From the NCBI GenBank assembly GCA_035995165.1, contig DASYKU010000129.1, forward strand, positions 1 to 40,935: a DNA stretch of 40,935 bases. The letters are read 5' to 3'. The DNA is from Mycobacteriales bacterium (lineage in GTDB: Bacteria > Actinomycetota > Actinomycetes > Mycobacteriales > CADCTP01). Under the pieces are notes generated by a model, which was not told where the DNA came from, made no database searches, and saw only the letters and a list, made by a program, of their open reading frames with translations. Positions 1 to 40,935 of this stretch are shown here, one piece after another (position 1 is the first letter of the stretch; each line of letters starts with the position of its first letter). The translations under genes were made by a program, and so were the position numbers.

Positions 1-36
1 AGCGGCACCGGCCACCAGCCGGTGCCGCTTCTGTTT
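1..36 (+). terminator. Intrinsic terminator of a gene left of the window
   Basis: A perfect 12-bp stem (1-12 pairing with 18-29) has a 5-base loop and is followed on the + strand by a pyrimidine/T-rich tail (TTCTGTTTCTCT). It would end a rightward gene lying before the window. The stem could also work for the leftward remnant that stops at 107, but that side runs off the edge and its tail cannot be seen. Confidence 0.75.
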
Positions 37-106
37 CTCTCGTACCGGGGCCGGCCGCAGTCAGTCGGCCGTGGACCCCGGGGTGCTCACACGGCGGGGG
101 TAGCGG

Positions 107-331
107 TCAGTGGAGGAGGTGGGTGTGGAGGTCTTGGCTGAGGGGGCCGGGGAGGACGCCGAGCTCGTCGCGGAGGATCGCGCGCAGCCGTTCGTACGTG
201 CAGAGGGCCGCGGCGACGTCGCCCTGGTCGGCCTGGGCCCGCATGAGCAGCCGGTAGCCGGTCTCGCCGACCGGGACCAGCTCGATCAGCCGGCGGGCGG
301 CCCGCTCGAGCGGCAGCGGATCCTGGACCAT
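107..331 (-). pseudogene. C-terminal remnant of a SARP/AfsR-type regulator (BTAD domain)
   Basis: The last ~65 codons read as the end of a bacterial transcriptional activator domain (BTAD), the helical-repeat part of SARP/AfsR/EmbR-type regulators. Visible family features are the ETGYRLLMRA helix, a GDVAAALCTYERLR segment and the DELGVLPGP turn that normally precedes the end of the domain. No OmpR-like winged-helix DNA-binding domain precedes it. Upstream of about position 331 the leftward frame loses all resemblance, while the opposite strand begins to read as a flavoprotein. An ATG exists at 331, but a 74-residue BTAD tail with no DNA-binding domain is unlikely to function. I read it as a truncated gene at a recombination junction. 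Confidence 0.7.
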
Positions 332-1174
332 CGGGGACGGGTGCTCACCGACGTCCACCTGCCCGCCTTCTGGGACTCCTGCGGCCCGTGCGCCGGCCTT
401 CCCCGGGCGGCGCTGCACCAGGCGCTCGGCGCCGGCGTCCCGGTCGGGTACGGGCTCGCGCCGACCGCGATCGAGTGCGGTCCGGAGACCGTCGAGGTCC
501 GGCTGTCCGACGGCAGCCGGCGCGAGGCCGACCTGGTCGTCGGCGCCGACGGCATCCGCTCGGGCGTCCGCGGGCTGCTCGGCGACACCCGCCCGCCGCG
601 CCGGCTCGGCCGGCAGAGCTGGCGGTTCCTCGTCGAGCTGCCCGGGGTGGACGCCTGGACCGCGCTGCTCGGAGCGGGCACCTCGTTCCTGCTCGTGCCA
701 GTCGGCGCCGGCCGGGTCTACTGCTACGCCGACACCGGCTCCCCCGGCGAGCTCCGAGAACTGTTCCGCGGGTTCGCCGATCCCGTGCCGGCCGCGCTCG
801 ACCTCCTCGGCGACCCGCGGGAGGCGTACATGAGCCCGCTTGAGGAGGTGGTCCCGCCGGTGCCGGTGGCCGATCGGGTGGTGCTGGTCGGCGACGCCGC
901 CCACGCCACCTCACCGAGCCTGGCCCAGGGAGCGGCGATGGCGGCCGAGGACGCGCTCGTGCTGGCCGAGGAGCTGCGGGCACACCCGGCCGTGCCGGCC
1001 GCGGTGGCCGCGTTCACCGCCCGGCGCGCGCCGCGGACGGCCTGGGTACGCCGCCGCGCCCACCATCGCGACCGCACCCGCGGCCTCCCGGCGGCGGTGC
1101 GGAACACGACCCTGCGGCTGGCCGGGGAACGCCTCTACCGCGCCGACTACCGGCTCCTGCTCGCCGACCCGTGA
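322..1174 (+). pseudogene. FAD-dependent monooxygenase lacking its N-terminus
   Basis: From about codon 70 of the rightward open frame the translation matches the PHBH-like class A flavoprotein monooxygenases. It has the GLPRAALHQAL segment, the DG motif (ADLVVGADGIRS) and the FAD-ribityl GD motif (VVLVGDAAHATSPSLAQGA), followed by a normal C-terminal helix region. The N-terminal Rossmann fold with its GxGxxG dinucleotide motif (~70-80 residues) is missing. In its place the upstream part of the frame is only the antisense of a SARP remnant. No plausible start with a ribosome-binding site is seen at the junction. Without the FAD-binding N-terminus the protein should be inactive. The left edge given is approximate. 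Confidence 0.75.
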
Positions 1175-1181
1175 CCGGCCG

Positions 1182-1442
1182 TCAGCCGAGGCGGCCCACG
1201 TAGAGCGGGTCGGTGGGGATGCCGGGCGGGAACGTGCGGGTGACCGGGTCGAGGTGCGGGTCGGTGAGGTGGCCGTCGAAGGCGGCGACGCGGACGCCCC
1301 GGGCCGCCAGCCAGCGCGCGCCGTCGCGGTCCGGGCCGTGCAGCGAGTGCTGCTTCCAGACGTAGAGCGGCGGCGTCGAGGCATCGACGAGGGCGTCGAT
1401 CCCGCCCCGATCCCCGTCCTCGTACGGCCGGAGGCGCAGCAT
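1182..1442 (-). CDS. Small uncharacterised protein translationally coupled to msrA
   Basis: An 86-residue frame whose ATG overlaps the msrA stop by one base (TGATG), the arrangement expected for translational coupling. I do not recognise the family. The start (LRLRPYEDGDRG) vaguely resembles the first strand and helix of GNAT acetyltransferases, but the acetyl-CoA motif is absent. There is no signal peptide or membrane segment. The remainder has a short aromatic stretch (PLYVWKQHSLHG) and a proline-rich end. It could be a truncated enzyme or a small accessory protein. Codon use matches its neighbours and the tight junction supports expression. Confidence 0.55.
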   Translation of the reverse strand: MLRLRPYEDGDRGGIDALVDASTPPLYVWKQHSLHGPDRDGARWLAARGVRVAAFDGHLTDPHLDPVTRTFPPGIPTDPLYVGRLG

Positions 1443-2119
1443 CAGGCGCCCGTGGGCTCCTGGTGCCCGGAGCCGAACAGGCCGACCGGGCAGGAGACGC
1501 CGGTGCCGTTGTCCGGGCAGTACCCGTACGGGTTCTTCACCAGGTACTGCTGGTGATAGCCCTCGGCGTAGTAGAACGGCCCGGCCGGCTCGAGGTCCGT
1601 GGTGATCGCGCCGTAGCCGGCGTCGGACAGCCGCTTCTGGAACGCGTCCCGGGACGCCTCGGCCGCGGCCTGCTGCTCCGGGGTGGCGTAGTAGACCGCC
1701 GAGCGGTACTGGGTGCCGACGTCGTTGCCCTGCCGCATCCCCTGGGTCGGGTCGTGCGACTCCCAGAAGACCTGCAGCAGCCGGTCGTAGCTGACCTTCG
1801 ACGGGTCGAAGACCACGAGCACGGCCTCGGTGTGCCCGGTCATCCCCGAGCACACCTCCTCGTACGTCGGGTAGGGCGTGCTCCCGCCGGTGTAGCCGAC
1901 CGCGGTCGACCAGACGCCGGGCACCTGCCAGTACGCCTTCTCCTCGCCCCAGAAGCACCCGAGGGCGAAGATGGCGGTCGCCAGCCCCTCGGGGAAGGGC
2001 GGCACGATGCGGTTGCCGGTGACCACATGGGTCTCCGGCACCTCGAAGGGGTACTCAGAGCGGCCCGCGAGCGCCTGCTCGGGCGTGGGCAGCTGGGTCT
2101 TGGTCCGGGAAAACAGCAC
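1442..2119 (-). CDS. msrA: Peptide-methionine (S)-S-oxide reductase MsrA
   Basis: A 225-residue cytoplasmic enzyme that reduces methionine-S-sulfoxide in oxidised proteins at the expense of thioredoxin. The catalytic GCFWG motif is present with its cysteine at residue 55. Two C-terminal cysteines (201 and 210, in [11 protein letters not shown]) suit the resolving/recycling pair of the longer, E. coli-like MsrA type. Other family landmarks include VGYTGG, GHTEAV and [12 protein letters not shown]. The N-terminal ~45 residues match the extension of that subfamily. The start is GTG at 2119; no Shine-Dalgarno precedes it, but TACGAT lies six bases upstream, which suggests a leaderless mRNA. A small gene follows with overlapping stop and start. 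Confidence 0.97.
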
Positions 2120-2131
2120 GTACCAATCGTA
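2120..2131 (-). promoter_or_regulatory. Candidate -10 element for leaderless msrA transcript
   Basis: On the - strand TACGAT (2131-2126) stands six bases before the GTG start of msrA, and no purine-rich ribosome-binding site is present. This is the TANNNT-N6/7-start arrangement typical of leaderless actinobacterial mRNAs. No convincing -35 was found. Confidence 0.4.
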
Positions 2132-2205
2132 CGCCGTACGCGCATGGGATGCCCCTTACCGGGCAGGACGGCAGGGACCGTCAGCCCCACCCCCCGGAGA
2201 CCTCG

Positions 2206-3264
2206 ATGCCCCTCTTCTCCCGCCACAAGGACGACACGCAGGAGCGCGACCCGAAGGACTACTCCGGCGGTCCCGGACACAAGGACTACTCGGACGCGCC
2301 GGACGCGCGGCGGCTCGCCCCGGACGACCCGCGCAAGCCCGGTTCACCGACGGACCTCGGCAAGCGGAGCTGGTTCGGGGTGGCCAGGCGGGCCTTCTCC
2401 GAGTTCAAGGACGACAACGTCACCGACTGGTCGGCCGCGCTGACGTACTACGCGGTGCTGTCGATCTTTCCCGGCGTGATCGTCTTCGTCTCGCTGCTGA
2501 GCCTGTTCGGACAGGGCGACGACACCGTGAACAAGCTGCTCGACGTGGTGAAGAACATCGGCATCCCGTCGAGCGCGCTCGACAGCATCAGGGGCCCGAT
2601 CACCGATGTGGTGAAGCTGCAGAGCGGCAAGGCCGGGTTCGCGCTGATCGCCGGTGTGCTCGGCGCGCTCTGGTCGGCCTCCGGCTACATCGGCGCCTTC
2701 ATCCGCGCCTCGAACGCGATCTACGAGGTCGAGGAGGGCCGCAAGTTCTACATCCTGCGGCCGCTGCAGATCCTCATCACGATCGTCGCCACGCTGCTGC
2801 TCACGCTCATCACGCTGGCGCTGGTCGCCAGCGGCAGCGTGGCACAGGCGGTCGGGGACGCGATCGGGCTGAGCAGCACGGTGGTGACGATCTGGAACAT
2901 CGCCAAGTGGCCGGTCATCGTGATCCTGATCAGCCTGATGATCGCCGGTCTCTACAACGTCGCCCCGAACGTGAAGCAGCCGAAGTTCAGGTGGTTCACG
3001 CTGGGCGGCTTCCTGGCCCTGGTGCTCTGGGTGATCGCGTCGGTCGGCTTCGGCTTCTACGTCTCGCACTTCGGCTCTTACAACAAGACGTACGGGTCAC
3101 TGGGTGCGGTCATCTCGTTCCTGGTCTGGATGTGGATCACGAACAACGTGCTGCTGTTCGGGGCCGAGGTGAACGCCGAGCTGGAGCGCGGCCGCGAGCT
3201 GCAGGCCGGCCAGCCGGCCCAGGAGGACATCCAGCTGCCGCACCGGAGGCCGCCCAAGAACTGA
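2206..3264 (+). CDS. YihY/BrkB-family inner-membrane protein
   Basis: A 352-residue protein of the YihY (UPF0761/BrkB) family; the molecular function of the family is not settled. A charged, disordered N-terminus (residues 1-65, with two KDYSGG/KDYSDA-type repeats) precedes six hydrophobic segments at about 78-101, 145-166, 184-209, 226-250, 263-287 and 297-319. Family motifs are DWSAALTYYAVLSIFPG at the first membrane segment and LFGAEVNAELER at the end of the last. I chose ATG 2206 because CGGAGA sits six bases upstream; an in-frame ATG 57 bases earlier has no such site. It is divergent from msrA, and its 3' end converges on aceA with 55 bases between. Confidence 0.92.
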   Translation: MPLFSRHKDDTQERDPKDYSGGPGHKDYSDAPDARRLAPDDPRKPGSPTDLGKRSWFGVARRAFSEFKDDNVTDWSAALTYYAVLSIFPGVIVFVSLLSLFGQGDDTVNKLLDVVKNIGIPSSALDSIRGPITDVVKLQSGKAGFALIAGVLGALWSASGYIGAFIRASNAIYEVEEGRKFYILRPLQILITIVATLLLTLITLALVASGSVAQAVGDAIGLSSTVVTIWNIAKWPVIVILISLMIAGLYNVAPNVKQPKFRWFTLGGFLALVLWVIASVGFGFYVSHFGSYNKTYGSLGAVISFLVWMWITNNVLLFGAEVNAELERGRELQAGQPAQEDIQLPHRRPPKN

Positions 3265-3319
3265 GCCAATCCCCAAAGTCCCAGTCCAGGACGGCGCTCC
3301 GGTGCGCGCCCCCGCTGGC

Positions 3320-4639
<1,320 letters not shown>

Positions 4640-4651
4640 TTTTCCTCCTCC

Positions 4652-4831
4652 TCAGACCGTCGCCAGAACCCGCAGGACCGGGCTCCCGCAGCCGTCGCAG
4701 GCCGGGCTCTCGAACGCCTGCCACTCGCACCCGTCGCCGTGGCAGCCGTGCGTGTCGCAGGCCCGGCAGGCGTACTGGTAGGAGTTGCAGGGGGTTCCGT
4801 CGAACAGCTCGCCGGGGCACTGACGTCCCAT
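4652..4831 (-). CDS. Cysteine-rich zinc-ribbon-like miniprotein in the aceA operon
   Basis: A 59-residue protein with eight cysteines (5, 15, 22, 25, 30, 35, 45, 48), including two CxxC pairs (CRAC and CDGC) and two histidines. The pattern suggests one or two structural zinc sites. The start is ATG 4831, with GAGGAGA five bases upstream. It is the first gene after the ramB-aceA promoter region and ends 12 bases before aceA, so it should be transcribed with it. I do not recognise a named family. Whether it binds DNA, a partner or simply metal is unknown. The in-frame upstream extension is antisense to ramB and is not coding. Confidence 0.75.
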   Translation of the reverse strand: MGRQCPGELFDGTPCNSYQYACRACDTHGCHGDGCEWQAFESPACDGCGSPVLRVLATV

Positions 4832-4870
4832 GACCGTCTCCTCAGTAGCGTGTCGGTCGATGCACCGAGT

Positions 4871-4886
4871 GTTGCCAGTCGGCAAC
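4871..4886. promoter_or_regulatory. Perfect inverted repeat between aceA operon and ramB
   Basis: GTTGCC-AGTC-GGCAAC is a perfect 6-bp inverted repeat centred between the divergent transcription units. It overlaps the -35 hexamer of the proposed ramB promoter, so a protein bound here could repress or autoregulate. It does not match the published corynebacterial RamB site in an obvious way, so the binder is unassigned. Confidence 0.55.
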
Positions 4887-4900
4887 CCCAGTCCTAGGGT
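4872..4900 (+). promoter_or_regulatory. Candidate sigma-A-type promoter of ramB
   Basis: TTGCCA (4872-4877), a 17-base spacer and TAGGGT (4895-4900) give a good housekeeping-type promoter about 50 bases before the ramB start. On the opposite strand TTACTT, 18 bases, TAGGAC gives a weaker candidate reading toward the aceA operon. Confidence 0.45.
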
Positions 4901-4925
4901 CAGCACGTTGAAAGAAGTAATGAAA

Positions 4926-4940
4926 TTTCCGATTTGGAAA
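4926..4940. promoter_or_regulatory. Second inverted repeat just upstream of ramB
   Basis: TTTCC-GATTT-GGAAA is a 5-bp inverted repeat in an AT-rich patch that stands out in this GC-rich DNA. It lies 12 bases before the ramB ATG and overlaps the leader, so it may be an operator for autoregulation or for the leftward promoter. Confidence 0.4.
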
Positions 4941-4951
4941 GAAGGCCGCCG

Positions 4952-6418
4952 ATGTCGGTCACACCGGAGGATCCGGCCGCGGTCAACCCCCGCGTCGTGG
5001 GCCAGCGGGTCAAGCACGAGCGCCAGGAGCGCGGGCTGACCCTGGCCCGGCTGGCCGAGGCGGCCGGCAGCTCCGCCCCGCACCTGTCCCAGGTCGAGAA
5101 CGGGCACCGGGAGCCGACGTTGCGGCTGCTCGGTGGGCTGGCCACCGCCCTCGGCGTCCCGGTCGAGCACCTGCTGCGGCCCGAGTCGCCGAACCCGCGG
5201 GCCGCGCTGGAGCTGGCCCTGGAGCGGGCCCAGGCCGACCCGCTCTACGCCGCGCTGAACCTGCCGCCGCTGAAGGCCAACGCCCGGCTGCCCACCGCCG
5301 CGCTGGAACACCTCGTCGGCCTCTACGAGGAGCTGCGCCGCAGGTCCGAGCGGGTCGTCGCCACCCCGGAGGAGGCCCGCGCGGCCAACCGGGAGCTGCG
5401 CGAGGACATGCGGGCCCGGGACAACTACTTCGAGCACATCGAGACGGTGGCGACCGGGACGCTGGACGCCGTCGGTTACTCCGGCACCGGGGCGCTGACC
5501 CAGCGCGTGCTGCTCGACGTGGCCGCGCACTGCGACTTCAGCCTGCGCTACGTCAAGGACCTGCCGCCCTCGACCCGGTCGGTCGCCGACCTCCGCAACC
5601 GCCGCATCTACCTCGGCCAGGGCAGCTGGACCGGCGGCCACGACACCCGCAGCGTGCTGCTGCAGGCGCTGGGCCACTTCCTGCTCGGGCACGGCGAGCC
5701 GACCGGCTTCGCCGAGCACCTGCGCCAGCGGACCGAGGCCAACTACTTCGCCGCCGCCGTGCTCATGCCGGAGCGGGCGCTGGTGCCACTGCTGCAGCAG
5801 GCCAAGGCGGACCGGGCGCTGTCGGTGGAGGACGCCCGGGACGTGTTCGGGGTGTCGGACGAGATGGCCGCGCACCGCTTCACCAACCTGGCCACCCGGC
5901 ACCTGGACCTGCCGGTGCACTTCGTCCGCAGCGACGAGTCGGGCCGGATCTACAAGGCGTACGAGAACGACGGGGTGGTGTTCCCGGCCGACCTGGACGG
6001 GGCGATCGAGGGGCAGACCGCCTGCCGGTTCTGGGCCGCGCGGCGGGTGTTCTCGGTCGAGCACTACCCGGGCTACCAGCAGTACACGGACACGCCGCAG
6101 GGGACGTACTTCTGCTGGAGCCAGCAGGTGGTGCAGCCGGGCGGGTCGTTCGCGGTCACGGTCGGGGTTCCGTACCTGCAGTCGCGCTGGTTCCGCGGCC
6201 GGGACACCCCGGCCCGGACCGAGTCGCGCTGCCCGGATCCCTCCTGTTGCGCGGATCCGCCGGCGCCACTGGCCCGGCGCTGGTCCCGGATGGCCTGGCC
6301 GTCGGCCCGGGCCCAGTCGCACGTGCTCGCGGCCGTACCGCCGGGTGCGTTCGGCGGCGTCGACCTGACCGAGGTGTACGCGTTCCTGGATCGTCACTCG
6401 GACGGCGACGTTCCGTGA
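4952..6418 (+). CDS. ramB: RamB-type transcriptional regulator (XRE HTH, IrrE-like, DUF2083)
   Basis: A 488-residue regulator of the short-chain-fatty-acyl regulator group. Residues ~14-72 form an XRE-type helix-turn-helix (LTLARLAEAAGSSAPHLSQVENG). The middle is an IrrE/ImmA (M78) domain, and ~330-480 is the DUF2083 domain with a conserved cysteine cluster (RCPDPSCC). The HExxH zinc site expected of an M78 peptidase reads QALGH at 238-242, so proteolysis is unlikely and the domain probably senses a ligand. In Corynebacterium RamB represses acetate and glyoxylate genes, and the divergent aceA supports the same role here. ATG 4952 is chosen because GAAGG lies six bases upstream; a TTG 18 bases earlier is less likely. 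Confidence 0.92.
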   Translation: MSVTPEDPAAVNPRVVGQRVKHERQERGLTLARLAEAAGSSAPHLSQVENGHREPTLRLLGGLATALGVPVEHLLRPESPNPRAALELALERAQADPLYAALNLPPLKANARLPTAALEHLVGLYEELRRRSERVVATPEEARAANRELREDMRARDNYFEHIETVATGTLDAVGYSGTGALTQRVLLDVAAHCDFSLRYVKDLPPSTRSVADLRNRRIYLGQGSWTGGHDTRSVLLQALGHFLLGHGEPTGFAEHLRQRTEANYFAAAVLMPERALVPLLQQAKADRALSVEDARDVFGVSDEMAAHRFTNLATRHLDLPVHFVRSDESGRIYKAYENDGVVFPADLDGAIEGQTACRFWAARRVFSVEHYPGYQQYTDTPQGTYFCWSQQVVQPGGSFAVTVGVPYLQSRWFRGRDTPARTESRCPDPSCCADPPAPLARRWSRMAWPSARAQSHVLAAVPPGAFGGVDLTEVYAFLDRHSDGDVP

Positions 6419-6512
6419 CTCGGGGGAGTGGGCGTCGCTCCCGCCGAGGCACTAATCTCGATGGACGCCGGAGAAAGCCGGCGCCGAGGTCGCGGACACG
6501 AAAGGGGTGCCC

Positions 6513-8663
6513 GTGGGGGACACCGCTGTGACGGGGACGGCCGGGCCCGCCCTGGTCGAGCTGCTGCCGCGGGTACTGCACGACTCTCCCGCCGGGATGC
6601 TGCTGGTCGACCTGACCCGCGGCGAGGTCACGTACGCGAACCGTCAGGCGATGCTCATGTCGCCGGACCTGCCGCTGCCCGTGCCGATCAACGACTGGGC
6701 GCGGGCCGCGGGGTTGCACGACCCCGACGGCGTGCCGCTGGCGGAGACCGGCAACCCGCTGTCCCGCATCGCCGCGGGCGAGCCGGTCGCGGGCGAGTCG
6801 GTCACCGCTGCCCGCGACTCCGGCATCGTCCGGGCCCGGGAGCCGCTCTGGGTGACCGGGTTCCCGCTGCCCGGGGCCCCAGGGCTGTCCGACCGCGCGC
6901 TGGTCGTGTTCTTCCGGCTGGCCGACGCCGACGCCGACGCCGGCGGCCGACAGGTCGAGGACGTGCTGTCCGGCCTGCGGGACCGGGCCGTGCTGGCCAC
7001 CGACGTCTCGTTCGCGATCAGCGACCCGGCGCTGCCGGACAACCCGCTGGTCTGGGTCAACCCGGCATTCACCCGGATCACCGGCTACACGTTCGAGGAG
7101 TCGACCGGGCGCAACTGCCGGTTCCTGCAGGGCGCAGCGACCGACAAGGCCGTCGTCGCGGCCATGCGGGACGCGCTGGAGGGCCAGCAGTCGGTCACGG
7201 TCACCGTGCTCAACTACCGCAAGGACGGCACCACGTTCTGGAACGAGGTGTCGATGTCCCCGGTGTTCGACGGCACCGGGACGCTGACCAACTTCGTCGG
7301 CGTGCAGGCCGACGTGACCGCACGGGTGCAGGCCGAGGCCGAGCGGGAGGCCGCGTACCGGGCGGCGGAGCGGGCCCAGTCCCGGCTGGCCGTGCTGGCC
7401 GGGGTGAGCGCGACGCTGTCGACCACGCTGGACGTCGACGAGGCGCTGCGCCGGCTGGCCGACGACCTGGTGCCGGCGGTGGCCGACTGGTGCGCGATCG
7501 ACCTGCTCGGGCCACAGGGTGATGTCCGCCGGGTCGCGGCCGCCCACCGGGACCCCGGCCGGGTCGCCGCCGTCCGGGCGATGCAGGCGACCGCCGGACG
7601 CGGCGACACCGCCATCCCGCGGGTGCTGGCCACTGGGCAGCCGCAGCTGTTCAACGACATCGACGCCGACCAGCTCAGCCGGCTGGCCGGCTCCCCGGAG
7701 CGGCTGGTCCACACGCTCGCGGCCGGCGTCACGTCCGCGGTGACGGTGCCGCTGCGGGCGCGCAGCCGGGTGCTCGGCGCGCTCACGCTGACGATCGCCG
7801 ACGGCACCCGGGCGTACGACGAGGACGACGTGCAACTGGCCGCCGACATCGGCCGCCGGGCCGGGCTGGCCGTCGACAACGCCCAGCTCTTCAGCCGGGA
7901 GCACGAGGTCGCGGTCGCGCTGCAGCGCGCCATGTTGCCGCGGCTGCCCGAGGTGCCCGGGCTGGAGATCTCGGCCCACTACTTCGCCGGCTCGGAGCGC
8001 GCCGACGTCGGCGGCGACTGGTACGACGTGCTGCCGCTCCCGGACGGCTCGGTCGGGGTCGCGGTCGGCGACGTGATGGGGCACGACCTCATCGCCGCCG
8101 CCGCGATGGGCCAGCTGCGGTCGGTGCTGCGGTCCTACGCCTGGGAGGGGCACCGGCCCTCGGAGGTGCTGGAGCGGCTCGACCGGCTGGTCCAGGGCCT
8201 GGGCATGGCCCAGCTCGCGACCTGCGTCTACGGCCGGCTGCTGCCGGTCGAGGACGGCGCCCTGCTGCGGTACGCCAACGCCGGCCACCTGCCCCCGGTC
8301 GTGCAGCGCCCCAACGGCGAGGTCGAGGTGCTCAACGACGGCAAGTCGGTGCTGATCGGGGCGCCCGGCGGGGCCGGCGAGACCGGCCGCCCGGACGGCA
8401 GCGCGCTGATCCCGCGCGGGTCGACGCTCATCCTCTACACCGACGGGCTGGTCGAGGACCGGGAGACCGACATCGACGCCGGGGTGGACCGGCTCTGCGC
8501 GCTGGTCGCCGGGCACGATCCGGCGCTCGGCGTCGCCAGGCTCTGCGACCGGCTGCTGGACGAGCTGCTGACCGGACCGCGGACGGACGACGCCGCGGTC
8601 GTCGCGGTCCGCATCTCCGACGACTGGGGCCGTCCCACCCGCGAATGGCACGGCGTCCACTGA
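6513..8663 (+). CDS. LOV-domain PP2C phosphatase (PAS-LOV-GAF-SpoIIE)
   Basis: A 716-residue soluble signalling protein. Domain order is a PAS-like region (~10-135), a LOV domain (~155-275), a GAF domain (~298-458) and a SpoIIE-type PP2C serine/threonine phosphatase (~480-705). The LOV core is canonical: GRNCRFLQ with the photo-adduct cysteine at residue 202, NYRKDG and FWN flavin contacts, and the switch glutamine in FVGVQAD (~265). The phosphatase has the metal-binding aspartates of ADVGGDWYDV and GDVMGHD. Known LOV/PP2C proteins regulate anti-sigma or anti-anti-sigma partners; none is adjacent. Start: GTG 6513 has AAAGGGG six bases upstream. A GTG two codons earlier sits too close to that site. 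It converges on the next gene. Confidence 0.92.
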   Translation: MGDTAVTGTAGPALVELLPRVLHDSPAGMLLVDLTRGEVTYANRQAMLMSPDLPLPVPINDWARAAGLHDPDGVPLAETGNPLSRIAAGEPVAGESVTAARDSGIVRAREPLWVTGFPLPGAPGLSDRALVVFFRLADADADAGGRQVEDVLSGLRDRAVLATDVSFAISDPALPDNPLVWVNPAFTRITGYTFEESTGRNCRFLQGAATDKAVVAAMRDALEGQQSVTVTVLNYRKDGTTFWNEVSMSPVFDGTGTLTNFVGVQADVTARVQAEAEREAAYRAAERAQSRLAVLAGVSATLSTTLDVDEALRRLADDLVPAVADWCAIDLLGPQGDVRRVAAAHRDPGRVAAVRAMQATAGRGDTAIPRVLATGQPQLFNDIDADQLSRLAGSPERLVHTLAAGVTSAVTVPLRARSRVLGALTLTIADGTRAYDEDDVQLAADIGRRAGLAVDNAQLFSREHEVAVALQRAMLPRLPEVPGLEISAHYFAGSERADVGGDWYDVLPLPDGSVGVAVGDVMGHDLIAAAAMGQLRSVLRSYAWEGHRPSEVLERLDRLVQGLGMAQLATCVYGRLLPVEDGALLRYANAGHLPPVVQRPNGEVEVLNDGKSVLIGAPGGAGETGRPDGSALIPRGSTLILYTDGLVEDRETDIDAGVDRLCALVAGHDPALGVARLCDRLLDELLTGPRTDDAAVVAVRISDDWGRPTREWHGVH

Positions 8664-8731
8664 GCCGCGCCCGACCCACGCCTTCACGGCGTCGGCCGAG
8701 GCCGCGCTGAGCCGCATCGGCCGAGCCCAGG

Positions 8732-9955
8732 TCAGGTGAGCGCGGCGGCCAGGCCGGCGGTGCCGTAGAAGCCGGTCAGGCCGCCCGGCAGCAGGGTGAG
8801 CCGGGGCCGGCCCGGCGTCCAGGCCGCGACCCGGCCCGAGCCGCTGCCGTCGGTCGGCGTCACCAGCATCAGCTGCCCGCCCGGGGCCCAGACCGGCAGC
8901 GCCGTGCTGGCCGCGCCGGTGGTGAGGCCCGGGACGGTCCGCCAGCGGTCCGCCCGGACCAGGTCGATCACCACGACGTACCCGTCCCGCTGGGCGGAGG
9001 CGCTGGGGTCCTCGGGGAGCATCCCGGCGTACCCGATCGCGAGCTGGTGGCCGTCGGCGGAGAACGCGGCCACCGCGGGATTGCCCGGGTTCTCCGGCAG
9101 GAACCGGGACGCGCCGCTCGCCAGCTGCGTGAGGGTCAGCGCGCAGTCCGAGCCGCAGCCGGCCGGCTCGAACACGACCTGCCGGTCGTCCGCGCCGAGC
9201 ACCGCGTACGTCCGGCCGATGACCCGGTAGACCGCGCCGGTCTGCGCGTTCTCCAGCCGGGCCACGCCGCCGAGGTCGCCCTGGTAGGCCCGGACCAGCA
9301 GCCCGTACGGGGTGTCGCGGACGAGCTCGAGCTGGCGCGGCACGATGCGGCGCCAGCGGACGGCTCCGGCCGTACTGAAGTTCGTCAGCGTGCACGGTCC
9401 GGTCCCACCGGCGCCGTCGCAGTCCTCGGCGAGCACGGTGCCGTCGCGCATCGGGACCAGGTCGAGCACCGAGCCGAGCTGGGCCGCGGTCCCGCCCCGC
9501 CCGAGCACGACCGCCCGGGCCCGCAGCCGTTCGGCGTTGTGCAGCACGGCCGCGGTGACTCCTCCGGCGTGCACGAGCTCGGCCACGTCGCCGCGGACGG
9601 TCGGCACCGGCAGCGGGGTCAGCGACCCGGTGCGGGCGTCCAGCACGGCCGGATGCCGGCCGCCGACCAGCAGCCGCAGCCCGGCCGGACCGGCGCCGGG
9701 GTCGCCGTCGAGCCGGTAGCGGGCGTCCGGCGCGGGCGGGCCGGTCCGGATCGGGTTCGGCGCCGGGCGGACCTCGACCGACAACGGCGTCGCGGCCGGC
9801 GGCCGGACGGCGCCGCCCCCGCCCGTGTGCACGGCCAGGTACGCGGCCCCGGCGGCGACCAGGCCAGCGGCCAGCAGGGTGGTCCAGCGGCGGCGGCGCG
9901 GCGGGCCGTCGCCCTGGTACTCCGGTTCGTACCCGGAGCTGAGCACGTCGGCCAC
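8732..9955 (-). CDS. Membrane-anchored exported protein, beta-propeller-like, paralogue of 21651-22751
   Basis: A 407-residue protein with a short arginine-rich cytoplasmic N-terminus, one membrane segment at ~25-43 (TTLLAAGLVAAGAAYLAV) and a large exported domain. The exported part has recurrent strand-turn units such as LLVGGRHPAVLDARTG, FSADGHQLAIGYAG and VWAPGGQLMLV, reminiscent of WD40/TolB-like propellers. Two cysteine pairs (EDCDGAGGTGPC, CGSDC) may form disulfides outside the cell. It is a clear homologue of the leftward gene at 21651-22751 (shared DPNTG-like turns, CxxxC pair, FSPDGHWLALG equivalent). No enzyme motif is visible. The start is GTG 9955 with no strong ribosome-binding site. 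It converges with the LOV phosphatase; the 68 bases between hold only GC-rich imperfect hairpins. Confidence 0.75.
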   Translation of the reverse strand: MADVLSSGYEPEYQGDGPPRRRRWTTLLAAGLVAAGAAYLAVHTGGGGAVRPPAATPLSVEVRPAPNPIRTGPPAPDARYRLDGDPGAGPAGLRLLVGGRHPAVLDARTGSLTPLPVPTVRGDVAELVHAGGVTAAVLHNAERLRARAVVLGRGGTAAQLGSVLDLVPMRDGTVLAEDCDGAGGTGPCTLTNFSTAGAVRWRRIVPRQLELVRDTPYGLLVRAYQGDLGGVARLENAQTGAVYRVIGRTYAVLGADDRQVVFEPAGCGSDCALTLTQLASGASRFLPENPGNPAVAAFSADGHQLAIGYAGMLPEDPSASAQRDGYVVVIDLVRADRWRTVPGLTTGAASTALPVWAPGGQLMLVTPTDGSGSGRVAAWTPGRPRLTLLPGGLTGFYGTAGLAAALT

Positions 9956-10046
9956 ACAGCCAGTGTCCGTGCGTACGCCGCCCGAAGCCAGAGCCCCGTT
10001 CGGGGCCGGCCCGGGCCCGGTCCGCCGCGCCCGACGGCCGGGGGCG

Positions 10047-11801
10047 CTAGCGGCCCGCGGCGTAGCCCTGCATCCCGCGGGGGTTGGCGGCGGCCGACAG
10101 GATGCCGGTGGCCGGGTCGCGGCTGACCGCGGACAACCGGCCCAGCGACCAGCCGTCCAGCACGGTGACCCGGTGCCCGCGCCGCTCCAGGTCGGCGATC
10201 ACGTCCGGCCCGACCCGGTCCTCGATCACGACCTCGCCCGGGACCGCCAGCCGCGGCGCGAACGAGGACGGCATCGAGGTGATGTGCCAGGCCGGCGCGT
10301 CGATCGCGGCCTGCAGGTCGAGCCCGCCCGCGTAGTGCGCGAGCAGGAAGCACAGCTGCCACTGGTCCTGCTGGTCCCCGCCGGGCGTACCGCAGGCCAG
10401 CACCGGCTCGCCGTCCCGCAGCACCAGCGTCGGCGACAGCGTGGTCCGCGGCCGTCGCGACGGCCGCAGCGTGGACGGCAGCCCGTCGGTCAACCAGGTC
10501 ATCTGGGCCCGGGTGCCGAGGCAGAAACCGAGCTCCGGGATCGTCGGCGCGCTCTGCAGCCAGCCCCCGGACGGCGTCGCCGAGACCATCGTGCCCCAGC
10601 GGTCGACGACGTCGACGTGGCAGGTGTCGCCGCGGGTCGGCTCCCCCAGCGTGGGCTCGCCGACTCCGGCGCCGGAGGGATCGTCGAGGAAGGTCCGGTA
10701 CGGCGGCATGACCGGCGTCCGCCCCCCGGGCGAGCCCGGCCGCAGCTCCCACACGGCCTCGTCGCCGATCAGCGCCCGCCGCGCCGCGGTGTACGCCGGC
10801 GAGAGCAGGTCGGCCAGCGGCACATCCGGGTCGTCGCCGTAGAAGGCCTCCCGGTCGGCGAACGCGAGCTTGGCCCCCTCGACCACCCGGTGGATGAGCT
10901 CGGCGCTGCCGGGCGCGGGCAGCTCGCCGTCGCCGAGCAGGGCGAGCTGCTGCAGCAGCACCGGACCCTGGCTCCAGGCCGCCGGCTTGGCCACGGTCAG
11001 CCCGCGCCAGTCCAGCGTGACCGCCGGCTCCCAGGTCGCCCGCCAGCCGGCCAGGTCGGCCCCGGTGAGCAGCCCGCCGTGCGGCGTGCCGGAGTCGTCC
11101 ATCCACTCCCGGGGCGAGAACCGGTCGATCGCCTCGGCCACGAACCCCTCGTACCAGGCCGTGCGGACGGCCTCCAGCTGGGCGTCCCGGTTCGGCCCGG
11201 CCGCCTCGGCCTCGTCCAGCAACCGCTGGTACGTGGTGGCCAGCGCGGGCTGGCGCAGCAGCTCCCCCGGCCCGGGCGCGGGCAGCCAGCGCTCGGCCGA
11301 GGTCGGCCAGTGCTGCTCGAACATCGGCGCCGAGTACGCGATGGTGCCGGCCACCCGCGGGTGCACCGGGTGCCCGTCGGCCGCGTACCCGATCGCGTAG
11401 GACAGGACGTCGCGCAGCGGCAGCCGGCCGTGCTCCCGCAGCAGCTCGATCCAGCCGCCGAACGCCCCCGGGACGGTCGCGGCCAGCGGGCCGGTGCCGG
11501 GCACGATCGTCAGCCCGAGCTCGTCCCGAAGTTTCCCCACCGTGGCGGCGGCCGGCAGCGTGCCCTGGGCGCAGAGCACCCGCGCATTCGGGTCCCGGGC
11601 CTTGCCGACCAACAGCGGCAGGTCGCCGCCCGGCCCGTTCAGATGCGGCTCCACCACGTGCAGCGCGAAGCCCGCGGCCGCGGCCGCGTCGGCGGCCGTC
11701 CCGCCCGCTTCGAGCACTGCCATGCCGGCCGCGGTGGCCAACCAGTGCGTCGTCGCAACCATCCCGTACGTCCCGGACAACACCGGCCGAGTCGTGAACA
11801 C
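10047..11801 (-). CDS. Gamma-glutamyltransferase family protein (Ntn hydrolase)
   Basis: About 584 residues of the gamma-glutamyltranspeptidase family, Ntn hydrolases made as a precursor that self-cleaves to free a catalytic threonine. Here the threonine is in RGDTCHVDVVDRWG, followed by MVSATPSGG, the usual site of the small-subunit N-terminus. The N-terminal half has the family helices GMAVLEAGGTAADAA and HVVEPHLNGPGGD. The substrate could be gamma-glutamyl compounds or an acylase-type amide. No clear signal peptide is seen, so cytoplasmic location is possible. I prefer GTG 11801 (AGGA eight bases upstream); ATG 11843 would overlap the divergent ribokinase start. It ends 91 bases from the next leftward gene. 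Confidence 0.85.
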   Translation of the reverse strand: MFTTRPVLSGTYGMVATTHWLATAAGMAVLEAGGTAADAAAAAGFALHVVEPHLNGPGGDLPLLVGKARDPNARVLCAQGTLPAAATVGKLRDELGLTIVPGTGPLAATVPGAFGGWIELLREHGRLPLRDVLSYAIGYAADGHPVHPRVAGTIAYSAPMFEQHWPTSAERWLPAPGPGELLRQPALATTYQRLLDEAEAAGPNRDAQLEAVRTAWYEGFVAEAIDRFSPREWMDDSGTPHGGLLTGADLAGWRATWEPAVTLDWRGLTVAKPAAWSQGPVLLQQLALLGDGELPAPGSAELIHRVVEGAKLAFADREAFYGDDPDVPLADLLSPAYTAARRALIGDEAVWELRPGSPGGRTPVMPPYRTFLDDPSGAGVGEPTLGEPTRGDTCHVDVVDRWGTMVSATPSGGWLQSAPTIPELGFCLGTRAQMTWLTDGLPSTLRPSRRPRTTLSPTLVLRDGEPVLACGTPGGDQQDQWQLCFLLAHYAGGLDLQAAIDAPAWHITSMPSSFAPRLAVPGEVVIEDRVGPDVIADLERRGHRVTVLDGWSLGRLSAVSRDPATGILSAAANPRGMQGYAAGR

Positions 11802-11841
11802 GGGGTCGATCCTGTCAAACTCTCTGGCAGGGTGTCGCGGC

Positions 11842-12684
11842 ATGCGGGTGGTCGTGGTCGGCAGCGTGAACCTGGACCTGGTCGCCCGGGTCTCCCGACT
11901 GCCGGCCGGAGGCGACACGGTTGCGGCTTCCGGCTACACCCGGGTGCCCGGCGGCAAGGGCGCGAACCAGGCCCTCGCGGCCCGCCGGCTGGGCGCTGAC
12001 GTCACACTTCTCGCCGCGGTCGGGTCCGACGACGCGGCCGCGGAGGCACTCGCCCTGCTGGCCGAGGACGGCGTGGACCTCTCGGCCGTACGGACGGTGG
12101 CCGGACCGACCGGAGTGGCGCTCATCACGGTCGACGACGAGGGCGAGAACACCATCGTGGTGGTCCCGGGGGCGAACGCCCGGCTCACGGTCGAGGCGGC
12201 CGAGCTGGCCGGCGCGGACGCGGTGCTCTGCCAGCTGGAGGTGCCGATGGACACGATCGTGGCGGCCGCCGAGGCCGCCCCGGCGGGCGCGCTGTTCTGC
12301 CTGAACACCGCGCCGCCCGCGCCGGTGCCGGACCCGGTGCTGGAGCGGGCCGACCTGGTGGTGGCCAACCGGGCGGAGTTCGCCGCCGTACCGGGCCTGG
12401 ACCGGGCCGCGCTGGTCGCGGTGACGGCCGGCGCCGAGGGCGCCGTGCTGCGGGCCGGCGGCCGCGAGATCGCCCGGGCGCCGTCACCGGCGGTGACGGC
12501 GGTCGACGGCACCGGCGCGGGCGACGCGTTCGCCGGCGGCCTGGTGGTAGGCCTGCTGTCCGGGCTGGACCGGGCGGCGGCGCTGCGCCGGGCCTGCCTG
12601 GTCGGCGCGGCCGCGGCCAGCCGGCCCGGAGCCCAGCCGTCCCTGCCCCGACCTGCCGACCTCGACGCCCTGGAGGCCCGGTGA
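11842..12684 (+). CDS. rbsK: Ribokinase (PfkB family)
   Basis: A 280-residue PfkB-family sugar kinase that should phosphorylate ribose to ribose-5-phosphate. Diagnostic segments are the start strand VVVVGSVNLDLV, the glycine-rich PGGKGANQALAARRLGA signature, the DDEGENTIVVVPGAN segment typical of ribokinases, and the C-terminal catalytic DGTGAGDAFAGG with the base aspartate. The start at ATG 11842 has only a weak AGGG upstream. Its last four bases (GTGA) overlap the nucleoside hydrolase start, so ribose released by that enzyme can be phosphorylated by its operon partner. It is divergent from the GGT homologue. Confidence 0.93.
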   Translation: MRVVVVGSVNLDLVARVSRLPAGGDTVAASGYTRVPGGKGANQALAARRLGADVTLLAAVGSDDAAAEALALLAEDGVDLSAVRTVAGPTGVALITVDDEGENTIVVVPGANARLTVEAAELAGADAVLCQLEVPMDTIVAAAEAAPAGALFCLNTAPPAPVPDPVLERADLVVANRAEFAAVPGLDRAALVAVTAGAEGAVLRAGGREIARAPSPAVTAVDGTGAGDAFAGGLVVGLLSGLDRAAALRRACLVGAAAASRPGAQPSLPRPADLDALEAR

Positions 12685-13628
12685 CCGGACCCATCCCGAT
12701 CCTCATCGACTGCGATCCCGGCATCGACGACGCGGTCGCGCTGCTGCTCGCCTGCGCCAGCCCGGAGCTGCGGCTGCTCGGCGTCAGCACGGTCGCCGGC
12801 AACGTCGGCCTGGAGCACACCACCCGCAACGCCGGCCGGATCCTCGCGCTGGCCGGCCGGACCGACGTGCCGGTCGCGGCCGGGGCCGGCCGGCCGCTGG
12901 TGCGCACGTCCCCGGGGCGGGCCGAGCACGTGCACGGCGAGGACGGCGTACACCGGGCGGAGCTGCCCGATCCCGCGGCCGAGCCGGATCCGCGGCCGGC
13001 GGTCGACCTGCTCGCCGACGCCATCGGCGGCTCGTCCGAGCCGGTCACGCTGGTGGCGATCGGCCCGCTGACCAACGTCGCGCTGCTCTACGCGGTGCAT
13101 CCCGAGGTCGCGGCGACGCTCGACCGGGTGGTGATCATGGGCGGCTCGGCCACGTACGGAAACACCACCGAGGCGGCCGAGTTCAACGTCTGGTCCGACC
13201 CCGAGGCCGCGTACCGGGTGCTCACCGACCCGGGGCTGGCCCGGCCGGTGCCGACCACGATGGTCGGGCTGGACCTGACCCTGACCGTGCCGTTCGAGGA
13301 GACCGACCTGGCCGCGCTGGCGGCCGGCGGTGCCCCGGGCCGGGCGGCCGCGGCGATGCTGCGACCGGAGGCCGAGCGGCAGCGGCAGGAGACCGGGGTG
13401 GCCGCGCTGCCGGTGCACGACGCGGTCGCCGTGGCCGCCGTGCTGCGGCCGGACCTGATCGACACCCGGCCGGCCACGATCACCGTCGACTGCTCGGACG
13501 GACCCCGCCGCGGAGCCACCGTCGTCGCGCCCGGACCGGACGACGCCTGGGCCCGGGTGGCGGTCGGCGCAGCCGCGCGGGCGGTCATTGACACGATCGT
13601 GACCCGTGTGGCCGACTACGGTTCGTGA
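12681..13628 (+). CDS. Inosine/uridine-preferring nucleoside hydrolase
   Basis: A 315-residue member of the IunH/Rih nucleoside hydrolases, which split ribonucleosides into base and ribose. The N-terminal calcium/ribose-binding DCDPGIDDA signature is at residues 10-18. The central IGPLTNVALL and IMGGS segments and the late LPVHDAVAVAA with its histidine-aspartate pair complete the active site. The start GTG overlaps the ribokinase stop (GTGA), a translationally coupled salvage operon. No transporter gene is adjacent except the MFS exporter-like gene 117 bases downstream, which belongs to another family. Base specificity cannot be read from the sequence. Confidence 0.95.
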   Translation: MTGPIPILIDCDPGIDDAVALLLACASPELRLLGVSTVAGNVGLEHTTRNAGRILALAGRTDVPVAAGAGRPLVRTSPGRAEHVHGEDGVHRAELPDPAAEPDPRPAVDLLADAIGGSSEPVTLVAIGPLTNVALLYAVHPEVAATLDRVVIMGGSATYGNTTEAAEFNVWSDPEAAYRVLTDPGLARPVPTTMVGLDLTLTVPFEETDLAALAAGGAPGRAAAAMLRPEAERQRQETGVAALPVHDAVAVAAVLRPDLIDTRPATITVDCSDGPRRGATVVAPGPDDAWARVAVGAAARAVIDTIVTRVADYGS

Positions 13629-13745
13629 GACTTGCGGGCCGTTCGGGTGAAACCGCTCTGCCCCAACGTGAAGACATCCCCTAGGCTCTTCGCTCAGATG
13701 ACGATCTGCATCAGACTGGGCGGGGAGCCTCCAGGAGGTCGAGCG

Positions 13746-14984
13746 GTGACGGTCGAAGAGAGCAAGCGCGGGTTACCGGCTGGGCCGGCGACCTATCGTG
13801 CGCTGTTCTCCGAGGGCCAGTTCCGCTCCCTCTGGCTGGCCTCTGCGATCTCGCTGACCGGCGACCAGCTGGCCCGCGTCGCGATCGCCTCGCTGGTCTA
13901 CGACCGGACCCATTCGGCCCTGGTCACCGCGCTCGTCTACGCGGTCACCTACCTCCCCTGGCTGATCGGCGGTCCGCTGCTCGGCGGCCTGGCCGACCGC
14001 TACCCCCGCCGCACGGTCATGCTGATCTGCCAGCTGACCAGCGCCGTGCTGGTGGCGCTCATGGCGGTGCCGGGGATGCCCCTGGTGGCCTTGGCGTCGC
14101 TGCTGTTCGTCGTGATCCTGGTCGAGTCGCCGTTCCTGTCGGCCCGGGCGTCGCTGCTCGTCGACATCCTTCCCGACGACCGGTACGTGCTGGCCTCGGC
14201 GATCAACCAGCTCACCATCCAGGGCACCCAGGTGCTCGGCTTCGCCGTGGGCGGCGCGCTGGTCCTGCTCGTCGGCGCGCCCGACGCGCTGCTCGTGGAC
14301 GCGGTGTCGTTCCTGCTCGCCGGCGCGTTCGTCCGCTTCGGGGTCCGTCCCCGGCGTGCGGTCGCCGTCGCCGGGCAGCTCGGCGGCAGCTGGGAGCGGA
14401 TGAAGGTCGGGGCCAAGGTGGTCTTCGGCGATCCGCGGCTGCGCGGGCTGGTCCTGCTGGGCTGGCTGGCCACCTTCTGGGTGGTCCCGGAGGGCCTCGC
14501 CGCGCCGTACGCGGACGGCAACTCCACCTCGATCGGGCTGCTCCTCGCGGCCCAGCCCGCCGGCTCCGTGGTCGGCGGGATCGTGCTGAGCCGGCTGGTC
14601 CGGCCCACCACCCGGCTCGAGCTGATGGGTTGGCTGGCGATCCTGAGCTCGGCGCCGCTGCTGTTCTTCCTCGCGACCCCGTCCATCCCGGTCGCGGTCG
14701 TCCTTCTCGTGGTCTCAGGCGTCGGGACCACGTACAACCTGCCGGCCAACGCGGCGTTCATGCAGGCTCTGCCGGCGGAGCGACGCGGCCAGGCGTTCGG
14801 GCTGGTGTCCGCCGGCCTGGTTGCCGGACAGGGCATCAGCATCGCCGTGGCCGGCGCGGTCGCCGAGGCGACCTCGCCCAGCCTGGTCATCTGCGTCGCC
14901 GGCGGGCTCGGCCTCGTCGCGGCACTCGCGCTCAGCGGCGCGGGCCGGCGGTTCCTCTCGACGCCGTCGCCTGCGGTGGGCTGA
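13746..14984 (+). CDS. MFS transporter, EntS-like exporter type
   Basis: A 412-residue major facilitator with about 12 hydrophobic helices, of the MFS_3 group that includes the enterobactin exporter EntS and macrolide exporters. The loop 2-3 signature GGLADRYPRRTVML is clear, and the FRSLWLASAISLTGDQL start is typical of the group. I chose GTG 13746 because AGGAGG lies eight bases upstream; earlier in-frame starts lack such a site. TAGGCT at 13682-13687 may be a -10 element, but no -35 fits it. The gene is followed by a hairpin and then, on the same strand, by the SNGWG minigene array. The substrate is unknown. Confidence 0.9.
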   Translation: MTVEESKRGLPAGPATYRALFSEGQFRSLWLASAISLTGDQLARVAIASLVYDRTHSALVTALVYAVTYLPWLIGGPLLGGLADRYPRRTVMLICQLTSAVLVALMAVPGMPLVALASLLFVVILVESPFLSARASLLVDILPDDRYVLASAINQLTIQGTQVLGFAVGGALVLLVGAPDALLVDAVSFLLAGAFVRFGVRPRRAVAVAGQLGGSWERMKVGAKVVFGDPRLRGLVLLGWLATFWVVPEGLAAPYADGNSTSIGLLLAAQPAGSVVGGIVLSRLVRPTTRLELMGWLAILSSAPLLFFLATPSIPVAVVLLVVSGVGTTYNLPANAAFMQALPAERRGQAFGLVSAGLVAGQGISIAVAGAVAEATSPSLVICVAGGLGLVAALALSGAGRRFLSTPSPAVG

Positions 14985-14992
14985 CTCGGACC

Positions 14993-15020
14993 GCCTCAGC
15001 TAGCGGTGTTTTGCTGAGGC
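14993..15020 (+). terminator. Hairpin after the MFS gene
   Basis: GCCTCAGC (14993-15000) pairs perfectly with GCTGAGGC (15013-15020) across a 12-base loop, eight bases after the MFS stop. The following TTAAAAAC is not a real T-tract, so termination would be weak. It separates the MFS gene from the minigene array. Confidence 0.5.
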
Positions 15021-15033
15021 TTAAAAACAGTTG

Positions 15034-15064
15034 CGCCCGACGGCGGTGTACCGCCGAACGGGCG
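15034..15064. other. Strong compound hairpin upstream of the minigene array
   Basis: CGCCCG-A-CGGCGG pairs with CCGCCG-AA-CGGGCG around a TGTA tetraloop, giving 12 base pairs with a small bulge. On the + strand no T-run follows. On the - strand CTGTTTTTAA follows after a few bases, so it might be a leftward terminator, but no leftward gene ends here. The role is unclear. From 15065 to 15156 I see nothing else definite. Confidence 0.5.
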
Positions 15065-15156
15065 TAAACCTACGCTCAAACACAACCGTACGGGGCGGCG
15101 TAGTCCCTGTACGCCTCCCTGCCCTCTCGTGCCCCGACAAAAGGGGGGTGTTCTGC

Positions 15157-15186
15157 ATGCGCTTCGACAGCAACGGATGGGGCTGA
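15157..15186 (+). CDS. SNGWG minigene 1 (MRFDSNGWG)
   Basis: A nine-codon ORF with an ATG start, encoding MRFDSNGWG and ending in TGA. AAGGGGGG ends eight bases before the ATG. It is the first of six ORFs sharing the C-terminal pentapeptide SNGWG. Its first Gly codon in NGWG is GGA, where the four hexapeptide copies use GGC, a synonymous difference that argues for selection on the peptide. The longer N-terminus (MRFD) resembles the last copy (MRD) and not the middle four. Confidence 0.65.
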   Translation: MRFDSNGWG

Positions 15187-15235
15187 GCCGTCCGCGCACC
15201 CGCGCACGCCCACATGACCCCGTGAGGAGGCGGCC

Positions 15236-15256
15236 ATGAGCAACGGCTGGGGCTGA
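15236..15256 (+). CDS. SNGWG minigene 2 (MSNGWG)
   Basis: A six-codon ORF (ATG start, TGA stop) encoding MSNGWG. GAGGAGG ends five bases before the ATG, an excellent ribosome-binding site. It begins 79 bases after minigene 1. The spacer has no similarity to other spacers apart from the ribosome-binding site. Confidence 0.7.
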   Translation: MSNGWG

Positions 15257-15298
15257 ACCGCACTGACCCGAACCGCACCGCCGAGGAAGGAGACCGGC

Positions 15299-15319
15299 AT
15301 GAGCAACGGCTGGGGCTGA
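15299..15319 (+). CDS. SNGWG minigene 3 (MSNGWG)
   Basis: A six-codon ORF (ATG start, TGA stop) encoding MSNGWG, with AAGGAGA ending five bases before the start. The period from copy 2 is 63 bases. Coding bases are identical to copy 2, but the upstream spacer is unrelated. Confidence 0.7.
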   Translation: MSNGWG

Positions 15320-15359
15320 ACCACCCGAACGATCCGGATCGGCACAAGGAGGTGGCCTC

Positions 15360-15380
15360 GTGAGCAACGGCTGGGGCTGA
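15360..15380 (+). CDS. SNGWG minigene 4 (MSNGWG, GTG start)
   Basis: A six-codon ORF encoding MSNGWG with GTG in place of ATG, a substitution expected only if the codon acts as an initiator. The ribosome-binding site AAGGAGGT is a perfect anti-16S match, six bases before the start. The spacer from copy 3 contains the palindrome CGATCCGGATCG (15330-15341). Confidence 0.7.
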   Translation: MSNGWG

Positions 15381-15428
15381 ACGGTGACGCACTTATGTAC
15401 CACACCAGACTATCGAGAGGAACCGCTC

Positions 15429-15449
15429 GTGAGCAACGGCTGGGGCTGA
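15429..15449 (+). CDS. SNGWG minigene 5 (MSNGWG, GTG start)
   Basis: A six-codon ORF encoding MSNGWG from GTG, with GAGAGGAA ending six bases upstream. It is followed by a small GC hairpin (CGGGTCC/GGACCCG, 15455-15470), which may terminate or stabilise a transcript covering copies 1-5. Confidence 0.68.
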   Translation: MSNGWG

Positions 15450-15522
15450 CCCCCCGGGTCCCCGGACCCGACCCGACTCGAGACGTCCCCCCGTCCCGTG
15501 TACGCAGAGGAGGCGATCACGC

Positions 15523-15549
15523 ATGCGCGACAGCAACGGTTGGGGCTGA
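15523..15549 (+). CDS. SNGWG minigene 6 (MRDSNGWG)
   Basis: An eight-codon ORF encoding MRDSNGWG. AGAGGAGG ends nine bases before the ATG. The first Gly codon of NGWG is GGT, a third synonymous variant after GGA in copy 1 and GGC in copies 2-5. It is the last copy, 144 bases before the GGDEF-EAL gene on the same strand. Confidence 0.65.
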   Translation: MRDSNGWG

Positions 15550-15693
15550 TCCGCCCCGAGATGCATGCGGTGGGTGACGGGTCGTACCAATTGGAACGGC
15601 CCGTGTCCCCCGACCGGTGCATATACAGACAAGACATGCGGGCTTAAGAGTCAGCGCCGCTACGATTGTCGTACATGCCGTAGGGAGCGATCT

Positions 15694-18153
15694 GTGCCAG
15701 CCACCCCCGCTCGACCGCAACCCGGACTGCCGCTGTCCGTTCGGGTGCTGACGGGCGCGCTGGCCGTGGTTGCGGCCGTCTTCCTGGCGGCGAGCCTGCG
15801 GGTGGGCCTGATCGGGACGCAACCGGCCTGGTGGCGGTTCATCGCCTGCGCCGGCCTGTTCGTGCTCGCCGGCGTCGCGTCCTTCTCGATGCGGGTCGGC
15901 AGCCACCGGGTGCTGTTCTGGTGGACCGAGGTCGCGGTCGTGCTCAGCCTGGTGATGCTGCCGGTCGGCTGGGTGGTGCCCGCTACCGCGTTCGGCGCCC
16001 TGGCCAAGGCCTTCCGGTTCCGGCACCAGCCGGTGAAGGCCCTTTTCAACTTCTCCTTGGACGTCGCCGCGGTCGGCCTGACCGTCCTGCTGCTGGGTCT
16101 GTTCCGGGATCGTCCGCTGAACATCGCCAGCGCCGCCGACCTGACCGCGGTCGTGATCGTCACGGTCGCGTACAGCCAGCTCACCGAGGTGTTCACGGCG
16201 CTGGTCGTCGGGCTCTCGCAGAGCCGGTCGCCGTTCGCGGTCTACCGCAGCGCGCTCGGCATCAACCTGGTCAGCCAGGCCGGCAACGTCGCGGCCGCGA
16301 TCGTCGCGGTCATGCTGGTGCGCTTCGACCCGCGGGTGCTGGTCGTGCTGCCGCCGCTGGCCTTCTGCCTCCAGCAGGCGTACGAGGCCAGGCTGCGCGG
16401 GCGCGAGGAGCGGGAGTCCTGGCAGGGCCTGCTGGACGCGACCCGGTCGCTGTCGGACCTGGACGAGCGGGTCGTGCTGGTCCGGGCCGCGGCGGAGGCC
16501 ACCCGGCTGTTCAGCGCCGACCGGGCCGAGATCGAGCTGGCCGACGGCCGGCTGGTGCGCGGCGACACGCAGGGCGTCAGCTACGACGGGCCGGCCGCGG
16601 AGGCCGGCGCCGACGAGGCCCCGGTGGCCACCGTCGAGCGGCCGATCGGCGCGCAGACGCCGCCGCTGGGGGTCCTGCGGCTGTGCTTCACCGCCCCGAT
16701 CTCGCTCAGCGACCGGGAGCAGGCGATGCTCGGCGCGGTCGCGGCCGAGCTGCACTCCGCGCTGGTCAACGCCGGGCGGCACGCGACCGCGCGGCACGAG
16801 GCCACCCACGACCCGCTCACCGACCTGCTCAACCGGGCCGGCCTGCTGGTCGAGGGCCGGACCCGGCTGGCCGCCGCGGCGGCGGCCGAGGTCGACGCGG
16901 CGGTCCTGCTCATCGACATCAGCGGCTTCCGGGAGATCATCGACACCCTCGGCCACGCCGCCGGTGACGCCGTGCTGCAGCACACCGCCCGCCGGCTCGA
17001 GGCCGCGGTGCTGCCGGGCGAGCTGGTGGCCCGGCTGGAGGGCGACGAGTTCGTCGTGCTGCTGCCGAAGCTCACCGACCCGACCCAGGCCTCGCACCGG
17101 GCCGACACGCTGCTCGGGGCGGTCGCCAGCCCGGCCACCATCGGCGGGGCCGGGCTGACGCTGACCGGGGTCGCCGGGATCGCGTACGCGCCCGGTGGCA
17201 GCGGCAACCTCGAGGAGCTGCTGCGGCAGGCCGGCGTCGCGCTGCACGCGGTGCACAGCGCGGTGGGCCGGATCGACTTCTACGCGCCCGAGCGGGACGT
17301 ACGCAGCGTGAGCCGGCTCGTGCTGGCCAGCGAGCTGCGCATCGCGCTGCAGGACATGGACCAGATCGAGCTGCTCTACCAGCCGATCATCGACCTCAAC
17401 ACCGGTGAGGCGCTCTCGGCCGAGGCGCTGGTCCGCTGGCACCACCCGGCCCGCGGGCCGCTCGCGCCGGAGGACTTCCTGCCAGTGGTCGAGCACGCCG
17501 GGCTGCTGCCGGATCTGACCCGCCGGGTGCTGGACATCGCGCTCGGCAGCGCCGCGGACTGGACCCGGCAGGGCAGCGACGCCCCGGTCGCGATCAACGT
17601 CTCGCCGCGGACGCTGCTGGACCGCGACTTCCCGGGCGAGGTCGCGGCCGCGCTGTCCCGGCACCGGGTCGCGGCCGGCCGGCTCACGCTGGAGATCACC
17701 GAGACCTCGGTGGTCAGCCACCTGGCCGTGGTCGACCGGGTCCTGGACGAGCTGCGCGACCTCGGGGTCCGGCTCTCGCTGGACGACTTCGGCACCGGCT
17801 GGAGCTCACTGTCGCACCTGGCCCGGCTGCCCGTGCACGAGGTGAAGATCGCGGCCACGTTCACCGAGCGGCTGCTCTCCTCGCCGCAGGCGGCGGCGGT
17901 GGTGCGGGGGACGCTGGAGATCGCCCGGGCGCTGGACCTGCGGGTCGTGGCCGAAGGCGTGACCGGCGCGATCCAGCGGGGCATGCTGATCTCGCTCGGC
18001 TGCCACGCCGGGCAGGGCGACCACTTCTTCCCGCCGCTGCCGGCCGACCGGATCGGCCCGGCGCTGTGGAGCTCGACGGTCCGGGCGGCGGCGTCGTCCG
18101 AGGGCGCCGACATCATCCCGCTCTCCCAGCGCCGCCTGAACCGCGAGTACTAG
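15694..18153 (+). CDS. Membrane GGDEF-EAL protein (likely c-di-GMP phosphodiesterase)
   Basis: An 819-residue protein. Residues ~12-230 hold six to eight hydrophobic helices of a MASE-like sensor, ~245-365 is a GAF-like region, ~370-535 GGDEF and ~550-805 EAL. The cyclase site is degenerate. The signature reads EGDEF (449-453), the guanine-contacting Asn of FKxIND is Ile (FREIID), and there is no RxxD inhibitory site. The EAL domain keeps AEALVRW, INVSP, the DDFGTG loop and VVAEGVT. Breakdown of c-di-GMP is therefore more likely than synthesis. GTG 15694 is chosen because AGGGAG lies six bases upstream; an open frame continues upstream into noncoding sequence. The SNGWG array precedes it; the 144-base gap shows no clear promoter. 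Confidence 0.9.
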   Translation: MPATPARPQPGLPLSVRVLTGALAVVAAVFLAASLRVGLIGTQPAWWRFIACAGLFVLAGVASFSMRVGSHRVLFWWTEVAVVLSLVMLPVGWVVPATAFGALAKAFRFRHQPVKALFNFSLDVAAVGLTVLLLGLFRDRPLNIASAADLTAVVIVTVAYSQLTEVFTALVVGLSQSRSPFAVYRSALGINLVSQAGNVAAAIVAVMLVRFDPRVLVVLPPLAFCLQQAYEARLRGREERESWQGLLDATRSLSDLDERVVLVRAAAEATRLFSADRAEIELADGRLVRGDTQGVSYDGPAAEAGADEAPVATVERPIGAQTPPLGVLRLCFTAPISLSDREQAMLGAVAAELHSALVNAGRHATARHEATHDPLTDLLNRAGLLVEGRTRLAAAAAAEVDAAVLLIDISGFREIIDTLGHAAGDAVLQHTARRLEAAVLPGELVARLEGDEFVVLLPKLTDPTQASHRADTLLGAVASPATIGGAGLTLTGVAGIAYAPGGSGNLEELLRQAGVALHAVHSAVGRIDFYAPERDVRSVSRLVLASELRIALQDMDQIELLYQPIIDLNTGEALSAEALVRWHHPARGPLAPEDFLPVVEHAGLLPDLTRRVLDIALGSAADWTRQGSDAPVAINVSPRTLLDRDFPGEVAAALSRHRVAAGRLTLEITETSVVSHLAVVDRVLDELRDLGVRLSLDDFGTGWSSLSHLARLPVHEVKIAATFTERLLSSPQAAAVVRGTLEIARALDLRVVAEGVTGAIQRGMLISLGCHAGQGDHFFPPLPADRIGPALWSSTVRAAASSEGADIIPLSQRRLNREY

Positions 18154-18165
18154 ACCCGGATCCCG

Positions 18166-19368
18166 CTAGGACAGGCGGGCGGCCTGCAGGGCGAGGTAGT
18201 GCTGCTCCGGGATGCTGGTGGCGCGCTTGGCCGCCCGGCGGTAGGCGGCGATCGCGGCGGCCCGGTCCCCCGACATCTCCAGCAGGTGGGCCCGGACGGC
18301 CTCCAGCCGGTGCCCGCGGGTCATCCGGTCGTCCTCGTCCAGCGTGCCGAGCTCGGCCAGCCCGGCCAGCGGCCCGTGCACCATCGCGACCGCGACGGCC
18401 CGGTTGAGCGTCAGGACCGGGCCGGGCGAGACCCGCCGCAGCACGTCGTACAGGGCCAGGATCTGGGGCCAGTCGGTGTCGGCCGCCGTCCCGGCCTCGT
18501 CGTGCACGGCCGCGATCGCCGCCTGCAGCTGGTACGGCCCGATCGGGCCGCGGCCCAGCGTCCGGCTGATCACCGCGACCCCCTCCGCGATCAGCCCGGC
18601 GTCCCAGCGGGAGCGGTCCTGCTCGGCCAGCGGCACCAGCAGCCCGTCGGCGTCGGTCCGGGCCGGCCGCCGGGCCTCGGTCAGCAGCATGAGCGCCAGC
18701 AGCCCGGACACCTCGCCATCGGCCGGGACCAGCGTGTGCACGAGCCGGGTCAGCCGGACGGCCTCGGCGGTGAGGTCGGCCCGGTGGGCCTGGTCGCCGG
18801 CGGTGATGGCGTACCCCTCGTTGAAGACGAGGTAGAGCGCGTGCAGCACGACCCGCAGCCGGTCCGGGACCTCGGCCGGCGGCGGCAGCGCGAACCGGGA
18901 GCCCTGGATGGACTTCTTGGCCCGGCTGATCCGCTGGGCCATGGTCGGCTCCGGCACCAGGAACGCCGCCGCGATCTCGGCCGTGGACAGCCCGCCGACC
19001 GCCCGCAGCGTCAGGGCGAGCTGGGCCGGCACCGGCAGCCGCGGGTGGCAGCAGAGGAACAGCAGGGTCAGCGTGTCGTCGGCGTCCTCGGTCGGGCCGG
19101 GCTCGACCTCCAGCGCGGCGACCGTCTCCTCCCGCCGCTGCCGGGCGCCCGCGCTGCGCCACTCGTCGACCAGCCGCCGGGACGCGACCGTCACCAGCCA
19201 GGACCGCGGGCTCTGCGGCAGGCCGTCCACCGGCCACTGGGTCGCGGCCGCGAGCAGCGCCTCCTGTACGGCGTCCTCGCAGGCGTCGAACCGGTCGTAC
19301 CTGCGGACCAGGATGCCGAGGACCTGCGGCGCCAGCTCACGCAGCAGGTCCTCGGTGCCCGGCGTCAT
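18166..19368 (-). CDS. ECF sigma factor with C-terminal helical-repeat domain (ECF42 type)
   Basis: A 400-residue sigma factor. The N-terminal ~180 residues carry sigma region 2 (RRYDRFDACEDAVQEALLAA, WLVTVASRRLVDEWR) and region 4 (LRAVGGLSTAEIAAAFLVPEPTMAQRISRAKK). The long C-terminal domain (~185-400) is helical, TPR-like and characteristic of the DUF6596/ECF42 group, which has no classical anti-sigma factor and in which the C-terminus controls activity. The gene starts one base after the stop of the DGPF protein, the standard partner of ECF42. The ATG start at 19368 follows directly, so the two are co-translated. It converges with the GGDEF-EAL gene, 12 bases apart. Confidence 0.93.
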   Translation of the reverse strand: MTPGTEDLLRELAPQVLGILVRRYDRFDACEDAVQEALLAAATQWPVDGLPQSPRSWLVTVASRRLVDEWRSAGARQRREETVAALEVEPGPTEDADDTLTLLFLCCHPRLPVPAQLALTLRAVGGLSTAEIAAAFLVPEPTMAQRISRAKKSIQGSRFALPPPAEVPDRLRVVLHALYLVFNEGYAITAGDQAHRADLTAEAVRLTRLVHTLVPADGEVSGLLALMLLTEARRPARTDADGLLVPLAEQDRSRWDAGLIAEGVAVISRTLGRGPIGPYQLQAAIAAVHDEAGTAADTDWPQILALYDVLRRVSPGPVLTLNRAVAVAMVHGPLAGLAELGTLDEDDRMTRGHRLEAVRAHLLEMSGDRAAAIAAYRRAAKRATSIPEQHYLALQAARLS

Positions 19369-19369
19369 C

Positions 19370-19729
19370 TCACGCCACGTCCGGCACGACGCCGACCGGC
19401 CGGACCTCGACCACCCTGCTGTACGCGACGATCCGCCCGGCGATCTCCAGGATCCGGGCCTCGTCGGCCACGTCCAGGACCCAGAAACCGATCAGCGACT
19501 CCTTCGCCTCGGCGTACGGCCCGTCGGTCGTGACCGCGACGCCGTCGGTGAGCCGGACGATCTTGGCCTTGTCGCCGTCCTGCAGGCCCTCGTTGAACAC
19601 CATCTCGCCGGCCTCGACGAGCTCCTTGTCCAGGTCCCGCATGAAGGCGATCATCTCGGTGATCCACTCCGGCGACTGCGTCTCCATCATCTCGCCGGCG
19701 CTGCCGAACATCATGATCATGTATTTCAC
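19370..19729 (-). CDS. DGPF/YCII-family protein, partner of the ECF42 sigma factor
   Basis: A 119-residue protein of the YCII-related DGPF family. The signature TTDGPYAEAKE lies near residue 68, within a ferredoxin-like alpha/beta fold that begins KYMIMMFGS. Function is not known biochemically; these proteins occur beside ECF41/42 sigma factors and may bind a small ligand. The start is GTG 19729, with GGGAGA seven to eight bases upstream. Its stop is separated from the sigma ATG by a single base, so it is the first gene of a two-gene operon. Confidence 0.92.
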   Translation of the reverse strand: MKYMIMMFGSAGEMMETQSPEWITEMIAFMRDLDKELVEAGEMVFNEGLQDGDKAKIVRLTDGVAVTTDGPYAEAKESLIGFWVLDVADEARILEIAGRIVAYSRVVEVRPVGVVPDVA

Positions 19730-19815
19730 GGGGTCGTCTCCCTGCTCGTTCCGGCCTGCGGTCATGAGTGGGTCGGAGCCGCACCGGCCCGCTCGACAGG
19801 AGCCGGGGAAGTTTC

Positions 19816-21414
19816 TCAGCGAACCGGCGCCGCCCGGTCGACCACCGCGCCGGGATCCGGGACGCCGAGGCCGAAGACCGGGCCGGGACCGTCGCCGAGC
19901 CGGGTGCCGCAGAAGGCGTCCGCGACCGGGGCGGGGGCGTACCGGACCAGCAGGGAGGCCTGCAGGGCCAGCGCGATCCGGGTCGCCACCAGCCGGGCGG
20001 CGGCCTCGTCCGGGCGGCCGGCCAGGTCGGCCCGCAGCTGCTTGGCCGCCGCGTCCAGCCGGGCGTCGCCGCCCGCGGCCGCGTCGACCTCGGCCAGCAC
20101 GGCCTCGACCGCGGCCGGCTCCCGGGCCAGCGCCCGCAGCACGTCCAGCGCGATGACGTTGCCGGCGCCCTCCCAGATCGAGTTCAGCGGGGACTCCCGG
20201 AACAGGCGCGGCAGGCCGGACTCCTCGACGTACCCGTTGCCGCCGAGGCACTCCAGCGCCTCAGCGGCCACCATCGGCGCCCGCTTGCAGACCCAGAACT
20301 TGGCCACCGCGGTCGCGAGCCGGCTGAAGTCGTCCTCGCCCGCGTCCACCGCCGCGGCCAGCCGCAGGCCCAGCACGGTCGCCGCCTCCGACTCCAGCGC
20401 CAGGTCGGCCAGCACGGACGCCATCAGCGGTTTGTCCCGCAGTACCCCGCCGAACGCCGACCGGTACGTCGTGTGGTGCACGGCCTGCGCCACCGCCGCC
20501 CGCATCAGGGCAGCGCTGCCGAGCACGCAGTCCAGCCGGGTCACCCGGACCATCTCCAGGATCGTGCGCAGCCCCTGCCCGGGCGCGCCCACCGCCCAGC
20601 CCACCGTGTCCTCGAACTCGACCTCCGAGGACGCGTTGGACCGGTTGCCGAGCTTGTCCTTCAGCCGCTGCAGCCGGAACACGTTCCGCTCGCCGTCCGG
20701 CAGCACCCGCGGCACCAGGAAGCAGGTCAGCCCGGCCCCCCCGACCTGGGCCAGCACCAGGAACAGGTCCGACATCGGGGCCGAGCAGAACCACTTGTGG
20801 CCGGTCAGCCGCCAGCTCCCGTCCGCACGCGGAACAGCCAGCGTCCGGTTGGCCCGCACGTCCGAGCCGCCCTGCTTCTCCGTCATCCCCATCCCGGCCA
20901 GCAGCCCGGGCTTGCCCGCCCGCAGCCCCGGCTCGTACGCCCGGGCGGTCAGGCCGGGCTCGTACGTCGCGGCCAGGACGGGCTCGTGCCGCAGCGCCGG
21001 CAGCACCGCGTACGACATGGAGACCGGGCAGCCGTGCCCGGCCTCGACCTGGGACCAGACGTAGAAGCCGGCCGCCCGGGTGGTGTGCGGGGTCGATGCG
21101 GCCTCGGCCCAGGGCGCCCCGGCCAGCCCGTGCCCGACGGCCTCGGTGAGCAGGCGGTGGTACGAGGGGTGGAAGTCGACCTCGTCGACGCGGTGGCCGT
21201 ACCGGTCGTGGGTGCGCAGGACCGGCGGGGACGCGTTGGCCTCGGTGCCCCAGCGCTGGGCCTCGGGCGTGCCGGCCAGCCGGCCCAGCTCCCGCAGGCC
21301 CGCGGTCTCCGCGCCGAGCCGGCGGACGGTCTCGGTCAGGGCCAGGTCGCCGCCGTAGACGTCGTGGTCGACCAGCGGCGGCGGCTGGTTGGTCACCTCG
21401 TGGGTGCTCGCCAT
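19816..21414 (-). CDS. AidB-like acyl-CoA dehydrogenase
   Basis: A 532-residue flavoprotein of the acyl-CoA dehydrogenase superfamily, closest in length and layout to AidB, the E. coli alkylation-response protein. Motifs: MGMTEKQGGSDVRANRT (FAD/active-site loop), GHKWFCSAPMSDLFLVLAQ, LGNRSNASSEVEF and the C-terminal ALECLGGNGYVEESGLPRLFRE. The last ~90 residues form the extra helical domain of the AidB group. Substrate is unknown; AidB proteins bind DNA and protect against alkylation. The start is ATG 21414, with no usable ribosome-binding site but TATGAC six bases upstream, so a leaderless mRNA is possible. The 13-bp tandem repeat lies just upstream of it. Confidence 0.9.
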   Translation of the reverse strand: MASTHEVTNQPPPLVDHDVYGGDLALTETVRRLGAETAGLRELGRLAGTPEAQRWGTEANASPPVLRTHDRYGHRVDEVDFHPSYHRLLTEAVGHGLAGAPWAEAASTPHTTRAAGFYVWSQVEAGHGCPVSMSYAVLPALRHEPVLAATYEPGLTARAYEPGLRAGKPGLLAGMGMTEKQGGSDVRANRTLAVPRADGSWRLTGHKWFCSAPMSDLFLVLAQVGGAGLTCFLVPRVLPDGERNVFRLQRLKDKLGNRSNASSEVEFEDTVGWAVGAPGQGLRTILEMVRVTRLDCVLGSAALMRAAVAQAVHHTTYRSAFGGVLRDKPLMASVLADLALESEAATVLGLRLAAAVDAGEDDFSRLATAVAKFWVCKRAPMVAAEALECLGGNGYVEESGLPRLFRESPLNSIWEGAGNVIALDVLRALAREPAAVEAVLAEVDAAAGGDARLDAAAKQLRADLAGRPDEAAARLVATRIALALQASLLVRYAPAPVADAFCGTRLGDGPGPVFGLGVPDPGAVVDRAAPVR

Positions 21415-21514
21415 GCTCCAGTCATACCGGAGACCCGCCCACCGAGGGCGCCCGGTCAGCGCCGGCCGCTCAGCCGCCCGCCGGTCAGCGCCCGCCGGTC
21501 AGGCCGACGGGTCC

Positions 21515-21650
21515 GGCGGTCAGGGCCGGCGGTCAGGGCCGGCGGTCACGGCCGGCGGTCACGGCCGGCGGTCACGGCCGGCGGTCACGGCCGGCGGTCA
21601 CGGCCGGCGGTCACGGCCGGCGGTCACGGCCGGCGGTCACGGCAGGGCGG
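21515..21650. repeat. 13-bp tandem repeat array (GGCGGTCACGGCC)
   Basis: Eight consecutive copies of GGCGGTCACGGCC run from 21541 to 21644; the last ends in A. Two copies with G in place of C at base 9 precede them (21515-21540). A diverged 14-base form (GGGCGGTCACGGCA) follows. Looser GGTCAG-type relatives extend left to about 21455. The unit on the - strand resembles the last codons and stop of the adjacent gene (GTGACCGCCCTGCCGTGA), so the array probably grew by slippage from that gene end. It occupies the space before the aidB-like gene. Confidence 0.9.
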
Positions 21651-22751
21651 TCACGGCAGGGCGGTGACCGTGGCGAAGGCCTCGTCGCCGGGCGGGTCGG
21701 CCGGCAGCACCCGGACGACCTGGCCCGGGTCGTCCGGTGACCACGTCCCGACCAGCCCGCGGTCGTTGGACCAGACCCCGAGCACCAGCGTCGGCCCGAA
21801 CCAGCTCACGTCGGCCGACCGCTCGGCCACCGACGCGACGCCGGGGACCGGGGTGACCGCCCGGCTGCGCAGGTCCAGCACCTCGGCGAAGCCGGGCACC
21901 ACCCGCAGCCGGCCGTCGCGGTACTGCCCGGGCACGCCCAGCGCCAGCCAGTGCCCGTCGGGCGAGAACGCCCCGGTCAGCGGGTTGCCGCTGTCCTTGG
22001 GGGTCGCGTAGTCGACCGACCGGCCGTCCACGTACCGGGTCACGGTGACCGGGCATTCGCGGACGCAGCTGACGGAGACGGTCGCGATCGAGTCCGGTCC
22101 GCTGGCGACCACGATCGCGCCGACCGCGAGCCGGCGGCGGCTCGCGCCCGTACGCGGGTCGAGCACCCGCAGCTCCGCCACCTGCCGGTCACCGACCTGG
22201 CTGACCACGAGCCCGGCGGTGGTGTCCCGCAGCGGGGTCAGCGTCCCGCCGGCGGTCCAGGACAGCCGCGCGGCTCCGGCGGCCGAGCGGAGCGTGACCT
22301 TGGTGCTGCCCGGACCGCGGGCGGCCACGTACAGGTCGGTGCCGCGGACGACCGGGACGACCTCGACCTCCGACCCGAGCGGGACCGCGCCGCCGGTCGG
22401 GGTGAGCAGCATCGTCCGCTCCCGGCTGGTCCGGGGCGTGGTCACCGTGGCGACCGTGCCGGCCGGCACCGCCTGCAGCGCGGCCCGCTCGCCCGCGTCC
22501 AGCCGCAGCCCGGGCACCGGGGCCGAGTGCCCGATCGAAGTGTCGATGATCTGCGGGAAGCGCCCGCTCACCAGCACCCGCAGGCCGTCCGGGCCGCGGG
22601 CCTGCTCGCCGTCCAGCCGGGGCAGCCCGGGCGGGGTGCTCGGCGCCGCGGCCGGCGGCGTCGGCCGCTGCACCGGGTCCCGGTGGGTGACGACGTAGCC
22701 GAAGAGCACGACGGCGGCGACCCCCAGCGCCAGGACCGACCACCGCTGCAT
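21651..22751 (-). CDS. Membrane-anchored exported protein, beta-propeller-like, paralogue of 8732-9955
   Basis: A 366-residue protein whose first ~22 residues (WSVLALGVAAVVLFGYVV) form an uncleaved signal anchor. A proline-rich linker and a large exported domain with repeated strand-turn units follow (GLRVLVSGRFPQIIDTS, FSPDGHWLALGVPG, VSWFGPTLVLGVW). A CVREC cysteine pair is at the same relative place as CGSDC in the paralogue at 8732-9955. I see no enzymatic motif. It starts four bases after the stop of the oxidase gene, so it is in the same operon. Its last codons adjoin the 13-bp repeat, and the stop itself lies in repeat-like sequence. Confidence 0.75.
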   Translation of the reverse strand: MQRWSVLALGVAAVVLFGYVVTHRDPVQRPTPPAAAPSTPPGLPRLDGEQARGPDGLRVLVSGRFPQIIDTSIGHSAPVPGLRLDAGERAALQAVPAGTVATVTTPRTSRERTMLLTPTGGAVPLGSEVEVVPVVRGTDLYVAARGPGSTKVTLRSAAGAARLSWTAGGTLTPLRDTTAGLVVSQVGDRQVAELRVLDPRTGASRRRLAVGAIVVASGPDSIATVSVSCVRECPVTVTRYVDGRSVDYATPKDSGNPLTGAFSPDGHWLALGVPGQYRDGRLRVVPGFAEVLDLRSRAVTPVPGVASVAERSADVSWFGPTLVLGVWSNDRGLVGTWSPDDPGQVVRVLPADPPGDEAFATVTALP

Positions 22752-22755
22752 GACA

Positions 22756-23880
22756 TCAGTGTGACCGGAACCGTCGCGGGTCGAACAGGGCGATCGGATG
22801 CCGAGTACGCCCGTCCCGGACCAGGTCGGCCAGGATCTCTCCCACCACCGGGACGAACTTGAACCCGTGCCCGGAGAACCCGCAGGCGACGGCGACGTTC
22901 GGGAACTCCGGGTGCCGCCCGACCACGAAATGGTGGTCCGGCGTGGTCGTGTAGAGGCAGACCGTCGCGGCGACCGACGGCCCGGTCAGGCCGGGGAAGA
23001 CCTGCGCGGCCCGCGTCCGCAGCTCCTCGATCTCCGCCGGCCGTACGGTCCGGTCGACGGTGTCCGGGTCGGTCGGCCCGCCGGCCCGGAAGAACGAGAT
23101 CTTCACCCCGCCGGCCGGGCCGTCGATGGCGGGGAAGCCGTAGACCTGGTCCTCGTCGTCGCCGCAGATGAAGACCGGGTTCCGCTCGTACGGCCCGATC
23201 GGGCCGGTCGGGGCGACCCAGTGCATGACCTGCCGCTCCACCACCATCGGCACGTCCAGTCCGGCCAGCGCGGGCGCCCAGGCGCCGGGGGTGAGCACCA
23301 GCGCGTCGGCCTCGTACCGGCCGGCGGGGGTGGTGACGACCGCGGGCGGGCCGGCCGACCAGGACAGCACCGGCTCGCCGAAGCGCAGCTCGGCCCCGGC
23401 CCGGGCGGCCAGCTCCAGCTGGGCCGCGACGGTGGCCTCGGGACGGGCGTAGCCGGCGCGTTCCTCGTACAGGCCGAGCTCGCCCGGGGCCAGCCGGAAG
23501 GCCGGGAAGCGGAGCGCGACGTCGAAGCCGTCGAGCACCTCGTGCGGCAGGTCCCACTGCTCGGCCGCGAGCCGGGAGCCGCCGAAGGTGGGACCGTCCG
23601 GGCTTCCGACGTACAGGCCACCGGTGGGGACGAACACATCGGAGCCGCTGTCCGCCATGAGCCGGAACCATTGGTCCCACGCCCTTATCAGCAGTGGTAC
23701 GTAGGCGGGATCCTCCAGGTATGACTGCCGATAGATCCGGGACCCGCCGTGGCTGGAGCCGAGCGCGTGCGCGGGGCCGAACTGCTCCAGGCCCAGGACA
23801 CGGGAGCCGCGCCGGGCCAGCTCCAGCGCGGTCGCGCTGCCCATGCCGCCGAGGCCGGCGACGATGACGTCCCAGCTCAT
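22756..23880 (-). CDS. Monomeric sarcosine / N-methyl-L-tryptophan oxidase family flavoenzyme
   Basis: A 374-residue flavoprotein of the MSOX/MTOX family, which oxidises N-methyl amino acids to the free amine, formaldehyde and hydrogen peroxide. The N-terminal FAD motif is VIVAGLGGMGSATALELARRG. The family signature FGPAHALGSSHGGSRIYR and the cysteine of VCLYTTTPDHHF, the usual site of covalent flavin attachment, are present, as is CGFSGHGFKFVPVVGEILADL near the C-terminus. The substrate, sarcosine or another N-methyl amine, cannot be decided. Its ATG overlaps the PAP2 stop by four bases, and it is followed within four bases by the anchored protein gene. Confidence 0.9.
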   Translation of the reverse strand: MSWDVIVAGLGGMGSATALELARRGSRVLGLEQFGPAHALGSSHGGSRIYRQSYLEDPAYVPLLIRAWDQWFRLMADSGSDVFVPTGGLYVGSPDGPTFGGSRLAAEQWDLPHEVLDGFDVALRFPAFRLAPGELGLYEERAGYARPEATVAAQLELAARAGAELRFGEPVLSWSAGPPAVVTTPAGRYEADALVLTPGAWAPALAGLDVPMVVERQVMHWVAPTGPIGPYERNPVFICGDDEDQVYGFPAIDGPAGGVKISFFRAGGPTDPDTVDRTVRPAEIEELRTRAAQVFPGLTGPSVAATVCLYTTTPDHHFVVGRHPEFPNVAVACGFSGHGFKFVPVVGEILADLVRDGRTRHPIALFDPRRFRSH

Positions 23881-24659
23881 CCGCTCGACGGCTCCGGCAC
23901 GTCCTCGCCCAGCTCCGGCTCGGCCTCGGCCGGCGGGGACGGCGGCAGGCCGACGTCGCGGCGCCAGGCCTCGAAGGCGGCCGCGGTGACCGCCACCCAG
24001 GTCAGCCCGAGGATCTCCCCGGCCACCACGTCGGAGAGGAAGTGCACGCCGAGGCCGATCCGGGCGAAGCCGACCGCGAGCGGGACCACGATCGCGACCA
24101 CCACCGCGACCACCCGCCAGGACCGCCGCAGCAGCGGCATGACCAGCAACAGCAGCACCAGGCTGCCGACGGTCGAGGTCAGCGCGTGCCCGGACGGGAA
24201 CGACCGGCCCGGCGCGGTCGCGACCGCGTCCACCAGGTCCGGCCGCGTCCGGTCGACGACGATCTTGAGCAGCAGGCCGAGCAGGGCCGCGCCCCAGATC
24301 GTGACCAGGGTCCAGGCCGCCAGCCGGAACCGCCGCTGCCACAGCAGCAGCCCGGCGATTACGGTCGTCACCACCCGGAACACGATCGGGTCGAAGACGT
24401 CGCTGATCCCCTTGAGCGTGGTGACCAGCCAGCCGTGCCGCAGCGCCACCGCGTGCAGATGCCCGGCCACCGAGGTGTCCAGGCTGATCAGCGGGCTCCA
24501 GTGCGCCCGGACCAGCAGGGCCAGCAGCAGGAACGGCACGCCCAGCCCGAGGGCGGCCGCCAGACCGAGCGTCAACCGGACGGCCAGCCGCCGATCCGCC
24601 CTTCTCAACACCGTCACGGGTTTTCCGTACCCATCCAGGGCGGGTAGAGACCCGACCAT
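23877..24659 (-). CDS. PAP2-family membrane phosphatase
   Basis: Up to 260 residues with five to six membrane helices and the three phosphatidic acid phosphatase type 2 motifs: KIVVDRTRPD, FPSGHA and ARIGLGVHFLSD. The Ser of motif 3 (SR) is Ala, but the catalytic histidines remain. Likely substrates are lipid phosphates such as phosphatidate or undecaprenyl pyrophosphate at the outer face of the membrane. The C-terminus is an acidic proline-rich tail. The ATG at 24659 shares bases with the divergent GH13 start and has no ribosome-binding site; a GTG about 15 codons in is a possible true start. It overlaps the oxidase gene by four bases. Confidence 0.9.
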   Translation of the reverse strand: MVGSLPALDGYGKPVTVLRRADRRLAVRLTLGLAAALGLGVPFLLLALLVRAHWSPLISLDTSVAGHLHAVALRHGWLVTTLKGISDVFDPIVFRVVTTVIAGLLLWQRRFRLAAWTLVTIWGAALLGLLLKIVVDRTRPDLVDAVATAPGRSFPSGHALTSTVGSLVLLLLVMPLLRRSWRVVAVVVAIVVPLAVGFARIGLGVHFLSDVVAGEILGLTWVAVTAAAFEAWRRDVGLPPSPPAEAEPELGEDVPEPSSG

Positions 24660-26295
24660 GCCGGAACGGTGGTATCAGCAGGCGGTCGTCTACTGCCTCG
24701 ACGTCGAGACATTCCAGGACTCCAACGGCGACGGGGTGGGTGACCTGCGCGGGATGACCAGCCGGCTGGACTACCTGGCCCGCCTCGGGGTCACCACGCT
24801 GTGGCTCAACCCGATCCACCCCACGCCGGGTCGGGACGACGGCTACGACGTGTCCGACTACTACGGCGTGGACCCGCGGCTGGGCTCGCTCGGCGACTTC
24901 GTCGAGCTCGTGCACCAGTGCGAGAACCGGGGCATCCGGCTGATCATCGACCTGGTCGTCAACCACACCTCGGACCAGCACCCCTGGTTCCAGTCCGCCC
25001 GCACGAGCGCGGACTCCCAGTACCGGGACTGGTACGTGTGGTCTCAGACCGAGCCGCCCAACGCGGGCGACGGGGTCGTCTTCCCCGGCTACCAGCGCGG
25101 CATCTGGTCCTACGACAAGGTCGCCAAGCTCTGGTATCACCACCGCTTCTACGACTTCCAGCCCGACCTCAACTGGAACAACCCCGAGGTCCGGGAGGAG
25201 ATCGGCCGGGTCGTCTCGTTCTGGCTGCAGCTCGGGGTCAGCGGCTTCCGGATGGACGGCGCGCCGTTCGTCATCGAGGAGGTCCACCCGGACACCGCGG
25301 ACCGGACCATGCACTACGAGTGGCTCAACGACCTGCGCGACCACATCGCCTGGCGACGCGGCGACGCGGTCGTGCTGGCCGAGGCGAACGTGCCCCGCGA
25401 GCAGATCCTCGAGTTCTTCGGCCCGCGCGGCGACCGGCTGCCGATGATGTTCAACTTCGCCGAGAACCAGCAGATCTTCCTGGCGCTGGCCCGGGAGACC
25501 GCGGTGCCGGTGCAGACGGCGATCCAGTCCTCGCCGGCGATCCCGCCCTCGACCAGCTGGGCCACGTTCCTGCGCAACCACGACGAGATCGACCTGTCCG
25601 GGCTGCGGGAGAGCGAGCGCGCGGACGTGTTCGCGAAGTTCGGCCCCGAGAAGGAGATGCAGCTCTACGGCCGCGGCATCCGGCGCCGGCTGGCCACCAT
25701 GCTGGGCGGCGACCAGCGCCGGATCCGGCTCGCGTACGTGCTGCAGTTCTCGCTGCCCGGCACCCCCGTGGTCCGGTACGGCGAGGAGATCGGGATGGGC
25801 GAGGACCTGTCCCTGCAGCAGCGGGACGCGATCCGGACGCCGATGCAGTGGGCCGACTCGCCGCAGGCCGGCTTCAGCACGAACGCGGAGACGGTCCGGC
25901 CGGTCATCAGCAAGGGCGACTTCGGCTACCCCGAGGTCAACGTGCGGGACCAGACCGCCGACCCCGCCTCGCTGCTGTCCTGGTTCCAGCGGCTGCTGCC
26001 GGTACTGCGGGACTGCCCGGAGTTCGGCATCGGCACCTGCACCGTGCTCGACACCAAGGACGACCGGGTCCTCGGGCTGCGGTACGAGTGCCCGACCGGC
26101 GCCGTCCTCGCCGTGCTCAACCTCTCCACCGCCAAGGTGACGGTCGACCTGAAACCGCAGCCGGGGATCGAGGACGGCTTCCCGGTCGACGTGTTCGCCG
26201 ACCGGGCGTACCCGGACCCGGGCGACCTGAGCGAGCTCCAGCTGGACGGGTCCGGATACCGATGGCTCCGCCTGGCCCGTACGGTCGGGGCGTGA
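24658..26295 (+). CDS. GH13 alpha-amylase family enzyme (trehalose synthase-like)
   Basis: A 545-residue glycoside hydrolase family 13 protein. Conserved regions run in order: VVNHTS (region I), GFRMDGAP with the nucleophile aspartate (II), VVLAEAN with the acid glutamate (III) and FLRNHDEI with the third aspartate (IV). The start YQQAVVYCLDVETFQDSNGDGVGDL and the NHDEIDLS context resemble maltose alpha-glucosyltransferase/trehalose synthase, yet several related specificities share this shape. No trehalose-pathway gene or maltokinase lies nearby. The ATG at 24658 has TAGAGA seven bases before it and no good ribosome-binding site, suggesting leaderless expression. Its stop overlaps the next gene start (GTGA). 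Confidence 0.88.
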   Translation: MPERWYQQAVVYCLDVETFQDSNGDGVGDLRGMTSRLDYLARLGVTTLWLNPIHPTPGRDDGYDVSDYYGVDPRLGSLGDFVELVHQCENRGIRLIIDLVVNHTSDQHPWFQSARTSADSQYRDWYVWSQTEPPNAGDGVVFPGYQRGIWSYDKVAKLWYHHRFYDFQPDLNWNNPEVREEIGRVVSFWLQLGVSGFRMDGAPFVIEEVHPDTADRTMHYEWLNDLRDHIAWRRGDAVVLAEANVPREQILEFFGPRGDRLPMMFNFAENQQIFLALARETAVPVQTAIQSSPAIPPSTSWATFLRNHDEIDLSGLRESERADVFAKFGPEKEMQLYGRGIRRRLATMLGGDQRRIRLAYVLQFSLPGTPVVRYGEEIGMGEDLSLQQRDAIRTPMQWADSPQAGFSTNAETVRPVISKGDFGYPEVNVRDQTADPASLLSWFQRLLPVLRDCPEFGIGTCTVLDTKDDRVLGLRYECPTGAVLAVLNLSTAKVTVDLKPQPGIEDGFPVDVFADRAYPDPGDLSELQLDGSGYRWLRLARTVGA

Positions 26296-27062
26296 GCTCG
26301 GAGGCCTTCTATGTCCCGATAGGTCCGGGAACCTTCCGGCCGACGCCGCACACGGTCGGGCCCTGGGCCGCGACCGACCAGCACGGCGGGCCGCCGTCCG
26401 CCTTGCTGGTCCGGGCGCTGGAGCAGGTCTTGCCGCCCGAGGGTGGGTGGCTGGCGCGGATCTCCGTCGACCTGCTCGGCGCGGTGCCGGTGCAGGAGCT
26501 GACCGTGACCGCGTCGGTGGTCCGGCCGGGGCGGTCGGTCCAGCTCGCGGTGGCGACGCTCGCCGCCGGCGGCCGGGACGTGGCCCGGGCCACGGGCTGG
26601 TGGCACCGGTTCGGCGACACCATCGCGGTGGCCGCGTACGGGTCGGCGCCGGAGCTGCCGGACCAGCCCGACCCGGTCGACCAGCGCTGGCCCGGCGGCT
26701 ACCTGCAGGCGATGGAGTGGCGCCGGGTGAAGGGCGACTTCGCCGAGCCCGGGCCGGCGGTGATCTGGTCCCGGATGCGACTGCCGCTGGTCGAGGGTGC
26801 GGAGCCGTCCCCGACCCAGCGGCTGCTGGTCAGCGCCGACTCCGGCAACGGGGCGGCCTCGGCGCTGGACCTGGACTCCTGGCTCTACGTCAACACCGAG
26901 CTGACCGTGCACGTCCTGCGCCCGCCGGCCGGCGAGTGGATCTGCCTGGACGCGGCCACCACCATCGGCCCGACCGGCGGCGGGTACGCGATCACGACGC
27001 TGTCCGATGTGGACGGTGAGGTCGGCCGCGGGGCGCAGGCGCTGATCGTGCGGCCGCGCTAG
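26292..27062 (+). CDS. Thioesterase-superfamily protein (double hot-dog, TesB-like)
   Basis: A 256-residue acyl-CoA thioesterase-like protein with two hot-dog halves (PF13622 type). The landmark N-terminal segment is GPWAATDQHGGPPSALLVRALE; the second half has the SGNGAASALDLDSWLYVNTELTVH region with the catalytic-type aspartate, and ends DAATTIGPTGGGYAITTLSD. It probably cleaves an acyl-CoA, with substrate unknown. The GTG start overlaps the GH13 stop by four bases, implying translational coupling although the functions look unrelated. Its TAG stop shares bases with the stop of the convergent RDD gene (CTAG). Confidence 0.85.
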   Translation: MSSEAFYVPIGPGTFRPTPHTVGPWAATDQHGGPPSALLVRALEQVLPPEGGWLARISVDLLGAVPVQELTVTASVVRPGRSVQLAVATLAAGGRDVARATGWWHRFGDTIAVAAYGSAPELPDQPDPVDQRWPGGYLQAMEWRRVKGDFAEPGPAVIWSRMRLPLVEGAEPSPTQRLLVSADSGNGAASALDLDSWLYVNTELTVHVLRPPAGEWICLDAATTIGPTGGGYAITTLSDVDGEVGRGAQALIVRPR

Positions 27063-28021
27063 TCCTTGGCGCGGATCACCAGCGTGGAGAGGATCTTGTC
27101 GTCCAGGCACTGGTTCTTCTCGTCCCAGAGCGGCCAGAGGTAGTCCAGGATGATGTAGAACGGCACGATCCCGAGCACGCCGCGCAGCACCAGCCGGCCG
27201 ATGCCGGTCCCGCCGCCGGGCGGCTGCCCGGTCGACTCCCGGACGAGCTTGATCCCGACGATCTGCTTGCCCCAGGACCAGCCCTTCGAGCCCTGCCGCC
27301 AGCCCTGGTTCCAGATCTGCACGACGAACCCGGCGATCAGAACGATGATGCCGAAGGCGAGCAGCCCGCCGTTGATGTTCTCGACGCTGGTGGTCCCGTC
27401 CAGGTTCGTCGTGGTGTCGGCGGTGCCGACGGCGACGCCGAGCAGGATGCCGCCGGGCACGTACAGCAACAGCGAGAACAGCCAGTCCAGCAGGAACGCG
27501 CCGACCCGGGCGCCCCAGGACGCGTAGGTCACGGCCGGGGCGCCGTAGCCGGGCGGGGCGCTTCCCCACTGGGGCGAGGCGTACTGGCCGCCGTACTGCT
27601 GGGCGTAGCCGGGCTGCTGACCGTAGGCCGGCTGCCCGTAGGCCGGCTGCCCGTATCCCGGCTGCTGCTGCTGCCCGTACGGCGGGGCAGCGGCGTAGCC
27701 GGGCTGCTGCCCGTACCCGCCCTGCTGGGTCTGATCTCCGTAGGCCGGCTGCTGACCCGAGGTCGGCCCGCCGTACGCCGGCTGCTGACCCGAGGTCGGC
27801 CCGCCGTAGGCCGGCTGCTGGCCGGACGTCGGCCCGCCGTACGGCGGCTGGCCGGAGGCGGGCTGCTGACCCGACGGCGTCGGCTCCCCGTACGGCGGCT
27901 GGGCCGCCTGCTGGCCGGACGGGGTGCTCTGGTCCGACCAGGGCGGCGGCGGCGCGGGCGGCAAGGAACCCTGCCCGTACTGATCGCGGTAACCGTCCCC
28001 GTACCCGCTGCCCTCGCTCAT
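27059..28021 (-). CDS. RDD-family membrane protein with Tyr/Gln/Pro-rich repeat N-terminus
   Basis: A 320-residue protein. Residues 1-~165 are low-complexity and very rich in G, Q, P, Y and S, with repeats such as GGPTSGQQPAY (three times) and YGQPAYGQ. The C-terminal half is an RDD domain with three to four membrane helices (WGARVGAFLLDWLFSLLLYV, LLAFGIIVLIAGFVVQIW, LVLRGVLGIVPFYIILDYL) and the motif GWSWGKQIVGIKLVR. RDD proteins are of mixed function, some linked to ion transport. The start is ATG 28021; TACGGT lies six bases upstream, so the mRNA may be leaderless. The repeat tail is cytoplasmic if the usual topology holds and may mediate assembly. Confidence 0.88.
   Translation of the reverse strand: MSEGSGYGDGYRDQYGQGSLPPAPPPPWSDQSTPSGQQAAQPPYGEPTPSGQQPASGQPPYGGPTSGQQPAYGGPTSGQQPAYGGPTSGQQPAYGDQTQQGGYGQQPGYAAAPPYGQQQQPGYGQPAYGQPAYGQQPGYAQQYGGQYASPQWGSAPPGYGAPAVTYASWGARVGAFLLDWLFSLLLYVPGGILLGVAVGTADTTTNLDGTTSVENINGGLLAFGIIVLIAGFVVQIWNQGWRQGSKGWSWGKQIVGIKLVRESTGQPPGGGTGIGRLVLRGVLGIVPFYIILDYLWPLWDEKNQCLDDKILSTLVIRAKD
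27745..27843. repeat. Three 33-bp in-frame repeats in the RDD gene
   Basis: Three consecutive 33-bp units (27745-27777, 27778-27810, 27811-27843) each encode an 11-residue GGPTSGQQPAY-type block. The third unit has diverged (GACCCGAG replaced by GGCCGGAC). Being a multiple of three, copy-number change keeps the frame. Confidence 0.85.
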
Positions 28022-28117
28022 GGCCGGACCGTACCGTTCCCTGGTCGCAGCGAGGGGCAAGACGGTCAGGTCCGATGACCGCCAGGAATTGTCGTACCCG
28101 GGTGGCACGGTAGGACC

Positions 28118-29563
28118 GTGCTGGCCGACGAGGAGACCCGCTACCGGGCCGTGCAGAGCCGCGATCCGCGGTTCGACGGCTGGTTCGTCACCGCCGTCAC
28201 CTCGACCGGGATCTACTGCCGTCCGTCCTGCCCGGCGATGACCCCGCGCCGGGAGAACGTGCGGTTCTACCCCGGCGCCGCCGCGGCCCAGCAAGCCGGC
28301 TTCCGTTCCTGCAAGCGATGCCGGCCGGACGCGACGCCGGGCTCGCCGGAGTGGAACCTGCGGGCCGACCTGGTCGGCCGGGCGATGCGGCTGATCGGCG
28401 ACGGCGTGGTCGACCGCGAGGGTGTGGCCGGGCTGGCCGGCCGGCTCGGCTACAGCGAGCGTCACCTGCACCGGCAACTGGTCGCCGAGGTCGGCGCCGG
28501 CCCGGTCGCGGTGGCCCGGGCCCAGCGCGCGCAGACCGCCCGGGTGCTGCTGGAGACGACCGCGCTGCCGATCACCGCGGTCGCGTTCGCGGCCGGGTTC
28601 GCCAGCGTCCGCCAGTTCAACGACACGGTCCGGGCCGTCTTCGCGGTCACCCCGACCGAGCTGCGCCGCTCCCGCCGGGGCCCGGACGAGCGGGTCGCGG
28701 GCGCGATCGTGCTGCGCCTGCCCTACCGGGCGCCGATCGACGTGGACGCGCTGCTGCGCTTCCTCGGCGCCCGCGCGGTGCCCGGCGTGGAGGACTGGTC
28801 CGGCGGCGTCTACACCCGCTCGCTGAGCCTGCCCCGCGGGCCCGCGATCGCCGCGCTGTCCGCCGGCGCCGGATACGTGCGCTGCGAGCTGCGGCTGACC
28901 GACCTGCGCGACCTGGCCGCGGCCGTGCAGCGCTGCCGCCGGCTGCTCGACCTCGACGCCGACCCGGCCGCGGTGCAGGCCGCGCTCGGCCGCGACCCGC
29001 TGCTCGGCCCGCTGGTGGACAAGGCGCCCGGGCTGCGGGTGCCGGGGCACGTCGACGGGGCCGAGATGGCGATCCGCGCGGTGCTCGGCCAGCAGGTCTC
29101 GGTCCAGGCCGGGACCAAGCTCGCCGCCCGCCTCACCGAGCGGTACGGCGCGGCCGTCCCGGTGCCGCACGGCCCGATCACCCGGCTGTTCCCGACCCCG
29201 GCGGCGCTGCGGGAGGCGGAGATCGGGATGCCGCTGTCCCGGCTCCGGGCGCTGCGGGCGCTGGCCACCGCCCTCGACGACCGCCGCCTGGAGCTGCACC
29301 CGGGCGTCGACCGCGAGCGCACCGAGGCCGCGCTGCTGGCGCTGCCCGGGATCGGCCCCTGGACCGCGTCCTACCTGGCGCTGCGGACGCTGCGCGACCC
29401 GGACGTGTTCCTGCCGACCGACGTCGGCGTCCGGCACGCGCTGACCCGCCTCGGCGTGCCGAGCGACCCGGCCGCCGCGGCCGCCCGGGCCGAGGCCTGG
29501 CGCCCCTGGCGGTCGTACGCGTTGCTCCAGCTCTGGCACTCCCTCGACCGGAAGGACGTCTGA
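28118..29563 (+). CDS. Ada-AlkA fusion: alkylation-responsive activator and 3-methyladenine glycosylase
   Basis: A 481-residue three-part protein. Residues 1-~75 are the Ada zinc domain with Cys34, Cys38, Cys65 and Cys68 (IYCRPSC and SCKRC), which takes methyl groups from DNA phosphotriesters. Residues ~85-185 are an AraC-type helix-turn-helix (LAGRLGYSERHLHRQLV, FAAGFASVRQFND). Residues ~195-480 are an AlkA DNA glycosylase with the helix-hairpin-helix LPGIGPWTASYLAL and the catalytic aspartate in FLPTDVGVRHAL. It should sense methylation, activate repair genes and excise alkylated bases. The O6-methylguanine methyltransferase part of E. coli Ada is encoded separately as the next gene. Start GTG 28118; stop overlaps the ogt ATG by one base. 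Confidence 0.95.
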   Translation: MLADEETRYRAVQSRDPRFDGWFVTAVTSTGIYCRPSCPAMTPRRENVRFYPGAAAAQQAGFRSCKRCRPDATPGSPEWNLRADLVGRAMRLIGDGVVDREGVAGLAGRLGYSERHLHRQLVAEVGAGPVAVARAQRAQTARVLLETTALPITAVAFAAGFASVRQFNDTVRAVFAVTPTELRRSRRGPDERVAGAIVLRLPYRAPIDVDALLRFLGARAVPGVEDWSGGVYTRSLSLPRGPAIAALSAGAGYVRCELRLTDLRDLAAAVQRCRRLLDLDADPAAVQAALGRDPLLGPLVDKAPGLRVPGHVDGAEMAIRAVLGQQVSVQAGTKLAARLTERYGAAVPVPHGPITRLFPTPAALREAEIGMPLSRLRALRALATALDDRRLELHPGVDRERTEAALLALPGIGPWTASYLALRTLRDPDVFLPTDVGVRHALTRLGVPSDPAAAAARAEAWRPWRSYALLQLWHSLDRKDV

Positions 29564-30057
29564 TGTTCTGGACCGTGGTCGACTCCCCGATCGACTCGCT
29601 GTTGCTGGTCGGGGACGAGACCGGCCTGCGCCAGCTCTGGATGGAGCCGCACGAGCCGCCCGCCGACGCCGAGCGGGACGACGCCGCGCTGGCCCCGGTC
29701 GCCGCTCAGCTGGTGGACTACTTCGCCGGTCGCCGGACCCGGTTCGAGCTGGCCCTGTCGCCGCAGGGCACGCCGTTCCAGCAGAAGGTCTGGATGGCGC
29801 TGCGGGAGATCCCGTACGGCCGGACCACGACGTACGGGGAGATCGCCACCGATCTGGGGCAGCCGACCGCGTCCCGGGCGGTCGGGCTGGCCAACGGCCG
29901 CAACCCGCTCGCGGTCATCGTGCCCTGCCACCGGGTGATCGGCGCGAACGGGTCGTTGACCGGCTTCGGGGGCGGTCTCCCGCGCAAACGCTGGCTGCTC
30001 GACCACGAGCGGACGGTGCTGGGCGAGAAGGGGCCGCAACCGTCCGGGCTCTGGTGA
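29563..30057 (+). CDS. ogt: Methylated-DNA-protein-cysteine S-methyltransferase
   Basis: A 164-residue O6-alkylguanine-DNA alkyltransferase, a suicide repair enzyme. The acceptor PCHRV motif has its cysteine at residue 122, followed by the IGANGSLTGFGGGLPRKRWLLDHE tail that lines the guanine pocket. The helix-turn-helix (YGEIATDLGQPTASRAVGLANGRNP) carries the arginine finger. The ATG shares its A with the stop of the Ada-AlkA gene (TGATG), so the two are co-translated and together reproduce full Ada function plus AlkA. Confidence 0.97.
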   Translation: MFWTVVDSPIDSLLLVGDETGLRQLWMEPHEPPADAERDDAALAPVAAQLVDYFAGRRTRFELALSPQGTPFQQKVWMALREIPYGRTTTYGEIATDLGQPTASRAVGLANGRNPLAVIVPCHRVIGANGSLTGFGGGLPRKRWLLDHERTVLGEKGPQPSGLW

Positions 30058-30104
30058 GAAGGCCGTTCTGTCCGATCGGTCGCTAAGACCTCACGGATTG
30101 ACCC

Positions 30105-30110
30105 TAAACT
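30105..30110 (+). promoter_or_regulatory. Candidate -10 for leaderless GGDEF gene
   Basis: TAAACT lies exactly seven bases before the ATG at 30118 and there is no ribosome-binding site upstream. Transcription would begin at or next to the start codon. No good -35 is visible at 17-18 bases. Confidence 0.45.
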
Positions 30111-30117
30111 CGCGCAC

Positions 30118-31698
30118 ATGCCCGAGGACCGGCTCGCGGAGCGGCTGGCACAGGCCCGCCGCCTGGCCAGCGAGGCACGGCTGGACCGGCTCGACCAGGC
30201 GCTGGCCGGCCTGCGCGCCGACGCCGTCACCGACGGCGGCGTGCCGGCCGACCTGGAGATCGAGTTCGCGGTCATCCGCTCGGCCGCGCTGCTGAACCTG
30301 GAGCGGCCGGCCGAGGCCTGGGACGTGCTGCAGGGCGTGCTGGGCCGGCTCGACGAGGCCACGCCGACCATGCAGGCCCGGTTGCACGCGATGTCCGGCG
30401 GCGCGGCGTACTGGTTCGGCGACCACGACACGGCCATCGACGAGACCGTGCTCGCGCTCGCGGTGCTGGCCGACGTACCGCCCTCGACCGAGCGGGCGAT
30501 GGCGACCGCGTCCTGCGGGCTGAACCTGGCCTACTGCCGGCTGTTCCCGCTCGCCGCCGAGGTGCTCGGACAGGCCCTCGACGTCGCCGCCGCGGTCTCG
30601 ATGCCGTCCGGCCGGCTGCACGCCCAAGCCCAGTACGTGCAGCTCACCTGGGGTATGAGCCTGGACCACCTCGGCCTGGCCGAGGACCGCGACCGGTGCT
30701 GGGAGGCGGTCGTCCGGCACCACGCGCTGGCCGTCGCCGACGGCGGGCTGCCGGACATGATGCTGGCCCTCTCGCACGCCGAACGGGCCCTGCTGGCCGG
30801 CCGGCTCGGCGACGCCGCCACCGCCCGGGACGGGCTGCGCCGGGCCGAGGCCGTCCCGGTCGGGGCCCGCTCGCCCTCGCTGGTCCGGCTGCTCGCGCAC
30901 GCCGAGGGTGCGGCGCTGTTCGCCGAGGGCCGGCTCGACGACGCCCGGCGGACCCTGCTGCGGCTGTGGGACTCGGTCCGGGAGCGGACCGTGCCGGTGC
31001 GGACCGACGACGTCCCGCTGCTGCTGGCCCGGGTGGACGAGGCCGCCGGCCGGCCCGCCGACGCGCTGCGCTGGTACCGGGTGGTCTACGGCCGCTACGG
31101 CCGGACCCAGCAGGAGAGCTGGCAGGCCCGGGAGACCGCGGCCCGGCTCAAGGTCGAGCAGGAGGCGCTGCTGCGCCGCAGCCGGGAGCTGGAGGCCGAC
31201 ACGCTGACCGACCCGCTGACCGGGCTGCCGAACCGGCGCGCGCTGGACGCCGAGCTGGCCACGCTGATCCCGGCCGTGCAGGCGGCCGGCGAGCCGTTCG
31301 CGCTGGCCGTGCTGGACGTGGACCGGTTCAAGTGGATCAACGACGAGCACGGCCACCCGATCGGTGACGAGGTGCTCCGGATCATCGGCCGGGTGCTGCG
31401 GGAGCGCTGCGAGGAGTGCGACCGCTTCGCCCGGTACGGCGGGGACGAGTTCGTGCTCTGCGTCCCGGCGCCGCTGGACCAGGCCCGGGCCGCGATCGCG
31501 GCCGTCGTCGCCGTGGTGGCCGGCCAGGACTGGTCCGAGATCTCGCCCCGCCTGCGGGTGACGATCGGCTGGGGCATCGCCGCGCTCGGCCCGGACGACA
31601 CCGCGACCAGCCTCTTCGAGGCGGCCGACCGGGAACTGCTGGCGGCCAAGCGGGGCCGGCGGCATCTGGAGCCGGTCCCGGCCGCGGCGGACCTATAG
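30118..31698 (+). CDS. Helical-repeat GGDEF diguanylate cyclase, first of a tandem pair
   Basis: A 526-residue soluble protein. Residues ~1-355 are alpha-helical with TPR-like pairs (AEAWDVLQGVLGRLDEA, ALLAGRLGDAATARDGL, LFAEGRLDDARRTLLRL), and ~370-520 are a GGDEF domain. All catalytic features are intact: LDVDRFKWINDEHGH with the guanine-contact Asn, and RYGGDEF. The inhibitory RxxD site five residues before GGDEF is absent (EECD), so product inhibition there is unlikely. The repeat domain presumably binds a peptide or protein signal; no transmembrane segment is present. The downstream gene is a paralogue in the same orientation beginning within about 25 bases. The start is likely leaderless. 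Confidence 0.93.
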   Translation: MPEDRLAERLAQARRLASEARLDRLDQALAGLRADAVTDGGVPADLEIEFAVIRSAALLNLERPAEAWDVLQGVLGRLDEATPTMQARLHAMSGGAAYWFGDHDTAIDETVLALAVLADVPPSTERAMATASCGLNLAYCRLFPLAAEVLGQALDVAAAVSMPSGRLHAQAQYVQLTWGMSLDHLGLAEDRDRCWEAVVRHHALAVADGGLPDMMLALSHAERALLAGRLGDAATARDGLRRAEAVPVGARSPSLVRLLAHAEGAALFAEGRLDDARRTLLRLWDSVRERTVPVRTDDVPLLLARVDEAAGRPADALRWYRVVYGRYGRTQQESWQARETAARLKVEQEALLRRSRELEADTLTDPLTGLPNRRALDAELATLIPAVQAAGEPFALAVLDVDRFKWINDEHGHPIGDEVLRIIGRVLRERCEECDRFARYGGDEFVLCVPAPLDQARAAIAAVVAVVAGQDWSEISPRLRVTIGWGIAALGPDDTATSLFEAADRELLAAKRGRRHLEPVPAAADL

Positions 31699-31723
31699 TC
31701 CAGTGAGCAGGAAGGAGTCCGGT

Positions 31724-33271
31724 TTGCTCCAGGCACGCCGCGATCTCCGCCCGGAGCGGGTCACCTCAGCCAGGGGACTTGCCGGCGAGGGTCGCATCGA
31801 CGACCTGCGCGCCGCCGTGGCCGAGCTGCGCGACGATCCTGAGCTGACCGCGGACGAGGGGCTCGAGCTCGGGATGGCGCTGGCCGTCGCGCTGACCAAT
31901 GCCGAGGATTTCGCCGCCGCGCGCGCGGAGCTGGACCGGGTCCGGCCGCTGCTGCCCGAGGTGTCCGCGCTGGCCGCGGCCCAGTTCCACACCTGCGTCG
32001 GCATCTCCGCGGACGGCGAGGGCGATGAGGCGATCGGCAGCATCGTGCTCGCGCTGGCCTCGGTGGAGTCGGTCAGCGAGGCCAGCCGCGACCTGGCCCT
32101 GGTGCTGCGCAACTGCGGCATGCGGCTGGCGATGGAGCAGCTGTTCCCGCTCGCGGTCGAGACGACCCAGCGGGCGGTCGCGGTCGCCGCCGCGGCCGGG
32201 CTGTCGCCGGGTGCCTGGCAGCAGGCGGTCGGCTACGCGATGCTCTGCTGGGCGATGCGGCTGGAGCACCTCGGCCAGGAGGAGGAGGCCCGGGCCCGCT
32301 GGCTGGACGCCGAGAAGCAGCTGTCCGGGGCGCTGGCCGACCCGGAGATGGGGCTGTTGCCCGGCGCGCTGGTCCGGGCCAACCGGGCGCTGGTGCTGGC
32401 CCGCCTCGGCGACGCCCGCGGCGCCCGCCGGTCGCTGGAGCAGTCCCGGGACACTCCGGCCCGGCCGGTCACCTCGCTGCTGCGCCGGCGCCGGCTGCAC
32501 GCGGAGTGCGTCGTACTGGTCGCCGAGGGCCGGCTGGAGGAGGCCCGGCACCTGCTCACCGCGTACTGGCAGGAGGCCTCGGGGCAGCGCACCCCGCCCT
32601 TCGCCGAGGACGGCGCGTTCCTGCTGGCCGCGGTGGCCGAGGAGGACGGGCGGCCGGCCGACGCGCTGCGCTGGTACCGCGAGGTGCACGAGCGCTACGG
32701 CCGGGCCCAGTACGAGGTGTGGGTCAGCCGGGCGGCCGCGGCCCGGCTGCGGGTCGACCAGGAGGCGCTGCTGCGCCGGGCCCAGCAGCTGGAGTACGAC
32801 GCGCTGTCCGACCCGCTGACCGAGGTGCCGAACCGGCGGGCGTTCGACGCGAACCTGCCCCGGCTGGTCGGGGACGCGCAGGCGGCGGGGTCGCCGCTGA
32901 CGCTGGCGATCCTGGACGTGGACCGCTTCAAGCGGGTCAACGACAGCCACGGCCACCTGGTCGGCGACGAGGTGCTGCGGACCGTGGCCCGGCTGCTGAA
33001 GGAGCACATCCGTACGGCCGACCGGTGCGCGCGCTACGGCGGGGACGAGTTCGTGCTCTGCCTGCCGGCCGGGACGCGGGAGGCGGCCGCGGCGGTGGCC
33101 CGGATCGTGCGGGCGGTGGCGACCTACGACTGGGCCGAGGTGGCGGACGGGCTGAGCGTCACCGTGACCGCGGGGCTGGCCGAGCTCGGGGCGGCCGACA
33201 CGGCCAGCACGTTGTTCTGGACCGCGGACCAGAGCCTGCTCGCCGCCAAACGCTCCCGCCCACCCGGCTGA
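31724..33271 (+). CDS. Helical-repeat GGDEF diguanylate cyclase, second of a tandem pair
   Basis: A 515-residue paralogue of the preceding gene with the same plan: an alpha-helical TPR-like N-terminus (~1-350) and a C-terminal GGDEF domain. The active site is complete (LDVDRFKRVNDSHGH, RYGGDEF). Unlike its neighbour it keeps the RxxD inhibitory site (RTAD, five residues before GGDEF), so it should be feedback-inhibited by c-di-GMP. I place the start at TTG 31724, six bases after AAGGAG; a GTG at 31703 lies before that site and has none of its own. Shared helical blocks (GRPADALRWYR, VDQEALLRR) show duplication. It converges on a leftward MFS gene; the 84-base gap is GC-rich with no clear terminator. 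Confidence 0.92.
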   Translation: MLQARRDLRPERVTSARGLAGEGRIDDLRAAVAELRDDPELTADEGLELGMALAVALTNAEDFAAARAELDRVRPLLPEVSALAAAQFHTCVGISADGEGDEAIGSIVLALASVESVSEASRDLALVLRNCGMRLAMEQLFPLAVETTQRAVAVAAAAGLSPGAWQQAVGYAMLCWAMRLEHLGQEEEARARWLDAEKQLSGALADPEMGLLPGALVRANRALVLARLGDARGARRSLEQSRDTPARPVTSLLRRRRLHAECVVLVAEGRLEEARHLLTAYWQEASGQRTPPFAEDGAFLLAAVAEEDGRPADALRWYREVHERYGRAQYEVWVSRAAAARLRVDQEALLRRAQQLEYDALSDPLTEVPNRRAFDANLPRLVGDAQAAGSPLTLAILDVDRFKRVNDSHGHLVGDEVLRTVARLLKEHIRTADRCARYGGDEFVLCLPAGTREAAAAVARIVRAVATYDWAEVADGLSVTVTAGLAELGAADTASTLFWTADQSLLAAKRSRPPG

Positions 33272-33355
33272 GCCGGGCCGCCCCCGACAGCGCTCCGCCG
33301 AGCCGGACGACCGGCCGGGGTCGGGCCGGGTGACCGGCCGGGCCGGGCCGGCGGG

Positions 33356-34651
33356 TCAGGCGGGGATGAAGGCCGGGACGGGGCCGCGGCGGATGCCCTG
33401 GGTGATCAGCGCGGCGACCAGGCAGAGCGCCGCCCCGGACACGAACGCGACCAGGTAGTCGCCGAACTCGGTCCGGACCGCCCCGGCCGCGGACGCGGCG
33501 ACCGCCGCCCCGAGCTGGTGCGCGGCGAAGACCCAGCCGAAGACCACCGTGCCCTTCTCCCGGCCGAACAGCTCGTGGCAGAGCGCGACCGTCGGCGGCA
33601 CCGTGGCGACCCAGTCCAGGCCGTACACGACGACGAAGCCGACCAGGCCGAGCCCGCCGCCGGCCAGCGCCGGGGCCAGCACGAGCAGGGAGACCCCGCG
33701 CAGCCCGTAGTACCAGAGCAGCAGCCGGCGCGGGTCCATCCGGTCGGTGAGCCAGCCGGAGCCGAGCGTGCCGGCGATGTCGAAGACGCCGACGAGCGCG
33801 AGCAGCCCGGCCGCGGTGGTCTCGGACAGCCCGTGGTCGTGCGCGGCCGGGATGAGGTGGGTGCCGATCAGGCCGTTGGTGGTGGCTCCGCAGATCGCGA
33901 ACGACCCGGCCAGCAGCCAGAACGCCGGCACCCGGGCCGCCTCCCGCAGCACCCGCAGCGCCGTGCCGACCGGGTTCGGCGGCGCGACCGGCGGCGCGAT
34001 CGGGGTGTCCTCGGGCGCCCCGTACGGCCGGAGGCCCACGTCGGCGGGCGAGTTGCGCAGGAACGCCAGCACCAGCGGCATGACCAGCAGCGCGCCGCCG
34101 GTGACGACGACCGAGGACCAGCGCCAGCCCGGTCCCTCGGCCAGCCAGGCCAGCAGCGGCAGGAAGACGAGCTGCCCGGTGGCGGCGGCCGCGGTGAGCG
34201 CACCGACGACCAGCCCGCGCCGGGCCACGAACCAGCGGGTCGCGACCGCGGCCGCGAGCACGTTGGCCATCGCGCCGGTGCCGAGCCCGACCACGACGCC
34301 CCAGAGCAGCACCAGCTGCCAGGACGCGGTCATCCAGACGGTCAGCCCGGAGCCGGCCGCGACCAGCCCGAGCCCGGCCAGCACGACCCGGCGGATCCCG
34401 AACCGGTTCATCGCCGCGGCCGCGAACGGCCCGGCCAGCCCGAACAGCACCAGGTTGACCGAGACCGCGGCGGAGATGACCGTCCGGCTCCAGCCGAACT
34501 CGTCCTGCAGCGGCACGATCAGCACGCCCGGCGTGGACCGGAACCCGGACGCCCCGAGCAGGGTGAGGAAGGTGACCGCGGCGACGATCCAGGCCAGGTG
34601 CGGGCCGCGCCGGCGCGGGACGACGATCGGGGCCGCCAGTTCTGAGCTCAC
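33356..34651 (-). CDS. MFS transporter, monocarboxylate/oxalate-formate-like
   Basis: A 431-residue major facilitator with 12 predicted helices. The segments FGWSRTVISAAVSVNLVLFGLAGPFAAA and MNRFGIRRVVLAG are typical of the monocarboxylate porter and oxalate/formate antiporter branch, and ATRWFVARRGLVVG matches helix 4-5 of that branch. The second half has GSGWLTDRMDPRRLLLWYYGLRG. The substrate is unknown, most likely a small organic acid or drug. The start is GTG 34651. It is divergent from an HxlR regulator with 53 bases between the start codons, so it is the likely target of that regulator. Confidence 0.9.
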   Translation of the reverse strand: MSSELAAPIVVPRRRGPHLAWIVAAVTFLTLLGASGFRSTPGVLIVPLQDEFGWSRTVISAAVSVNLVLFGLAGPFAAAAMNRFGIRRVVLAGLGLVAAGSGLTVWMTASWQLVLLWGVVVGLGTGAMANVLAAAVATRWFVARRGLVVGALTAAAATGQLVFLPLLAWLAEGPGWRWSSVVVTGGALLVMPLVLAFLRNSPADVGLRPYGAPEDTPIAPPVAPPNPVGTALRVLREAARVPAFWLLAGSFAICGATTNGLIGTHLIPAAHDHGLSETTAAGLLALVGVFDIAGTLGSGWLTDRMDPRRLLLWYYGLRGVSLLVLAPALAGGGLGLVGFVVVYGLDWVATVPPTVALCHELFGREKGTVVFGWVFAAHQLGAAVAASAAGAVRTEFGDYLVAFVSGAALCLVAALITQGIRRGPVPAFIPA

Positions 34652-34704
34652 AAGCCGAGAGCGTATGTTGAGTCAGTTCGAAAATGCAACGGAGGAGGTC
34701 CGCT
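34652..34704. promoter_or_regulatory. Divergent MFS/HxlR control region
   Basis: This 53-base gap must hold both promoters and any operator. It is locally AT-rich around 34663-34687 (TATGTTGAGTCAGTTCGAAAATGCAAC). GTTG at its left and CAAC at its right form a loose outer inverted repeat, a candidate regulator site. GGAGGAGG at 34691-34698 is the ribosome-binding site of the HxlR gene. Confidence 0.4.
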
Positions 34705-35130
34705 GTGCGCGACAGGGACGGCTGCCCGGCAGCGGCCGCGCTGGACGTGGTCGGTGAGCGCTGGTCGCTGCTGATCCTGCGGGAACTGTTCTACGGCGTG
34801 CACCGCTTCGACCGGATCGTCGAGCGCACCGGCGCCCCCCGCAACATCCTCACCACCCGGCTGCGGCGCCTGGAGGCGGGCGGGGTGATCGAGCGCCGGC
34901 AGTACCAGGAGTCCCCGGCCCGCTTCGACTACCACCTGACCGGGTCCGGCCGGACGCTGCTGCCGGTCGTGCTGGCGCTGATGGACTGGGGCAACGACCA
35001 CCTCGTCCGGGAGCCGAAGCAGATGCGGCACTCCTGCGGGTCGGCCCTGAAGCCGGTCACGGTCTGCGCCGACTGCGGCGCGGAGCCGCACGCCGAGGAT
35101 GTCACCGCGCCCTGGGTGCGTTCGGACTAG
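34705..35130 (+). CDS. HxlR-family transcriptional regulator with C-terminal cysteine motif
   Basis: A 141-residue winged-helix regulator of the HxlR family. It has the conserved N-terminal cysteine (Cys7 in GCPAAAALDVVGERWSLLILREL), which is redox- or electrophile-sensitive in several members, and a recognition helix (GAPRNILTTRLRRLEAGGVI). The C-terminal ~35 residues add three cysteines (RHSCGSALKPVTVCADCG), perhaps a small metal site. GTG 34705 is preferred: GGAGGAGG ends six bases before it. An ATG at 34684 precedes that site. Probably controls the divergent MFS gene. Confidence 0.93.
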   Translation: MRDRDGCPAAAALDVVGERWSLLILRELFYGVHRFDRIVERTGAPRNILTTRLRRLEAGGVIERRQYQESPARFDYHLTGSGRTLLPVVLALMDWGNDHLVREPKQMRHSCGSALKPVTVCADCGAEPHAEDVTAPWVRSD

Positions 35131-35201
35131 CCCGGGTGGGTACACCTGGCTCATAACGACCGCCGTGTCCGGGTCGAACCGGGCCGAGGAGTGTGTCATT
35201 C

Positions 35202-36755
35202 ATGAGCGTGCACCGTCGGACGCGCATCCTGCTCCTGCTCACCCTGCTCGTGGTCCCGTTGCTCGTCGTCCCGCTCGCCGGGGCGGCCGGTGCGGCCCCG
35301 GCCCGGCCGAGCGACCGGCAGACCCTGCTCGGCTACACCCGCGATACCTGGAAGTCGATGGTCGCGCTGACCGACCCGGCCACCGGGCTGCCCTCGGACA
35401 ACATGACCGGCTCGGTCACCGCACCCGTCCGGGCCGGGTTCACCAGCCCGACGAACATCGGCGGCTACCTCTGGTCGACGGTCGTCGCCCGGGACACCGG
35501 CATCATCAGCCGCCAGGAGGCGCTGGCCCGGCTGAGCCGGACGCTGCGCACGCTGTCCACCATGGACCGGAACGGCCCCAGCGGCATGTTCTACAACTGG
35601 TACTCGCCCTCCACCGGCGCCAAGCTGCTGATCTTCCCGCCGGACGGCAGCGTCCTGCACCCGTTCCTGTCCACTGTGGACAACGGCTGGCTGGCCACCG
35701 CGCTGATGGTGGTCGCGCGGGCGGAGCCGCGGCTGGCCCGGCAGGCCGACGCGGTGCTGAAGCCGATGGACTTCGGGTTCTTCTACAACCCGGCCTCGGC
35801 CCACGACGGCATCGACGCGGGCTACAACCGCGGCGGGTTCTGGGACGAGGACCCGGGCGGCTGCACGGTGGTCGACAACTACCGGCACGTCGGCCCGGAC
35901 GTCTGGTACACCTGCAACTCCTACGACACCGCGATCACCGAGGCCCGCATCGCCCTGTACGTCGGCATCGCCCGCGGCCAGATCCCGGCCAAGGCGTACT
36001 TCGCGACCAACCGCACCTTCCCCGCGAGCTGCGACTTCTCCTTCCAGGAGCAGCAGCCGGTCGGCACCATGAAGACCTACGACGGGATCCCGGTGTTCGA
36101 GGGCGCGTACAAGTACCGCGGCTTCCAGGTCGTGCCGAGCTGGGGCGGCGACATGTTCGAGGCGCTGATGCCGGACCTGTTCGTGCCGGAGGCGGCGTGG
36201 GGTCCGCGCAGCTGGGCGGTCAACCACCCGCTCACCGTCCGGGCTCAGATCGAGCACGGGCTGGACGAGGCCGGCTACGGCTACTGGGGCTTCTCGCCGG
36301 CCAGCAACCCGGCCGGCGGCTACTCCACCTGGGGCGTCGAGGCCGTCGGCATGAACCCCGAGGGCTACTACTCCGACGAGGAGTCGACCAACCTCGACCT
36401 CGGCTTCGGCGACTGCCGGCCGGCCACCAACCCGGACCCGGCGTACGGGGACGGGGTCGTGACGCCGCACGCGGTCTTCCTGTCCCTGCCGTACGCGAAG
36501 AGCGCGGCGCTGGCCAACCTGGCCAAGCTGCGGGCGAACTTCGACGTGTACGGCGACGGCGGCTTCTACGACGCGGTGGCCGTTCGCTCCGGACGGGTGG
36601 CGCGGACGTACCTGTCGCTGGACCAGTCGATGGTGATGGCCCAGCTCGGCAACGTGCTGACCGGGGACCTGCACCGCGACTTCGCGGGCTACGGGCAGAA
36701 CGAGCGGCGGCTGCGGCCGACGATCTCCCAGGAGGTCTTCTCCGCGCACGCGTGA
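35202..36755 (+). CDS. Secreted glucoamylase-like (PF10091/DUF3131-type) protein
   Basis: A 517-residue exported protein. A Sec signal peptide (HRRTRILLLLTLLVVPLLVV, cleavage probably near AGAAGAAPA) leads into an (alpha/alpha)6-type domain. Motifs resemble the PF10091 glucoamylase-like group, which includes GH144 beta-1,2-glucanases: TSPTNIGGYLWSTVVARD, TMDRNGPSGMFYNWYSP, VDNGWLATALMVV, PSWGGDMFEALMPDLFVPE and YGYWGFSPASNPAGGYSTWGVEAVG. The substrate polymer is not predictable. ATG 35202 is chosen, with GAGGAG ten bases upstream. A strong GC hairpin follows the stop. Confidence 0.85.
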   Translation: MSVHRRTRILLLLTLLVVPLLVVPLAGAAGAAPARPSDRQTLLGYTRDTWKSMVALTDPATGLPSDNMTGSVTAPVRAGFTSPTNIGGYLWSTVVARDTGIISRQEALARLSRTLRTLSTMDRNGPSGMFYNWYSPSTGAKLLIFPPDGSVLHPFLSTVDNGWLATALMVVARAEPRLARQADAVLKPMDFGFFYNPASAHDGIDAGYNRGGFWDEDPGGCTVVDNYRHVGPDVWYTCNSYDTAITEARIALYVGIARGQIPAKAYFATNRTFPASCDFSFQEQQPVGTMKTYDGIPVFEGAYKYRGFQVVPSWGGDMFEALMPDLFVPEAAWGPRSWAVNHPLTVRAQIEHGLDEAGYGYWGFSPASNPAGGYSTWGVEAVGMNPEGYYSDEESTNLDLGFGDCRPATNPDPAYGDGVVTPHAVFLSLPYAKSAALANLAKLRANFDVYGDGGFYDAVAVRSGRVARTYLSLDQSMVMAQLGNVLTGDLHRDFAGYGQNERRLRPTISQEVFSAHA

Positions 36756-36763
36756 CCGGATGA

Positions 36764-36794
36764 CCGGGCCGGGGCCCCGGAGGCCCCGGCCCGG
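36764..36794 (+). terminator. GC-rich hairpin after the glucoamylase-like gene
   Basis: A 13-bp perfect stem (36764-36776 with 36782-36794) and a 5-base loop start eight bases after the stop. There is no T-tract, as is common for actinobacterial terminators. The right arm is the start of a 29-bp direct repeat. Confidence 0.6.
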
Positions 36795-36844
36795 CCGGAA
36801 CAGCCCGACCCTGTCGGAGGCCCCGGCCCGGCCGGAACAGCCCG
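36779..36844. repeat. 29-bp direct repeat between glucoamylase-like gene and MFS gene
   Basis: The 29 bases 36779-36807 recur exactly at 36816-36844 (period 37), separated by ACCCTGTC. The unit is G/C-only apart from AA and single A positions and begins GGAGGCCCCGGCCCGG. Its first part forms the right arm of the upstream hairpin, so a second copy could give an alternative stem. Confidence 0.85.
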
Positions 36845-36869
36845 GTGGCGGGCGGGGTTGCCGCCGGAC

Positions 36870-38069
36870 ATGGAGCCGACCGCGACCCGCCCGCGCACGC
36901 TGGCACCGGGGGTGGCGTTCGTGCTGGTCGGCGTCGTGCTCGGCGCGGTGCTGTTCGCCGCGAGCGCGCCGTCCCCGCTCTACCCGGTCTACGCCCAGCG
37001 CTTCGACTTCTCCCCGACCACCCTCACCGCGATCTTCGCCGTGTACGCCTTCGCGCTGATCGTGACGCTGCTGCTGACCGGCTCGCTGTCCGACCGGGTC
37101 GGCCGCCGGCCGGTGCTGCTCGTCTCGCTGCTGGTGCTCGCGGCCGCGATGGCGGTGTTCGTGGTCGCCGACGGTGTGGGCTGGCTGTTCGTGGCCCGGA
37201 TCCTGCAGGGGCTCGGCACCGGCGTAGCCACCGGCACGCTGTCCGCGGTGCTGCTGGACCTGCAGCCGCGGCCGGGCACCGGCTCGACGGTCAGCGCGGT
37301 CGGCCCGTCCTTCGGGCTGGCGGTCGGCGCGCTGGCCACCGGCGCGCTCGTGCAGTACGGGCCGGCGCCGCGGCAGCTGGTGTTCTGGCTGCTGCTGGCG
37401 GTGTTCCTGCTGTCCGCGGCGGCGCTGGCGGTGGTGCCGGAGACCGTGGCGCCCCGGCCGGGTTGGCGGCAGGACCTGCGGCCGCGGGTCGGGGTGCCGG
37501 CCGCGGCCCGCGCGACGTTCGTGGCGGTGGCCCCGATGGTGGTCGCCGGCTGGGCGTTCACCGGCTTCTACCTCTCCCTCGGCTCGTCGCTGACCGCGGA
37601 CCTGACCGGCGACAGCGACCGGCTGGTGGCCGCGTTGCCGCTGGCGGCGCTGTTCGGGGCGGCCGGGATCGCCTCGCTGCTCACCCCGCGCTGGACGGCC
37701 GAGCGGGCCGTCCTGATCGGCGCGCCGCTGTTCGTGGTCGGCGTCGGGCTGACGATCGCCGGGATCGCGGCCGACTCGTTCTGGCTCTACCTGGTCGGCA
37801 GCGTGGTCGGCGGGTTGGGCTTCGGGCCCTCGTTCGCCGGGTCGCTGCGGGCGCTGGCGCCGCTGGTCGAGCCGGCCGAGCGGGGCCGGCTGCTCACCGC
37901 TGTGTACGTGACGGCGTACCTGGGCTTCAGCGCGCCGGCCCTGGTCGCCGGGCTCCTCACTACGCACCTCGGCCTGCGCCCGACCGCGGACGCGTACGCC
38001 GCGGTCGTCATCGTGCTCGCCCTCGGCGCCACCGCCGCGTACGCGGTGACCCGGCGTCGGGCAGAGTGA
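36870..38069 (+). CDS. MFS transporter, drug-efflux type
   Basis: A 399-residue major facilitator with about 12 helices. The loop 2-3 motif is GSLSDRVGRRPVLLVSLLVL, with SAPSPLYPVYAQRFDFSPTTLTAIFAVYA at helix 1-2 as in actinobacterial drug/proton antiporters. ILQGLGTGVATGTLSAVLLDL is the helix-4 equivalent, and VVGGLGFGPSFAGSLRALAPL lies in the second half. Start ATG 36870 has only a weak purine stretch upstream; a TTG four codons earlier is an alternative. It ends four bases before the first epoxide hydrolase, so the three rightward genes are probably one operon. The substrate is unknown. Confidence 0.9.
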   Translation: MEPTATRPRTLAPGVAFVLVGVVLGAVLFAASAPSPLYPVYAQRFDFSPTTLTAIFAVYAFALIVTLLLTGSLSDRVGRRPVLLVSLLVLAAAMAVFVVADGVGWLFVARILQGLGTGVATGTLSAVLLDLQPRPGTGSTVSAVGPSFGLAVGALATGALVQYGPAPRQLVFWLLLAVFLLSAAALAVVPETVAPRPGWRQDLRPRVGVPAAARATFVAVAPMVVAGWAFTGFYLSLGSSLTADLTGDSDRLVAALPLAALFGAAGIASLLTPRWTAERAVLIGAPLFVVGVGLTIAGIAADSFWLYLVGSVVGGLGFGPSFAGSLRALAPLVEPAERGRLLTAVYVTAYLGFSAPALVAGLLTTHLGLRPTADAYAAVVIVLALGATAAYAVTRRRAE

Positions 38070-38073
38070 CCGC

Positions 38074-39150
38074 GTGCCGCCCTTCAGGATCGACGTGCCC
38101 GAGCCCGTGCTGGACGACCTGCGGGACCGGCTGACCCGCACCCGGTGGCCGGTCCCCGTGCGCGGGGTCGGCTGGGACCGCGGCACGGATCCCGGCTACC
38201 TGCACCACCTCGTCGAGTACTGGCGGGACGGGTACGACTGGCGGGCTCAGGAGACGGCGCTCAACGAGCTGTCCCACCACAAGGCCGACGGGCTGCACTT
38301 CGTGCACCAGCGGGCGGCGGACCCGGACGCGCCGGTGCTGCTGCTCCTGCACGGCTGGCCGGACTCGTTCCTGCGCTTCCGCCGGGTGCTGCCGCTGCTG
38401 ACCGACTTCCACGTGGTGGTGCCGTCACTGCCCGGCTACGGTTTCTCCGACCCGCCGACCGAACCCGGGCACGTCAGCCGGACCGCGATGGCGCAACGGA
38501 TGGCCGGCCTGATGGCGTCGCTCGGCCACGACCGGTATTTCCTGTCCGGCGGGGACATCGGCAGCGGCACCGCCGAGGCGCTGGCCGCCGCGCACCCGGA
38601 CCGGGTGGCCGGGCTGCACCTCACCGACCTGCCGCTCTGGCACCTGACCGGGCTCGATCCGGCCGCGTCGAGCGAGGCCGAGCGGGACTACCTGGCCGCC
38701 GCGGCGGACTGGCAGCGCCGCGAGGGCGCCTACCTGCAGCTCCAGGCGACCAAGCCGATGACCGCCGCGTACGGGCTGACCGACTCCCCGGCCGGGCTGG
38801 CGGCCTGGATCGTGGAGAAGCTGCGGGCCTGGAGCGACGACTTCAGCGCCACGTTCCCGCCGGACGAGGTCCTCACCCACGTCACCCTCTACTGGGTCAC
38901 CGGCACGATCGGCTCCTCGTTCGGTCCGTACGCGGAGCGGGAGACGGCGGCGCCGCACGGCCGGGTGACGGTGCCGGCCGCGGTGTCGCAGTTCCCGGCC
39001 GACACGCTCCGGGCGCCCCGGGAGTACGCGGAGCGGTTCCTGGACGTCCGGCAGTGGCGCGAGCACGAGCGCGGTGGCCACTTCGCCGCGCTGGAGGTCC
39101 CCGGCCTGTTCGCCGAGGATCTCCACGCGTTTCTGGCGGACCTCCGGTAG
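38074..39150 (+). CDS. Epoxide hydrolase (EHN-type alpha/beta hydrolase), copy 1
   Basis: A 358-residue alpha/beta hydrolase with the N-terminal EHN extension of microsomal-type epoxide hydrolases (FRIDVPEPVLDDLRDRL, TDPGYLHHLVEYWRDGYDWR). The oxyanion motif is LLHGWPDSFLRFRRVLPLL. The nucleophile is Asp161 in SGGDIGSGTAE, and the catalytic histidine is in RGGHFAALEVP. It would open epoxides to diols; the natural substrate is unknown. GTG 38074 starts four bases after the MFS stop. A close paralogue follows 49 bases downstream. Confidence 0.93.
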   Translation: MPPFRIDVPEPVLDDLRDRLTRTRWPVPVRGVGWDRGTDPGYLHHLVEYWRDGYDWRAQETALNELSHHKADGLHFVHQRAADPDAPVLLLLHGWPDSFLRFRRVLPLLTDFHVVVPSLPGYGFSDPPTEPGHVSRTAMAQRMAGLMASLGHDRYFLSGGDIGSGTAEALAAAHPDRVAGLHLTDLPLWHLTGLDPAASSEAERDYLAAAADWQRREGAYLQLQATKPMTAAYGLTDSPAGLAAWIVEKLRAWSDDFSATFPPDEVLTHVTLYWVTGTIGSSFGPYAERETAAPHGRVTVPAAVSQFPADTLRAPREYAERFLDVRQWREHERGGHFAALEVPGLFAEDLHAFLADLR

Positions 39151-39199
39151 CGCAAGCTGGAGGATCTGGCGGCCCCCGGAACCGGGCATAGTCGACGTC

Positions 39200-40285
39200 A
39201 TGGAGCCGTTCACGATCGACGTGCCGGAGACCGTGCTGGACGACCTGCGGGAGCGCCTGACGCGGACCCGATGGCCGGTCGCGGTGGCCGGGGTCGGCTG
39301 GGACCGCGGCACCGACTCCGACTACCTGCACCAGCTCGTCGAGCACTGGCGGGACGGCTACGACTGGCGGGCGCAGGAGGCCGAGCTCAACAAGCTGCCC
39401 CAGTACAAGCACGACGGCCTGCACTTCGTGTATCAGCCGGCGGTGGACCAGGACGCGCCGGTGCTGCTGCTGCTGCACGGCTGGCCGGACTCGTTCCTGC
39501 GCTTCCGCCGCGTGCTTCCGCTGCTCACCGACTTCCACGTCGTGGTGCCGTCGCTGCCCGGCTTCGGCTTCTCCGACGCCCCGACCGAGCCGGGCCGGTC
39601 GACCCCGACGGCGATGGCCGGGCGGCTCGCGGACCTGATGGCCGAGCTCGGGCACGACCGCTACCTGGTCTCCGGCGGCGACGTCGGCAGCGGCACCGCC
39701 GAGATCATGGCCCGGACGCACCCGGACCGGGTCGCCGGGCTGCACCTGACCGACCTGCCGATCTGGCATCTGCTCGGCGCCGACCCGGCCTCGCTGAGCG
39801 GGGCCGAGCAGGGCTACATGGCCGCGGGCATGGAGTGGATGCAGCGCGAGGGCGCGTACGTGCAGCTGCAGTCGACCAAGCCGATGACCGCCGCGTACGG
39901 GCTGACCGACTCGCCGGCCGGGCTGGCGGCCTGGATCGTGGAGAAGCTGCGGGCCTGGACCGAGGACTTCGACGCCACGTTCCCGCCGGACGAGGTCCTC
40001 ACCCACGTCACGCTCTACTGGGTCACCGGCACGATCGGCTCCTCCTTCGGCTCGTACGCGGAGCAGGACGGCCCGCCGGACTCCACCAAGCTGGCGGTGC
40101 CGACCGCGGTGTCGAACTTCCCGGGCGACCTGTTCGAGGGGCCGCGCGAGTACGCCGACCGGTTCTGGAACGTCCAGCAGTGGCGCACGCACGACCGCGG
40201 CGGCCACTTCGCCGCGCTGGAGGTCCCCGACCTGTTCGCCGAGGACCTCCGCGCGTTCTCAGCGAGTGTGGTGGACGGGAGCTAG
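39200..40285 (+). CDS. Epoxide hydrolase (EHN-type alpha/beta hydrolase), copy 2
   Basis: A 361-residue tandem duplicate of the preceding gene. The first 170 residues align without gaps, with Asp161 again the nucleophile (SGGDVGSGTAE) and the histidine in RGGHFAALEVP. Differences cluster in the cap and C-terminal regions (GSYAEQDGPPDSTKL versus GPYAERETAAPHGRV), which may alter substrate choice. The ATG at 39200 has no ribosome-binding site; CATAGT lies seven bases before it, a possible imperfect -10. The last 27 bases overlap the convergent monooxygenase gene. Confidence 0.93.
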   Translation: MEPFTIDVPETVLDDLRERLTRTRWPVAVAGVGWDRGTDSDYLHQLVEHWRDGYDWRAQEAELNKLPQYKHDGLHFVYQPAVDQDAPVLLLLHGWPDSFLRFRRVLPLLTDFHVVVPSLPGFGFSDAPTEPGRSTPTAMAGRLADLMAELGHDRYLVSGGDVGSGTAEIMARTHPDRVAGLHLTDLPIWHLLGADPASLSGAEQGYMAAGMEWMQREGAYVQLQSTKPMTAAYGLTDSPAGLAAWIVEKLRAWTEDFDATFPPDEVLTHVTLYWVTGTIGSSFGSYAEQDGPPDSTKLAVPTAVSNFPGDLFEGPREYADRFWNVQQWRTHDRGGHFAALEVPDLFAEDLRAFSASVVDGS

Positions 40286-40935
40286 CGCGTAGACCGGGGT
40301 GGCGAGCTCCTCGTACCGGGCCTTGAGCTGGAGGGCCAGGTAGAGCGAGTAGTGCCGGGACTGGTGCAGGTTGCCGCCGTGGAACCAGAGCGCCGGCAGC
40401 TGGGTCGGCCTCCACATGTTGCGTTCCTCCCCCTCCCACGGGCCGGGGTCCTTGGCCGTGTCGGAGCCGAGGCCCCAGACCTTGCCGACCCGGTCGGCCG
40501 CCTCCGGTGAGATGAGGTCGGCGACCCAGCCGTTCATCGAGCCGTAGCCGGTGGCGTAGACGACGAGGTCGGCGTCCAGCGTCGTCCCGTCGGCGAGCAC
40601 GACGCCGTGCTCGGTCAGGTGGTCGACCTGGCCCTTGACCAGCCGGACGTCGCCGTTGGCGACGAGGTCGGCGGAACCGACGTCGATGTAGTAGCCGGAG
40701 CCGCGGCGCAGGTACTTCATGAACAGCCCGGACCCGTCCGGGCCCCAGTCGTGCTCGAAGCCGGACTTCTCCAGCCGCTCGTAGAAGTCGGCGTCACGCT
40801 CGCGCATCTGGTCGTACAGCGGGATCTGGAACTCGTGCATGATCCGGTACGGCAGCGAGGCGAAGATCAGGTCGGCCTTCTCCGTGGTCACGCCGCCCGC
40901 GACCGCCTCCTCGGAGTAGAGCGCGCCGAGGCCGA
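40259..40935 (-). CDS. FAD-dependent monooxygenase (FMO/BVMO-like), C-terminal part, cut by window edge
   Basis: The frame stays open to the right edge, giving the last ~225 residues of a flavoprotein. Visible parts are YSEEAVAGGVTTEKADLIF (the GTG at 40891 is an internal valine), the FAD/NADP linking segment VVLADGTTLDADLVVYATGYG (the conserved ATG near the second dinucleotide domain), and the end segment WFHGGNLHQSRHYSLYLALQLKARY. This matches actinobacterial FMO- or Baeyer-Villiger-like monooxygenases. The N-terminal FAD domain lies outside. It converges on, and overlaps by 27 bases, the second epoxide hydrolase. Confidence 0.88.
   Translation of the reverse strand, partial: GLGALYSEEAVAGGVTTEKADLIFASLPYRIMHEFQIPLYDQMRERDADFYERLEKSGFEHDWGPDGSGLFMKYLRRGSGYYIDVGSADLVANGDVRLVKGQVDHLTEHGVVLADGTTLDADLVVYATGYGSMNGWVADLISPEAADRVGKVWGLGSDTAKDPGPWEGEERNMWRPTQLPALWFHGGNLHQSRHYSLYLALQLKARYEELATPVYALAPVHHTR

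Follow-up and report, generated by a model that had tools for sequence, protein, structure and literature searches.

Six short open reading frames (ORFs) in the window, the 40,935-nt stretch of the Mycobacteriales contig DASYKU010000129.1 that was analyzed at its whole length, belong to an apparently undescribed family of actinobacterial micro-genes, here called W-minigenes after their near-terminal Trp codon. Comparison of related genomes shows the pattern of coding selection in these ORFs, and their loci are recurrently linked to MFS genes and to GGDEF or GGDEF-EAL genes, which suggest that an array may provide many copies of one trans-acting Trp peptide, carried or received by the MFS protein, with a c-di-GMP output from the GGDEF(-EAL) protein. 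We assign this reading a probability of roughly 0.55. No description of such genes was found in the open-access literature searched (subscription papers lay outside it), in line with the view of an earlier note on this DNA, made from its letters alone, that the family had no name.

The minigene array and its neighbours

The array spans 15157-15549, and its six ORFs, all on the forward strand and all ending in TGA, encode the peptides given by the earlier note, at the places given there (Table 1). That note had also proposed a Shine-Dalgarno (SD) sequence for each ORF; SD-like sequence does precede all six, with the weakest at the first copy. Repeat units are spaced 70, 63, 61, 69 and 100 nt apart, start to start. 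By eye, the copies share nothing but the SD and the ORF, and a longer repeat common to all copies was not found. The sole varying codon of the SNGWG core is that of Gly3, at its third base (GGA, GGC or GGT); the codon script for this core admitted synonymous change only, and direct reading of the sequence agrees. The pattern AGYAAYGGNTGGGGNTRR matched six times in the window and never in 100 dinucleotide shuffles, none of 500 dinucleotide shuffles of 14985-15694 passed the array criterion, and the pattern AAYGGNTGGGGNTGA matched six times in the window's own genome, every time in this array.

Table 1. Positions of the array, its neighbours and the related genes discussed in the text (window coordinates unless a locus is named)
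Feature	Position	Strand	Remarks
Minigene 1	15157-15186	+	MRFDSNGWG; weak SD (run of G), weakest of the six
Minigene 2	15236-15256	+	MSNGWG, ATG start; SD gaggagg
Minigene 3	15299-15319	+	MSNGWG, ATG start; SD aaggaga
Minigene 4	15360-15380	+	MSNGWG, GTG start; SD aaggaggtg
Minigene 5	15429-15449	+	MSNGWG, GTG start; SD gagagga
Minigene 6	15523-15549	+	MRDSNGWG, ATG start; SD gaggagg
Conserved block 5' of array	15027-15100	+	nearly identical in G001 though the array has diverged (by eye)
Hairpin 3' of array	15568-15612	+	-28.7 kcal/mol; z -3.0 against 15 mononucleotide shuffles
MFS transporter	13632-14984	+	directly 5' of array; Pfam MFS_1 and MFS_3
Membrane GGDEF-EAL protein	15694-18153	+	3' of array; same strand as MFS gene and array
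f28 fusion	L330:4054-7812		Pfam MFS and GGDEF-EAL
f28 fusion	L340:190-3969		Pfam MFS and GGDEF-EAL
f28 fusion	L341:445-4191		Pfam MFS and GGDEF-EAL
f28 fusion	L342:270-4055		Pfam MFS and GGDEF-EAL
f28 fusion	L343:193-4029		Pfam MFS and GGDEF-EAL
f28 fusion	L344:417-4169		Pfam MFS and GGDEF-EAL
GSAWT-repeat gene	L281:3788-5788	+	Peptidase_S8
GSAWT-repeat gene	L282:4494-6383	-	Peptidase_S8
GSAWT-repeat gene	L283:3717-5681	+	Peptidase_S8

The true start of the MFS gene probably lies within the tabulated ORF; its top NCBIfam model was TIGR00900, with a score under the cut-off of that model, and a PDB sequence search with the protein gave no match. The GGDEF-EAL protein has six hydrophobic segments within its first 210 aa and EAL-type motifs, and its GGDEF motif reads EGDEF. 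In the conserved block, a hairpin-like stretch (15035-15063) is followed by a -10-like hexamer, TACGCT, at 15071, and we infer a promoter or terminator role for the block; the hairpin 3' of the array is a possible terminator. Rfam searches of the window and 11 related loci returned no match at gathering scores. Elsewhere in the window, two tandem genes at 30118-33271, each with a GGDEF domain, form a second c-di-GMP locus, and two epoxide-hydrolase-like ORFs lie in tandem, overlapping, at 38074-40285.

Coding selection and the extent of the family

The earlier note took the fixed SNGWG C-terminus as the mark of the family and proposed a search of related genomes for SNGWG minigenes. Among 397 genomes of the order, the SNGWG pattern matched more than once only in the window's own genome, and a scan for MSNGWG-TGA across an 84,980-species collection (from which contigs shorter than 3 kb and the records of the window itself may be absent) gave 71 stretches from many phyla with one match each and none with two. 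A family defined by SNGWG was rejected, as no second multi-copy case was found in the genomes searched; read literally, this outcome is the one that the earlier note gave as refuting its reading. In related genomes, however, arrays of other peptides retain reading frame, SD sites and neighbouring genes: other species have the short length, Arg2 in the majority of members and a Trp that is penultimate or sometimes two from the end, whereas the other residues vary. The ORFs often read M-R-x-x-x-W-x-stop and occur as singletons or in arrays of up to 13.

The only other genome of the same genus in our samples, G001, carries ten minigenes at the equivalent place (MSLYGTHWG, MRFDGTHWG and eight copies of MQLDGTHWG), in the order MFS gene (by eye), near-identical leader block, array and GGDEF-EAL gene (75 percent identity). 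At the position of minigene 1 it has an ORF that starts MRLDG and reads on longer, which we took by eye as a degenerate copy. Comparison of the two genomes indicates that place, frame, SD sites and Trp-Gly-stop were kept while the peptide changed. A DNA pattern requiring a pair of Trp-Gly-stop ORFs separated by 45-75 nt, applied to the 397 genomes of the order, gave chained matches in two f1 genomes and in all four sampled genomes of genus g12 (family f12), which have seven minigenes each, encoding MRGATWG with the single variants MQGATWG, MSGATWG and MSRGAIWG; another f12 genome, G053, has the pair MRGTHWG and MERGTHWG. A same-strand GGDEF-EAL ortholog lies 3' of the minigenes in all seven f1/f12 genomes. 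The gene 5' of the f12 arrays has no match to the window's MFS protein, and from our reading of the neighbour sequences we take it to belong to an mca/greA neighbourhood. Other matches to the pair pattern were mostly single and chance by appearance; the chained matches in G275, G310 and G395 were rejected by eye as simple repeats or non-minigenes. In the scan of 394 class genomes described below, the pair pattern also matched, in G636, G651, G752, G732, G562, G536 and G778, regular repeats of ~61 nt ending GTGGGG[GA]TGA, which look CRISPR-like and are not minigenes.

Variation within these arrays falls mainly at third codon positions. Among four species of the one f12 genus, variable columns in the seven aligned minigenes came to 4/56 at first, 4/56 at second and 22/56 at third codon positions, in a count with no restriction to synonymous change; the same species had 133/220 variable columns in the spacers and 41/94 in the SD stretches. 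Neighbouring copies compared in 131 pairs across 23 arrays, pairs with different peptides included, differed 44, 52 and 150 times at the three positions. Of two sister genomes that encode MREHNWS, one spells its Ser as TCC or TCG and the other as AGC; the patterns behind these codon tables were mostly synonymous-only, and the evidence here lies in the free positions (Ser and codon 2) alone. The third-position variation, the use of both Ser codon families and the retention of SD and frame led us to reject a DNA or RNA element in place of a gene. The suggestion of the earlier note that such short ORFs can be real products is supported by the signature of coding selection.

Recurrent linkage to GGDEF(-EAL) and MFS genes

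A profile of the N-terminal region of the GGDEF-EAL protein (A1) was run against three samples of genomes: 61 relatives, 197 from the class and 61 from f15. Single W-minigenes were seen 5' of its matches in f5 (MERGDQWG, MERGDNWG), f13 (MTKTWG, MSLQKIWS), f43 (MSKMWA, MSKDWK), f46 (MRSTSWN) and f32 (MNAGVSWG), and they are widespread in f15; none was seen 5' of the GGDEF-EAL gene at L171 (f5), at L181 and L182 (f9) or at the weaker matches L183-L188. We read 76 upstream regions in f15 (73 of 102 profile places, the 29 left out being mostly the lowest-scoring, and three from G046/G055), of which a text pattern in the upstream translation placed 20 inside an mca-type setting and 56 outside it. 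Outside, a minigene lay upstream of 55/56 GGDEF-EAL orthologs, and an SD followed by a 5-11-codon ORF with penultimate Trp was found within 320 nt upstream in 50/56, compared to 24/5600 shuffles, 0/56 on the reverse strand and 2/55 in the next-upstream 320 nt. Five of the six misses (L174, L237, L238, L244 and L261) still carry an ORF whose SD is weak or whose start is longer, and the sixth, L239, where the region is cut by the contig end, has no minigene. Inside the mca-type setting, 2/20 regions had one. Penultimate Trp was a selection criterion for these region counts and for the peptide table; in a check without it, 51/65 SD mini-ORFs ending 55-200 nt before the gene had Trp at that position.

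In 57 of the 76 regions the chosen ORF (with 7-8-codon ORFs starting MR, MQ or MY preferred where several fitted) is on the same strand as the gene and ends 58-264 nt upstream of it. Its peptide has seven residues in 52/57, and these heptapeptides carry Arg2 in 48/52 and Asp or Glu at position 5 in 36/52, with 49/52 being distinct. Two sister genomes have arrays of 13 and 10 copies of MREHNWS/T. A strict SD+MR...W pattern gave 23 matches (22 distinct ORFs) in 17 of the 61 f15 genomes and none in reversed form; 21/22 of the ORFs lay at an A1 gene. The exception, in G607 (L298:5950-6029, minus strand), belongs to a tandem pair, MRGYDWS and MRGSGWG, upstream of what we take to be a TetR-like and an MFS-like gene.

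This f15 geometry, together with the penultimate Trp, would fit a cis-acting leader, in which ribosomes translating the ORF(s) would set the transcription or translation of the GGDEF-EAL gene that follows, through Trp-tRNA sensing or stalling, for instance, and the earlier note had listed a regulatory leader series among its readings. A hairpin with z <= -2 (15 mononucleotide shuffles each) follows the minigene at 9/62 loci, which also fits; a terminator after every minigene was rejected, such a clear hairpin being present at only these nine. Amino-acid attenuator leaders carry a run of codons for the sensed amino acid, whereas each window ORF has one Trp codon. Arrays of up to 13 copies with an SD for each and the 554 nt that separate ORF and gene in G053 likewise speak against a leader, and the loci described below, where the array is not in front of the GGDEF gene, make this reading improbable. 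As separate observations on the f15 regions, a GACATTTA-type motif precedes a TAGGCT/TACGCT hexamer upstream of minigenes (e.g., L222, L227 and L246) and is a possible operator or promoter of the minigene; as ACATTT, this motif occurs in 18/56 upstream regions against 1.2 expected from mononucleotide shuffles. A GGCTTAGCCTTCCGCCGGGGGG...GCGCGGAAGGGGG block was seen by eye 5' of minigene-less mca-type GGDEF-EAL paralogs (L191, L192 and L250), with no Rfam match at gathering score at L191 and L192.

For the MFS gene, a tandem-pattern scan of 394 class genomes led to G731 (f31), where three minigenes (MRIRREIEWG, MRIRRDVVWG and MRIRRDIEWG) lie directly 3' of an MFS gene 43 percent identical to that of the window; the 13.5 kb read there contained no BLAST match to the GGDEF-EAL proteins, which argues against a leader of such a gene. 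The window's MFS protein was then searched in 296 class genomes, and the best 29 loci besides the window were scanned. A W-minigene with penultimate Trp lay within 1.5 kb at nine of these best 29 (f21, one; f43, two; f34, six). A looser scan, in which single unlike ORFs at L306, L310, L311, L319 and L327 were left uncounted, added two f34 loci with Trp one place further in, L321 (three copies of MRDNKWSR) and L326 (MRDAHWES and MRDAHWNW), to give 11 of the best 29 and 8/8 in f34. By the strict criterion the remaining 18 of the best 29 (f31, 15/15; f25, 3/3) had no W-minigene, which indicates that the MFS family has other jobs too.

Further MFS loci scanned were 13 from f34, six fusion genes from f28 and two stretches at f25 genes among the best 29; these two additional f25 stretches had no W-minigene. 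Arrays were present at 12 of the 13 f34 loci, with L348 lacking one, and reached 13 copies (MRDTTWS, 12; MRDTTWR, 1), compared to 0/390 shuffles of these loci. In f34 as a whole, W-minigenes stand tail-to-tail with the ortholog of the window's MFS gene at 20/21 loci. Four genomes (G557, G512, G521 and G573) have two cassettes with different peptides. In f43, G484 has MFS gene, minigene and GGDEF-EAL gene on one strand in the order of the window, and contig 7 of G423 has a window-like order by coordinates. The f21 genome G401 has its MFS and GGDEF-EAL genes in divergent orientation, and the MPHNKIWT minigene between them shares the strand of the MFS gene. At five loci each of f12 and f15, the ~19-20 kb read contained nothing that matched the window's MFS protein.

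Gene maps were drawn for L297 and L329-L339. At six f34 loci (L333-L338, ~20 kb read) and at L339 of f43, the array faces the MFS gene tail-to-tail and, on its other side, stands head-to-head with a GGDEF gene (Pfam GGDEF, 7/7), an arrangement in which it is impossible for the array to be a leader of either gene. The order in the window would allow the ORFs to lie on the transcript of the GGDEF-EAL gene, whereas that in f34 and f43 would not, and the leader series of the earlier note fails there. The GGDEF proteins of L333-L339 match the window protein over 125-140 residues only, where BLAST reported the match, and the six that were scanned (all but that of L334) have 5-8 hydrophobic segments before or at the domain edge.

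The two partners also occur as one protein. Six f28 genes of 1248-1278 codons fuse MFS to GGDEF-EAL, with weak GAF matches, and all six have an opposite-strand W-minigene 0.1-1.2 kb beyond the 3' end (MQYGNAGWG, MQRHGTWGG, MQSGQGWG, MQKGHGWG, MQKGWQWG and MQYGNVGWG), compared to 15/600 shuffles and 0/6 on the same strand. Recurrent linkage of the predicted minigenes to MFS and GGDEF(-EAL) genes and the fusion of MFS to GGDEF-EAL are both evident from sequence. The loci were taken mostly by score, and relatives among them are not independent, although their peptides mostly differ. In a tree of 50 GGDEF-EAL proteins (50 of 63 rows; the 13 left out were mostly near relatives of kept rows), genes linked to minigenes occur to either side of the midpoint, and the well-supported branches require the array label to change three times or more, which indicates, at the level of sequence, that arrays formed repeatedly; L197 was entered in this tree as minigene-less, and MPHNKIWT adjoins it in divergent orientation.

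A candidate peptide signal and the alternatives

We propose that each 6-9-codon ORF would be translated from its own ribosome-binding site and that minigene copy number would set the peptide dose. The adjoining MFS protein may bind the peptide or move it across the membrane, and the adjoining membrane GGDEF(-EAL) protein may alter cyclic-di-GMP in response, such that peptide level (reflecting cell density, or self versus non-self) would feed a c-di-GMP decision. Translation, export, binding or sensing of the peptide and a change in c-di-GMP are all steps that we infer from gene content and arrangement. The peptide probably functions as a signal; that the c-di-GMP protein is its receptor is a guess. 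A seven-codon ORF may also favour repeated synthesis by one ribosome, adding to the effect of copy number; for microcin C such repeated synthesis on a seven-codon ORF is reported in vitro (PMC6495379). All 12 GGDEF-EAL proteins inspected have EAL-type motifs (a DDFG pattern missed two); the GGDEF motif is EGDEF in the two from f1 and HGDEF in three of the five from f12, and the EGDEF of the window protein would make phosphodiesterase output likelier there.

Two features of the loci fit a pheromone, namely a signal gene linked to a transporter and to a signal-transducing membrane protein (the transporter being missing at the f12 and f15 loci read), and a peptide that diversifies between species around a kept core, as in the f15 heptapeptides. 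Gram-positive short peptide pheromones (SHP/Rgg, PapR) have longer precursors and act through cytosolic regulators or histidine kinases; W-minigenes resemble them in the short, diversifying peptide with dedicated partners and differ in that the whole gene is a 6-9-codon ORF partnered by a membrane c-di-GMP enzyme. Yeast alpha-factor, a multi-copy peptide precursor, likewise repeats one short peptide, but the W-minigene copies are separate genes. Among the readings of the earlier note, a signal is the best supported here, with secretion putative, so that its interpretation as a whole is partly supported. Against the proposed signal stand the f12 and f15 loci with no nearby MFS match and the minigene-less f31, f25, mca-type f15 and GGDEF-EAL relatives, as do the absence of an export signal from the peptide and the small share of loci (9/62) with a clear hairpin behind the minigene.

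The f12 and f15 loci would equally suit an unmodified micropeptide that stays in the cell and regulates the MFS or GGDEF(-EAL) protein by binding it. The peptides have no export signal, and linkage and fusion suggest that these two proteins work together; recurrent MFS linkage and diversification (49/52 distinct) would better fit a secreted, typed signal, and we regard an intracellular regulator as unlikely.

A peptide antibiotic or modified peptide (microcin C-like or a minimal RiPP) for which the MFS protein would provide export and self-immunity, close to the RiPP precursor set suggested in the earlier note, seems more doubtful still. The mcc operon does include an MFS exporter. The microcin C precursor gene mccA has seven codons in most cases, a strong SD and a variable sequence of conserved length, and in these respects it resembles the W-minigenes (PMC6495379). 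Microcin C precursors end in Asn in that paper, whereas only 5/52 f15 heptapeptides do and the window peptides end in Gly; the fixed residue of the W-minigene family is Trp, the tandem copies number up to 13, and the recurrent partner is a c-di-GMP enzyme. Pfam found no ThiF-type adenylyltransferase (MccB), P450, radical SAM, YcaO or other dedicated tailoring enzyme among the 25 predicted window proteins, and no modifying enzyme among the few f15 neighbours put to it. The biarylitide precursor gene, which we take to be the bytA of the earlier note, is similarly tiny and encodes an aromatic residue, but has a partner of the P450 type that those window proteins lack. Biarylitide precursors have five residues, aromatic ones among them, and an 18-bp gene that evades annotation, and are paired with a crosslinking P450 (PMC13417212).

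W-minigenes are smaller than what annotation pipelines call, and the present loci suggest that short ORFs repeated in tandem can be genuine genes whose copy number is the likely dose. If they are tied to c-di-GMP enzymes, they would supply a missing kind of peptide input to c-di-GMP in actinobacteria, in some of which c-di-GMP controls development. Peptides of 6-9 residues can be synthesised, so the proposed signal is directly testable.

More tentatively, a class-wide actinobacterial signalling system is possible, although we hold it to be doubtful, in which a 6-9-residue Trp peptide, the direct product of a minigene and amplified by arrays of up to 13 copies, would be transported or sensed by the MFS protein (in one family fused to GGDEF-EAL) and read by the membrane c-di-GMP enzyme. 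One genome could then run at least two channels with different peptides, and a subtilase with ~20 GSAWT-type repeats may be a polyprotein signal where the minigene is absent, its gene taking the equivalent position in other families. Minigenes and subtilase both offer repeated short Trp units, a likeness that is suggestive only. Genes with GSAWT, GSSWT or GTAWT repeats and an FL.AFWG tail were observed directly 5' of GGDEF-EAL genes that had no visible minigene. Nine such loci, from f9, f25, f28 and f36 (L179, L180, L194, L196 and L199-L203), have an upstream gene that encodes a long GSAWT-type repeat instead, and the three such genes put to Pfam were all Peptidase_S8 subtilases.
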